Below the pieces are notes generated by a model, which had not been told where the DNA came from, searched no databases, and saw only the letters and a program-made list of their open reading frames with translations. Below are positions 1-47,098 of a DNA stretch of 47,098 bases, one piece after another; the first letter of the stretch is position 1, and each line of letters starts with the position of its first letter. Both the position numbers and the translations under genes were made by a program. The stretch comes from Candidatus Fimicola merdigallinarum (lineage in GTDB: Bacteria; Bacillota; Clostridia; Lachnospirales; Anaerotignaceae), in assembly GCA_017694425.1 (NCBI GenBank), contig JADIMX010000128.1, positions 1-47,098 on the forward strand. The letters are read 5' to 3'.

Positions 1-88
1 ATATTATATGGTTTAAAAATGGGATTTGTGTTTAATTTTAGATAATGTAAATGTTTAGTATAGTAAATTTATATATTTTAGCTAATAT

Positions 89-117
89 TTGAAAAGTATT
101 CGCTAAAGTGATATACT
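89..117 (+). promoter_or_regulatory. Sigma-A-type promoter for the DUF1576 gene
   Basis: TTGAAA (89-94), a 17-base spacer and TATACT (112-117), with a TG one base before the -10 (extended -10). It lies 35 bases before the start of the first gene. No TGGCAC-N5-TTGC sigma-54 element is visible in the 151 bases upstream, which matters because the second gene resembles a sigma-54 activator. Confidence 0.6.
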
Positions 118-151
118 TATTTTATAAAAAATGATGGAAAGGAATTACTAA

Positions 152-1504
152 ATGAACAAAAATTCAAATACTGGTTATAGATTTGCTTTTGTATATGCAG
201 TTTTTTTTGTAATTGTGGGATTTTTGTTGTCAAGCCCTAGAGATATATTTGATGGGTTTATAAAGATTATTCTTGCTAATGATATCCTTATAACAGATTA
301 TTTTTATCTTGTTGGCATTGGCCCAACTCTTGTAAATGTTGGAGTTGTAACCCTTATAACAGTTATAATAATGTATTTAAATAAAGTTCCTTTAAATGGT
401 GGGGGAATACTTACCATAGGGCTTATGTCAGGATTTTCTTTTTTTGGTAAGAATGTATTTAATATGTGGTTTATAATTTTAGGCACATATATATTTTGTA
501 TTACTAACAAAGAGAAGTTTTCTAAATACGTTGTAATAAGCCTTTTATCTACGGCTTTAGGCCCTCTTATAAGCACAACATTTTTTTATAACGAAAATAT
601 TACGTTATATAATGCAATAACATCTATAAGTTGTGGTATAATAATAGGGTTTGTTATGCCACTTTTAGCTCAGCATACAGATAAACTGCTTCACGGACTT
701 AGTTTATATAACGGTGGTTTTGCCATAGGTCTTTTAGCTCTTATATTAGTTCCTATTTTAAAATCTTACGGTTATGAATTTAATACTGTTTCCAAGTGGA
801 GCGTAGGTCACAACTTTGAGATAGGTAGTGTGATATACTTAATTTGTATATTATTAATAGTATATGGATTTTTAAGCGATAGAGAGAATGCTTTTACAAA
901 CTATAAAAATATACTTAAAAGGTCTGGAAGTCCTACACAGGATTTTACAGTACTTGACGGTATTCCTTCCGTACTTATAAATATAGGTGTAAATGGAATA
1001 ATAGCAACAACCTATATAATTATTACGGGTGGAGATTTAAATGGGCCTACTATAGGTGGTATAATAACAATTATGGGTTTTGGAGCTAAGGGTAAGCACG
1101 CAAAAAATATAATTCCTATTATGCTAGGCATTTTAATAGGTGGTTTCACTAAAGAGTGGGGATACAATAGCCCGTCAGCACAGCTAGCTGGACTTTTTGG
1201 TACAACACTAGCACCTGTTGCAGGGACATATGGATTTTTGGCAGGAGTATTTTCGGGTTTTGTACATTCATCTGTAACACTTCACGCTGGACTTGGATAC
1301 TCCGGTGTAAACCTTTATAATAATGGCTTTGCAGGTGGAATTGTTTCTATAGTAATGTTTCCTATACTTTCAAGGTATTTAAAGCCAAATGTTTATTCAG
1401 ACCCTTCACCTAGTATGATGATGTCAGAATTTAAAAATATAGATGATATTTCTAAAATAGAGGAGCGTCTTTCTAAAATGGAAGATGAACTTTCAAATCT
1501 TTAA
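152..1504 (+). CDS. DUF1576-type multi-pass membrane protein
   Basis: A 450-residue protein that is almost entirely hydrophobic, with about ten to twelve predicted membrane segments and glycine-rich stretches such as GGDLNGPTIGGI and GFGAKGKHAKN in the second half. The last 40 residues are polar and charged (KIEERLSKMEDEL), probably a short cytoplasmic coiled tail. From memory it matches the uncharacterised DUF1576 family of Firmicute membrane proteins; substrate and function are unknown. The start is ATG after AAAGGAA. It is followed after 65 bases by an NtrC-like regulator on the same strand, so the two are probably co-transcribed and the regulator may respond to whatever this protein handles. 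A transporter role is inference only. Confidence 0.75.
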   Translation: MNKNSNTGYRFAFVYAVFFVIVGFLLSSPRDIFDGFIKIILANDILITDYFYLVGIGPTLVNVGVVTLITVIIMYLNKVPLNGGGILTIGLMSGFSFFGKNVFNMWFIILGTYIFCITNKEKFSKYVVISLLSTALGPLISTTFFYNENITLYNAITSISCGIIIGFVMPLLAQHTDKLLHGLSLYNGGFAIGLLALILVPILKSYGYEFNTVSKWSVGHNFEIGSVIYLICILLIVYGFLSDRENAFTNYKNILKRSGSPTQDFTVLDGIPSVLINIGVNGIIATTYIIITGGDLNGPTIGGIITIMGFGAKGKHAKNIIPIMLGILIGGFTKEWGYNSPSAQLAGLFGTTLAPVAGTYGFLAGVFSGFVHSSVTLHAGLGYSGVNLYNNGFAGGIVSIVMFPILSRYLKPNVYSDPSPSMMMSEFKNIDDISKIEERLSKMEDELSNL

Positions 1505-1569
1505 TTATTTTCTATCTAAAAGATTATATGTTAATCTGCGTTTTTTTAGTTTATGGAGGTAAAAATTAA

Positions 1570-3480
1570 ATGGACAATGAAAAACAAAGTATGCTTGAAA
1601 AGGCGTATAAAAGATGTGAGGAGAGAAAACTTGAGCCTGACAGAAGAATAGATATGAGTACACTTTCAGGTAGTGAGTTTGAAAGTTTAATAGAGAAAAA
1701 AGAGTTTCTTTTAAGTAGTGCTAGACCGTTTATGGAAAAAATATATAAGTTTGTTGAGGACAAAAGTTTCCTCGTTTCCCTTGCTGATGAAAATGCTAGA
1801 GTTATAGAGGTAGTAGGTGAAAGCGATATAGAGAACACTTGCGTTAGAAAAGGTATAGACTGGTCTGAAAATAATGCGGGAGTTAATGCTATTTCTCTTG
1901 CTTTAAAAGAGGGTAGAGCTATACAGGTTTCAGGTGACGAGCATTACTGTAATGAGCTTAAAATGTGGGGTTGTTCTGCAAGTCCTATATGGCTTAATGG
2001 TATTTTAGTCGGTGTTATAAGTATTACAGGCCCTAAAGAAAAGGTATACCCTCATACGCTAGGAATGGCTGTTGCAACATCATACGCTATTGAAAATATA
2101 CTTTATGTAAAAGAAAAGAATAATCAGCTTATAATTAAGCAGAACTTCCAAGATGCCATTGTTGAAGCTGTAAACGACGGTATGATTATAATTGATAAAA
2201 ACGGAATTATAACATATATGAATAGTGAGGCAGGGGACATACTTTACGTAAATAAGGATAAGTCTATAGGAAAACATATTTCGGATATTGCAAACTTTAA
2301 CCCTATGATACTTGAGGTTTTAAGGACAGGTATAGGCTATATTGATAAGGAGCTTATAGTAAGAAATCCTGAAGGGGCTATAATGCACTTACAGAAAACA
2401 GCTTATCCTATAAAAGATGAAAATGGTCAGGTTGCCGGAGTTGTTGATACTTTTAGAAGAATAAAGAAAGTTAAGAAAATGGTAAATGATATGGTAGGAA
2501 GTTATGCAAAATTTACTTTCGAAGATATCATAGGAAATGATAGCAACGAGAAGTTTGTAGAGAGTTTAAAAATGGCTAGAATTGCTTCACAGAGTACATC
2601 AAATGTGCTTATACAGGGGGAAAGTGGTACAGGTAAGGAGCTTTTTGCAAATGCTATACACAATGCCTCAACTAGAGCAGGTCAGCCTTTCGTTACACTA
2701 AACTGTTCCGGTATTCCAAGACAGCTTTTAGAAAGTGAGCTTTTCGGTGTTGAGAAAAAGTATGGAATGGAAAACTTTATTGAGGGTAGACCTGGAAAGT
2801 TTGAACTTGCCAACGGCGGTACACTTTTTATAAATGAGGTAAGTGAACTTCCTTTAGACTTACAGGTTAAGCTTATGAAAGCTATACAGGATAAGCGTAT
2901 AAGCCGTATCGGTGGCGAAAATGTGTTTGACGTAAATGTAAGACTTATATGTGCCACAAATAAGGACCTTTCAGAGCTTTGTCGTGACGGAAGTTTTAGA
3001 CAGGACTTATACTACAGACTTGACGTTTTAGGTATAAAGACAACACCTCTTAGAGAGCAGAAAGATAGTATAGATAAACTTTGTAAACATATAATAACTA
3101 GAATGAGTAATCATTTAGGTAAAAATGTATTTGAAATAGGTGCGGTAGCTCTTAATATACTTAGACAGTATGATTGGCCAGGAAATGTTAGAGAGCTTGA
3201 AAATGCCCTTGAAAGAGCTGTAAACGTATGTGAGGGTACAGTTATATTACCTGAGCATATACCAGCATATATAAATGATACAATGAAAGATGGCAAAGAA
3301 TATGCTTTAGATACAGCTGAAGATGGCAAAGAATATGATACTCTTGAAAGCCTTGAAAAGAAACATATAATACTTATTACACGTCATACAAAAGGTAATA
3401 TATCAAAGGCAGCAGAAATGCTTGGTGTAAGCCGTAATACTCTTTATAATAAACTAAAAAAATATGAAATAGAAATTTAA
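1570..3480 (+). CDS. NtrC/AcoR-like regulator (GAF-PAS-AAA+-Fis) lacking GAFTGA
   Basis: A 636-residue multidomain regulator. Residues about 40-180 look like a GAF-type sensor and 190-300 a PAS domain (DGMIIIDKNGIITYMN). Residues 318-545 are the AAA+ domain with Walker A GESGTGKE (350-357), and the last 45 residues are a Fis-type helix-turn-helix (KAAEMLGVSRNTLYNKL). Family members that activate sigma-54 carry GAFTGA after ELFG.E; here that segment reads VEKKYGMENFIEGRPG, so the sigma-54 contact loop is not recognisable. The Walker B core usually ends LDE; here it is FINEV, Asp replaced by Asn (N422). Sensor II reads PLREQKDSI instead of PLRERxEDI. It may therefore act as a sigma-70 regulator in the manner of TyrR, or be a poor ATPase. 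Start ATG after GGAGG. Confidence 0.85.
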   Translation: MDNEKQSMLEKAYKRCEERKLEPDRRIDMSTLSGSEFESLIEKKEFLLSSARPFMEKIYKFVEDKSFLVSLADENARVIEVVGESDIENTCVRKGIDWSENNAGVNAISLALKEGRAIQVSGDEHYCNELKMWGCSASPIWLNGILVGVISITGPKEKVYPHTLGMAVATSYAIENILYVKEKNNQLIIKQNFQDAIVEAVNDGMIIIDKNGIITYMNSEAGDILYVNKDKSIGKHISDIANFNPMILEVLRTGIGYIDKELIVRNPEGAIMHLQKTAYPIKDENGQVAGVVDTFRRIKKVKKMVNDMVGSYAKFTFEDIIGNDSNEKFVESLKMARIASQSTSNVLIQGESGTGKELFANAIHNASTRAGQPFVTLNCSGIPRQLLESELFGVEKKYGMENFIEGRPGKFELANGGTLFINEVSELPLDLQVKLMKAIQDKRISRIGGENVFDVNVRLICATNKDLSELCRDGSFRQDLYYRLDVLGIKTTPLREQKDSIDKLCKHIITRMSNHLGKNVFEIGAVALNILRQYDWPGNVRELENALERAVNVCEGTVILPEHIPAYINDTMKDGKEYALDTAEDGKEYDTLESLEKKHIILITRHTKGNISKAAEMLGVSRNTLYNKLKKYEIEI

Positions 3481-3484
3481 TCCT

Positions 3485-3517
3485 AAAATACCCAAAGGTT
3501 AAACCTTTGGGTATTTT
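3485..3517. terminator. Intrinsic terminator after the NtrC-like gene
   Basis: AAAATACCCAAAGGTT and AACCTTTGGGTATTTT form a perfect 16-base inverted repeat almost without a loop, ending in a T-run. It begins 5 bases after the stop codon and is symmetrical, so it may work in both directions. Confidence 0.8.
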
Positions 3518-3666
3518 AAAAAGTTAGGTAAAAATTCCTACAAAAAATAAAAATTTCCTATAATAGAATATAATTAGTCTGACAACCAAAAAATAAAATT
3601 ATAGTGAACAAGAAATAATAGTGTAATTGTCAGAACATTCAGTTCCTATTAAAGGTTTACAACAAT

Positions 3667-3716
3667 AAAAAAGCCCTATAAGGGCTTTAGCAAACCACCC
3701 GTCTAACGGGTGGTTT
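3667..3716 (-). terminator. Double hairpin terminator of the leu operon
   Basis: Two hairpins lie just beyond the leuB stop when read on the minus strand: AACCACCC/GGGTGGTT (3692-3716), then AAGCCC/GGGCTT followed by TTTTTT (3667-3688). The second has the T-run expected of an intrinsic terminator. The rest of the 3518-3666 gap is AT-rich with a distant inverted repeat (TCTGACAA near 3578, TTGTCAGA near 3628) and no gene that I can see. Confidence 0.75.
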
Positions 3717-3721
3717 TAATT

Positions 3722-4801
3722 TTACATATTTATTTCATCAGCTATAACTTTGCCCATTTCCTTTGTACCTACAAGAATCATACCCTCGCTCATAATATCA
3801 GGAGTTCTATATCCTTTTTCAAGAACAGAAATAACTGCATCTTCAATAGCTTTTGCTTCTTTATCAAGTTTAAATGAATACTTTAACATCATAGCCACAG
3901 AAAGTATTGTTGCAATAGGGTTTGCTTTATTCTGACCGGCAATATCCGGTGCTGAGCCGTGAATAGGCTCATACATTCCAAGTCTTCCGTCACCTATACT
4001 TGCAGATGGCAAAAGACCAATAGAGCCAGTTATCATACTTGCCTCGTCTGAAAGTATGTCACCGAACATATTTGAAGTTAATATAACGTCAAACTGCTTT
4101 GGATTTCTAACAAGTTGCATTGATGCATTATCAACGTACATATGGGATACTTTTACTTCCGGATATTCTTTAGATATTTCATCAACAGTTTTTCTCCAAA
4201 GACGAGAGCTTTCCAAAACATTTGCCTTATCTACACTTACAAGGTTTTTGTTTCTTTGCATAGCTACATCAAAAGCATTTCTTGCTATACGCTCAATTTC
4301 TTTTTTGCTGTATGCCTCTGTATCATAAGCTTCCTCACCGTATTTACCTTGTCTATATCCTCTGTCGCCAAAGTAAATGCCACCAGTAAGCTCCCTTACT
4401 ATCATTATATCAAGTCCATCTTCAACTATTTCTGGTTTTAATGGACTGGCATTAGCAAGGGCTTTATACATTGTTGCAGGTCTAAGATTTGTGAAAAGCC
4501 CAAGACCATCTCTAAGTCCTAAAAGTGCCTTTTCCGGTCTGTTTTTATTCTCTACATTATCCCACTTAGGGCCACCAACAGCACCGAGAAGAACAGAGTC
4601 TGACTGTTTACATATTTCAAGAGTTTCTTCTGGTAAGCAAACACCAAATTCATCAATGGCACAACCACCGGCTAAAACGTATTTAAAGTTGAATATATGA
4701 TTAAATTTTTCACCTATTTTTTTGAGAACATTTACCGCTTCTGCTGTAACTTCCGGTCCTATACCGTCACCGGAAACTACAGCGATATTAAACTCTGCCA
4801 T
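3722..4801 (-). CDS. leuB: 3-isopropylmalate dehydrogenase
   Basis: Cytoplasmic enzyme of leucine synthesis that oxidises and decarboxylates 3-isopropylmalate with NAD+ to 2-oxoisocaproate. The 359-residue length is normal. Visible family motifs are GDGIGPEV at the N-terminus, [10 protein letters not shown] (around 74-83), the substrate/metal region [15 protein letters not shown] (around 242-256) and the cofactor region [12 protein letters not shown] (around 277-288). It starts at ATG with AAGGAG upstream, 14 bases after leuD. It is the last gene of leuA-leuC-leuD-leuB and is followed by a terminator. Confidence 0.95.
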
Positions 4802-4815
4802 TTTTACTACTCCTT

Positions 4816-5310
4816 TTATTCGCTTAATTTTCTTTTTGTATACTCAACAAGTCCGTCATTTTCCATTATTTTCTGAATGAAAGGAGGGAATGGCTGAGCC
4901 TTATATGTTTTGTTTTTTGTAATGTTTGTTATTATACCTGTTGTAAAGTCTATTGAAACTTCGTCACCGTTATCAATATCTTCAGAGGCCTCATCACACT
5001 CAAGTATAGGAAGACCTATATTTATAGCATTTCTGTAAAATATTCTTGCAAATGTAGAGGCTATTACACAGCTTACACCGGCACATTTTATTGCTAAAGG
5101 TGCGTGTTCACGTGAAGAACCACAGCCGAAATTTTTCTTTGCAACTATAATATCGCCTTTTTTAACTTTATTTACAAAATCAGCATCTATATCTATCATA
5201 CAGTATTTTGCAAGTTCCTCGCCGGTTGAAACATTAAGGTATCTTGCAGGGATTATAACATCAGTATCTACATTATCGCCGTATTTAAAAACTTTTCCTT
5301 TTGCTACCAT
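4816..5310 (-). CDS. leuD: 3-isopropylmalate dehydratase, small subunit
   Basis: Swivel-domain subunit of isopropylmalate isomerase, 164 residues. It shows [15 protein letters not shown] near the N-terminus and the [12 protein letters not shown] loop that closes over the LeuC active site. The length is typical of the short, archaeal/clostridial-type LeuD. Its ATG overlaps the leuC stop by one base (TAATG), so translation of the two subunits is probably coupled for equal amounts. Confidence 0.95.
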
Positions 5311-6581
5311 TATTTATCTACCTCCACTTTATTTGGGTCTGTTATTTTTCCTGTTAACGCAGAAGCCGCTGCAACTGCCGGACTTGCAAGGTAAACTTCG
5401 CTTTCAACGTGTCCCATACGCCCAACAAAGTTTCTGTTTGTTGTTGAAATACATCTTTCACCTTTTGCAAGTATTCCCATATGCCCTCCAAGACAAGGTC
5501 CACAAGTAGGTGTTGAGAATATAGCACCAGCATTTACAATGTCCTCTACATATCCAGCTTTTATACAGTCCAGATAAATTTTTTGTGTTGCAGGTATTAC
5601 AATAACTCTTACACCTTTTGCAACGTGTTTTCCTCTAAGGATATCGGCTGTAATCTTCATATCCTCAAAACGACCATTTGTACAGGAACCTATTACAACT
5701 TGGTCTATTTTTATATCGCCAACTTCGTCAATAGTTTTTGTGTTTTCAGGAAGATGAGGGAAAGCGACCGTTGGTTTTAATGTGCTTAAATCTATTGTGT
5801 ATTCAGCCTCGTACTCGGCGTCTTCGTCAGCCTCAAAAACTTTGTACTCCTTAGTTGAGTGTTTTTTCATATAATCTATTGTAAGGTCATCAACAGGGAA
5901 TATACCGTTTTTAGCACCTGCCTCAATAGCCATATTTGCTATTGTAAATCTTCCGTCCATTGATATTTCTTTTATGCCTTCGCCTACAAATTCCATTGAT
6001 TTATATAAAGCTCCGTCAACACCAATAAGACCTATAATGTGAAGTATTACGTCTTTACCACTTACGTTTTTAGGCATTTTTCCTACAATGTTAAATTTTA
6101 TAGCTGATGGCACTTTAAACCAAGCCTCGCCGGTTGCCATACCTATTGCCATATCAGTACTGCCTATACCAGTTGAGAATGCCCCTAAAGCTCCGTATGT
6201 ACAAGTGTGAGAGTCAGCACCTATAACTACATCGCCGGCAACAACAATACCTTTTTCAGGGAGGAGGGCGTGTTCGATACCCATTTCGCCAACATCAAAG
6301 AAGTTTTTTATATCTTTATCAAAAGCAAACTCTCTACTACATTTACATTGTTCAGCTGCTTTAATATCCTTGTTCGGTGTGAAATGGTCTAAAACGATAA
6401 CAACTTTTTCTTTATCAAAAACATCTTTTGCACCTGTCTTTTTAAATTCAGGTATGGCAACTGCTGTTGTTATGTCATTTCCCATTACTATATCAAGTTT
6501 TGCCTGTATAAGCTGTCCGGCCTCAACCTTTTCAAGACCTGATGCGTGGGCAAGTATTTTTTGTGTCATTGTCATTCCCAT
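5310..6581 (-). CDS. leuC: 3-isopropylmalate dehydratase, large subunit
   Basis: Aconitase-family subunit carrying the [4Fe-4S] cluster, 423 residues, the shorter homoaconitase/IPM isomerase type. Cluster ligands are visible in VVIGSCTNG (about residue 300) and [11 protein letters not shown] (about 360-363). The N-terminus [15 protein letters not shown] is typical; either the first ATG (chosen; GAGGAGG lies 9 bases upstream) or the third codon could be used. It works with LeuD to convert 2-isopropylmalate to 3-isopropylmalate. It lies 3 bases after leuA, within the T-box-controlled operon. Confidence 0.95.
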
Positions 6582-6584
6582 TTT

Positions 6585-8264
6585 TTATTCCTCCTCTTTT
6601 TTATCTCTAAGAATTTTATTTACTGTACTTACAACTGCACGAAGTGATGATTTACTAACACTTTTGGAAGTTCCAGCACCGAAGTATCTCTTTCCGTTTT
6701 CATCTCTTATTTCTATGTAGGAAATAGCTCTAGCTTTTGTACCAAGCTCCATAGAATGACCACGATAGTCCACAATATCTATATGTATGTTAAGTAAATC
6801 TTCTAAGGCACGACAGAAAGCTGAAACAACACCGTTTCCCTCACCAACTATAAATCGTTTTTCACCGTTATATATTATTTCTGCCTCTATATTTACAATA
6901 TCCCAGTCAGCGTCAACAGTTGCTGAACGGTATGTATTAAGCTGTAAAGGTGTTCTTATGTCTACATATTCATTTTTAAATATTTCATAAATCTTTTCGG
7001 AGCTTATTTCGGACTGCATTTCGTCAGAAACCTTTGTAACAACTGCACCAACGTCTTTTTGGAAAGCCTTAGGCATATGAAGTCCGAAGTTTTGTTCTAA
7101 TATAAATGTAACTCCACCTTTTCCGGACTGGCTGTTTATACGAATAATAGGGTCGTAAGTTCTGCCTACATCTAATGGGTCAAGTGGGAGATAAGGTACT
7201 TCCCATCTTTCAGGGTGATTTTTCATAGCCTCCATACCTTTTCTTATAGCATCTTGATGAGAACCGGAGAAGGCTGTGTACACAAGGTCGCCGGCATATG
7301 GGTGTCGTGGGTGTACATTCATTCTTGTAGAGCTTTCGTATATCTCTATAAGGTCACTCATATTGCTAAAGTTAAGTTTTGGGTCTATGCCCTGTGTAAA
7401 AAGGTTCATACCTACATTCATAATGTCACAGTTACCTGTTCTTTCACCATTTCCAAAAAGAGTACCCTCAACTCTGTCTGCACCTGCCATAAGCCCAAGC
7501 TCTGTTGATGCAACGGCAGTACCTCTGTCATTATGAGTGTGTAAACTTACAATAATATTTTCTCTATTTTTAAGGTTTCTGCACATATACTCGATTTGGT
7601 CTGCGTATATGTTTGGTGTACTCATTTCCACTGTTGAAGGAAGATTTATAATAACTTTTTTATCCAAAGTAGGTTGCCATACATCTATTACTGCATTACA
7701 TATTTCTGCTGCAAAATCCATTTCTGTTCCTGTAAAACTTTCAGGAGAGTATTCAAATGTAAAGTCTGTTTCAGGATATTTTTCTGCCATTTCCTTTACA
7801 AGTTTTGCACCGTATACAGCAAGGTCTATTGTCTGCTCTTTGTTGTTTTTAAATACAACATCTCGCTGAAGTGTTGATGTTGAGTTATAGAGGTGTACGA
7901 TAGCTTTTTTAACACCTTTTAAAGCCTGGAAAGTACGCTCTATAATATGACCTCTGGACTGTGTAAGTACCTGTACTGTAACATCATCAGGTATAAGATT
8001 TTCATCTATAAGTGTTCGTGTAAATTCATACTCTGTGTCTGATGCTGCCGGAAAGCCGATTTCTATTTCTTTAAAACCTGTGTTCACAAGGAATTTGAAA
8101 AAGTTAAGTTTTTGTTCAAGTCCCATAGGATTTTCTAAAGCCTGATTACCATCTCTAAGGTCTACACTACACCATATAGGTGCTTTTTCTATTTTTTTGT
8201 TAGGCCAAGTTCTGTCTTTTAAATCGATAGTTTCGTATGGTCTGTATCTTTCATAATTCTTCAT
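6585..8264 (-). CDS. leuA: 2-isopropylmalate synthase (long type)
   Basis: First committed enzyme of leucine synthesis, condensing acetyl-CoA with 2-oxoisovalerate. Its 559 residues and the N-terminus with RYRPYETIDLKDRTWPNKKI place it in the longer, Corynebacterium-like LeuA class rather than the 510-residue E. coli type. The catalytic barrel shows WCSVDLRDGNQAL (metal-binding Asp) and the HTHNDRGTA metal motif. The C-terminal 130 residues are the LeuA allosteric dimer domain (SYIEIRDENGKRYFGAGTS), consistent with leucine feedback inhibition. It is the first gene after the leucine T-box leader. Confidence 0.95.
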   Translation of the reverse strand: MKNYERYRPYETIDLKDRTWPNKKIEKAPIWCSVDLRDGNQALENPMGLEQKLNFFKFLVNTGFKEIEIGFPAASDTEYEFTRTLIDENLIPDDVTVQVLTQSRGHIIERTFQALKGVKKAIVHLYNSTSTLQRDVVFKNNKEQTIDLAVYGAKLVKEMAEKYPETDFTFEYSPESFTGTEMDFAAEICNAVIDVWQPTLDKKVIINLPSTVEMSTPNIYADQIEYMCRNLKNRENIIVSLHTHNDRGTAVASTELGLMAGADRVEGTLFGNGERTGNCDIMNVGMNLFTQGIDPKLNFSNMSDLIEIYESSTRMNVHPRHPYAGDLVYTAFSGSHQDAIRKGMEAMKNHPERWEVPYLPLDPLDVGRTYDPIIRINSQSGKGGVTFILEQNFGLHMPKAFQKDVGAVVTKVSDEMQSEISSEKIYEIFKNEYVDIRTPLQLNTYRSATVDADWDIVNIEAEIIYNGEKRFIVGEGNGVVSAFCRALEDLLNIHIDIVDYRGHSMELGTKARAISYIEIRDENGKRYFGAGTSKSVSKSSLRAVVSTVNKILRDKKEEE

Positions 8265-8329
8265 ACTACAATTTCTCCTTTACTAAATTTTACGTTTTTA
8301 ATTTCCCCAAAATTAAAGATATGTGAGTA

Positions 8330-8616
8330 ATAAAAAAGCCCTTCATCTCAATATATAGAGATGAAAGGCATAATATCACTTCCACGGTACCACTCTTATT
8401 TACTCCTAATGGAGTACCCTCAATAAGATACTTGAAAAAAATCGCATATCCTGTTCCTGTAACGGTGAACCTCCGTCATAGCCTATAATTACCTTTCAGC
8501 TAGCCACTCCAAGGCGAGTTCAATTCAATCTGAAATACTGTCTTTCACCAACCGACAGCTCTCTGAATTTCGTTATGAATTTACTATTCCTTTTCATAGT
8601 GTTTTGCGTAATGTAT
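8330..8616 (-). promoter_or_regulatory. Leucine T-box leader (CUC specifier)
   Basis: Read on the minus strand, the leader has the Stem I signature AGAGAGCTGTCGGTTGGTG, a specifier-loop segment TTGAACTCGCC with CTC (8518-8516, Leu) in the expected place, and the conserved T-box GAGTGGTACCGTGG (8382-8395) that pairs with the uncharged tRNA acceptor end. A terminator hairpin follows. Uncharged tRNA-Leu would stabilise the antiterminator and allow leuACDB transcription; this is the established mechanism of the family. The Leu specifier agrees with the downstream genes. Confidence 0.93.
8332..8369 (-). terminator. T-box terminator of the leu leader
   Basis: GCCTTTCATCTC (8369-8358) and GAGATGAAGGGC (8349-8338) form a 12-base stem followed by TTTTTTA on the minus strand. 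It lies directly after the T-box motif and is the alternative to the antiterminator. Confidence 0.9.
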
Positions 8617-8622
8617 AGAGAT

Positions 8623-8651
8623 AATCTATCACAAAAGATAACTGCTGTCAA
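8623..8651 (-). promoter_or_regulatory. Promoter of the leu T-box transcript
   Basis: On the minus strand: TTGACA (8651-8646), a 17-base spacer and TAGATT (8628-8623). Transcription would start near 8616, immediately before Stem I. The same TTGACA-17-TAGATT combination precedes the glycine T-box at 41268. Confidence 0.75.
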
Positions 8652-8734
8652 TTAAAATAAGGCTATGTACTGTAAAAAGTGCATAAAATTATACAATAAA
8701 AATCTATAAGGCTTTGGTAAACCGTTCTACTAAA

Positions 8735-9502
8735 TTATTGTACATAAAGTTTTTTGTCGATTAAGTAGACGCATATATAATACCAAATAAAGCCGACTAT
8801 TAAATAGAAAGCTAGATAACTTAAAAAGTATAGGCTTATATTTTGTATAGCTAAATTGTCTAGTGTTATATAGGAGATAAATAAATTTAAGAAAACTCTC
8901 TCAACTAGCTGTGTTAAAATATATATTACTATACCTACGGCGAATTTGAATTTTTCAAACTTTGCTATACTTGATATGGATATAAGGGCATATATTTTTA
9001 CAATTGTGTATATGGCACTTACTATGAACATTATAATGAACATTACAGCGAATAAAAATAAATTTAAGTTCTGTATATTGTTGTTTAGTCGATTTATTAT
9101 ATAAACTATATCAGTTGACATTAATGTAAATACAATAGGAATACACAGTAAGCCGAAAAATAATGTAACTATACCCATAATAAAAGCAGAGCTTATTTTT
9201 GAAAGTACTATCTGTTTAGCAGTTACGGGAAGGGTATTTAAAAGATAACCATCTTTTCCGTATATTCCAATGGCATATGACCTAAATATATTAAAAATAT
9301 ATATAGATACGGTAGCTAATGCTGATACAAGGGTAGCTATAATTAGAAACATCACTGTTCCAATAAAAATAATGTTATTGTTTGGACTAAAGTTTTTTGC
9401 TGTTAAAACTGTTAATGTGGATAGAAAAACCATAACTATATCTAAAATAAGAATAGGTTTATATATAGATTTTAAATCGTATTTCAATAATTTTAAAAAC
9501 AT
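8735..9502 (-). CDS. ABC-2-type transporter permease
   Basis: A 255-residue integral membrane protein with about six hydrophobic segments (e.g. FIGTVMFLIIATLVSALATVSIYIF and AFIMGIVTLFFGLLCI). It begins FLKLLKYDLKSIYKPI, the cytoplasmic start typical of ABC-2 permeases. The ATG overlaps the stop of the ATPase gene by one base (TAATG), so the two are translationally coupled. With the YtrA-like regulator upstream it forms a three-gene exporter module. The substrate cannot be read from sequence; related modules are often linked to envelope stress or antimicrobial peptides, which is only a family-level hint. Confidence 0.85.
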   Translation of the reverse strand: MFLKLLKYDLKSIYKPILILDIVMVFLSTLTVLTAKNFSPNNNIIFIGTVMFLIIATLVSALATVSIYIFNIFRSYAIGIYGKDGYLLNTLPVTAKQIVLSKISSAFIMGIVTLFFGLLCIPIVFTLMSTDIVYIINRLNNNIQNLNLFLFAVMFIIMFIVSAIYTIVKIYALISISSIAKFEKFKFAVGIVIYILTQLVERVFLNLFISYITLDNLAIQNISLYFLSYLAFYLIVGFIWYYICVYLIDKKLYVQ

Positions 9503-10197
9503 TATCGGTACACCTCCCTGAAAAGTTTATCAATAGACATTCCTTTTTCTTCTCTTATAACATCAACGTACTCATTTAATACAATAGAGCCGTCTTTTAT
9601 AAATATTGCTTTATCGAATATTCTTTCAACGTCGTTTATAAGGTGGGTTGAAAGTAGAATAGAGCTATCTTCGTTGTAGTTTTTTATTATAGTATCAAGA
9701 ATATAATCTCTTGCAGTAGAGTCAATTCCACCTAATGGCTCGTCAAGAATATATAATTTTGCTTTTCGTGACATTACCATAGCTATACTAAATTTTTCTT
9801 GCATACCCTTTGACATTTTCAATATTTTCATATTTTCGTTTAAGCCTAAATCTTGTATTATAGACAATGCCTTTTTTCTGTCAAAATCTGAGTAGAAGTC
9901 GCTAAAAATATCAATAGCTTTTTTGGGTGTCATATTTTTATTAAAGTAAGATATATCAGGAAGATAGGATACAACAGACTTTGTGTGTACACCTATTTTT
10001 TCGCTGTCTATAAGTATTTCGCCTGTGTAGTCTTTTAAAAGCCCTGCCATAGTCTTTAAAAGGGTAGTTTTTCCACAGCCGTTTTCACCGAAAAGCCCTA
10101 CAATTTGACCTTTAGGTATTGTAAAGTTTAAATCTTTTAAAACTAGCTTTTTTCCGTAGTACTTTGAAAAGTTTTTAACTTCAACTATATTTGCCAT
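9502..10197 (-). CDS. ABC transporter ATP-binding protein
   Basis: A 231-residue nucleotide-binding subunit with Walker A GENGCGKTT (about 37-45), a divergent signature region (MSKGMQEKFSIAMV) and Walker B KLYILDEPLGGID (about 147-159), followed by the switch His in LLSTHL. It energises the membrane partner encoded by the next gene. It sits 2 bases after the gntR-type gene and has a good AGGAG site within that gene's end. Confidence 0.92.
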   Translation of the reverse strand: MANIVEVKNFSKYYGKKLVLKDLNFTIPKGQIVGLFGENGCGKTTLLKTMAGLLKDYTGEILIDSEKIGVHTKSVVSYLPDISYFNKNMTPKKAIDIFSDFYSDFDRKKALSIIQDLGLNENMKILKMSKGMQEKFSIAMVMSRKAKLYILDEPLGGIDSTARDYILDTIIKNYNEDSSILLSTHLINDVERIFDKAIFIKDGSIVLNEYVDVIREEKGMSIDKLFREVYR

Positions 10198-10199
10198 AA

Positions 10200-10568
10200 T
10201 TAATCATCACTCCTCTTTGAATTTTTTATCTTCTCTATAATTTCTTCTTTGGTAAAGCCTATTTTCTTCATATAGTCTAAAAACTTGTTTAATTCTTCTG
10301 TTGCTAGATTTTCTTTAAGATTCATAACAATCACCTCGTCATTTGTTATATATCGTCCTGCCGTTCTCTCAGCGAATACAAGTCCCTCTTGCTCTAGTAC
10401 GGAAAATGCCCTTTGTATAGTGTTTGGGTTTACACCTAAGTTTTGAGCCAGCTCACGAACAGAGGGGAGCTTTTCGCCTAATTTTAATGAGCCTGAAGCT
10501 ATCATTATTTTGATTTCATCAATTATCTGTAAATATATAGGTATATTGTTATCAAATTTTTTATTCAT
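10200..10568 (-). CDS. GntR-family repressor, YtrA subfamily
   Basis: A short, 122-residue GntR protein: winged helix at residues 10-80 (KLPSVRELAQNLGVNPNTIQRAFSVLEQEGLVFAERTAGRYI) with only a 45-residue helical tail and no large effector domain, which defines the YtrA subfamily. Such proteins repress their own operon with an ABC transporter. Here the ATPase and permease follow directly, and a perfect palindrome lies on the operon promoter. The inducer is not apparent. Confidence 0.92.
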   Translation of the reverse strand: MNKKFDNNIPIYLQIIDEIKIMIASGSLKLGEKLPSVRELAQNLGVNPNTIQRAFSVLEQEGLVFAERTAGRYITNDEVIVMNLKENLATEELNKFLDYMKKIGFTKEEIIEKIKNSKRSDD

Positions 10569-10591
10569 TAGTAGGTCACCTCTTTTATAAC

Positions 10592-10611
10592 TGTATTAAG
10601 TACTTAATACA
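10592..10611. promoter_or_regulatory. Palindromic operator for the YtrA-like repressor
   Basis: TGTATTAAGTACTTAATACA is a perfect 20-base palindrome immediately downstream of the -10 of the minus-strand promoter, covering the expected transcription start. Its placement suits steric repression. Assignment to the neighbouring GntR protein is inference. Confidence 0.75.
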
Positions 10612-10640
10612 ATAATACAATTTTAATATAATATTGTCAA
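10612..10640 (-). promoter_or_regulatory. Promoter of the gntR-ABC operon
   Basis: Minus strand TTGACA (10640-10635), 17-base spacer, TATTAT (10617-10612). It is immediately followed by the 20-base palindrome. Confidence 0.8.
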
Positions 10641-10674
10641 TATACTATTTGTATTAAAATGGTATTTTAGATTA

Positions 10675-10706
10675 TTGACATTGTAATTTTATAGTATTAA
10701 TATAAT
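10675..10706 (+). promoter_or_regulatory. Divergent promoter of the SorC-type regulator gene
   Basis: TTGACA at 10675-10680, followed either by TAATAT (10698-10703, 17-base spacer) or TATAAT (10701-10706, 20-base spacer). It drives the plus-strand gene at 10754. Confidence 0.55.
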
Positions 10707-10714
10707 AGTATATT

Positions 10715-10743
10715 ACAATTGTTCTTTATTGAACAATTGTTCA
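10715..10743. promoter_or_regulatory. SorC/DeoR-type operator candidate
   Basis: TGAACAATTGTTCA (10730-10743) is a perfect 14-base palindrome, and a further copy of ACAATTGTTC occurs just upstream (about 10715-10724). It lies between the promoter and the start codon of a SorC-family regulator. The GAAC/GTTC half-sites resemble sites bound by this family, for example the ATTGAA/TTCAAT halves of B. subtilis DeoR. Autoregulation is inferred. Confidence 0.65.
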
Positions 10744-10753
10744 GGGGGGGTTT

Positions 10754-11710
10754 ATGGATAAGGAAAAAAATATATTTAAAATACTTGATATGTATTACAA
10801 TGAGGAAATGTCGCAGGATAAAATAGCTAAGAGTATGGGGATATCAAGACCGGCAGTTTCAAGACTTATAAAGAAAGCAAAAGATGACGGACTTGTTAAG
10901 GTGGTTATAAACTATCCTGTAGGTAGTTCTATAGAGCTTGAGAAAAAACTTCAAGAGAAGTATGGACTTAAAGAGGCTATTGTTTCTGTTAAAGATGATA
11001 ATACTACAGTTGAATACGGTGTTTTTACAGCTGGTGCAGAGTTTATGAAAAGGAATATAACAGACAATATGACAGTTGGAATTACTTGGTCACGCTCTAT
11101 AAAAGGTGTTGTGGAGAGATTTCAGAATATATGGGATAAAAGCTGTAGTAATGTAAGTGTTGTATCATTTATAGGTAGCAGTGGTAATCCGGATTATTCA
11201 GATGAGGAGTTTATGATGACTTACTCAAATATAATAGCTTATAAGTTAGGTGAAATATTAAGGGCTAAAACACTTCATATGTTTGCACCTATGAAAGTTA
11301 GTAGCGAGGAGATAAGAAAGATATTTGAAAATGAAAGTCAAATAGCGTCAGTTTTAGAGAAAGCGAAACATTCAGACATAGCTATAATAGGTATAGGTGA
11401 TGTTTCCAAAGATAGTTCTATTGTAAGAGCTGGGATAATGACTGAAGGTGAAATGGAAACGCTTAGAAACCTTGGAGGAGAGGGCGAAGTTATAAGTCGT
11501 ATATTTGATAAAAATGGAAAAGATATAGATTGCGAGCTTAACAGAAGAACAGTAGGTCTTGAAATAGATGATTTGAAGAAAGTACCTATTAGAGTAGGAA
11601 TTTCTTATGGTGAAAATAAGGTTTCGGCTATACGTTCAGCTATGGTTGGAGAAATAATAAATGTGCTTATTACAGATGATAATACAGCCATAGAGCTTTT
11701 AAAGGATTGA
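10754..11710 (+). CDS. SorC/DeoR-type sugar-binding transcriptional regulator
   Basis: A 318-residue regulator with an N-terminal helix-turn-helix (MSQDKIAKSMGISRPAVSRL, about residues 19-38) and a SorC-type effector domain of about 260 residues that binds phosphorylated sugars in characterised members (VGITWSRSIKGV, IAIIGIGDVSKDSS, VGEIINVLITD). Usually the gene sits beside the carbohydrate genes it controls. Here no sugar catabolic gene follows; the only partner, 18 bases downstream, is a small HPr-like protein. The start ATG has a strong GGGGGG site. It is divergent from the gntR-ABC operon. Confidence 0.92.
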   Translation: MDKEKNIFKILDMYYNEEMSQDKIAKSMGISRPAVSRLIKKAKDDGLVKVVINYPVGSSIELEKKLQEKYGLKEAIVSVKDDNTTVEYGVFTAGAEFMKRNITDNMTVGITWSRSIKGVVERFQNIWDKSCSNVSVVSFIGSSGNPDYSDEEFMMTYSNIIAYKLGEILRAKTLHMFAPMKVSSEEIRKIFENESQIASVLEKAKHSDIAIIGIGDVSKDSSIVRAGIMTEGEMETLRNLGGEGEVISRIFDKNGKDIDCELNRRTVGLEIDDLKKVPIRVGISYGENKVSAIRSAMVGEIINVLITDDNTAIELLKD

Positions 11711-11728
11711 GTTTTTAGGGGGTAGTAT

Positions 11729-11989
11729 ATGGTGGAAGTTCGAATTGATTTAAAAGATAGACATCTTAAACTTAGTGCTATTGAGTCTGCTGATGTTTGT
11801 ATTACAGCTAAAAAATTTAGTTCATTTTCGTTTATAAAGTGTGGCAAAAGATTAGCCAATCTTAAAGATATTGCTGAGATTATGTGTTTCAATGCAGATG
11901 AAAATCATACTATGTCACTTTATGCTGTTGGTATAGATGAGGTTAAAGCCATTTTAGAGCTTGAAAATAAGATAAAATTATACATATAA
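11729..11989 (+). CDS. Degenerate HPr-like protein
   Basis: An 86-residue protein whose length and second half follow the PTS phosphocarrier HPr: KKFSSFSFIKCGKRLANLKDIAEIM aligns by eye with HPr regions containing KVNAKSIMGVM, and VGIDEVKAILELENKI with the C-terminal helix. The HARP motif with phosphorylatable His15 is absent (that position reads LKLSAIE), and the regulatory Ser46 position appears as Asp (KDI, residue 47). It therefore cannot be a classical phosphocarrier and might mimic HPr-Ser-P. It lies directly after the SorC-type gene with AGGGGG upstream, so the pair is probably one operon. The HPr relationship is inference from pattern and length. Confidence 0.6.
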   Translation: MVEVRIDLKDRHLKLSAIESADVCITAKKFSSFSFIKCGKRLANLKDIAEIMCFNADENHTMSLYAVGIDEVKAILELENKIKLYI

Positions 11990-12029
11990 CAGTCAAAATA
12001 AATCATAAAAAGTTACAAATGAGAATTAG

Positions 12030-12081
12030 TTGTCAAAAAGTAGGTATTTTGTTGACAATTTTATAACATTAAAAGTATAAT
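12030..12081 (+). promoter_or_regulatory. Promoter with flanking inverted repeat for the BTAD regulator
   Basis: TTGACA (12052-12057), 18-base spacer, TATAAT (12076-12081). The -35 is the right arm of an inverted repeat, TTGTCAAAA at 12030 and TTTTGTTGACAA ending at 12058, so a bound regulator would cover the promoter. Confidence 0.6.
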
Positions 12082-12132
12082 TATATAAATAATAGGTTTT
12101 TAATGCGATTTTCAAGAGGGTGACAAAAATTT

Positions 12133-13341
12133 ATGATTACAAATAAAGTAATTGATATTACAATGCTTGGCGAGTTTCGTCTTAATAATGCTAGTGATGA
12201 TTTTAATAAGTTTATAAATCACAGCAAAAAAATGAGAATGTTTATAGAATATCTCATTTTAAACAGGGAAAGACCTGTACCTTTTGCAGAGCTTATAGAA
12301 AATCTTTGGGGCAAGGAGAAGAATGATAAATCTTCCGGTGCTTTAAAAACTATGCTTTGCAGATTTAGAAATTCTGTTGAGAAAAATGATATATGGGAAC
12401 TTGAGGACATTATTGTTACAAAAAGAGGCTGTTATCAGCTTAACCCTAACTTACTTTATAATATAGATATTGAAAACTTTGAGATGAAATGCGTAGATGC
12501 TGAAAGATTCTTTAATGAGCCAGAAAAATGCCTTCAGATATATAAAGAAGTAGCGGAAATATATCAGGGAAATCTTTTACCTAAATCGGAGGGTGAAAAC
12601 TGGGTTATACCTAAGAGAAATTACTACAGCAATATGTTCCTTACAGCTATGAGAAATGCTTTATATCTCCTTAAAGAAAAAGGTGATAGAGAGGCTATTT
12701 TAGAGCTTTGTCAGAAAGTCTTAAGTATTGATATTTATGATGAATATTTCAACTATGAAATGATAAATACATATATTGAGCTTGAAAGAAATGAGGACGC
12801 ATTAAGACATTATAACTATATTACAAAGTTATACTACTCAAAACTTGGAGTACAGATTGACGAAGAAATTAGAAATCTTTACGGCAAGATATTAAGTCTT
12901 CAGAAGAAAAAGGAAGCGGATATAGATATAATACAGAAAGGTCTTGAGGCTGAAAGTAGCAGTAAAGGTGCGTTCATATGTGAATTTGGTGTATTTAAAG
13001 AGATATATCATCTTGAGTCTAGATGTCTTGAAAGGTCTGGCGGTACTATGTTTATGGCGGTTATGAATGTTGAAAGTACAGCCAGAAAAGAGATTAAGCC
13101 TGAAAGACTTGACAATATAATGAACGGTGTTATGAATGTATGCTGTAAAACATTAAGACGAGGGGACGTTTTATCAAGATATAGCCCTAATCAGATAGTT
13201 TTACTTTTACCTATGGTAAACCTTGAAGATGGTAATATAGTTATGGAAAGAATTATAAAATCATATAAAAGGGAGTATCCAAAGGTTAATATTAAGATTA
13301 CATACGATATAAGAGCCGTAAACCCAGATACAGCAAATTGA
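12133..13341 (+). CDS. BTAD-type regulator with degenerate GGDEF-like C-terminus
   Basis: A 402-residue protein. Residues 7-100 form an OmpR-like winged helix of the SARP type (LGEFRLNN, VPFAELIENLWG, LKTMLCRFRN) and 110-255 a bacterial transcriptional activator (BTAD) TPR-like domain (NEDALRHYNYITKLYYSKLGV). The last 125 residues resemble a nucleotide-cyclase/GGDEF fold: LRRGDVLSRYSPNQIVLLLP (341-360) matches the R.GD..aR...DEF..lLP pattern, but the catalytic GGDEF is replaced by SPNQI, so no cyclase activity is expected. It may bind a ligand or act as a dimer scaffold. It is followed 24 bases later by a small protein gene with GGGGG before its start. The C-terminal assignment is by eye. Confidence 0.75.
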   Translation: MITNKVIDITMLGEFRLNNASDDFNKFINHSKKMRMFIEYLILNRERPVPFAELIENLWGKEKNDKSSGALKTMLCRFRNSVEKNDIWELEDIIVTKRGCYQLNPNLLYNIDIENFEMKCVDAERFFNEPEKCLQIYKEVAEIYQGNLLPKSEGENWVIPKRNYYSNMFLTAMRNALYLLKEKGDREAILELCQKVLSIDIYDEYFNYEMINTYIELERNEDALRHYNYITKLYYSKLGVQIDEEIRNLYGKILSLQKKKEADIDIIQKGLEAESSSKGAFICEFGVFKEIYHLESRCLERSGGTMFMAVMNVESTARKEIKPERLDNIMNGVMNVCCKTLRRGDVLSRYSPNQIVLLLPMVNLEDGNIVMERIIKSYKREYPKVNIKITYDIRAVNPDTAN

Positions 13342-13365
13342 TGATTAATTTAAGGGGGTAACACA

Positions 13366-13818
13366 ATGATAGCATCAATGAGCACAGGTATTCCGTACAA
13401 TATCTCAATATACACTATTTGTGTTGATGGATATAAAAATAAAAGCATTAGTGGTAGTTTTATAAATAATCATTACGGTGATGAAGTTAAGTTTAACTCT
13501 ACATTTGAAATGCTTTCAGATATGGAAAATATAATGAATATAACTGGAAGTCCTAAGAAATATGAAAAGGACAGAAGTTTTTTTGATGATGATGATAAAA
13601 ATGGGAATGACAATGACAATGACCCAAGCAAACTTTTAAAGTTAAACAGTTTTAACGAGTACGACAAGAAAGGTGAACTTGCCACATTTTATATTAAAAT
13701 AAGATTTAGACAGAACTCATCTTGGCAGGGTAACATTACTTGGCGTGAAGGTGGAAAAACAGAGGACTTTAGAAGTGTTTTCGAACTTTTAAAAATTATA
13801 GACAGCGCATTTGAATAA
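13366..13818 (+). CDS. Small uncharacterised protein with acidic linker
   Basis: A 150-residue protein with no signal peptide or membrane segment. An N-terminal part of about 60 residues is joined by a very acidic, low-complexity linker (DDDDKNGNDNDND, about 71-83) to a C-terminal domain containing FRQNSSWQGNITWREGG and ending FELLKIIDSAFE. I recall similar FRQN(A/S)(T/S)WQG blocks in short clostridial proteins of unknown function. It is probably co-transcribed with the BTAD-type regulator and may be its partner or target. No function is claimed. Confidence 0.7.
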   Translation: MIASMSTGIPYNISIYTICVDGYKNKSISGSFINNHYGDEVKFNSTFEMLSDMENIMNITGSPKKYEKDRSFFDDDDKNGNDNDNDPSKLLKLNSFNEYDKKGELATFYIKIRFRQNSSWQGNITWREGGKTEDFRSVFELLKIIDSAFE

Positions 13819-13821
13819 TAT

Positions 13822-13848
13822 AGACGGCTTTTAAGCCGTCTTTTTTTA
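13822..13848. terminator. Shared terminator between the BTAD operon and pilT
   Basis: AGACGGCTTTTAAGCCGTCT hairpin followed by TTTTTTT on the plus strand. It starts 4 bases after the stop of the small protein gene; the end of pilT (minus strand) overlaps the T-run. Confidence 0.85.
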
Positions 13849-14919
13849 TCGTTGTAGCATACTTATTTTTTTCTCCATTTGGGCAGGATTCATACTGTAT
13901 TTTATAGCGTTATCGTAGGATATAGTACCGCTTGTGTAAAGGTTAAGTATACTTGTATCCATTGATATCATACCTTCTTGGGAGGAAGTCATTATAAGGT
14001 TATCTATCTGATGTACCTTGGACTCTCTTATAAGGTTTCTTATAGCTGAGTTTACAAACATAACTTCGAAAGCAGGTACAACCTTGTTATCAACAGTAGG
14101 TATAAGTTGCTGAGATATTACTGCACTTAAAACCATTGAAAGCTGTATTCGTATTTGCTGTTGTTGGTCAACAGGGAAAGCATCTATAATTCTGTCAATG
14201 CTGTTGGCAGAGCCTACTGTGTGAAGTGTAGATATAATCATATGCCCAGTTTCGGCTGCTGTTACAGCTGTTCTTATAGTTTCAAAGTCACGCATTTCAC
14301 CTACGAGTATAACGTCAGGAGATTGTCGCATTGCTGCTCTAAGGGCTAAAATGAAACTTTTTGTATCCATTTCAAGCTCTCTCTGACTTACAATACTGTT
14401 TTTATGTTTGTGAAGATACTCGATAGGGTCTTCCAAAGTTATAATATGATTTTTTCTCTTTTCATTTATAGCATCTATAATACAGGCTAAAGTTGTACTT
14501 TTTCCGCTAGTTGCAGGGCCTGTAACTAACACAAAGCCACCGGTTTTATCGGATATACTCATTACATTTTCGGGTATGTGTATGTCTTTGTATTTAGGTA
14601 ATTCGAAACTTATTATTCTTATTACAGCAGAGAGAGAACCCCTCTGTTTGTATGTGTTAACCCTAAACCTTGAAAGTCCTGTTATTGAAAATGAAAAGTC
14701 ATCATCTCCATTTTCTTTTAAAAGTTTAAGCTCTCTATTTTCCGATAGCTTATACATCTGCATTATAAGTTCTTCAGTTTCTGAAGGGTGCAAAATTTCC
14801 TCGTTACAATGTTCAATACTGTTGTATATTTTAAAGCATATAGGTGCACCAGCTACTATAAATATGTCAGATGCTTTTTTGTTAACTGCATCTTTAAGAA
14901 TTTCAATTATGTCATTCAC
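13846..14919 (-). CDS. pilT: Type IV pilus retraction ATPase
   Basis: A 357-residue secretion-ATPase family protein that powers pilus disassembly in characterised members. It shows Walker A GPATSGKST (about 134-142), the Asp box ITLEDPIEYLH, Walker B DVILVGEMRD and the His box GHMIISTLHT. The C-terminal SAIRNLIRES matches the AIRNLIRE motif specific to PilT, which argues against the assembly ATPase PilB. It is the last gene of a minus-strand operon that lies in the order F-family platform, four small anchored proteins, pilT. No PilB-type ATPase is in the window. Confidence 0.93.
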   Translation of the reverse strand: MNDIIEILKDAVNKKASDIFIVAGAPICFKIYNSIEHCNEEILHPSETEELIMQMYKLSENRELKLLKENGDDDFSFSITGLSRFRVNTYKQRGSLSAVIRIISFELPKYKDIHIPENVMSISDKTGGFVLVTGPATSGKSTTLACIIDAINEKRKNHIITLEDPIEYLHKHKNSIVSQRELEMDTKSFILALRAAMRQSPDVILVGEMRDFETIRTAVTAAETGHMIISTLHTVGSANSIDRIIDAFPVDQQQQIRIQLSMVLSAVISQQLIPTVDNKVVPAFEVMFVNSAIRNLIRESKVHQIDNLIMTSSQEGMISMDTSILNLYTSGTISYDNAIKYSMNPAQMEKKISMLQR

Positions 14920-14936
14920 AGTAAAGCCCCCTTTAC

Positions 14937-15395
14937 TTATTCATAGTCACCATATACATCAAAAAGCTCAAGGTACTGACTTCCTTCGCTTTCAGATGCC
15001 TTAGAATGGGATACTCTAGATTTTTCAACTAAACTTCCGTTAGAATTAAATTCTAATGTTGTGTTTAAATCCATTGTATCATTTATAGGGACTGTTAATA
15101 AATAGGTATTATTTTCAAATGTAATAGTACCCTTACTTTCATCTACAAGATTTTTAAGTTTTTCAGTTGTTTCTCCATTTGTAAGTTTCATTTCGCAAAC
15201 AATGTTTTCTGTAATCATATCAGCTTTGTTGTAGGATTTTATAAAGTCCTGCGTTTTTACAGAAAGATTATAATCGTTGTTGGCGTGAACGAAAGATAAA
15301 ACAGAGAATATTGAAATACAAATGATTATAAATATAGCAATAAGTGATGTTGTCCCTGTTGGGATAGAGGGCAGAATATTTTTTTTATTCTCCAT
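14937..15395 (-). CDS. Small membrane-anchored pseudopilin-like protein
   Basis: A 152-residue protein with one N-terminal membrane segment (TTSLIAIFIIICISIFSVLSFVH, about 15-37) and a polar extracellular domain. There is no clear prepilin peptidase site (Gly followed by Phe and Glu at +5), so it is pilin-like by context rather than by motif. The C-terminus is rich in acidic residues. It lies 17 bases before pilT and 3 bases after another small anchored protein, in a tightly packed operon. Confidence 0.65.
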   Translation of the reverse strand: MENKKNILPSIPTGTTSLIAIFIIICISIFSVLSFVHANNDYNLSVKTQDFIKSYNKADMITENIVCEMKLTNGETTEKLKNLVDESKGTITFENNTYLLTVPINDTMDLNTTLEFNSNGSLVEKSRVSHSKASESEGSQYLELFDVYGDYE

Positions 15396-15398
15396 TTT

Positions 15399-15821
15399 TC
15401 ACACCTCCTTTGCTATACCTGTTTTTACAGAATATATATTATCTAAGCTATCTTTGTCAAAGAAGTCTATTGAGAATACAGATATATTATCCTCTAAATT
15501 GCTATTTATTTCTACATAGTATGATGAATCTTCCTTTTTACAGGAATTCATATTTTCATCGAAGTATAGTTTAAAAGTGCCATTTTCCTCATAAGGCAAG
15601 TAGTATTCGTAAAGAATATCTGTGTCACCATCTGAGTATTTAAGGCACTGTATTATGTTTTCGCTTTCTATTGATATATATGTGTTTAGTGAGGCACTTT
15701 CCGACTTTTTATATCCTTTTGTGAATATAGATACAGCTATTGCCCCACAAAATGAAAATATTAAAAGTATAACTAAAAGCTCTGTAAGAAAAAGCATTGA
15801 CGATTTGTTTTGGTTAGTCAT
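15399..15821 (-). CDS. Type IV prepilin-like protein
   Basis: A 140-residue protein whose N-terminus KSSMLFLTELLVILLIFSFCGAIAV resembles a prepilin hydrophobic helix with an internal Glu (LTELL) near the +5 position. The cleavage site is not canonical: there is a Ser-Met rather than Gly-Phe. The remainder is a soluble domain with many Asp and Glu. It has a good ribosome site (GGGAGG) and is separated from its neighbours by 1 and 3 bases. It may be a minor pilin. Confidence 0.65.
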   Translation of the reverse strand: MTNQNKSSMLFLTELLVILLIFSFCGAIAVSIFTKGYKKSESASLNTYISIESENIIQCLKYSDGDTDILYEYYLPYEENGTFKLYFDENMNSCKKEDSSYYVEINSNLEDNISVFSIDFFDKDSLDNIYSVKTGIAKEV

Positions 15822-15822
15822 T

Positions 15823-16302
15823 TTAATCAGCCTCCCTTACATCTACAATTAGTCTTTTTGTTCCTAAATTTTCGTATGTAGCCTCTATTTCAATAAGACC
15901 ACTTTTAGTTTCTTCTATTGTAAGACTATCCATATCCGTTATATAAAGTCCACCTTCGAGAGGGATATCATTACCCTCATTTGTGAATATCTCCATAAGT
16001 TTTCTGTTGTAGCAATATATACGGCTTTCGTAGGTTTTGCCCTCTATATCCTCAGGTATTACAAGCATAGTCACCTTTTGGCTTTGGTCTATGTATATCC
16101 TATCCTCATCAGCAGATTTTATCTTGTTTGAAAGATATATAAGACCGGTTCTAAGGCTGTAATTTTCTTCGGTTTTTTCTATTATAGATTTGTAAACCCT
16201 TGTGCCGTAGGTAAGTACAGAAACTGCCGACAGCGAAAATATAAGGAAAAGAACGAGAACTAAAACGGTATGAAGTCTATGTTCTTGATTTGAAGTTTTC
16301 AT
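15823..16302 (-). CDS. DUF4860-like membrane-anchored protein of the pilus cluster
   Basis: A 159-residue protein with a single N-terminal membrane helix (HTVLVLVLFLIFSLSAVSVLTYG) and a soluble domain starting YKSIIEKTEENYSLRTGLIYLSNKIKSAD. This layout, pilin-like helix then an R.gl.Yl..ki block, matches the DUF4860 family found in clostridial type IV pilus clusters, from memory. It lies between two other small anchored proteins with 1-2 base gaps. Confidence 0.7.
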   Translation of the reverse strand: MKTSNQEHRLHTVLVLVLFLIFSLSAVSVLTYGTRVYKSIIEKTEENYSLRTGLIYLSNKIKSADEDRIYIDQSQKVTMLVIPEDIEGKTYESRIYCYNRKLMEIFTNEGNDIPLEGGLYITDMDSLTIEETKSGLIEIEATYENLGTKRLIVDVREAD

Positions 16303-16304
16303 TT

Positions 16305-16625
16305 TCAGTTCTTTCCTTTCTTAGATACAAATATATCAGGTGGCAAATTTCCACCTCTGCTTTGATAGTCCACTATATAGTCATCACTATCAAACATTAT
16401 GCCGTAGTTTTTCTGTATATACTCCATATCCGGTGGAAAACTACCCTCGGAGGCATAGCATTGAAAAGATGCTCTTCTTATTGCCTCCTCAATGTAGTGT
16501 TCAGTTTGATTATCGTTGTTTTCACCTGTGGAAGATGAAACCATATATATAAAAATTGCAATTAAAAGAAATAAAAGTCCCATTATTTTAATAGAACTTA
16601 TCTCTCGTTTTTTTTCAAATATCAC
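16305..16625 (-). CDS. Small single-pass protein of the pilus cluster
   Basis: About 106 residues, with one membrane helix (IKIMGLLFLLIAIFIYMVSS) followed by a short exported domain that looks pilin-like: EEAIRRASFQCYASEGSFPPDMEYIQKNYG, a pattern of many clostridial minor pilins and pseudopilins. The ORF track starts at 16634, but that GTG abuts the AAGGGG site; the GTG at codon 4 (16625) has an 8-base spacing and is chosen. It begins shortly after the stop of the F-family platform gene. Confidence 0.7.
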   Translation of the reverse strand: MIFEKKREISSIKIMGLLFLLIAIFIYMVSSSTGENNDNQTEHYIEEAIRRASFQCYASEGSFPPDMEYIQKNYGIMFDSDDYIVDYQSRGGNLPPDIFVSKKGKN

Positions 16626-16637
16626 AATTATCACCCC

Positions 16638-17684
16638 TTATACAATGGAGGACATAATTCCCCATAAAGGCAACATTACTGTAAGGAGTATTATTCCTAT
16701 AAGTATAGAAAGCACTATTACAATAGCAGGTTCTATTGATGATATAAGTGTATTTATTTTGTTTTCGGCAGTATTCTTATATTTTTCTGCTATTTCATTC
16801 ATAGCACTTTCGGAATATCCTGATTGGAAACCTATTGAAAGTATAGAGGCGTGTACACTTTTTATTATGCCAGAAAGTTCTAAAGCTTGTGGTAAAGAAT
16901 TTCCCTTTGTTATAAGAGAAATACAGTTTTTTACACGTTCCTCCACTTTAAGATTTCCTGAAAGTTTCATACCTAAATCTAAAGCATCAAAAGTGTCATA
17001 GCCTGATGCTATTGTTAAAGATAAGGCTGAAAGAAGTCTTGAAATTCCTATAGCTTCTGATGTTTTAGAGTTTTTAGTTATTATATTTTTTATGGCATAT
17101 AATGTTTTAATACCTTTTTCTGTTTTTGACATTATAAAGGCTACTATCCCTAATATAGCAAAAAGTATTACAATATAAAATGCTATATTTGAAAAGGCTG
17201 TACCTATATTCATTACGGTTATAGCTGTCTTTGGCATTTCTGAGCCAAGCTGTAAGAATACGTTTTCAAATATAGGAAGTACCTTTGTTGTAAGTATTAT
17301 TAAAACTATAATGAGAATTACTGTCATAAATATAGGGTAGGTTAAAGCGTTTTTTATGGTGTGCTTTAACTCATCTTCTCTTTTGTAGTAAAGGTAAAGC
17401 TCGTTTAATATTTTTTCAAGGGAGCCGGTTTTTTCTCCCAGCTCCACCATAGAAATCATATAATCTGGAAAAGATTTTGTATCCTTTAAGGCTTGTGAGA
17501 ATGTAAGCCCCATTTCCAAGTTATCGTATATATTTTCAAGTAAAGTTTTACCTTTAGATGATTTTTCTTCATATATAATAATTCTCATACCATCTGCTAT
17601 AGGTATGCCTGATTTTAAAAGCATTGATACTTCAAGACAAAAAGCTGATAAGGTATCTGAAGGAAGATTTTTTTTAAATTCCAT
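16638..17684 (-). CDS. Type II secretion F-family / PilC inner-membrane platform protein
   Basis: About 348 residues in the chosen form. Two T2SSF repeats are visible: FCLEVSMLLKSGIPIADGMRII (near the N-terminus) and GISRLLSALSLTIASGYDTFDAL, each followed by membrane segments (YPIFMTVILIIVLIILTTKVLPI; AIVIVLSILIGIILLTVMLPLWG). It forms the membrane platform on which pilus ATPases act. The ORF track begins at 17843, but residues 1-53 of that ORF are unlike the family and run into the TnpB element, so I start at MEFKKNLPSDTL. No good ribosome site precedes that ATG, possibly because the insertion removed it. Confidence 0.82.
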   Translation of the reverse strand: MEFKKNLPSDTLSAFCLEVSMLLKSGIPIADGMRIIIYEEKSSKGKTLLENIYDNLEMGLTFSQALKDTKSFPDYMISMVELGEKTGSLEKILNELYLYYKREDELKHTIKNALTYPIFMTVILIIVLIILTTKVLPIFENVFLQLGSEMPKTAITVMNIGTAFSNIAFYIVILFAILGIVAFIMSKTEKGIKTLYAIKNIITKNSKTSEAIGISRLLSALSLTIASGYDTFDALDLGMKLSGNLKVEERVKNCISLITKGNSLPQALELSGIIKSVHASILSIGFQSGYSESAMNEIAEKYKNTAENKINTLISSIEPAIVIVLSILIGIILLTVMLPLWGIMSSIV

Positions 17685-17714
17685 TTTACATACCGTTGCC
17701 AAAAATCTATAAAT

Positions 17715-17900
17715 ATCTATAAATCTTGTTTCATTCCCTGTTCTGTGAGTCCGATTTTGAAAACTGTAACAGTCATCTACTTTCGTTTGATATAACTCTC
17801 CGAGGGCGTAAATTCGGATACAACGCTTCCTACATATTAACATTATCTTGTCAATGATATTATGCTAATTTATATTTTGAAAGATTAATACTTGCATTTA
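17715..17900 (-). ncRNA. Candidate TnpB guide (omega/reRNA) region
   Basis: In TnpB elements the guide RNA scaffold overlaps the tnpB 3' end and runs to the right end. Here about 150 non-coding bases after the tnpB stop are markedly more GC-rich than the flanks and contain a structured-looking stretch (TTACGCCCTCGGAGAGTT ... GGACTCACAGAACAGGGA) that fits this. The guide would be the bases just beyond the right end. Boundaries and folding were not computed. Confidence 0.45.
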
Positions 17901-18972
17901 AATCTCTATCAATAATAAGTCCACATTTGCATTTATAAACTCTATCTTTGAGTTTTAAATCCTTCTTAATCTCTCCACATCGACTACAAGTCTTACTTGA
18001 TGGATAAAATCTATCTGCTATTACTAACTCAATTCCTCTAAATTTACACTTATACTCAAGTTGCCTTTTAAACTCATAGAAACATTGTTTTCTTATAGAA
18101 TCAGATAAATGTTTATTTTTCATCATACCTTTTACGTTTAAATCTTCTATTACAACTCTGTATGGTTTGGTTTTCACTATACTCGTTGTAGTTTGATGAA
18201 GATAATTATTTCTTATATTAGCCAATCTTCTATGCACTTGTTGTATCTGTTTTTCAAGCTTTATAATACTTTTAGTTTTGACATACTCCTTTCCTTTTTT
18301 ATTTTGTTCATATTTTCTACTTACTTGCTTTTGTAATCTTTTTAATCTCTTTTCGATTTTTCTAACTACATAAGTTTTATTAATATTTTTATAAACCATA
18401 CCATCAGAACATATTGCTAAATCCTTTAAACCTAAGTCAATTCCTAATGATACGTCTGTTAATTTTTCTTTAATTTCTTCTTTCTCTATACCTACTGATA
18501 TATACCAATATTTATTATCATAACTTATTCTTGGATTGCTATATCTAACTCCAATCGGTATCTGTTCTTTTATCTTTATCCAACCAACTTTTTCAATATT
18601 GACATACCCATTTTTTACTTTTAGTTTTACATTATCATTGTAAAATGATTTCTTACTTTTTCTTTTACTCTTAAACTTAGGCTTATCAGATAAACCTTTA
18701 AAGAATCTTTTATATGCATTACAAGCATCTTTAACTGCTTGCTTTGCTACATTGTTAGATACCTCACTTAGCCAATTTAACTCAGATTTCTTTAGTACGG
18801 TTAATTCTTTTCTAAGAACTCTGTCTGATATAAACTTTCCACCATTTTTATAATTTTCTTCTTGCCTTGCAAGTGTCCAATTATATATAAACCTTGCAGT
18901 ACCTACTGATTTCCATAACTTTTCTTCTTGTAACTCATTTGTATATAGTCTAACTTTCTTCGCAAGTATCAT
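17860..18972 (-). CDS. tnpB: TnpB RNA-guided nuclease (transposon-associated)
   Basis: A full-length 370-residue TnpB. It shows the N-terminal helix-turn-helix region (ARFIYNWTLARQEENYK), RuvC-I SLGIDLGLKDLA (Asp179), RuvC-II VVIEDLNVKGMM (Glu276), the zinc ribbon CSRCGE ... CKCG (329-350) and RuvC-III RDLNASINL (Asp357). All three acidic residues are present, so it is probably active. Characterised TnpB proteins cut DNA next to the target-adjacent motif and help keep the element. Base use is more AT-rich than its neighbours, consistent with transfer. The start ATG has AGGAG 11 bases upstream. Confidence 0.95.
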   Translation of the reverse strand: MILAKKVRLYTNELQEEKLWKSVGTARFIYNWTLARQEENYKNGGKFISDRVLRKELTVLKKSELNWLSEVSNNVAKQAVKDACNAYKRFFKGLSDKPKFKSKRKSKKSFYNDNVKLKVKNGYVNIEKVGWIKIKEQIPIGVRYSNPRISYDNKYWYISVGIEKEEIKEKLTDVSLGIDLGLKDLAICSDGMVYKNINKTYVVRKIEKRLKRLQKQVSRKYEQNKKGKEYVKTKSIIKLEKQIQQVHRRLANIRNNYLHQTTTSIVKTKPYRVVIEDLNVKGMMKNKHLSDSIRKQCFYEFKRQLEYKCKFRGIELVIADRFYPSSKTCSRCGEIKKDLKLKDRVYKCKCGLIIDRDLNASINLSKYKLA

Positions 18973-19023
18973 TCTCTATCAACTCCTGAATCATTTTCTT
19001 ACCCCCTTATATCAATTCCATAT

Positions 19024-19929
19024 TTAATACGCGTATTTTGCTGTGTAGTTAGTGCCGTCACCTATATACTTCTGAATTTTTGCACTGTTTCTGTTTGATG
19101 AGGCAAATGTTGGGTCCATAAGTTTCCAAGAGTTACCGTCAAAGTAGACAGCCTTGTCAACCCAGCCAATGCCATTAATATAAACATTAATCCAAGCGTG
19201 ATAAAGGTTTCCTGTATAGCCGACAATAAGTTTTGACGGTATACCCTGACTTCTTAACATAGCTGTCATAAGTGAGGCATAGTCAAGACAAATTCCTTTT
19301 CTAGTCTGTAAAGTTTCATCAACATTTGGAAGATAACCACTTTCTACTGTTTGAGCTTTCTGTGTGTCGTAGGAAATGTTTCCTATTACATAGTGGTATA
19401 TCTGTGTAAGCTTTGATAAATCGTTATCTAAATTTTCTGTAAGCTTATCTGCAACAGCAACAGCATTTGAGTTTTCGTTAAAGTTTACATACTGGTTAGG
19501 ATATAAAAATGGTGAAAACTCATTTTTAATATTTACATTAAATGAACTACTGTAAACTGTTGAATACTTTGTACCAGAAATATTCTCGTAAACGGTAACA
19601 CTATACTTTCCGTTGCCCTCGGCAAGAGGAAATGTTTCGTAATTACCTTTGTTGTTAAGATTATATGTGTAAGCAACATCACCTGATTTTTGAACTATAC
19701 ATTTAATCTTTTTATCAGCACCTCCTGTGTATTTTACCATAATATATCCGTCAGATATGTTAGAAGCATCAATAGATGCACCAGAATTGCTATATACAGT
19801 TGTTCCAGAGGCAACTGGCTGAGGTATCAATTTTGCGTCTGCATCATTATTATTTACTATACCAAAAGCTAATGTTCCACCTAAGACAACAACTGCTAAA
19901 GCAGTATAAATTTTTTGCTTATTAACCAT
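19024..19929 (-). CDS. Secreted transglutaminase-like protein
   Basis: About 301 residues with a signal peptide (KIYTALAVVVLGGTLAFGIVNNNDADA), then an Ig-like or beta-rich region of about 100 residues and a C-terminal transglutaminase-core domain. The catalytic triad is readable: Cys in TRKGICLDYASLMTAML, His in NLYHAWINVYI and Asp in KLMDPTFAS. It is probably exported and acts on the envelope or peptides as a protease or crosslinker; the exact activity is not predictable. The ORF track starts at GTG 19938, but AAGGAAG has the better 8-base spacing to ATG 19929. The C-terminus (GDGTNYTAKYAY) looks complete although a TnpB element follows 14 bases later. Confidence 0.85.
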   Translation of the reverse strand: MVNKQKIYTALAVVVLGGTLAFGIVNNNDADAKLIPQPVASGTTVYSNSGASIDASNISDGYIMVKYTGGADKKIKCIVQKSGDVAYTYNLNNKGNYETFPLAEGNGKYSVTVYENISGTKYSTVYSSSFNVNIKNEFSPFLYPNQYVNFNENSNAVAVADKLTENLDNDLSKLTQIYHYVIGNISYDTQKAQTVESGYLPNVDETLQTRKGICLDYASLMTAMLRSQGIPSKLIVGYTGNLYHAWINVYINGIGWVDKAVYFDGNSWKLMDPTFASSNRNSAKIQKYIGDGTNYTAKYAY

Positions 19930-19963
19930 AGCTTTCACTTCCTTATCAATATTATTTAATTAT

Positions 19964-19969
19964 ATTATA
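19964..19969 (-). promoter_or_regulatory. -10 of the transglutaminase-like gene
   Basis: Minus-strand TATAAT at 19969-19964, 35 bases before the chosen start. No convincing -35 at standard spacing, so this is a weak call. Confidence 0.35.
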
Positions 19970-20069
19970 ACATAAACAAAAGGAAAAATGTTACAAATTT
20001 ATGATTAAATTATATATAAAAAATTAGATATTTTAATGCCAATATATGAAAATATTATTATTTATGTGG

Positions 20070-20075
20070 TATAAT
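20070..20075 (+). promoter_or_regulatory. Extended -10 promoter of the AEC permease gene
   Basis: TGGTATAAT (TG one base before TATAAT at 20070-20075), 45 bases before the start codon; the -35 (ATGAAA) is poor. Confidence 0.5.
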
Positions 20076-20119
20076 GCTTTAGAATGGTAATTTATAACTT
20101 TTAGTGAAAGGAGATTTTT

Positions 20120-21064
20120 ATGAGTAATTTTATATTTAGTCTTAATGCTACTATACCTATATTTATAATAATAATTCTTGGATATATATTAAGACGTAAA
20201 GGTTATATAGATGAATGTTTTGTAAATACAGGCAACAAAATAGGTTATGCTGTGTTTTTGCCTACACTTCTTTTTAAAGATATATCGAATGCTAATGTTA
20301 AAAGCCATTTTAACCCTAAATTTATTATTTTCTGTATGATAGTAACGGTTATTAGCATATCTGTAGTTTGGATTTTATCGGAAATATTTATAAAAAATAA
20401 AAAGATAATAGGAAGTTTCGTTCAAGGTAGTTTTAGGGGTAGTGCTGCTGTACTTGGAATAGCTTTTGTTGAAAATATATACGGTAGCTCTGGTATGGCA
20501 CCTATGATGATTTTAGCCTCTGTACCTATATATAACGTGTTTTCTGTTATAATACTTACAATAAAATCTGAAAATAACATAGGAAGTACAAATATACTTA
20601 AAAAGTCCTTTGTAAATATACTTAAAAATCCTATTATATGGGGTATAGTTGTAGGACTTTTAGCATCTATATTAGATTTAAACTTACCTGATATGGTGAC
20701 AAAGTCTGTAAATAGTGTGGCTCACCTTGCAACTCCATTTGCTCTTATAGTTCTAGGCGCAGGATTTGAGGGTAGAAAGGCATTATCTAAAATAAAGCCT
20801 ACAATTGTTGCAACACTTATAAAACTTATTATTATACCGGCTGTATTTTTACCCTTTGCTATGTATATGGGATTTAGAAACGAGGAGATGATAGCAATAC
20901 TCATTATGCTTGGAGCTCCATCTACAGTAAGCTGTTACGTTATGGCTAAAAATTTAGGCAATGATGATGTTTTAGCCTCCAGCATAGTTGTTATGTCAAC
21001 ATTCTTTTCAATGTTTACAATTACGTTTTGGGTATTTGTATTAAAAACAATGGGATATCTTTAA
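20120..21064 (+). CDS. AEC-family (auxin efflux carrier-like) permease
   Basis: A 314-residue membrane protein with about ten hydrophobic segments in two halves. It has the family start ATIPIFIIIILGYILRRKGYID, the conserved central GSFRGSAAVLGIAFVENIYG, and near the end MLGAPSTVSCYVMAKNLGND. Bacterial members often carry malate or other organic anions; the substrate cannot be assigned. It has its own extended -10 promoter and is followed by a hairpin that precedes the deacetylase gene. Confidence 0.88.
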   Translation: MSNFIFSLNATIPIFIIIILGYILRRKGYIDECFVNTGNKIGYAVFLPTLLFKDISNANVKSHFNPKFIIFCMIVTVISISVVWILSEIFIKNKKIIGSFVQGSFRGSAAVLGIAFVENIYGSSGMAPMMILASVPIYNVFSVIILTIKSENNIGSTNILKKSFVNILKNPIIWGIVVGLLASILDLNLPDMVTKSVNSVAHLATPFALIVLGAGFEGRKALSKIKPTIVATLIKLIIIPAVFLPFAMYMGFRNEEMIAILIMLGAPSTVSCYVMAKNLGNDDVLASSIVVMSTFFSMFTITFWVFVLKTMGYL

Positions 21065-21083
21065 ATAAATGAATAGAAATAAG

Positions 21084-21124
21084 CCCTCTTGCAATATTAT
21101 ATATAAAAAGCAAGAGGGTTTTTT
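21084..21124 (+). terminator. Hairpin between the AEC and yibQ-like genes, covering the next ribosome site
   Basis: CCCTCTTGC (21084-21092) and GCAAGAGGG (21110-21118) form a 9-base stem followed by TTTTTT running straight into the ATG at 21125. It has the form of an intrinsic terminator. The 3' arm AAGAGGG is also the only plausible Shine-Dalgarno of the next gene, so read-through transcripts would have it sequestered. Confidence 0.75.
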
Positions 21125-21940
21125 ATGTTTTATGTATTTAATTTAAGAAAATTTTTAAAGATAGCTTGTGTATATGTAGTTTTGGGATTAGTTTTAAATA
21201 CTGGATTTAACTATTTTTTAAGCAGTAATACAAAAAGTGTTATGGCAGATAAAAAGGTTTATATTGCCATAGTTATAGACGACTTTGGCTATTCCGGAGA
21301 GGGTACAGAGGATATGATAAACTTGCCTATAGTTTTTACAGGGGCTGTTATGCCTTTTTCTGAAAATTCTAAGGATAATGCCGAAAAGCTTATAAGTGCA
21401 GGTAAGGAAACTATTGTACATATGCCTATGGAGAGTTTGACTGGTAAGAAAAGTTGGGTTGGAGATAGAGGCATATTTTTAGATATGAAAGATGAGTACA
21501 TAAGAAAGAATGTAAATGATGCCTTTGATATAGTTGTAGGTGCTAAAGGTCTTAATAATCATATGGGTTCTGCAATTATGGAGGATAAAAGAACTCTCTC
21601 GGCTGTTTTAGATACTGTGGAAGAAAAGGGATTATATTTTTTAGATAGTGTAACTACACCTAATTCAAAGGCAGAGGAAATTTGTAAGGATAAAAATATA
21701 ACCATATTTAAGAGAGATGTTTTTTTAGATAGTACTGATGACGAGAATAAAGTTAAAGAAAATCTTTTAAAGGCAGAGAAGGTGGCAAATGAGAAAGGCT
21801 ACGCTATTGCCATAGGTCACGTTGGGCCAGATGGTGGAAATGTTACAGTAAATGCTATAAAAAATTTGTATAGTGAAATGGAAAGTAGAGGGGTAGAGTT
21901 TGTTACATTAAGCCAGCTTGAAAAGGTTATAAAAAATTAG
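21125..21940 (+). CDS. Divergent polysaccharide deacetylase (YibQ/DUF610-like), exported
   Basis: A 271-residue protein with an N-terminal membrane anchor or signal (IACVYVVLGLVLNTGF) and a NodB-like fold of the divergent type: IAIVIDDFGYSG, TIVHMPMESL, GLNNHMGSAI, LYFLDSVTTP and AIAIGHVGPDGGNVTV. In this family a zinc site (Asp-Asp, His, His) is largely kept. Probably envelope-facing, acting on a polysaccharide or related polymer. Start as listed; the ribosome site lies within a hairpin. Confidence 0.82.
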   Translation: MFYVFNLRKFLKIACVYVVLGLVLNTGFNYFLSSNTKSVMADKKVYIAIVIDDFGYSGEGTEDMINLPIVFTGAVMPFSENSKDNAEKLISAGKETIVHMPMESLTGKKSWVGDRGIFLDMKDEYIRKNVNDAFDIVVGAKGLNNHMGSAIMEDKRTLSAVLDTVEEKGLYFLDSVTTPNSKAEEICKDKNITIFKRDVFLDSTDDENKVKENLLKAEKVANEKGYAIAIGHVGPDGGNVTVNAIKNLYSEMESRGVEFVTLSQLEKVIKN

Positions 21941-22006
21941 TTTTAAAAATATGTTTTTTAAAAAAAGTAATGTATTTTTTTAGAAAGGTTAACATATTAA
22001 TATAAG

Positions 22007-22157
22007 TTATCAACATTATACACAGATTTATCCACAGAAAAACAATATATTGTGTGTAGAAATAACTTGTCATACAATATTAAGTTATTAAGGAATTTAA
22101 AGGATAATTCGTTTATTATCAACATAAGTGTAGATAAATATTAAAAAATGTTGATAA
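22007..22157. other. Cluster of DnaA-box-like 9-mers
   Basis: Within 151 bases of intergenic DNA are two perfect TTATNCACA boxes, TTATACACA (22016-22024) and TTATCCACA (22028-22036), and three TTATCAACA near-boxes at 22007-22015, 22116-22124 and 22149-22157 (minus strand). The flank before them is almost pure A/T. The density is far above what is expected by chance. It could be a replication origin, a DnaA-titrating cluster or a DnaA-regulated promoter. No dnaA or dnaN gene is in the window. Confidence 0.6.
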
Positions 22158-22182
22158 CTTATGAACATTTGGGCATAAACTT

Positions 22183-22218
22183 AAAAACCCGTTGGAGCTT
22201 TTTCTCTAACGGGTTTTT
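22183..22218. terminator. Bidirectional terminator between yibQ-like gene and recU
   Basis: AAAAACCCGTT and AACGGGTTTTT form an 11-base stem with T/A tails on both sides. The right arm includes the last codons and stop of recU (minus strand), so the stop lies within the hairpin. Confidence 0.85.
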
Positions 22219-22733
22219 AAATACTCATTTACTGCCTCAAGATAGTTTATTGTGCCATTTTTTGTATTCAATTTATACTTTTTTTCAAAGGCATCATAGG
22301 GTATAGATTTTCTGCCACCATTTAAGGCATTTTCCCAATATTCCTTTAAAACTTCAAAGGGCAGAAAGTAAATCTCGTTTAAACTTGAAAAGTTTACAAG
22401 AAGAAAGGCTACACCTTGTTGTTTTATAAAGTCCTCCATAAATTCTAGCTGGTGACTGTGAATATTCTGTATAGGCAGGTGTTTTTTTGCCGTTTCCTTT
22501 GCGTCAAAGCATATAGGTATGCCTTGAACTGCGCCTATATAGTCAACAGTACTCTGTTTTTCAAAGTAGGCAAGTGTTATGGTATGTTTTTTATTATCAA
22601 CTTCTATTGGTGTTATAGGTGTTGGTATTTTCTGTATAAGTGCTATATTTTTCTGTCTGTAAATATCATTTGAAAAGTTTATAAGGTCCTCAAAGCCACT
22701 TCCTCTAAGACCTCTTGAATTCCAGTAACCCAA
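22206..22733 (-). CDS. recU: Holliday junction resolvase RecU
   Basis: A 175-residue Firmicute-type resolvase that cuts four-way DNA junctions in recombination and chromosome segregation. Recognisable regions are NSRGLRGSGFEDLINFSNDIYR, IQKIPTPITPIEV, the nuclease core STVDYIGAVQGIPICFDAKET (Asp, Asp/Glu-X-Lys) and HSHQLEFMEDFIKQQGVAFLLVNF. The length is close to B. subtilis RecU without its long N-terminal tail. It stands alone, convergent with the deacetylase gene; in many Firmicutes recU is beside a penicillin-binding protein gene, which is not the case here. Confidence 0.9.
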   Translation of the reverse strand: MGYWNSRGLRGSGFEDLINFSNDIYRQKNIALIQKIPTPITPIEVDNKKHTITLAYFEKQSTVDYIGAVQGIPICFDAKETAKKHLPIQNIHSHQLEFMEDFIKQQGVAFLLVNFSSLNEIYFLPFEVLKEYWENALNGGRKSIPYDAFEKKYKLNTKNGTINYLEAVNEYLKTR

Positions 22734-22799
22734 AATAAAAACTCCTTTCGATAGTAAAGTATATCACATATTTTTAGGGACACAAAGTACAATATCTGA

Positions 22800-22805
22800 T
22801 ATAAT
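22800..22805 (+). promoter_or_regulatory. Extended -10 of the tldD operon
   Basis: TGATATAAT with TATAAT at 22800-22805, 47 bases before tldD. No good -35 seen. Confidence 0.45.
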
Positions 22806-22851
22806 AAATTTTAATGGGATAAAAATTTTGACACAAAGGGAGGGTTATTAA

Positions 22852-24240
22852 ATGCTTAAAAAATCTGTTGTTGAAAATACATTGGAAATGGCTTTATCCA
22901 CAGGGGGTACATTTGCCGAGATATTTATGGAGGATACAAAAAGAAGTAGGATTTCTATGGTGAATGGTAGAGTTGATAAGGCTTTTTCTGGAATAGATTA
23001 CGGTGTAGGTATAAGGGTTTTTGACGGTACAAATTCTATTTATGCTTTTACAAATGATACTAGCGAAAAAAGTCTTTTGGAAACTGCAAGAAATGTATCT
23101 TTTGCTATAAAAAATGGTGGTGGAAATGGTAAGGTTTTAGACTTTACTAAAGTAGGTTACGATAATAGAAATATTATAAAAATAATGCCTGATACAATAC
23201 ATAAAAAAGCTAAGGTTGATATACTTAGACAGGCGTCAGATACTGCTTTTAGTTATAGTGACCTTATATCACAGACACGTTCAGGCTACGAAGATGTTTG
23301 CCAAGATGTTTTTATAGCTAACTCCGAGGGTCTTTGGGTTAGCGATAAGAGAGTTAGAAGTCGTTTTACAATAGAGTCAGTTGCATCATCATCAACTGAA
23401 AAACAGAGCGGAAGATTTAGCCCAGGAGGGTCTTTAGGTTTTGAGCTTTTCGATACAATAGATATAAATGAGCTTTCAAGAGAAGCCTCAAGAATAGCTG
23501 TAACTATGCTTAATGCTAAAAACTGTCCTTCTGGAAAAATGCCAGTAGTTATAGATAATGGCTTTGGTGGTGTTATATTCCACGAGGCTTGCGGTCACAG
23601 CCTTGAGGCGACAGCTGTTGCTAGAAATGCCTCTGTTTTTTGTGATAGATTAGGGGAACAGATAGCGTCTAGCCTTGTGACAGCCGTAGATGACGGTACA
23701 ATACCTAACGGTTGGGGTTCTTCCAATGTTGATGATGAGGGTACTCCTTGTCAGAAAAATGTACTTATAGAAAATGGTATTTTAAAATCTTATTTAGTAG
23801 ATAAATTAAACGGTATTAAAATGGGTGCTAAACCAACAGGCTCTAGTAGACGTGAAAGCTACCGTTATGCCCCTACATCTCGTATGACAAATACATTTAT
23901 TGCAAATGGAAAAAGTAGCCCTAGTGAGATTATATCAAATACAGAGTATGGACTTTACGCAAAACAAATGGGAGGTGGCTCGGTAGACCCTGCCACAGGC
24001 TCATTTAACTTTGCAGTGCTTGAGGGTTATATAATAAGAAACGGTAAGATTTGTGAGCCGGTTCGTGGTGCTACACTTATAGGTAAGGGTCACGAGGTTT
24101 TAATGAAAATAGATATGGTAGGTAACAACCTTTTAAGGGCTCAAGGTATGTGTGGAAGTATAAGTGGTTCTATACCTACTGATGTTGGTCAGCCTATGAT
24201 ACGAGTAAGCGAAATTACAGTTGGTGGGAGAGGTGAATGA
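22852..24240 (+). CDS. tldD: TldD-type metalloprotease subunit
   Basis: A 462-residue subunit that carries the zinc protease site of the TldD/TldE pair. The motif GVIFHEACGHSLEATAV (about 243-259) contains HEACGH, and the conserved C-terminal part has GRGATLIGKG-like sequence (PVRGATLIGKGHEVL) and QGMCGSISG. In characterised systems the heterodimer degrades unfolded peptides and matures some modified peptides. It overlaps the tldE start by 4 bases (ATGA), so the subunits are coupled. Confidence 0.93.
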   Translation: MLKKSVVENTLEMALSTGGTFAEIFMEDTKRSRISMVNGRVDKAFSGIDYGVGIRVFDGTNSIYAFTNDTSEKSLLETARNVSFAIKNGGGNGKVLDFTKVGYDNRNIIKIMPDTIHKKAKVDILRQASDTAFSYSDLISQTRSGYEDVCQDVFIANSEGLWVSDKRVRSRFTIESVASSSTEKQSGRFSPGGSLGFELFDTIDINELSREASRIAVTMLNAKNCPSGKMPVVIDNGFGGVIFHEACGHSLEATAVARNASVFCDRLGEQIASSLVTAVDDGTIPNGWGSSNVDDEGTPCQKNVLIENGILKSYLVDKLNGIKMGAKPTGSSRRESYRYAPTSRMTNTFIANGKSSPSEIISNTEYGLYAKQMGGGSVDPATGSFNFAVLEGYIIRNGKICEPVRGATLIGKGHEVLMKIDMVGNNLLRAQGMCGSISGSIPTDVGQPMIRVSEITVGGRGE

Positions 24241-25595
24241 TAGTGAACTTTGATATTCTTAGAATAAAAGTTAAAGAGGAAGCTGAGAAAATAGGTTTTA
24301 CAGACTGGGAAATATCTTTTTCCGGTTCTCAAGGTACAGAGCTTATGGTGAGAGATGGAGAAGTTTCAAACTTTGAAAACAGTATACAAAGAGGTATTGC
24401 CTTTAGAGGAAATATAAATGGTAAAACAGGTTATTCTTACTCTGAAAAGATAGATGATGAGGCTATTTTATACCTTTTAAAAGAGGCTATGGAAAACGCA
24501 GAAATTTTAGAAGATGATGCAGAAATTTTCTTTGAAGGAAGCGAAAGTTATCCGGAGGTACAGGGATTTTTTGAGGATATAGAGGGTATAACTCCAAAAA
24601 AGTTAATAGATAGTGCTTTGGAAATGGAAAAGGCACTATTAAACTCATCAGAGTATATGAAGTCATCAGATATGTGCCTTATGGGTAAGAGTAGTGGCGA
24701 AAGTTTTATGGCAAACAGTAAAGGCCTTAATCTTTCTTTTAAGGAAAATATGGCACTTGGGTATGTTAGTGGCATAGCTGAAAAAGATGGGGATATAAAA
24801 ACTGGTGGCGATTATTGGTACGGAACTGATATAAATAGTTTTTCACCTAACGACCTTGGCAAAGCAACAGGCGAGAAAATAGTATCACACTTGGGAGCAA
24901 AGACTATACAGTCTGATGATATGAATGTAGTTTTTGAAAATGAGGCTATGTCGGATATTCTTGCCACATTTTGTGGAGTATTCTTTGCTGAAAATGTGCA
25001 GAAAGGTTTTTCCCTTTTAAAAGATAAGAATGACACAGTTATAGCGTCAGAATGTCTTACTATAAAAGATGATGGAATATGTGAAAAGAGTGGTTATTCT
25101 ATGCCTTTTGATAGTGAGGGTGTAGCTGTTTTCAATAAAAATGTTATAGAAAATGGTGTTTTAAAAACATTGCTTTACAATATTAAGTCGGCAACTAAAG
25201 ACGGTGTAAAATCAACAGGTAACGGCTTTAGAGCAAGCATAAAATCTCCTGTTGTTACTGCTTGCACAAATTTATATATAGAAGAAGGTAAAATTTCTAA
25301 AGCTGAGCTTTTAAAGAAAGTTGGAAATGGAATTATTATAACTGATGTAGCCGGTTTACACGCCGGTGCAAATACTATTTCCGGTGACTTTTCTCTTTCG
25401 GCAGAGGGATTTTTAATAGAAAACGGTGAGATAACTTCACCTATAGAGCAGATTACAGTTGCAGGAAACTTTTACGATATATTAAAAAATGTGGTAGCTG
25501 TAGCTGACGATATTAAATTTAGTATGGTTAGTGCTATGGGAGTTTTCGGTTCGCCGTCAGTATTTGTAGGTAAAATGTCTATTTCAGGTATGTGA
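24237..25595 (+). CDS. tldE: TldE/PmbA-type partner subunit
   Basis: A 452-residue PmbA-family protein, paralogous to TldD but without the HExxxH site, as expected for the partner. It shows LMVRDGEVSNFENSIQRGIAFRG at the N-terminus and GIIITDVAGLHAGANTISGDFSLSAEGF in the C-terminal third, the family signature. It begins in a 4-base overlap with tldD and is followed one base later by ogt. No peptide precursor gene is visible nearby. Confidence 0.92.
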   Translation: MIVNFDILRIKVKEEAEKIGFTDWEISFSGSQGTELMVRDGEVSNFENSIQRGIAFRGNINGKTGYSYSEKIDDEAILYLLKEAMENAEILEDDAEIFFEGSESYPEVQGFFEDIEGITPKKLIDSALEMEKALLNSSEYMKSSDMCLMGKSSGESFMANSKGLNLSFKENMALGYVSGIAEKDGDIKTGGDYWYGTDINSFSPNDLGKATGEKIVSHLGAKTIQSDDMNVVFENEAMSDILATFCGVFFAENVQKGFSLLKDKNDTVIASECLTIKDDGICEKSGYSMPFDSEGVAVFNKNVIENGVLKTLLYNIKSATKDGVKSTGNGFRASIKSPVVTACTNLYIEEGKISKAELLKKVGNGIIITDVAGLHAGANTISGDFSLSAEGFLIENGEITSPIEQITVAGNFYDILKNVVAVADDIKFSMVSAMGVFGSPSVFVGKMSISGM

Positions 25596-25596
25596 T

Positions 25597-26049
25597 ATGG
25601 ATATAGCTTATATTAAAACACCTATTGGAGTAATTGAATTTGTAGGTGACGGCGAGAGTATAACTAAGTTAGATTTATTTGAGGATAAAACTTACTTTGA
25701 AAATGAAAATTTACCACAGTATATTTTAGATTGCAAAAAACAGCTTTTACAGTATTTTTCGGGAAAGAGAAAAACTTTTGACTTGAAGTTAAAGCCTAAG
25801 GGTACAGATTTTCAATTAAAGGTTTGGAATGAGCTTTTAAAAATACCTTACGGTGAAACTGTTTCATATAGTGATATTGCGAAAAACATAGGAAAACCTA
25901 AGGCTAGTAGGGCTGTTGGAAGTGCAGTTAATAAAAATCCTATTTTTATAATTATTCCTTGTCATAGGGTTATAGGTAAAAATGGTAGTCTTGTAGGCTT
26001 TGCCTATGGACTTGATAAAAAAGAATATCTCTTAAATTTAGAAAAATAA
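25597..26049 (+). CDS. ogt: Methylated-DNA-protein cysteine methyltransferase
   Basis: A 150-residue repair protein that transfers alkyl groups from O6-alkylguanine to its own cysteine. The active-site motif is IIPCHRVIG (about 122-130) and the helix-turn-helix region YGETVSYSDIAKNIGKPKASRAVGSAVNKNP precedes it. The last conserved block is FAYGLDKKEYLLNLE, slightly unlike the usual GYAGGLxxKxxLL. It starts one base after tldE, so it belongs to the same operon, with no obvious functional link. Confidence 0.95.
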   Translation: MDIAYIKTPIGVIEFVGDGESITKLDLFEDKTYFENENLPQYILDCKKQLLQYFSGKRKTFDLKLKPKGTDFQLKVWNELLKIPYGETVSYSDIAKNIGKPKASRAVGSAVNKNPIFIIIPCHRVIGKNGSLVGFAYGLDKKEYLLNLEK

Positions 26050-26077
26050 AAAAACAGCTCCAAAGGAGCTGTTTTTT
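26048..26077. terminator. Bidirectional terminator between ogt and pepF
   Basis: AAAACAGCTCC-AAA-GGAGCTGTTTT, an 11-base perfect stem with A/T tails on both sides; serves both convergent genes. Confidence 0.9.
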
Positions 26078-26079
26078 AT

Positions 26080-27843
26080 TTATAAAGCAATAAATTTTTC
26101 AATATCTCTTTTTACTATATCAAGTGATGAACGCCAAAATTCCGGTTTTGATATATCTATGCCTACACTTAAAGCCACAGTTTTTAAATCACCTTTGCCT
26201 GTATTTTTGAGAAGATTTTTGTATACTTGCGGGAAAGTATCAGGATTTTTTTCGTATAAGGCATATAATCCTTTTGCAAGTAAAAGACCGAAAGCATATG
26301 GGAAGTTATAGTAATTGTATCCTGCATCGTAGTAGTGTGGCTTGCAAACCCACATATATTTGTGCATATAATCACTATCAAGACCACTACCGTAAGTTTT
26401 TCTCTGAGCATCAAGCATTATTTCGCAAAGCTCATCAACTGATAAAGGTCCATTCTTTCTCATTTCAAAAACTGTGTCTTCAAAAATGAAACGGCTTAAT
26501 ATATCGACTATAACCTGTGAGCTGTCCTGTAAATCTGTTTCAAGTATCATAAGAGCAGTTTCTTTGTCGGCTTTCTCTAAGGCTGAAGTTTTTACTATTG
26601 TTTCGCAGAATGTGGAGGCAGTTTCAGCTATAGGCATAGGATAGTCGCTATTTAAAAATGTTTCGGTGTCAAGACACTCACCGTGGTACCCGTGACCTAG
26701 TTCGTGGGCAAGAGTTATAACATCACTAAAGCTACCTGTAAAGTTTGTAAGTATACGGCTTTCCTTTATGCTGTGGATATTGTCGCAGAAAGCTCCACCA
26801 CGCTTACCTTCTTTTGGGTACACGTCAATCCATCTTTCTTCATAGGCTTTCTTTGCATAATCTCCAAGGTCTTTTGAAAATTTGCTAAAGTTTTCTATTA
26901 CAAAATCCATAGCCTCCTCATATGTGAAAGTAATATCTGTTTTTCCCATAGGTGCGAAAAGGTCGTAAAATGGAAGTCCGTTTTTATGCCCTAACATTTC
27001 AGCTTTTTTAATGAAATACTTCTCAAAGTTTGGTAAGTATTCTTTCATAGCTGTAATCATAGCTTTAAGTGTTTCCATATCAAGACCGGAATTTCTTATG
27101 GTCATATCAAGAGGTGATGTGTATCCTCTCATTTCACACTCAGTTATAACCTGTCCTTTTATAGAGTTTAAACAGTAGGCTGAGGACTGTTCTATTTTTT
27201 TGTAGGATTCTATCTCCCTTTCATATGCCTTTTTTCTTTCCTCTTTATTGCTAGAGTATGCCATATTTCTAACTTCAGCAAGAGGAATGTTTTTTCCGTC
27301 TATATCTACTGTGTGGCTTGAAGTTTCTGCCTCCCATAGCTTTTCCCAACTAGAAGACCCTGTAATTTTAAATTTTGATATTAATTCCTCTTCTGCCTCT
27401 GAAAGGCTATACTTTGCGTTATCTAATATATTTTTTATAAAGTAGCTATGCTCTTTTATAAGCTCTGATTCTTTTGAAACTTCATCAATATTAAGGTCTA
27501 AACTTGAAAGCCATTTACTGAATTTTGTTTCAGGCACAGCTATTTTTGTAAAAATATTTTCTATATAATCTGCTATTTTTAAAGCCTTACTATTTTTAGA
27601 GTCTGTGGCAAGTGTTAAGTTTGCAAAACTTGAAAGACTAGTTACTACATCACCTAAACTATTCTGTAAGTTTATATATTTTTCTATTTTTTCAATAGCA
27701 TTGTCACCGTTTGAAAGTTCTTTTTCTGAAAATTTTATAATATCATTTATTATAAATTCAAATTTGGCTAAGTCTTCTTTGAATTTAGGGCTTTCAAAGT
27801 CTGTGTAAAGTTTTGAAAGATTCCATTCGTATTTATTTTCCAT
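26080..27843 (-). CDS. pepF: Oligoendopeptidase F (M3 family)
   Basis: A 587-residue cytosolic zinc peptidase that degrades oligopeptides. The zinc site is ITLAHELGHGYHGECL (HExxH), with the downstream Glu in PIAETASTFCETIV. The family N-terminal helical region begins WNLSKLYTDFESPKF, and the C-terminal GLLLAKGLYALYE is typical. It is monocistronic on the minus strand, with its own terminator. Confidence 0.93.
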   Translation of the reverse strand: MENKYEWNLSKLYTDFESPKFKEDLAKFEFIINDIIKFSEKELSNGDNAIEKIEKYINLQNSLGDVVTSLSSFANLTLATDSKNSKALKIADYIENIFTKIAVPETKFSKWLSSLDLNIDEVSKESELIKEHSYFIKNILDNAKYSLSEAEEELISKFKITGSSSWEKLWEAETSSHTVDIDGKNIPLAEVRNMAYSSNKEERKKAYEREIESYKKIEQSSAYCLNSIKGQVITECEMRGYTSPLDMTIRNSGLDMETLKAMITAMKEYLPNFEKYFIKKAEMLGHKNGLPFYDLFAPMGKTDITFTYEEAMDFVIENFSKFSKDLGDYAKKAYEERWIDVYPKEGKRGGAFCDNIHSIKESRILTNFTGSFSDVITLAHELGHGYHGECLDTETFLNSDYPMPIAETASTFCETIVKTSALEKADKETALMILETDLQDSSQVIVDILSRFIFEDTVFEMRKNGPLSVDELCEIMLDAQRKTYGSGLDSDYMHKYMWVCKPHYYDAGYNYYNFPYAFGLLLAKGLYALYEKNPDTFPQVYKNLLKNTGKGDLKTVALSVGIDISKPEFWRSSLDIVKRDIEKFIAL

Positions 27844-28125
27844 TAAATCACGTCCTTTTTATAGTATGTTTTTATAATTATATCAGCTTTATAAGGTTTT
27901 TGGGTAGTTATGATTATATTATAAAGTGACTATATTATTAGTTATAAAAATAAAATATATGTTATATTTATATTAAAAAATATAACTTTATGTATTTAAA
28001 GTGTGTAAATTTTGTCAAGAATATATATTTTTATATTGTATTTAGTTATTAATTATTTACTAGAAAAAAGTCGTTGTATAAAGTATAATAATGTCATAGA
28101 AGTTTATTTAGGGGGAAATTATTTA

Positions 28126-29406
28126 ATGGAAGAAAAATGGAATTTAGGAACACAGGCTGTGCAAGGTGCATACAGACCAAAAAATGCAGAGGCTAGAGTA
28201 TTGCCTTTATACCAAAGCACAACTTATAGATATGATACTTGTGAGGAGCTTGCCAGAGTTTTTGACCTTGAGCAGGATACTCCTATGTATACAAGACTTG
28301 CAAATCCTACAACTGACGCACTTGAAAAGAAAATTTGCAATATGGAGGGTGGAGTTGGTGCTTTAGCTACATCAAGCGGTATGGCTGCTACAACTTTAGC
28401 TGTTTTAAACATACTTAAAGCTGGCGACCATATTTTAGCATCAAGCACTATATACGGTGGCTCATTCACTCTTTTTACTACAACATTTAAGGATTTAGGC
28501 ATAGAGGTTACTATGTTTGACCCTGATAGCAGTAAAGAGGATATTGTAAAACTTGCAAAACCTAATACAAAGCTTTTATTTGGTGAAACAATAGGTAATC
28601 CACTTGTAAATGTTTTAGATTTTGAAAAATTTTCTGCTGTGGCTAAGGAGATAGACGTACCTTTTATGGTGGATAACACATTTGCTACACCGTACCTTTG
28701 TAATCCTTTTAAGTATGGTGCAAATATTATTATTCACTCAACTTCAAAATACATAGATGGACACGCCTCAGCTTTAGGTGGAATGATTGTTGACGGTGGA
28801 AATTATAACTGGGATAACGGTAAATTCCCTTGTCTTGTAGAGCCAGATGAAAGTTATCACGGGGTAAGCTATGTTGAGAAGTTTGGCTCATCTGCATATA
28901 TAGTTAAAGCTAGGGCAAATGTTATGAGAAATATGGGTATGACTGCTAGTCCTTTTAACTCATACCTTACAAATTTAGGTAGCGAAACTTTACATTTAAG
29001 AATGGATAAACATTGTGAAAATGCTTTAAAAATGGCAGAATACCTTAAAAATCACGAAATGTGTACTTGGGTAAAATATCCGTATCTTTCAGATAATAAG
29101 TATTATGACCTTGCAAAAAAATACCTTCCTAAGGGAGCTAGTGGTGTTTTAACATTTGGAGTTAAAGGTGGTCGTGATGCAGGTAGAAAATTTATAGATT
29201 CATTAAAACTTGTGGCTTTAGTTACACACGTTTCTGACGCTAGAAGCTCTGTACTTCAGCCGGCAAGCACAACTCACAGACAGCTTTCAGATGATGAGCT
29301 TATAAGCTGTGGAGTTTCACCGGATATGATAAGATTTTCTGTGGGAATTGAAGACGTAGACGACCTTATCGCTGATTTTGAACAGGCATTTAATAAAATA
29401 AAATAA
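28126..29406 (+). CDS. O-acetylhomoserine sulfhydrylase (aminocarboxypropyltransferase)
   Basis: A PLP enzyme of the Cys/Met metabolism family, 426 residues from the chosen start. The N-terminus WNLGTQAVQGAYRPKNAEAR with VLPLYQSTTYRYD is typical of MetY-type enzymes; the PLP lysine is in HSTSKYIDGHASALGGMIVDGG, and the family insert that makes it longer than cystathionine gamma-synthase is present. It makes homocysteine or methionine from O-acetylhomoserine and sulfide or methanethiol. The ORF track starts at 28012, but those extra residues are not family-like and ATG 28126 has a GGGGG site. No SAM riboswitch is seen upstream. A methionine gamma-lyase activity is possible. Confidence 0.9.
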   Translation: MEEKWNLGTQAVQGAYRPKNAEARVLPLYQSTTYRYDTCEELARVFDLEQDTPMYTRLANPTTDALEKKICNMEGGVGALATSSGMAATTLAVLNILKAGDHILASSTIYGGSFTLFTTTFKDLGIEVTMFDPDSSKEDIVKLAKPNTKLLFGETIGNPLVNVLDFEKFSAVAKEIDVPFMVDNTFATPYLCNPFKYGANIIIHSTSKYIDGHASALGGMIVDGGNYNWDNGKFPCLVEPDESYHGVSYVEKFGSSAYIVKARANVMRNMGMTASPFNSYLTNLGSETLHLRMDKHCENALKMAEYLKNHEMCTWVKYPYLSDNKYYDLAKKYLPKGASGVLTFGVKGGRDAGRKFIDSLKLVALVTHVSDARSSVLQPASTTHRQLSDDELISCGVSPDMIRFSVGIEDVDDLIADFEQAFNKIK

Positions 29407-29459
29407 TAATTACTATTGATATATACAGGGGTTTTTAATAAAGAGAGAGGGGCATAGGT

Positions 29460-31697
29460 ATGATTACAACTACAAGCGTAACTGAACTTTTAAGAATTGT
29501 AAATGTTGAACACAGTAATCCACACGACGTACTTGGTATGCACGAGGTTAAAGACGGTGAAGGGGGTACTGTTGTTTCTGTAAGACAATTCATACCTCAG
29601 GCAAGCACAATTACTGTTATTGATGCTGAAGATAAAAGTAAAAAATATGAAATGACTAGAATTCACGAAGACGGCTTTTTTGAGGTTATTATACCTGATA
29701 GAAGTAAGTGGTTTAATTACTATATTTCCGTTGCAGACTTTCAGGGCAACGAGTGGGAAACTTACGACCCATATAGCTTTGCTCCAACATTAAGCGAGTA
29801 CGACAGATATCTTTTTAATGCCGGAAACCATTACAAAATATATGAAAAGCTTGGAGCACACATAAGAGAGGTTGACGGTGTTTTAGGTGTATCTTTCGCC
29901 GTTTGGGCACCTAATGCCAAAAGTGTTAGTATTATAGGTGACTTTAACAGCTGGGACGAGAGAAGAAATCAGATGAGATTACTTGGTGAATCTGGTATTT
30001 GGGAAATGTTTGTGCCTAACCTTTGCGAGGGGGACAAGTACAAATATCACGTTAAAGCACAGGATAATAGCACTTGCCTTAAATCTGACCCATACGGTTT
30101 TTATAGCGAATTAAGACCGGATACGGCCTCAATAGTTTTTGATATAAATAGCTATGAATGGCAAGATGATGAGTGGGTAAAAAAACGTGATAGCATTGAC
30201 GTTTACAATAGCCCTATGAATGTATACGAGGTTCATTTAGGCTCTTGGATGAGAGTGCCTGAGGAGGGAAATCGCTCTCTTACATACCTTGAGGCAGGTG
30301 AAAAACTTGTTAAGTACGCTAAAGAAATGGGATATACTCACATAGAGCTTTTGCCTATTGAGGAACACCCATTTGACGGTAGTTGGGGGTATCAGGTTAC
30401 AGGATACTATGCTCCTACAAGTAGATACGGAAACCCTAGAGAATTTAAGGAGTTTATCGACATATGCCATAGAAACGGTATCGGTGTATTTTTAGACTGG
30501 GTACCGGCTCATTTCCCTAAAGATGCTCACGGTTTAGCTAAGTTTGACGGTACAGCATTATATGAACACGCTGACCCTAGAAAAGGCGAACACCCAGAGT
30601 GGGGAACACTTATATTTAACTATGGCAGAAACGAAGTAAGAAACTTCCTTATAGCTAATGCTATATATTGGATAGAGGAGTACCACCTTGACGGTCTTAG
30701 AGTAGATGCTGTTGCCTCAATGCTTTACCTTGATTACGGTAAAAATGGTGGCGAGTGGATACCTAATGAGAGAGGTGGCAGAGAAAATCTTGAGGCAGAG
30801 GAGTTTTTAAAACATATGAACTCTGTCATAACAGGTGCACACCCGTCAGTTATGATGATAGCTGAAGAAAGTACATCTTGGGCTGGAGTTACTACACCGG
30901 CACAGTACGGTGGACTTGGTTTTACTATGAAGTGGAATATGGGTTGGATGAACGACTATTTAACATATCTTAAAAAAGATTGTATATATAGAAAGTATCA
31001 TCAGAATAACCTTACATTTAGCCTTGTTTACGCCTATACAGAAAACTTTATACTTGTTCTTTCTCACGACGAGGTTGTGCATATGAAAGGCTCTATGGCT
31101 ACAAAAATGCCAGGGGACCTTTGGCAGAAGTTTGCAAATCTTAGAGTTGCATATGGATATATGTATGGTCACCCAGGAAAGATGTTAAACTTTATGGGTA
31201 ATGAGTTTGGTCAGTTCTCAGAGTGGAGTGAGGCTAGAAGTCTTGACTGGCACTTATTAAACTATGACGACCATAAGAATTTACAGAATTATATTAAGGA
31301 CCTTAATAAATTTTACTTAGATAATCCGGCTATGTGGGAGAAAGATTTTGATAGCACAGGTTTTGAATGGATAGAGTGTGATGACAATGAAAGAAGTATT
31401 TTATCTTTCGTTAGAAAGGGTAATAACCCTGAAGATGAGCTTTTATTCGTTTGCAACTTTACACCGGCTACATACTTTGATTTTAGAGTAGGTGTTACTG
31501 TTTCAGGAACATATACAGAAGTGTTTAACAGCGACGAGGAGAAGTATGGCGGAAGTGGTGTTGTCAATAGAAAAGACATTGAAAGTGAAAGAATTGACTG
31601 GAACAAACGTCAAAATAGTATATCTATAAAAGTGCCACCACTTGGAATTGCTATATTTAAAAGAACAAAAAATGATAATAAAGCCAATTTTCAATAA
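29460..31697 (+). CDS. glgB: 1,4-alpha-glucan branching enzyme
   Basis: A 745-residue GH13 enzyme that makes alpha-1,6 branches in glycogen. The order is the N-terminal beta-sandwich (residues 15-110), a CBM48 domain (WAPNAKSVSIIGDFNSWD), the catalytic barrel with EVHLGSW, WGYQVTGYYAPTSRYG, DGLRVDAVASMLYLDYG (nucleophile Asp), MMIAEESTSW (Glu) and LSHDEVVH (Asp), then the C-terminal all-beta domain ending PPLGIAIFKR. No other glycogen gene is in the window. It has a strong GAGAGGGG ribosome site, 53 bases after the sulfhydrylase gene. Confidence 0.96.
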   Translation: MITTTSVTELLRIVNVEHSNPHDVLGMHEVKDGEGGTVVSVRQFIPQASTITVIDAEDKSKKYEMTRIHEDGFFEVIIPDRSKWFNYYISVADFQGNEWETYDPYSFAPTLSEYDRYLFNAGNHYKIYEKLGAHIREVDGVLGVSFAVWAPNAKSVSIIGDFNSWDERRNQMRLLGESGIWEMFVPNLCEGDKYKYHVKAQDNSTCLKSDPYGFYSELRPDTASIVFDINSYEWQDDEWVKKRDSIDVYNSPMNVYEVHLGSWMRVPEEGNRSLTYLEAGEKLVKYAKEMGYTHIELLPIEEHPFDGSWGYQVTGYYAPTSRYGNPREFKEFIDICHRNGIGVFLDWVPAHFPKDAHGLAKFDGTALYEHADPRKGEHPEWGTLIFNYGRNEVRNFLIANAIYWIEEYHLDGLRVDAVASMLYLDYGKNGGEWIPNERGGRENLEAEEFLKHMNSVITGAHPSVMMIAEESTSWAGVTTPAQYGGLGFTMKWNMGWMNDYLTYLKKDCIYRKYHQNNLTFSLVYAYTENFILVLSHDEVVHMKGSMATKMPGDLWQKFANLRVAYGYMYGHPGKMLNFMGNEFGQFSEWSEARSLDWHLLNYDDHKNLQNYIKDLNKFYLDNPAMWEKDFDSTGFEWIECDDNERSILSFVRKGNNPEDELLFVCNFTPATYFDFRVGVTVSGTYTEVFNSDEEKYGGSGVVNRKDIESERIDWNKRQNSISIKVPPLGIAIFKRTKNDNKANFQ

Positions 31698-31727
31698 AAG
31701 TTTTGATTAATAAAAGGATTTTTATTA

Positions 31728-31756
31728 TTGACGTGAATTATTTTTTTGTGTATAAT
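31728..31756 (+). promoter_or_regulatory. Promoter of rpsU-yqeY
   Basis: TTGACG (31728-31733), a 17-base spacer and consensus TATAAT (31751-31756). It leaves an untranslated leader of about 70 bases before rpsU. Confidence 0.8.
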
Positions 31757-31835
31757 TCTATAATGTGTGGTAAGAGATAGGAAATTTTATTCTTGAGTCC
31801 ACAAACGAATCTCGCACCTGGAGGGAGGGAAATTC

Positions 31836-32012
31836 ATGTCAGAGGTAAAAGTAAAAGAAAATGAATCCTTAGATAGTGCTCTTCGCCGCTTTAAAAGAAG
31901 CTGTGCAAAAGATGGTATTATGGGAGAAGTTCGCAAAAGAGAACATTACGACAAACCTAGCGTAAAACGCAAAAAGAAATCAGAAGCTGCAAGAAAACGT
32001 AAATTCAGATAA
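31836..32012 (+). CDS. rpsU: 30S ribosomal protein S21
   Basis: Not in the ORF track because it is only 58 residues. It begins [21 protein letters not shown] and ends in a basic tail ([11 protein letters not shown]), the complete S21 pattern with the expected length. The ribosome site GGAGGGAGG lies just upstream of the ATG. S21 contacts the 3' end of 16S rRNA in the small subunit. It is followed by yqeY, the conserved Firmicute arrangement. Confidence 0.96.
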
Positions 32013-32036
32013 TTTATATTGCAGGAGATGACCATT

Positions 32037-32483
32037 ATGTCTTTAAAAGAAAGACTTTTGCAAGATATGAAAGACGCTATGAAAGCTAAGGATACTGTTA
32101 AGAAAAATACGGTGCAACTTATACGTTCAGGCGTACTTCAAATTGAAAAAGATAAACAAATTGAATTAGATGACGATGGTGTTCTCGATGTTATAGCTAA
32201 AGAGCTTAAAAAACGTCGTGATTCTTTACCTGAGTTTGAAAAAAGCGGACGAACTGATTTAATAGAAAATCTCAACAAAGAAATTGACGTACTGTTGGGA
32301 TACCTTCCAGAGCAGTTGACTGAAGAAGAAATTCAAGAAATTGTTGATGAAACTATAAAAGAAGTCCAAGCAGAGTCCATTAAAGATATGGGCAAAGTTA
32401 TGACAGCGGTTACACCTAAGGTGAAAGGCCGTGCAGATAACAAAATCGTAAGTAGTTACGTTAAAAAGTTATTACAGAAGTAA
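32037..32483 (+). CDS. yqeY: YqeY/GatB-like domain protein
   Basis: 148 residues from MSLKERLLQDMKDAMKAKD, the length of B. subtilis YqeY. The family helical domain shows TVQLIRSGVLQIEKDK, YLPEQLTEEEIQEIV and the C-terminal MGKVMTAVTPKVKGRADNKIVSSYVKKLL, which resembles the tRNA-binding tail of GatB. It may act on aminoacyl-tRNA, but a function is not established. The ORF track starts at TTG 32019; ATG 32037 with AGGAG 9 bases upstream is the better start. Confidence 0.93.
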   Translation: MSLKERLLQDMKDAMKAKDTVKKNTVQLIRSGVLQIEKDKQIELDDDGVLDVIAKELKKRRDSLPEFEKSGRTDLIENLNKEIDVLLGYLPEQLTEEEIQEIVDETIKEVQAESIKDMGKVMTAVTPKVKGRADNKIVSSYVKKLLQK

Positions 32484-32488
32484 GTTTT

Positions 32489-32519
32489 AGAGTACAGATT
32501 TTATCTGTACTCTTTTTTT
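32489..32519 (+). terminator. Terminator of rpsU-yqeY
   Basis: AGAGTACAGAT-TTT-ATCTGTACTCT followed by TTTTTTT; an 11-base perfect stem 5 bases after the stop. Confidence 0.95.
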
Positions 32520-33207
32520 GCGTTTTTGGAAATATAGACATATTTTTTAGGTAGTGTGGTTTAGGGTTTAAAAATGAGTGTATGTAAGGAGAATAGGCTT
32601 AGTTAGGTGGTTAAAATCAAGAGAGATAGTTCGGTTCTATTGTTAGTTTGATAGATAAAAAGTGTAAGGCTTTTTGGTTTTAAAGGCTAATTTATGTGAT
32701 TGCTGAATTTATTATAAAATGATTTTTGAATTTTATGTAGTAGTATTTTAGGTATATTGGAGATATAGAAGTATAAATTTTAGTTGGTTTTAGTGATTTG
32801 TAATTATTTAAATATAGTAATTTTTAGATATAAGATTAATATATTATAAGGGGTTATTTAAGTAGAATTAGATTAATTTTTGAATTATGTATTTTGTGTT
32901 TAATGTTTTTGTGACATATGTCAAAAATCAACTGTGAAATTATGGAATTATGTTTACGTGTATGTTATCATAGTGATAAATTTATTTTTTAATTTAATAG
33001 TAGCAAGTTGTTATAGTTAATTTTATACTAGGTATCATTAGCTATTTAGCAACATAAAGTCAGCGATTTAACTTAATCCCATAAGCTATAAAAATAAATA
33101 TACGGGGAAATATTTATTATTTTTTAAGGCTTTATATTAAATGTGATTATATACTTATAAAAATAAATTTGGGTATTTAAGTTTATTGCTGGCTTATTTT
33201 ATTTCTA
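32520..33207. other. 0.7-kb gene-poor AT-rich region
   Basis: No ORF over 60 codons with a believable start is present on either strand. Visible items are the palindrome TGACATATGTCA (32912-32923) flanked by T and A runs (left half resembles the TTGTGA half-site of Rex/CRP-type regulators), and a stretch at about 33000-33120 with several short complementary blocks (for example GTTGTTATAG and CTATTTAGCAAC) that could fold as RNA. It ends in the orphan terminator at 33208. It did not match any riboswitch class I could recognise by eye. Confidence 0.5.
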
Positions 33208-33231
33208 GGGCATATATATATGCTCTTTTTT
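33208..33231 (+). terminator. Orphan terminator before the yqfC operon
   Basis: GGGCATAT and ATATGCTC form an 8-base stem (one G-T pair) followed by TTTTTT. No gene lies upstream for about 700 bases after the yqeY terminator, so it probably ends a small RNA or acts as a leader attenuator for yqfC. Confidence 0.7.
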
Positions 33232-33298
33232 AATGTGTAATTATATATTTAAAATTTGCATAATATTTTATATAAACTATATTTTGGGGGTTAATAGC

Positions 33299-33565
33299 TT
33301 GGGCTTTGATATAAAGAGAAATTTTACAGAAACACTTAAACTTCCTAGGGAGGTTATGCTGGATTTACCTCTTATATCCCTTACTGGCAGGGAGGAGATT
33401 ATGATAGAAAATTTTAAGGGAATACTTGAGTATGGTGACGACAGAATAAGAATAAATACAAAGTGTGGAGTTATAAGGATAACAGGCAAAAATCTTGTTT
33501 TGGGACAAATAACATCAGAATGTCTAAATATAAAAGGTGTATTGTCATCTATTGAGTTTATTTAA
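33299..33565 (+). CDS. yqfC: Sporulation protein YqfC
   Basis: About 88 residues from a TTG start with GGGGG 8 bases upstream. The ORF track's ATG at 33233 adds 22 residues of unlikely sequence and overlaps the terminator T-run. The protein reads LKLPREVMLDLPLISLTGREEIMIENFKGILEYG ... VLSSIEFI, the YabP/YqfC beta-rich pattern. In B. subtilis the homologue is a mother-cell sporulation protein of unknown mechanism. yqfD follows after 23 bases. Confidence 0.88.
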   Translation: MGFDIKRNFTETLKLPREVMLDLPLISLTGREEIMIENFKGILEYGDDRIRINTKCGVIRITGKNLVLGQITSECLNIKGVLSSIEFI

Positions 33566-33588
33566 TGGCGTAAACTGGGGGTATACTA

Positions 33589-34773
33589 ATGTTTTTGGCA
33601 TTGTGGAATTATTTAAAGGGATATGTTATTATAAAGGTATCCGGTTTTTCAACGGAAAGGTTTATAAATATGGCATCTTACAGAGGGATTTATATATGGG
33701 ATATGAAAACCTATGACGGCTATATTTACATAAAAGTTTCGCTTTCCGGTTTTAAACTTTTGAAAGAGTGTGCTAGGAAAACAGGGTGTAAATTTGAAAT
33801 AGTTAATAGATGTGGGCTTCCTTTTTTCGTATATAGATACAGAAAAAGAAAGTTACTAGCTTTGGGAATACCTGCCTTTGTCATTTTTATATACATACTT
33901 TCTTCTTTCCTTTGGAAAATAGATGTTGTGGGTAATGATAGGGTTTTAGATACTTCTATTATTGAAATGTTGGAGAAAGAGGGCATAAAGGCTGGGACTT
34001 TAAAATTTAAAGTTGATACTAAAGATATAGCTAAAAAACTTATAGAGGAGTTTCCCGACATATCTTGGGCATCTGTTAGCTTAAAAGGTACAGATATGAT
34101 TATAAAAATATCTGAAACCATTGAAAAAACAGATATGGAGGACAACACTCCTAGTGATATTGTGGCTACAAAAGATGGTATAATAGAAAGTGTAGCTGTT
34201 TCTTCAGGAACGCCTTTAGTATCACAAGGTGATGTTATATATAAAGGTGATGTTCTTGTAAGTGGCGAGATTATACTTAAAGACGGTGAGGAGGAAGTAG
34301 GCAGACAGCTTACTTCTGCTAAGGCTAAAGTTTTTGCTAAGATATGGTATGAGTTTTATAACGAAGTACCTCTTTTTTATACAGAAAATATATATACTGG
34401 AAATGAAAAAAATGATACTTATTTTAAATTTAAGGATATTATAATTAATATACTAAGCCCTAATATTTTATATGAAAATTTTGATAAGACCGTAGTTTAT
34501 GAAAATAAGCTGTCTATTGGTGACTATGACTTGCCTATTTCTATAATAAAGGAAAAATATATGGAGTATGAAGTTGTGGATAAAGAACGCACCGAAGACG
34601 AGGCTAAAAGTATCATAGAATACAAAATTGAGGAAAATATTATGGATAATATACCTGAGGGTGATATAGTTCAAAAAGATACAGAGTATATAGTTAAGGA
34701 TAACAAGGTTTACGCAAAGACAACAGTTGCCGTAATAGAGAGAATTGACGAAAGACGTTTAAGGAGTGAGTAA
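33589..34773 (+). CDS. yqfD: Sporulation protein YqfD
   Basis: A 394-residue protein with an N-terminal domain of about 85 residues (GYVIIKVSGFSTERFINMA), a single membrane helix (LLALGIPAFVIFIYILSSFLW, about 88-108) and an extracytoplasmic or intermembrane region. It includes KIDVVGNDRVLDTSIIEMLEKEGIKAGTLK, a POTRA-like block, and DIVATKDGIIESVAVSSGTPLVSQGDVIYKGDVLVSGEI, the family signature. In B. subtilis yqfD is needed for sporulation. It follows yqfC and precedes phoH, the conserved order. Confidence 0.92.
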   Translation: MFLALWNYLKGYVIIKVSGFSTERFINMASYRGIYIWDMKTYDGYIYIKVSLSGFKLLKECARKTGCKFEIVNRCGLPFFVYRYRKRKLLALGIPAFVIFIYILSSFLWKIDVVGNDRVLDTSIIEMLEKEGIKAGTLKFKVDTKDIAKKLIEEFPDISWASVSLKGTDMIIKISETIEKTDMEDNTPSDIVATKDGIIESVAVSSGTPLVSQGDVIYKGDVLVSGEIILKDGEEEVGRQLTSAKAKVFAKIWYEFYNEVPLFYTENIYTGNEKNDTYFKFKDIIINILSPNILYENFDKTVVYENKLSIGDYDLPISIIKEKYMEYEVVDKERTEDEAKSIIEYKIEENIMDNIPEGDIVQKDTEYIVKDNKVYAKTTVAVIERIDERRLRSE

Positions 34774-34777
34774 TACT

Positions 34778-35740
34778 TTGGAACAGACAGAAAAGGTTGT
34801 TGAAATACGAAACGAAAATATTTCAAATGTTTTTGGACAGTTCGACAAAAATGTTAAGAAGATAGAGAAAGAATACGGAGTTAAAATTGTAAATAGAGGC
34901 GAGGGTGTAAAGGTTGTTGGAGATAAAGTATCTTGCGACAAGGCTTACAATGTTCTTCAGTCTTTAAATAATATAGCTGAAAAAGGCGAGGTTATAGGTG
35001 ACCAAAATGTAGAATATTTTATGCAGAGTGCAGACGAAGAATTTTCTCAGGTTGAGAGAATATATGATGATGCTATATGCCTTACTATAAACGGACGACC
35101 TGTAAAGCCTAAAACTCTTGGGCAGAAAAAATATATAGACCTTATTAGAGATAATACAATAGTTTTTGGTGTAGGTCCTGCCGGTACAGGTAAAACATAT
35201 CTTGCTATGGCAATGGCTATAACAGCTTTTAAAAATAATGAGGTTAATAGAATTATACTTACAAGACCGGCAATAGAGGCTGGTGAAAAACTTGGTTTTC
35301 TTCCAGGAGATTTACAACAGAAAGTTGACCCCTATTTAAGGCCACTTTATGATGCACTTTATGAGATTATGGGTGCTGAAAAGTTTATGCAGAATATGGA
35401 GAAAGGGCTTATAGAGGTAGCACCTTTAGCCTATATGAGAGGTCGTACTCTTGATAATGCCTTTATTGTGCTTGATGAGGCACAGAACACAACTCCTGAG
35501 CAGATGAAGATGTTTTTAACTAGAATTGGATACGGTTCTAAGGCTGTTATAACTGGTGACCTTACTCAGATTGACCTTGGAGAGGGTAAAAAGTCTGGTC
35601 TTGTAGATGCAGTTAAAATACTATCATCAGTTGACGACATTGGAATATTGCAGTTTACAAACAGAGATGTTGTAAGACACCCTCTTGTTCAGAAAATTAT
35701 AAATGCTTATGAAAAATATGAGAATAAGAAGCGGAAGTGA
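34778..35740 (+). CDS. phoH: PhoH-family ATPase
   Basis: About 320 residues from TTG 34778. The ORF track starts at GTG 34766, which overlaps the AAGGAG site; TTG with 11-base spacing lies just after the yqfD stop. It has a KH-like N-terminal part (EYGVKIVNRGEGVKVVGDKVSCDKAYNVL), Walker A VGPAGTGKTYLA and Walker B IVLDEAQNTTPEQMKMFLTR. PhoH proteins are predicted RNA-linked ATPases, and placement next to ybeY suggests a link to rRNA processing. Confidence 0.93.
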   Translation: MEQTEKVVEIRNENISNVFGQFDKNVKKIEKEYGVKIVNRGEGVKVVGDKVSCDKAYNVLQSLNNIAEKGEVIGDQNVEYFMQSADEEFSQVERIYDDAICLTINGRPVKPKTLGQKKYIDLIRDNTIVFGVGPAGTGKTYLAMAMAITAFKNNEVNRIILTRPAIEAGEKLGFLPGDLQQKVDPYLRPLYDALYEIMGAEKFMQNMEKGLIEVAPLAYMRGRTLDNAFIVLDEAQNTTPEQMKMFLTRIGYGSKAVITGDLTQIDLGEGKKSGLVDAVKILSSVDDIGILQFTNRDVVRHPLVQKIINAYEKYENKKRK

Positions 35741-35745
35741 TATAA

Positions 35746-37866
35746 TTGAGTTTTTCCGATAATTTTAGCAAGAAAGCTATTTTAATACTTAACTCGGTGC
35801 TTATGGTGGTTGCTGTTCTTGTGACTTTTTTCTCTATTACAACTGGTTCTTACATTAGAGAAAAAGAGAATATTCAAGTTGGAAGTGTTGCCACAAAGAA
35901 ATATGTAGCACCGGTTGACACAGTTGATACTATAGCTACCGAAAGGCTTAAGGAGGAGGCTAGGGATAGTGTAAGCCCTCTGTATAAGCATAATCCTTAT
36001 GTGGAGCAGGAAAGTAGGCAAGATGTTTCAGATTTCTTTAACGAGCTTGACAGTATGCTTTTAAGATATGATAACGGAGAAAGTCTTGATTCTCTTTTAC
36101 AGGAAACTAGCTTTAAACTTCCTGTTGTCCTTACCTATTCTCAATACGTTAGCTATAACTCACTTAGTCAGTTTGACAGATACACTTTTGTTGATGATAT
36201 ACAGTCTATAATACGATATGTTTATGAGCAGGGTGTAACTGATGATGGGGAGGATAAGGCTTGCGAGCTTGCTAAAGAGAGAATATCTACTTTAAGTTGG
36301 AGTGATACGTTAAAGGAAATGGCAAGTGCTATTATGTCTAGTGCTATAAATCCTAATCTTGTTATAGACGAGGAGAGTATGGAGGCCAGCAGAGAGAGGA
36401 AGGTATCTGAAGTTTCTGATGTTATTATAAAGAAAAATCAGAAGATAGTTGACGAAGGCGAAGTTATAACACAGGATATATACGATAGGTTAGAGCTTTT
36501 AAACCTTATAGACAATGAAAGTAGTGATAACATACTTCCTATAATGGGTAGTTTCATTGTTTCTGCTATGATTTTTATTGCTGTTTCCATATATCTATAT
36601 AGCCAAAAAAGGCAGTCTATATATAAACCTAGTGAAATGCTTATGCTTTTTACTATTTATATAATAACTGTTTTAGTTCTTAGGCTTACTGCCCATATGA
36701 CTAATTTTTCGCCTATACCTACGGTGATTTTTGCTATGCTTACATCAATACTTATAGATTTAAACACAGCACTTGTTTTTAATGTGTTTGTTGCAGTTAT
36801 AGGCACATTTATATTTAATGGCGATATGCAGTATGCTTTATACTTTGTTGTAACTGGTACATTTTCGGCACTTTTTATGCAGTATACTGACAGAAGAAAT
36901 AGAATAATATTTGTTGCTTTCGGTGTGTTTTTGGTAAATTTTATAACGCGTTTCTCTTTGGCATTGTTTTTTGAAAGTGGCTACAGCGTAAATCTTTTGA
37001 AAGACGGATATTATTCTGCCATAATAGGTGTGGTTTGTCTTATAATAACTATTGGTAGCTTACCTATATGGGAGGCAGTTTTTGAGGCTAACACCACAAT
37101 AAAACTTCTTGAACTTGCAAACCCTAATAATGAGCTTTTAAGAAAACTTATGATAGAAGCCCCTGGTACATACCATCACTCACTTATGGTTGCAAACCTT
37201 GCAGAAAGGGCATCTTTAGATATTGGGGCAAATGCTACCTTGGTTAGGGTAGGGGCATATTATCACGATATAGGAAAGTTAAAGTACCCTATGTATTTCA
37301 GCGAAAATCAAATGGGTGAAAATCCTCACGATAATTTAGACCCATACAGTAGTGCTAAGATTATAATACAGCATATACAAAATGGAATTGATATTGCTAA
37401 CGAAAAGAGATTACCAAAATCTATAAAAAGTATTATACAGGAACATCAAGGTACTACTCTTGTTAAATATTTTTATTTTAAGGCTACAAAAAGATACTCT
37501 GATGAAGGTGTAGACGAGGCTGACTTTAGGTATAAAGGTCCTATACCTGAAAGCAGGGAGTCTGCTATAGTTATGCTTGCCGATTCTGTTGAGGCTGGGG
37601 TTAGAAGTATTATGAAAGATGGTAACGATATAGGTCGTGCTGACGAGATGATAAAAAATATTATAAAGGACAAGCTTGATGACGGTCAGCTTAATAATTG
37701 CGACCTTACAATGAAGGACCTTGAAACTATAAGACATTCATTTGTTAAAGTTTTTGAGGGTATGTATCATCAGAGAGTTTCATATCCTAAGAGCGAGGAA
37801 TTAAAAGAGGCATCAAAGCATAACAAAGAGGTTATGGAGAAGAAAGAAAAGGAGAAAGAAAAATGA
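35746..37866 (+). CDS. pgpH: PgpH-type membrane HD phosphohydrolase (c-di-AMP phosphodiesterase)
   Basis: A 706-residue protein: first membrane helix (ILNSVLMVVAVLVTFFSITTGSYI), an extracellular 7TMR-HDED domain of about 230 residues, seven membrane segments (about 270-455) and a cytoplasmic HD domain with YHHSLMVANLAERAS, RVGAYYHDIGKLKYP and IIQEHQGTTLVKYFYFKA. Characterised homologues hydrolyse the second messenger c-di-AMP. The C-terminus is strongly charged (EVMEKKEKEKEK). It starts at TTG 5 bases after phoH and ends in a 4-base overlap with ybeY. Confidence 0.93.
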   Translation: MSFSDNFSKKAILILNSVLMVVAVLVTFFSITTGSYIREKENIQVGSVATKKYVAPVDTVDTIATERLKEEARDSVSPLYKHNPYVEQESRQDVSDFFNELDSMLLRYDNGESLDSLLQETSFKLPVVLTYSQYVSYNSLSQFDRYTFVDDIQSIIRYVYEQGVTDDGEDKACELAKERISTLSWSDTLKEMASAIMSSAINPNLVIDEESMEASRERKVSEVSDVIIKKNQKIVDEGEVITQDIYDRLELLNLIDNESSDNILPIMGSFIVSAMIFIAVSIYLYSQKRQSIYKPSEMLMLFTIYIITVLVLRLTAHMTNFSPIPTVIFAMLTSILIDLNTALVFNVFVAVIGTFIFNGDMQYALYFVVTGTFSALFMQYTDRRNRIIFVAFGVFLVNFITRFSLALFFESGYSVNLLKDGYYSAIIGVVCLIITIGSLPIWEAVFEANTTIKLLELANPNNELLRKLMIEAPGTYHHSLMVANLAERASLDIGANATLVRVGAYYHDIGKLKYPMYFSENQMGENPHDNLDPYSSAKIIIQHIQNGIDIANEKRLPKSIKSIIQEHQGTTLVKYFYFKATKRYSDEGVDEADFRYKGPIPESRESAIVMLADSVEAGVRSIMKDGNDIGRADEMIKNIIKDKLDDGQLNNCDLTMKDLETIRHSFVKVFEGMYHQRVSYPKSEELKEASKHNKEVMEKKEKEKEK

Positions 37867-38333
37867 CAGTTCTTTTTGACAATAGATATGAGGGACAGTT
37901 TGACGAGGAATTTTTTCAAATGATAGAGAAAATTGCTCTTTTAAGTCTTGAGTATGAAGATTTTGATACAGACTGTGAAATAAGCGTTTCTTTAGTTGAT
38001 AATAATGAAATTAAAGATATAAACAGCAGATTTAGAAATATTGATTCGGCTACTGACGTTTTAAGTTTTCCACAGCTTACTTTTGAGGAAGATGAAATTT
38101 GTGACGTAAACGAGAATGACGAAATTATTCTTGGGGATATTATAATATCTGTTGAGAGAGCTATGGAGCAGGCAAAAGAGTATGGTCATTCTTTAAAAAG
38201 AGAAATAGCATTTTTGACTGCTCATAGTATGTTACATCTTCTTGGTTACGACCATATGGTTAAAGAGGAAGAGGAAGTTATGTTTAAAAAACAGAAAGAA
38301 ATATTAAATATTGCCGGTATACCTAGAGAGTAA
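37863..38333 (+). CDS. ybeY: Endoribonuclease/rRNA maturation factor YbeY
   Basis: 156 residues with the zinc motif THSMLHLLGYDHM (the family HGxLHLxGYDH with Ser for Gly at the second position), and the FRNIDSATDVLSFP block. YbeY takes part in 16S rRNA 3'-end maturation and ribosome quality control. It starts with ATG overlapping the pgpH stop by 4 bases. Confidence 0.94.
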   Translation: MTVLFDNRYEGQFDEEFFQMIEKIALLSLEYEDFDTDCEISVSLVDNNEIKDINSRFRNIDSATDVLSFPQLTFEEDEICDVNENDEIILGDIIISVERAMEQAKEYGHSLKREIAFLTAHSMLHLLGYDHMVKEEEEVMFKKQKEILNIAGIPRE

Positions 38334-38354
38334 AATTATTTGGGAGGGATACTT

Positions 38355-38735
38355 TTGGATAATAGGCAACTTATAGAAAAAGCTAAGGAAGCTATGGAAA
38401 ATTCATACTCACCATATTCAAATTTTAAGGTGGGGGCTTGTCTTTTATGCAAAGACGGTACAATATATACAGGGTGTAATATTGAAAACTCAAGTTTTGG
38501 TGCTACAAACTGTGCTGAGAGAACGGCTATTTTTAAGGCTGTGTCCGAGGGTAAAAGAGAATTTTTGAAGATTGCAGTTGTGGGAAGTGGAGAGGATTTA
38601 ACTTTCCCTTGTGGCATATGTCGTCAGGTTATGTCAGAATTTATGCTTGACGGGGAAGTTATACTTGAGGATAATAACAGAGAAATTAAAGTTTTTAAGG
38701 TTAGGGATTTATTGCCTTATGCCTTTAGTCTTTGA
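38355..38735 (+). CDS. cdd: Cytidine deaminase
   Basis: About 126 residues from TTG 38355 (GGGAGG 7 bases upstream). The ORF track start 38340 lies on the ribosome site itself. Zinc and catalytic motifs are NCAERTAIFKAV (Cys-Ala-Glu) and FPCGICRQVMSEF (PCxxC), and YSPYSNFKVGACL marks the N-terminus. It deaminates cytidine and deoxycytidine for pyrimidine salvage. In many Firmicutes cdd sits just before era; here a uracil-DNA glycosylase is placed between. Confidence 0.95.
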   Translation: MDNRQLIEKAKEAMENSYSPYSNFKVGACLLCKDGTIYTGCNIENSSFGATNCAERTAIFKAVSEGKREFLKIAVVGSGEDLTFPCGICRQVMSEFMLDGEVILEDNNREIKVFKVRDLLPYAFSL

Positions 38736-38756
38736 GATTTAAAAGAAGGTGATTTT

Positions 38757-39317
38757 TTGGCAGAGAAAAGCTGGGAAATGCTAGAGGGTGCTTGTAGAGG
38801 TTGTAAAAAGTGTAGACTTTGGGAAACTAGGACAAACATTGTTATAGGTACAGGCAATAAAAATGCAGATATAATGTTTGTTGGGGAAGGTCCGGGGCGA
38901 CAGGAGGATTTGACGGGAGAACCTTTTGTTGGTGACGCTGGAAAGCTTTTAGATAAAATGCTTAGTGCTATAAACCTTAGTCGTAATGAGGTTTATATTG
39001 CAAATGTTGTAAAATGTAGACCGCCAGGTAATAGGGACCCTCACGACGACGAGCAGGAGGCTTGTCTTAATTATTTAAGGTATCAGCTTATGCTTGTAAA
39101 ACCTAAAATAGTAGTTTGCCTTGGTAGAATTGCATCTAGGGTTATTATTTCACCGGATTTTAGGATAACTAAGGATAGAGGTAAATGGTATGACAAAAAA
39201 GGCTATAAATTTATAGCTACATATCACCCGTCAGCATTGCTTCGTGACCCTAGCAAAAAACGTCCTGCTTGGGAGGACTTTAAAAGTATAAGAAAAATGT
39301 ACGATAGTATAAAATAA
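38757..39317 (+). CDS. Uracil-DNA glycosylase, family 4 (Fe-S type)
   Basis: A 186-residue family 4/5-type glycosylase. Cluster cysteines are in CRGCKKC (about 13-19) and in NVVKCRPPGNRDPHDDEQEAC (about 82-101). The active-site region is FVGEGPGRQEDLTGEPFVGDAGKLLDKML, and ATYHPSALLR is the second motif. It removes uracil from DNA. It starts at TTG after AAGAAGG. Its location beside cytidine deaminase puts two uracil-related activities together, though this may be chance. Confidence 0.94.
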   Translation: MAEKSWEMLEGACRGCKKCRLWETRTNIVIGTGNKNADIMFVGEGPGRQEDLTGEPFVGDAGKLLDKMLSAINLSRNEVYIANVVKCRPPGNRDPHDDEQEACLNYLRYQLMLVKPKIVVCLGRIASRVIISPDFRITKDRGKWYDKKGYKFIATYHPSALLRDPSKKRPAWEDFKSIRKMYDSIK

Positions 39318-39338
39318 ATTTTTTAAGGAGAGAATATT

Positions 39339-40244
39339 TTGGCAAAGAAATTTTATTCAGGCTTTGTTTCACTTGTAGGAAAGCCTAATGTAGGAAAATC
39401 AACACTTATGAACTGTCTTATTGGCGAAAAGATAGCTATAATATCAAATAAGCCACAGACAACTAGAAATAAAATTACAAGTATACTTACAAAAGAGGAT
39501 TATCAGGCTGTATTTATCGATACTCCAGGTATACATAAACCTAAATCAAAACTTGGACATTATATGGTAAAATCAGCAGAAACAAGCCTTAATGAGGTTG
39601 ATGTGGTGCTTATGCTTGTTGAACCTAGTGAAAAGGTTTGGGAGATGGATAGCTACGTTATAGAAAAACTTAAAAATGTAAAAACTCCTGTTGTGCTTGT
39701 AATAAATAAGGTTGATACAGTAGAGAAAGAAACTCTTTTAAAGGTTATAGATGTTTATAGAGGTCTTTACAATTTCGCTGAAATTGTACCGGTTTCAGCA
39801 TTAAAGGGAGAAAATACAGACACATTATTACAGGTTATAAAGAAATATCTTCCGGAAGGACCGCAGTATTTCCCAGCAGATATGGTTACTGACCAGCCTG
39901 AAAGACAGATAGCATCTGAGATAATAAGAGAGAAAGCATTAAGACTTTTACAAGACGAAATTCCTCACGGTATTGCTGTTGAAATAACATCTATGAAAAA
40001 AAGACAAGATAAAAATCTTGTAGATGTTCAAGCTACTATATACTGTGAAAGAGATTCCCACAAGGGAATTATAATCGGTAAGCAGGGTTCTATGCTTAAA
40101 AGAATTGGAACATACGCAAGACAGGATATAGAAAATCTTTTAGGCTCTCCTATAAATCTTCAGCTTTGGGTTAAGGTTAAAAAGGACTGGAGAGATAGCG
40201 ACTTTTTACTTAAAAATTTTGGCTACGATTCAAAAAATATTTAA
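39339..40244 (+). CDS. era: GTPase Era
   Basis: A 301-residue ribosome-assembly GTPase: G1 GKPNVGKSTLM, G3 DTPGIHKPKSKLG, G4 VINKVD, then the KH domain with SHKGIIIGKQGSMLKRIG that binds the 16S rRNA 3' end. The start is TTG with AAGGAGAG upstream. It is followed by yqzL and recO as in other Firmicutes. Confidence 0.97.
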   Translation: MAKKFYSGFVSLVGKPNVGKSTLMNCLIGEKIAIISNKPQTTRNKITSILTKEDYQAVFIDTPGIHKPKSKLGHYMVKSAETSLNEVDVVLMLVEPSEKVWEMDSYVIEKLKNVKTPVVLVINKVDTVEKETLLKVIDVYRGLYNFAEIVPVSALKGENTDTLLQVIKKYLPEGPQYFPADMVTDQPERQIASEIIREKALRLLQDEIPHGIAVEITSMKKRQDKNLVDVQATIYCERDSHKGIIIGKQGSMLKRIGTYARQDIENLLGSPINLQLWVKVKKDWRDSDFLLKNFGYDSKNI

Positions 40245-40325
40245 GAAATATTGGGAGAATATAAATCTATTATCGGGAGAACATATAAGTGTATAATTAA
40301 GTTTATATGAAAGAGGGTTCGGTAT

Positions 40326-40478
40326 ATGGATTTATTATGGACAATGTTTGAGAAAAGTGGAAATGTTGAGATTTACCTTAAGTATAAGGAAAGAGAGAGA
40401 AATGACTTTGAAAGCCTTAACAAAGGTGGTCTTGAAGTAGCACATTTTGGCGAAAACAAGATTATGAACATATTTTAA
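40326..40478 (+). CDS. yqzL: YqzL-like small protein
   Basis: A 50-residue protein absent from the ORF track: it begins MDLLWTMFEKSGNVEIYLKYKE. This resembles B. subtilis YqzL in size, start (WxxFxxTGNIDxYLxxK-like) and location between era and recO. The function is unknown. It has GAGGG upstream of the ATG. Confidence 0.85.
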   Translation: MDLLWTMFEKSGNVEIYLKYKERERNDFESLNKGGLEVAHFGENKIMNIF

Positions 40479-40504
40479 GGTGGATTTTATATCCACCTAT
40501 TTTT
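40478..40504 (+). terminator. Hairpin between yqzL and recO
   Basis: AGGTGGAT and ATCCACCT (40478-40498) with a short loop, then ATTTTTAC. A weak terminator or attenuator that would reduce transcription into recO. Confidence 0.55.
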
Positions 40505-40525
40505 ACATACGGAAGTGGTGCGTTT

Positions 40526-41263
40526 ATGGCTATTGAGAAGATTAGAGGTATAGTTATAAAGGAAATGAATAAAGGTGAAACCAGTAAAAACCTTATTGTG
40601 CTTGCTAAGGGTAAAGGTAAGATTTTTATGTCGGCTAAGGGTTCAAGAAAGTCTAAAAGCCCTCTTATGGCATCTAGTCAGATTTTTTCCTACTGCGATT
40701 ATGTAGCCTTTGAAAGTAAAAATTTCTACAATATAAACCAAGCTGAAATTATAGAAAACTTCTATAATATAAGAACGGATATAGAAAAACTTGCCTACGC
40801 TTCATATATTGTTGATTTGGTGGAGAGAACTTGCCCCGAGGATATGGAGTGTGACGATATTATGCTACTTCTTTTAAAAACTCTATCTGTACTATCAAAA
40901 ACAGATATAAACCCTAGATTTTTAACAGTTATATTTGAAATAAAATATATGTCCCTTATGGGTTTTATGCCTGAAACAGATAGCTGTGTTTTTTGTGGTA
41001 ATAATGAAAGCCTTAGCTATTTTTCTATGGCTGAGGGTGGAGTTATGTGTGAAAAGTGTAAGAAAAAAGGTTTTGACGGTAGTTTTATATCCGGTGGCAC
41101 TTTATCGGCACTTAAGTATATATTATGTAGTGATATTAAAAAACTATTTTCATTTAAGGTATCTGACGAGGTTTTCTTTGAGCTTAGAAGTATATCAAGA
41201 AAATATATTGCTTCTCATATAAATATGACCTTTAAAACCCTTGAGTTTGCCGAGAGCCTTTAA
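40526..41263 (+). CDS. recO: DNA repair protein RecO
   Basis: A 245-residue recombination mediator with an N-terminal OB fold (GIVIKEMNKGETSKNLIVLAKGKGKIFMSAKGSRKSKS) and a helical C-terminal part with the zinc motif DSCVFCGN ... GVMCEKCKKKG. It loads RecA onto SSB-covered DNA with RecR. The start ATG has a GGAAGTGG site. It is the last gene before the glycine T-box. Confidence 0.95.
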   Translation: MAIEKIRGIVIKEMNKGETSKNLIVLAKGKGKIFMSAKGSRKSKSPLMASSQIFSYCDYVAFESKNFYNINQAEIIENFYNIRTDIEKLAYASYIVDLVERTCPEDMECDDIMLLLLKTLSVLSKTDINPRFLTVIFEIKYMSLMGFMPETDSCVFCGNNESLSYFSMAEGGVMCEKCKKKGFDGSFISGGTLSALKYILCSDIKKLFSFKVSDEVFFELRSISRKYIASHINMTFKTLEFAESL

Positions 41264-41267
41264 GGTA

Positions 41268-41296
41268 TTGACAAATTTAGATACATTTGATAGATT
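41268..41296 (+). promoter_or_regulatory. Promoter of the glyS T-box transcript
   Basis: TTGACA (41268-41273), a 17-base spacer and TAGATT (41291-41296), starting 5 bases after recO. The core is the same as at the leucine T-box. Confidence 0.75.
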
Positions 41297-41302
41297 TATA
41301 AA

Positions 41303-41530
41303 TAAGTTAATAAATTGCGTTGATGAAAAGGAGTAGTACTGTGTATACTTAAAGAGAGCTGACGGTTGGTGTAAGTCGGTAGTTAAGCAGTATGAAGGCG
41401 TTTCGGAGCATTTTTCTATGAGAGGGCATATATTTTTATGTGTCAAAGAGGGTGGAACCGCGGAAGTTAATGGCTTTCGTCCCTTACAATATATTTTTGT
41501 TGTAATGGGATTGAGGGCTTTTTTTATTTT
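41303..41530 (+). promoter_or_regulatory. Glycine T-box leader (GGC specifier)
   Basis: Stem I signature AGAGAGCTGACGGTTGGTGTAA, a specifier segment TATGAAGGCGTTT with GGC (41397-41399, Gly) and the T-box GAGGGTGGAACCGCG (41448-41462). It precedes glyS, so uncharged tRNA-Gly would turn on glycyl-tRNA synthetase. It is shorter than the leucine leader, as is common for glycine T-boxes that lack part of Stems II/IIA. Confidence 0.94.
41472..41527 (+). terminator. T-box terminator before glyS
   Basis: CCCTTACAA pairs with TTGTAATGGG (one bulge), extended by GCTTTCGT against GATTGAGGGC, and followed by TTTTTTT. It is the terminator alternative to the antiterminator formed by the T-box. Confidence 0.85.
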
Positions 41531-41584
41531 AAAAAATATCCCTTTAATATCCCAAAAATCTAAATTTTTTCGGAGGTATATATA

Positions 41585-42970
41585 ATGGAAAAGACGATGG
41601 AAAAAATTGTTGCACTTGCTAAAGCAAGAGGTTTTGTTTACCCAGGTTCAGAAATTTACGGTGGACTTGCCAACACTTGGGACTACGGCCCTATTGGTGT
41701 GGAGCTTAAAAACAATGTTAAAAAAGCTTGGTGGAAAAAATTTGTACAGGAAAGCCCATACAATGTAGGTGTTGACTGTGCTATACTTATGAACCCTATG
41801 ACTTGGGTTGCATCAGGTCACGTTGGTGGATTTAGCGACCCGCTTATGGACTGTAAGGAATGTAAAGAGAGATTTAGAGCCGACAAGATGATAGAGGACT
41901 TTATGGCTGAAAAAGGTATGCCAGAAGAGGCTGTTGACGGTTGGAGCAATGAGAAAATGAAACAGTTCATTGACGACAACAACATACCTTGCCCAAGCTG
42001 TGGTGCTCACAACTTTACAGATATTAGACAGTTTAACCTTATGTTTAAAACATTTCAGGGTGTTACAGAAGATGCTAAAAATACAGTTTATCTTCGTCCA
42101 GAAACTGCTCAGGGTATATTCGTAAACTTTAAAAATGTTCAGAGAACATCAAGAAAGAAAATACCTTTCGGTATAGCTCAGGTTGGTAAATCATTTAGAA
42201 ATGAGATTACTCCAGGTAACTTTACTTTCAGAACAAGAGAATTCGAACAGATGGAGCTTGAATTCTTCTGTAAACCTGACACAGACCTTGAATGGTTCGG
42301 ATACTGGAAAGATTACTGTGTAAACTTCCTTAAAGGCTTAGGTATAAAAGATGACGAAATGCGTATTCGTGACCACGAACAGGAAGAACTTTCACACTAC
42401 AGTAAAGCTACAAGCGATATTGAGTTCCTTTTCCCATTCGGTTGGGGCGAGCTTTGGGGTATAGCTGATAGAACAGACTTTGACCTTACACAGCATCAGA
42501 ACACATCTGGTGAGGATATGTCATACTTCGACCAAGAAATGAATGAAAAATATATCCCTTACGTTATAGAGCCATCTTTAGGTGCAGACCGAGTTACACT
42601 TGCTTTCCTTTGCTCAGCTTATGACGAGGAGGAAGTAGGAGAGGGAGATGTTAGAACAGTTCTTCATTTCCACCCAGCATTAGCACCTGTTAAAGCTGCT
42701 GTTCTTCCTTTATCTAAAAAACTTTCAGAGAAAGCAACAGAGGTTTACTCTATGCTTGCTAAAGAGTTTAATGTTGAGTATGATGAGGCTGGAAGTATCG
42801 GTAAGCGTTACAGAAGACAGGACGAAATAGGTACTCCTTTCTGTATAACATACGATTTCGATTCTTTAGAAAACAATACTGTTACAGTTAGGGATAGAGA
42901 TACTATGGAACAGATTAGACTTTCAATAGATGAACTTATTCCTTACCTTAAAGGTAAAATGGAATTTTAA
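41585..42970 (+). CDS. glyS: Glycyl-tRNA synthetase, dimeric single-chain type
   Basis: A 461-residue class II synthetase of the alpha-2 (archaeal/eukaryotic-like) type. It has the N-terminal [25 protein letters not shown], zinc-type cysteines [13 protein letters not shown] and [11 protein letters not shown], motif 2 [27 protein letters not shown], motif 3 [13 protein letters not shown] and the C-terminal anticodon-binding domain from about residue 365. It charges tRNA-Gly. Start ATG with GGAGG upstream. Confidence 0.96.
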
Positions 42971-42976
42971 TTAATA

Positions 42977-43011
42977 AAAAAAGCAGAGTTTAAAAACTCT
43001 GCTTTTTTTAT
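42977..43011. terminator. Bidirectional terminator after glyS
   Basis: AAAAAAGCAGAGTTT and AAACTCTGCTTTTTTT pair in a long stem with T-runs on both sides; shared with the convergent minus-strand gene. Confidence 0.9.
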
Positions 43012-43565
43012 TATATTCTTCTGTATTCTAAAGGTAAATCGTAGCCAAATGTTCTTTTTCCGTTTACTTCTATTATTTCAGATACTTCAAGTACGTCTTT
43101 AGAAAATCTTTCAAAAAGTTTAAACTGCATTACAGGTGAGAAATTGCTTACACTTCCACCTTCCCATACACCGTTATTTTCTTTGTATATTGCTGGAGTA
43201 AATTTTTCAGATACTTTAAGACCTTCAAAATCTAATGTATCAATGTTTTCATATGTGAGATTTTGTTTTGTATATCCTTCAGGCGTTTCATATGATGTGA
43301 GTTTTACACTTCCGTCTGATTCTTCTGTGAAAAGAAAAATATGAGGCATTGAGTTTGTATGGTCATTTACTGTGTAGTAGCTTTCCTCAAGAATTAAGAT
43401 TCCTTTAAAATCGCTAGGTAAATTTTTGATTTTGTCATTTAATACAGTGTTTACGTGTTTTGCGAAAGGATAGCCTTCTATACCTTCTTTTTTAAATCTT
43501 TCAAGTTGTACTGAGTTGTCGAAAACTCCACAAAGTAAATCTGTAAAATTTTTAAGAATATTCAT
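43011..43565 (-). CDS. Uncharacterised soluble protein
   Basis: A 184-residue protein without signal peptide or membrane helix. Its start FTDLLCGVFDNSVQLERFKKEG and the middle ILILEESYYTVNDHTNSMPHIFLFTEESDGSVKLTSYETPEGY vaguely follow the beta-barrel pattern of CpeT/CpcT-like proteins (a G.f.n..Q start, then an E.yy segment and a v.l..y strand), but this is a weak visual match and phycobilin chemistry is not expected here. It is monocistronic on the minus strand with AGGAG before the ATG. Confidence 0.7.
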   Translation of the reverse strand: MNILKNFTDLLCGVFDNSVQLERFKKEGIEGYPFAKHVNTVLNDKIKNLPSDFKGILILEESYYTVNDHTNSMPHIFLFTEESDGSVKLTSYETPEGYTKQNLTYENIDTLDFEGLKVSEKFTPAIYKENNGVWEGGSVSNFSPVMQFKLFERFSKDVLEVSEIIEVNGKRTFGYDLPLEYRRI

Positions 43566-43898
43566 ATTAAACCACTCCTTAAGGATTATATTTTATAAAG
43601 TATATTTACGAGTTTAATATAAATAAGTCTTATAATTAGTATTTGTGAATTTAATGCTGATTAAATTTAAAACAATTAGTACAGTTAATTTATACAGTAT
43701 AATTATTCGAAAACTTATTTTTAATATATAATTTGTATACTTTATTCAAATACAAAAAAGTTTTATGTTATTAAAGTTATAAAATACAAATTTATAGAAA
43801 ATATATTAAAAAAATATAATTTATAATCTAAAATTTGAGTTATTTTAACATTTAAAAAATAAATTTTAATAATTTAATACAATATTACTATTAAATTA
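43566..43898. other. AT-rich intergenic region upstream of ppdK
   Basis: About 330 bases with extreme A/T content and no ORF with a ribosome site. No riboswitch or repeat family was recognised. The ppdK promoter begins just after it. Confidence 0.6.
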
Positions 43899-43927
43899 TT
43901 GAGATTTTATTTGATTAATGTTATAAT
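43899..43927 (+). promoter_or_regulatory. Promoter of ppdK
   Basis: TTGAGA (43899-43904), a 17-base spacer and TATAAT (43922-43927). It leaves a leader of about 145 bases that contains TTTATGTAC/TTTATGTAC direct repeats (around 43970-44000). Confidence 0.65.
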
Positions 43928-44078
43928 AAATAACGAAACAAAAACATAGCTATAATATGTGGCTTATATTTATGTACGAAAATGAATTTTATGTACATTA
44001 TTCATATAAATCTCACTATATTGTTGCATAAGAGTTTTTGATTTTTTAAGTTTTATAGAGGATTGGGAGGTTTTAGAG

Positions 44079-46709
44079 ATGAGTAAAAAGTACGTTTATA
44101 TGTTTAGCGAAGGTAACGCTTCTATGAGAAATTTACTCGGAGGTAAAGGAGCCAACTTGGCAGAGATGACAAGACTGGGTCTTCCTATCCCCCAAGGTTT
44201 TACAATAACAACAGAGGCTTGTACAGATTATAATCAGGGCGGAAAAGAATTAACACCTAATATGAAAAAACAAATTGATGAAGCCTTAGTTAAATTGGAG
44301 GAATTAGCAGGTAAAAAATTTGGTGATACTGAAAACCCATTATTAGTATCTGTTCGTTCCGGTGCCAGAGCATCTATGCCTGGTATGATGGACACAGTTT
44401 TAAACTTAGGTCTTAATGATGTTTCTGTTGAAGGTCTTGCTAAAAAGACAGGAAATCCAAGATTTGCTTGGGATTCTTACAGAAGATTTATTATGATGTT
44501 TGCTGATGTTGTTATTGGTGTTTCAAAATCAAAATTCGAAAGACTTCTTGATGAATACAAAGAAAAGGTTGGTGCTAAATACGATACTGACCTTACAGCA
44601 GAAGATTTAAAAACTGTGGCTTGTGAATTCAAAAAACTTTATTTTGAAGACCAAGGCAAAGAATTCCCTCAAGAGCCTAAAGAACAGTTATACGCTGCTG
44701 CTAAAGCTGTATTCCATTCTTGGGATAACCCTAGAGCCTTTGTATATAGAAGGATGAACGATATCCCTTATAGCTGGGGTACTGCCGTAAATGTTCAGAT
44801 GATGGTATTTGGTAATATGGGTGATACATCAGGTACTGGTGTTGCCTTTACAAGAAACGCAGCTACAGGCGAGAAAACTATGATGGGTGAATACCTTGTT
44901 AATGCTCAGGGTGAAGACGTTGTTGCCGGCGTTAGAACTCCTAAACCTATTGCAAAACTTAAAGAAGATATGCCAGAGGTTTATGACCAGTTTATGGCTA
45001 TTGCTAATAAATTAGAAAAACACTATAAAGATATGCAGGATATGGAATTTACAGTTGAGGAAGGTAAACTTTACTTCTTACAGACAAGAAACGGTAAAAG
45101 AACTGCTCCTGCTGCTATAAAAATTGCAGTTGATATGGTTGACGAGGGTCTTATTACGAAAGAAGAGGCACTTATGAAGATTGAGCCTAAACAGTTAGAC
45201 CAGCTTTTACACCCAGCCTTTGACCCTGCTATATTAAAAACTGCTAAAGAAATCGGAAAAGGACTTCCTGCTTCTCCAGGTGCTGCTGCTGGTAAAGTTG
45301 TATTTACTGCTGAAGATGCTAAATCTTGGGCTAATGCCGGTGAGAGAGTTGTCCTTGTTCGTCTTGAAACTTCACCTGAAGATATTGAGGGTATGGTTGC
45401 TGCACAGGGTATACTTACAGTTCGTGGTGGTATGACAAGTCACGCTGCCGTTGTTGCTCGTGGTATGGGTACTTGCTGTGTTTCAGGCTGTGAAGAAATA
45501 AAAATGAATGAAAAAGCTAAGTCATTTGAGCTTGGTGGAGTTACTATAAAAGAGGGCGACTACATATCACTTGATGGTTCAACAGGTAAAATCTATAATA
45601 TGGACATTCCAACAGTAGAACCTGAATTCTCAGGAGATTTTGCTAAAATTATGCGTTGGGCTGACGAAAAGAGAAAACTTAAAGTAAGAACTAATGCAGA
45701 CTCTCCAAAAGATGCTAGTATTGCAGTAGGTTTCGGTGCTGAGGGTATCGGTCTTACTAGAACTGAGCATATGTTCTTTGAGCCTGAAAGAATTCTTAAC
45801 TTTAGAAAAGTTATACTCTCTGATAGTGTTGAGGAGAGAGAAAAAGCTCTCGCAGGTATCAAACCATATCAGAAAGATGACTTCGTTGGTATATATGAAG
45901 CTATGAAAGGTAGACCGGTTACAATCCGTCTTCTTGACCCACCACTTCACGAGTTCCTTCCTCAGACTGATGAAGAATATGAAGTGCTTGCAAAGGAAAT
46001 GGGTAAAACTGTTGAGGAGCTTAAAATTAAAGGTCGCGGACTTCACGAGCTTAACCCTATGATGGGACATCGTGGTTGCCGTCTTGCTGTAAGCTATCCG
46101 GAAATAGCTAAAATGCAGGCATCTGCTATTATAGAAGCTGCTATACAGGTTAAAGAGCAGAAAGGATATGAAATTGTTCCAGAGATAATGATTCCTCTTG
46201 TAGGAGATGTTAAGGAATTAAAATACGTTAAAAAATTAATAGTTGAAGTAGCTGAGGAGCTTATCGATAAAGCACCTATTACAATGAATTATCTTGTAGG
46301 TACTATGATTGAAATCCCTAGAGCTGCTCTTACTGCTGATGCTATTGCTACTGAGGCTGAGTTCTTCTCATTCGGTACAAATGACCTTACACAGTTAACA
46401 TACGGATTATCTCGTGATGATGCCGGTAAAATACTTGCTGATTACATTGATAAGAATATATATGAAGGTGACCCAACTGCTAAACTTGACCAGACAGGTG
46501 TGGGTCAGTTAATGGAGATGGCTGTTAATAAAGCTAAACCTGTACGCCCTGATATCCATTTAGGAATCTGTGGAGAACACGGTGGTGACCCATCTTCAAT
46601 AGAATTCTGCCATAAGATAGGTCTTGATTACGTTTCTTGTTCACCATTTAGAGTGCCAATAGCAAGACTTGCTGCCGCACAGGCTGAAATAACTAATCCA
46701 AGACAGTAA
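44079..46709 (+). CDS. ppdK: Pyruvate, phosphate dikinase
   Basis: An 876-residue enzyme interconverting pyruvate, ATP and phosphate with PEP, AMP and pyrophosphate, central to pyrophosphate-linked glycolysis in clostridia. The order is the N-terminal ATP-grasp domain (GGKGANLAEMTRLGLPIPQGFTI, SVRSGARASMPGMMDTVLNLG), the swivelling phosphohistidine domain (GGMTSHAAVVARGMGTCCVSG) and the C-terminal PEP/pyruvate barrel ending GICGEHGGDPSSIEFCHKIGLDYVSCSP with the catalytic Cys. The length is normal. It has a strong GGGAGG site and its own promoter and terminator. Confidence 0.97.
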   Translation: MSKKYVYMFSEGNASMRNLLGGKGANLAEMTRLGLPIPQGFTITTEACTDYNQGGKELTPNMKKQIDEALVKLEELAGKKFGDTENPLLVSVRSGARASMPGMMDTVLNLGLNDVSVEGLAKKTGNPRFAWDSYRRFIMMFADVVIGVSKSKFERLLDEYKEKVGAKYDTDLTAEDLKTVACEFKKLYFEDQGKEFPQEPKEQLYAAAKAVFHSWDNPRAFVYRRMNDIPYSWGTAVNVQMMVFGNMGDTSGTGVAFTRNAATGEKTMMGEYLVNAQGEDVVAGVRTPKPIAKLKEDMPEVYDQFMAIANKLEKHYKDMQDMEFTVEEGKLYFLQTRNGKRTAPAAIKIAVDMVDEGLITKEEALMKIEPKQLDQLLHPAFDPAILKTAKEIGKGLPASPGAAAGKVVFTAEDAKSWANAGERVVLVRLETSPEDIEGMVAAQGILTVRGGMTSHAAVVARGMGTCCVSGCEEIKMNEKAKSFELGGVTIKEGDYISLDGSTGKIYNMDIPTVEPEFSGDFAKIMRWADEKRKLKVRTNADSPKDASIAVGFGAEGIGLTRTEHMFFEPERILNFRKVILSDSVEEREKALAGIKPYQKDDFVGIYEAMKGRPVTIRLLDPPLHEFLPQTDEEYEVLAKEMGKTVEELKIKGRGLHELNPMMGHRGCRLAVSYPEIAKMQASAIIEAAIQVKEQKGYEIVPEIMIPLVGDVKELKYVKKLIVEVAEELIDKAPITMNYLVGTMIEIPRAALTADAIATEAEFFSFGTNDLTQLTYGLSRDDAGKILADYIDKNIYEGDPTAKLDQTGVGQLMEMAVNKAKPVRPDIHLGICGEHGGDPSSIEFCHKIGLDYVSCSPFRVPIARLAAAQAEITNPRQ

Positions 46710-46732
46710 TAATTATTAAGATTAAATTATTA

Positions 46733-46770
46733 GGCAGGTATATCTCGTAATAGGGGATACCTGCCTTTTT
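46733..46770 (+). terminator. Terminator of ppdK
   Basis: GGCAGGTAT (46733-46741) and ATACCTGCC (46757-46765) form a 9-base stem followed by TTTTT, 24 bases after the stop. Confidence 0.88.
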
Positions 46771-46913
46771 AACTATGTTTAAAATAGTTCTTTTACTTAA
46801 TATAATATTTTCAAAATATATTGTAATAGTGTGTTGGTAATAGTATAATTATGACATATACATATGAAAAACAAAGGTTTTTAAATATTTTTAAATTTTT
46901 TTCAAAAAAAGTG

Positions 46914-46941
46914 TTGACATAGTTTTGAATATGTGTATAAT
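46914..46941 (+). promoter_or_regulatory. Strong promoter P1 (stable-RNA type)
   Basis: Consensus TTGACA (46914-46919), a 16-base spacer and consensus TATAAT (46936-46941). The downstream sequence CGTGACCGGC...GCCGACACGAAAC resembles that after P2. Confidence 0.85.
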
Positions 46942-47019
46942 AAATATTCGTGACCGGCAAACAAAAGCCGACACGAAACATCAAAAAAATAAGTTTTAAA
47001 AAAGAATTTAAAAAAGTTC

Positions 47020-47047
47020 TTGACAAACTAAAAAAACCTGATATAAT
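47020..47047 (+). promoter_or_regulatory. Strong promoter P2 (stable-RNA type)
   Basis: Consensus TTGACA (47020-47025), a 16-base spacer and TATAAT (47042-47047) with an extended -10 (TGA before it). It is followed by CGTGACTGCG...AGCCGTTAAAAC, similar to the region after P1. Tandem consensus promoters 106 bases apart near no ORF suggest an rRNA operon beginning beyond the window. Confidence 0.85.
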
Positions 47048-47098
47048 GAATAAACGTGACTGCGAAATGTAAGTAACAGCCGTTAAAACATTAAAAGG

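Follow-up and report, generated by a model that had tools for sequence, protein, structure and literature searches.

A SorC-type regulator gene and an adjoining gene for a divergent HPr-domain protein in Candidatus Fimicola merdigallinarum

The two-gene locus and its leader

The window, that is, the whole stretch of 47,098 nucleotides analyzed here (contig JADIMX010000128.1, assembly GCA_017694425.1), contains two open reading frames, for proteins of 318 and 86 residues, that lie on the same strand, 18 nt apart. The first encodes a SorC-type transcriptional regulator and the second a small protein with an HPr domain. Both frames were exactly as an earlier note on this DNA, made from the letters alone, had described them. 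Their coordinates, and those of the sequence elements around them, are listed in Table 1. The codon index of the two genes was 0.748 and 0.736, compared to 0.72–0.74 for leuA, ppdK, and the BTAD gene, whereas the spurious ORFs of the window reached 0.36–0.52, far below the values of the pair. The gene spacing, the strong Shine-Dalgarno sequences, and a coding quality like that of real genes of the window support an accessory SorC operon, and both proteins are apparently encoded in one transcription unit.

Table 1. Features of the SorC/HPr-like locus (window coordinates)
Feature	Position	Strand	Basis
Sigma-70-type promoter-like site, TTGACA-17-TAATAT	10675..10703	+	Consensus scan, 10/12
Second operator-like copy ACAATTGTTC, 10 bp	10715..10724	.	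Direct repeat; the 10-mer recurs in the main palindrome, 18 bp away
Perfect 14-bp palindrome TGAACAATTGTTCA, candidate SorC operator	10730..10743	.	Sequence
G-rich Shine-Dalgarno sequence of the SorC gene	10744..10750	+	Read from sequence
SorC/DeoR-subfamily transcriptional regulator, 318 aa, HTH and phosphosugar-binding domain	10754..11710	+	Pfam, PDB matches, tree
Shine-Dalgarno sequence AGGGGG of the small gene	11717..11722	+	Read from sequence
Divergent HPr-domain protein, 86 aa	11729..11989	+	Pfam PTS-HPr, family profile, alignment

The pair is flanked on the left by an ABC transporter with a GntR regulator, encoded on the minus strand, and on the right by a BTAD-domain regulator. No sugar enzyme or PTS gene adjoins it in the immediate neighborhood, for which the earlier note was correct. 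Closely upstream of the GntR-type regulator gene lies a 20-bp perfect palindrome, TGTATTAAGTACTTAATACA (10592–10611), which is probably GntR's own operator. The BTAD-domain regulator (12133–13341) has a weak GGDEF-like C-terminus and is conserved in the genus at 72–84% identity; a perfect-consensus promoter is located ahead of its gene, at 12052–12081. Further downstream, a TnpB-like ORF (17860–18972) was found within a pilus/secretion gene cluster, and a second TnpB-like gene was found on contig C94 (L069).

The palindrome that the earlier note had placed before the regulator is present in the leader, and it is the sole exact copy in the genome. The palindrome alone was rejected as evidence of an operator, because the A+T-rich window has no more 14-bp palindromes than chance predicts (5 observed, 5.7 expected); the probability of finding one by chance in a 100-bp leader is 0.01–0.03. 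For the palindrome and the second 10-mer copy jointly, the chance is 1.5e-4 to 7.5e-4 per 100-bp random leader. With its flank, the palindrome has ATTGAACAA in common with the left half-operator of Bacillus subtilis DeoR, ATTGAACAAAATTTCAAT (PMC11229326). A conserved TGAAC(G/A)TAATTACA.. element was also observed at the equivalent place of three SorC genes of genus g11; a TGAACA half-site is conserved ahead of these closest SorC genes. The operator-like element would be located directly downstream of the transcription start set by the promoter-like site, which fits autorepression. The 10/12 match of this site is weak by itself because such consensus matches are enriched by the local A+T richness. 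It is plausible that the double element in the leader is an autoregulatory SorC operator. A genome scan revealed no second strong operator site that would define a regulon. The only one-mismatch site (C14), before an ArsR/heavy-metal ATPase gene pair, was rejected as a SorC site, as it is more likely ArsR's own operator, and the remaining sites, with two mismatches, are all located inside genes.

The regulator and its probable effector

The regulator matched the Pfam family Sugar-bind (PF04198) with 212.7 bits over residues 56–317, with a helix-turn-helix motif at residues 9–50, as anticipated in the earlier note, which had called it a sugar-phosphate sensor. This combination of an N-terminal HTH and a C-terminal Sugar-bind domain over the full length places it in the SorC family (DeoR/LsrR subfamily), and its best solved relatives in the PDB, each matched over the full length, were DeoR (8r7y, 137 bits), LsrR (128 bits), and SorC (126 bits). 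The score with the DeoR equivalog model NCBIfam NF053881 was 220 bits, below the cut-off of 420. A lysine of DeoR, which we take to form a Schiff base with deoxyribose-5-phosphate, corresponds to Ile in the regulator; thus, deoxyribose-5-phosphate is unlikely to be its effector, and another one is likely.

A tree calculated from 52 SorC proteins joined the regulator to three proteins from genus g11 of the same family, with 99/97 support. Downstream of the SorC gene, the g11 genomes have a transaldolase/fructose-6-phosphate aldolase gene, either immediately or after a short-chain dehydrogenase gene. This link of the closest SorC genes to transaldolase makes a pentose- or hexose-phosphate from that pathway the probable effector. 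The two other SorC-type genes found in the genome are conventional, with one heading a glucitol-type PTS operon and the other preceding pgk.

The regulator resembles B. subtilis DeoR and the SorC-family repressors LsrR, SorC, and CggR in its phosphosugar-binding domain, its base-contacting arginines, and its full-length match. In DeoR, the base-contacting residues are Arg34 and Arg39 (PMC11229326), and these align with Arg32 and Arg37 of the regulator, a correspondence that assumes that a tag shifts the numbering of the PDB chain by five residues, as deduced from the chain length. A further likeness to DeoR-type repressors is the presence of TTGAACA-type half-sites in a putative two-part operator; operators of this family have inverted and direct repeats close to the regulator's own promoter. 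In contrast to DeoR, the operon in the window is without a sugar gene, and its operator-like element lies downstream of the promoter-like site.

The small HPr-domain protein

The 86-residue protein matched Pfam PTS-HPr (PF00381) over residues 17–82 with 28.7 bits (cut-off 23), and the same match scored 27.7 bits in the genome-wide search. It remained below the stricter NCBIfam HPr subfamily model TIGR01003 (18.9 vs 47.9 bits), and a family profile built without it scored it at 40.5 bits. When the protein was aligned with solved and genomic HPrs, Ser16 corresponded to His15, Ile18 to Arg17, Glu19 to Pro18, Asp47 to Ser46, and Ala49 to Met48. Gly49 and Gly54 of HPr are also lost, Ile47 is kept, and a Met occupies the position of Met51. 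By its Pfam score the protein belongs to the HPr domain family, and the absence of His15 and the Asp at the Ser46 position, both pointed out in the earlier note, hold. A single-sequence AlphaFold2 model of the protein had a pLDDT of 38 and is unreliable.

His15, the absence of which the earlier note had pointed out, is indeed missing here, but such a loss is common in the order. Among 43 relatives, His15 was found in only 14 and was replaced by Asp or Glu in 28, because the whiA-adjacent Crh-type proteins of the order are without the histidine. Ser46 was kept in 41 of the 43 and Arg17 in 40. The alignments indicate that His15 loss by itself is ordinary in this order, and that the joint loss of Ser46 and Arg17 is not. 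The protein thus differs from the PTS phosphocarrier HPr (ptsH), which is recognized by His15 and Arg17, positions that are Ser and Ile here. It resembles Crh as an HPr-family member without His15, and the nearest sequences found by search were WhiA-linked Crh-type proteins of the same order. Crh, however, keeps a phosphorylatable Ser46, and the Crh-type relatives collected keep Arg17 and are encoded beside whiA, whereas the small protein has neither residue and is encoded beside a SorC gene. The Crh spot beside whiA in the rapZ-whiA cluster is occupied by another paralogue (contig C51).

Four other HPr-domain genes were found in the genome: one with ptsI, a second canonical HPr gene, a Crh-like gene after whiA, and one beside metG. 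The Crh-like gene shares its cluster with an HPr kinase gene (hprK-murB-rapZ-whiA). The genome therefore has a canonical system without the small protein.

The closest homologue of the small protein was at most ~40% identical, over a part of the sequence only. In the HPr tree, its branch was extremely long (~4 changes per site), so the tree does not place its exact origin within the family. A phage origin was rejected, as no PHROG match was found for the protein; no HPr homologues were found in viral contigs.

Neutral evolution was simulated by letting two paralogues from the same genome, the Crh-like protein and a canonical HPr, evolve until they were as different as the small protein is (2000 runs). 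The open frame was retained in 18 of the 2000 runs (0.6–1.2% of runs). The best score with the HPr profile built without the small protein was 31.7 bits, and none of the 2000 runs reached the 40.5 bits of the small protein itself. Because the neutral runs never matched its scaffold score, the small protein was under selection during much of its divergence, with recent decay still compatible with this result. The small gene is thus not neutral debris, and the pair is real and probably functional.

The divergence was not even over the protein. Interface positions were taken from a single published residue list for HPr (PMC3724859, derived by docking), and a single conservation cut-off was applied; similar residues were kept in 7 of 17 conserved interface columns, compared to 16 of 18 elsewhere (Fisher p 0.0045). 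With identical residues, the counts were 6 of 17 and 12 of 18, a difference that was not significant (p 0.094); by identity, 11 of the 17 family-conserved partner-face residues are lost. The sequence thus points to a retained HPr scaffold on which the shared partner-binding face is remodelled.

Distribution and interpretation of the pair

In both congeners, the order of the leu genes, the ABC transporter with the GntR region, a gap, and the BTAD regulator is kept, and a MATE transporter gene fills the gap where the pair lies in the window. A six-frame search of the other genomes sampled, 57 from the family, 391 from the order, and 390 from the class, yielded no ortholog of the small protein, and the protein had no match in plasmids or viral contigs. 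No second SorC/HPr-like pair was detected when both proteins were compared with relatives, the order, the class, and genome contigs, and the small protein also with the family; the pattern scans of genome contigs and viral contigs detect close relatives only. Among the genomes examined, the pair is accessory and was found in one species only. It looks like a lineage-specific oddity, not like a conserved module, and the claim of a new kind of carbon control module made in the earlier note does not agree with this distribution; the note itself had named a pair that is not conserved as grounds for refuting it. No description of a SorC-HPr pair was found in the open-access literature, which is weak evidence of novelty, as most subscription papers lie outside that search.

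A shared operon of SorC and HPr genes is possible, as seen in four genomes of family f77, where SorC-headed operons or gene runs include a gene for a normal HPr that has both His15 and Ser46. These runs (L120–L124; four of five genomes examined) contain a glycerol-1-phosphate-dehydrogenase-like gene, a HAD phosphatase gene, and a dedicated canonical HPr gene, and some contain a glucitol-type PTS. The pair resembles the f77 SorC-headed glucitol-type PTS operons in having SorC and HPr genes in one apparent operon or adjoining run; it differs from them in that their HPr has both phosphorylation sites and that sugar or PTS genes lie between their SorC and HPr genes. The pair was rejected as a remnant of a SorC-glucitol-PTS-HPr operon: its regulator groups with the transaldolase-linked SorC proteins instead, and neither tree joins the pair with the f77 proteins.

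At about even odds (probability roughly 0.5), the locus is an accessory SorC operon under autoregulation, and its second gene encodes a remodelled HPr-fold protein that stays permanently unphosphorylated and binds one dedicated partner. A SorC tetramer would bind the double operator in the leader and repress its own promoter until released by a sugar phosphate, which is probably a transaldolase-pathway pentose- or hexose-phosphate; both proteins would then be produced together. The small protein would be an HPr-fold paralogue that can be phosphorylated neither by Enzyme I (no His15) nor by HPr kinase (no Ser46), and could thus serve as a permanently "on" binding module, independent of the state of the PTS and of HPr kinase. 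Its one dedicated partner might be SorC itself, a sugar kinase, or some other enzyme. The autorepression, the kind of effector, the co-transcription, and the binding to a single partner are the parts of this reading that we infer. Known regulatory HPr relatives signal via phosphorylation at His15 or Ser46. If a member has lost both sites while selection maintains its scaffold, this would mean that the HPr fold is reusable as a simple binding module, in this case controlled by a phosphosugar sensor; the single-species distribution limits the weight of such a case.

It is rather unlikely that the small gene is a relaxed or decaying paralogue. In that case, an HPr or Crh-type copy would have become dispensable when its PTS or sugar operon was lost, and its frame would still be open with little consequence. 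The very long branch (~4 changes per site), the absence of the small gene from both congeners, and the loss of both phosphosites along with many conserved residues would all be expected of such a gene, and the SorC-headed PTS operons with a normal HPr elsewhere could be its ancestral form. Drift to equal identity, however, rarely kept the frame and never the family score, which disfavors the decayed PTS gene that the earlier note had named as the alternative. Moreover, the codon usage of the small gene is of the expressed-gene type, and the SorC and HPr-like proteins of the pair are not grouped with those of the PTS operons. The neutral runs are compatible with a decay that followed a long functional phase.

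If the small protein in the accessory operon has a dedicated partner, the regulator beside it could be considered. In that case, the small protein would bind SorC as a protein co-effector, and the pair would be autoregulatory, with the level of the product tuning repression. The two are the only genes of the unit, and the partner face of the small protein is rebuilt. A precedent from Escherichia coli places HPr one step from such a regulator: HPr binds LsrK and inhibits it, and LsrK is the kinase producing the ligand of LsrR, a member of the SorC family (PMC8016206). The likeness is an HPr effect on what a SorC-family regulator senses; the difference is that the target there is the kinase, and that this HPr is ordinary, phosphorylatable, and not encoded beside the regulator. 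A direct HPr-SorC contact was not found in the open-access literature searched, and no comparable partner gene adjoins the SorC genes closest to this one. Binding to SorC is doubtful, and equally doubtful is the broader proposal that a non-phosphorylatable HPr-fold protein serves as dedicated co-effector of a SorC-family repressor or its sugar kinase. If true, a PTS-like protein insensitive to signals from the PTS and HPr kinase would tune sugar-phosphate sensing.

The reading offered in the earlier note, in which Asp at position 46 imitates phosphorylated Ser46, would have the small protein act like Crh, as a constitutive co-repressor for a LacI regulator of the CcpA type, placed under the control of a sugar-phosphate sensor. 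This is highly improbable. Mimicry toward CcpA is unlikely because the contact residues Arg17, which in HPr reportedly takes part in CcpA signalling (Horstmann 2007, a title cited in PMC8016206), and Met48 are gone. Gly49, Gly54, and most of the conserved partner face have been lost as well, and the pair is not conserved. In favor of this reading are the Asp itself, the kept Ile47 with Met at the Met51 position, the HPr kinase and Crh-like protein encoded in the genome, and the precedent of S46D as a phosphomimetic in Streptococcus pneumoniae HPr (PMC10269683). Overall, the earlier observation of a SorC-type regulator coupled to an HPr-like protein that lacks His15 and has Asp at the Ser46 position stands; its interpretation is supported in part, the mimic and the new module not being among the supported parts.

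Other HPr paralogues also deviate from the canonical residues. The one encoded beside metG (L006:145–405, G000 contig C144) keeps His15, carries Tyr at the Arg17 position (GLHDYS), and forms a long branch. Most of the Crh-type WhiA-linked relatives of the order (genes L002, L008, L009–L018, L070, and L079–L082) have Asp or Glu at the His15 position (28 of the 43 collected) and keep Ser46. It is possible that this acidic residue is a fixed mimic of phosphorylated His15.

Follow-up and report, generated by a model that had tools for sequence, protein, structure and literature searches.

A conserved DnaA-box cluster outside the replication origin, between a polysaccharide deacetylase gene and recU, as a candidate DnaA-titration site in Candidatus Fimicola merdigallinarum

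The window analyzed here, a stretch of 47,098 nt, corresponds to C152, one of the 168 contigs of an incomplete assembly. Near its middle, a divergent polysaccharide deacetylase gene (21125–21940, plus strand) and recU, which encodes a Holliday-junction resolvase (22206–22733, minus strand), run towards each other and leave a gap of 265 bases (21941–22205), in which a cluster of DnaA boxes is located. A tldD/pmbA pair follows beyond recU. Both flanking genes terminate at the cluster, with their 3′ ends facing it, and no promoter-bearing 5′ end of a neighbor is directed towards it. At about 22181–22220 there is a hairpin of 17 bp, accompanied by A and T runs (−23.3 kcal/mol, z −8.9), which, judged from its sequence, can terminate transcription of both convergent genes, deacetylase and recU. 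Since this hairpin is on the right side of the boxes, the deacetylase transcript probably reads through them.

DnaA boxes were scanned across the whole window as matches to TTATNCACA with at most one mismatch. This gave 90 matches, nine of which fall inside 22007–22178, making these 172 bases the densest spot of the window. When the window was shuffled 300 times with dinucleotides preserved, the richest segment of that length held only 2–4 boxes, and 5000 shuffles of the 265-base gap gave a mean of 0.7 boxes and a maximum of 6, so the observed density is not explained by chance. A dense cluster of five boxes at 22007–22157 had been claimed from the sequence-only reading; it is real and was understated, as this interval contains two perfect boxes (22016 and 22028) and five with one mismatch. 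The neighboring A/T-rich stretch that had also been claimed is present to the left of the boxes (21941–22000, up to 90% A+T), with 90% A+T at about 21927–21976.

The left part of the cluster is a core triple, TTATCAACA-TTATACACA-GAT-TTATCCACA (22007–22036, plus strand), in which the three boxes at 22007, 22016, and 22028 all point in the same direction and start 9 and 12 bases apart. It is adjoined by a conserved block with the near-palindrome ACAATATATTGT (22037–22056), which, judged from its sequence, is a candidate site for a second protein. The remaining boxes, each with one mismatch, are TTCTACACA (22053–22061, minus strand), TTATCAACA (22116–22124, plus strand), TTATCTACA (22129–22137, minus strand), a further TTATCAACA (22149–22157, minus strand), and two more at 22159–22178, namely TTATGAACA on the plus strand at 22159 and TTATGCCCA on the minus strand at 22170. 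Because the Nextera sequence CTGTCTCTTATACACA resembles a DnaA box, the window was checked for it as a source of the boxes, and none was present. Nextera adapter does occur at two other contig ends of the same assembly (C13:1-51 and C58:2-39).

Conservation of the cluster was assessed in three congeners: the present genome, Tyzzerella sp. An114 (G001; recU contig matched to NZ_NFLT01000009.1), and an uncultured Clostridia bacterium (G002; CALWGF010000015.1). A box cluster lies in the same deacetylase/recU gap of both G001 and G002, and the spacing of the core triple is identical in them. The boxes at 22007, 22028, and 22116 are unchanged in all three congeners, and that at 22016 is kept in all three, with the fifth and last bases altered in the G001 copy. 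The box at 22053 reads TTATACACA in G002 and is lost in G001, and that at 22149 is kept in G002. The ACAATATATTGT block is likewise conserved throughout the three. Three-way identity reaches 83–87% over the core of about 60 bp (about 22000–22058), compared with mostly 23–57% in the rest of the gap. That the core is far more conserved than its flanks suggests, at the level of sequence, that the boxes are under selection.

The recU loci examined in other genomes of the family and order, together with other named RecU loci, had no comparable cluster, and the idea that the cluster is a general companion of recU was therefore rejected. In G047 and at L072, recU and the deacetylase gene are co-directional. 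It appears from this comparison that recU was turned round in the present genus and that the cluster occupies the resulting gap between two 3′ ends.

The absence of such a cluster at the recU loci examined elsewhere in the family also bears on whether it could be a site of DnaA-dependent transcription control for recU or the deacetylase gene. DnaA acts as a transcription factor at several loci of B. subtilis (PMC4447404), and RecU is a DNA-repair protein, two points in favor of such control. However, it is the 3′ ends of both genes that face the cluster, the hairpin terminator stands between the cluster and recU, and promoter-like matches in the cluster region were no commoner than in shuffles. 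We therefore regard transcription control as improbable, although an antisense or read-through effect is conceivable.

A replication origin was one of the two functions proposed by the sequence-only reading, and the nine boxes beside an A/T-rich stretch, with mostly plus-strand genes to the right, count in its favor. The bipartite oriC of Bacillus and clostridia also combines DnaA-box clusters with A/T-rich DNA (compare PMC7561715), but the recU locus differs from it in having no dnaA, no DnaA-trio, and no skew switch. In G001 and G002, dnaA is found on other contigs, with one box cluster before dnaA and another between dnaA and dnaN, and the 10-kb GC skew changes sign at dnaA. Between dnaA and dnaN, both congeners have DnaA-trio-type runs beside a G/C run; these were read in the printed sequence, as the trio search pattern left them unscored because of one odd triplet. 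In the recU gap, by contrast, there is no DnaA-trio after a G/C run; the gap contains just one A-rich run (TAAAAAAAGTAA, at about 21959).

GC skew shows no switch at the cluster. On either side of it, in the window as well as in G001, genes of the plus strand have positive third-codon-position skew and those of the minus strand negative skew, and the polarity is mirrored in G002, where the contig is reversed. The same polarity on both sides means that one strand is leading throughout. In the present genome, rpmH starts contig C13 and dnaN starts C146, both other contigs than that of the cluster, and these contigs break where dnaA, which is unassembled, would be expected. The gene order in Firmicutes is rpmH-dnaA-dnaN, and this would place the organism's own oriC in the gap between C13 and C146. 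The cluster, flanked by the deacetylase gene and recU rather than by dnaA and dnaN, lies outside oriC, and it is extremely unlikely to serve as the origin of the chromosome or as an additional active one.

The change of gene orientation that had been noted in this area holds in outline, although recU and an oligopeptidase-F gene (26080–27843) on the right side are on the minus strand. Probable rRNA promoters had been placed 25 kb to the right; two tandem promoter-like sites are indeed present at about 46910 and 47020 (within 46903–47050, at the contig end), but the window contains no rRNA. In each of the three congeneric assemblies, the corresponding point is near a contig end, and together with the tandem sites this fits an rRNA operon just beyond the end of the contig. 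Elsewhere in the window, an IS605-type OrfB/TnpB gene (17734–18972, minus strand) is followed immediately by a match to RAGATH-18 RNA, which may be the guide RNA of this element and overlaps the start listed for a T2SSF-like gene, which belongs to a pilus-type operon. Two T-box leaders were also observed (8354–8606, minus strand; 41311–41487, plus strand).

The chromosomal position of the cluster was approached through G047, a genome of the same family and another genus that is assembled as a single contig (3.12 Mb) on which dnaA lies at base 101. There, the deacetylase-recU-tldD-tldD block is found 288 kb from dnaA, with a glgB-like gene and the genes after it in the same order. If this order holds in the present genome, the cluster would lie in the first fifth of one replichore.

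The recU gap is not the only place outside the origin where boxes are grouped. A second cluster in the present genome lies between hpf and a macro-domain gene (C138:7961-8031, L171), with a triple spaced 12 and 9 bases apart, and is closely matched in G002 (C4:42600-42629, L122). Smaller groups of boxes occur on C94, where they precede a dnaD-dnaI-like operon, and on C13, close to a parB/noc-like gene. A dense DnaA-box cluster also stands at the end of a contig that carries phage-like genes (C79:18031-18196, L118).

That phage-like contig indicates that local mobile elements carry boxes, and the recU cluster could accordingly be the relic of an inserted replicon, such as a plasmid or phage origin. 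The site has no replication or mobility gene, however, and its core is conserved between species even though the flanking gap has diverged, so that we consider this origin of the cluster very unlikely.

The core-triple pattern was found in 17 of the 392 genomes of the order, and its reversed control in none (0/392). Eight of the sites are located just after murC, seven of these between murC and a dnaD-like gene, which shows that this spacing recurs as an architecture and is not confined to recU. Among the dnaD loci examined outside the family, 9 of 11 had at least four boxes within 250 bases; the 19 examined in other genomes inside the family each had at most three. In Lachnospirales outside the family, a dnaD-like gene is often preceded by a box cluster, which in several cases directly follows murC. 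Cluster loci of this kind are L129 and L131–L136 (murC-dnaD), L127 (murC-tdk), and L140–L147 and L153 (dnaD). Inside the family, no cluster was seen at the dnaD loci examined, but clusters do lie beside murC in G007 and G017. Clusters were also observed after parA-parB and a third gene, at L068 (G035:C17:15209-15238) and in G047 (L170:18113-18222), the latter about 18 kb from dnaA.

Taken as a whole, the recU cluster is a real, selected-looking DnaA-box cluster outside the origin, of a type already known from other bacteria. The titration role that had been suggested as the alternative to an origin fits its anatomy and its conservation in the three congeners; it stands as a candidate site, at which binding of DnaA is predicted from the boxes. 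We consider it probable that this non-coding cluster titrates DnaA from an origin-proximal position, in the manner of the DnaA-box clusters (DBCs) of B. subtilis. DnaA would assemble on the core triple and then spread to the weaker boxes. As the cluster would be in the origin-proximal part of one replichore, its duplication would follow initiation closely, and the additional copies would withdraw DnaA and thereby delay the next initiation. Such an effect on initiation timing is presumed by analogy with B. subtilis (PMC13220808).

The DBCs of B. subtilis likewise bring several boxes together within a short stretch of intergenic DNA away from oriC, and are described as oriC-proximal in the title of Okumura (2012). 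They have other neighboring genes, and the likeness concerns the grouping of the boxes and their location. The closest known system is the gcp/ydiF cluster, which lies between two 3′ ends (PMC4447404), as does the cluster between recU and the deacetylase gene. In E. coli, datA is also a non-coding cluster of DnaA boxes that lies outside oriC and downstream of genes and limits initiation, as is proposed here, but it requires IHF and stimulates ATP hydrolysis by DnaA. DARS1 and DARS2 of E. coli are intergenic and have a core of three DnaA boxes with fixed spacing (PMC5742627); their box I faces boxes II and III, whereas the core boxes of the recU cluster share one direction.

Both datA and DARS change the nucleotide state of DnaA with the aid of partner proteins (PMC5742627), and the recU cluster could go beyond titration in a comparable manner if a complex with a second protein at ACAATATATTGT altered the nucleotide state of DnaA. 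In favor of this, all three congeners retain the palindrome-like block next to the triple, and datA, which needs a partner protein, is located downstream of genes as well (PMC5742627). On the other hand, no partner protein is known, B. subtilis is without datA and DARS (PMC13220808), and the uniform direction of the boxes in the triple is unlike the DARS core. We hence regard such an activity as unlikely. A related proposal, in which the triple, ACAATATATTGT, and a second protein would constitute a dedicated control complex, a clostridial counterpart of datA or DARS that arose in this genus in the gap left by the recU inversion, is offered as a speculative idea with a small chance of being correct.

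Most tests of DnaA-box clusters outside the origin have been made in E. coli, B. subtilis, and Streptomyces. The three congeners share a fixed cluster site, and other genera of the family and order have clusters beside parB, murC, and dnaD. It suggests that such clusters are retained but move to other positions during evolution. These bacteria therefore offer a natural comparison for whether the number, position, or architecture of the clusters matters to the timing of initiation.
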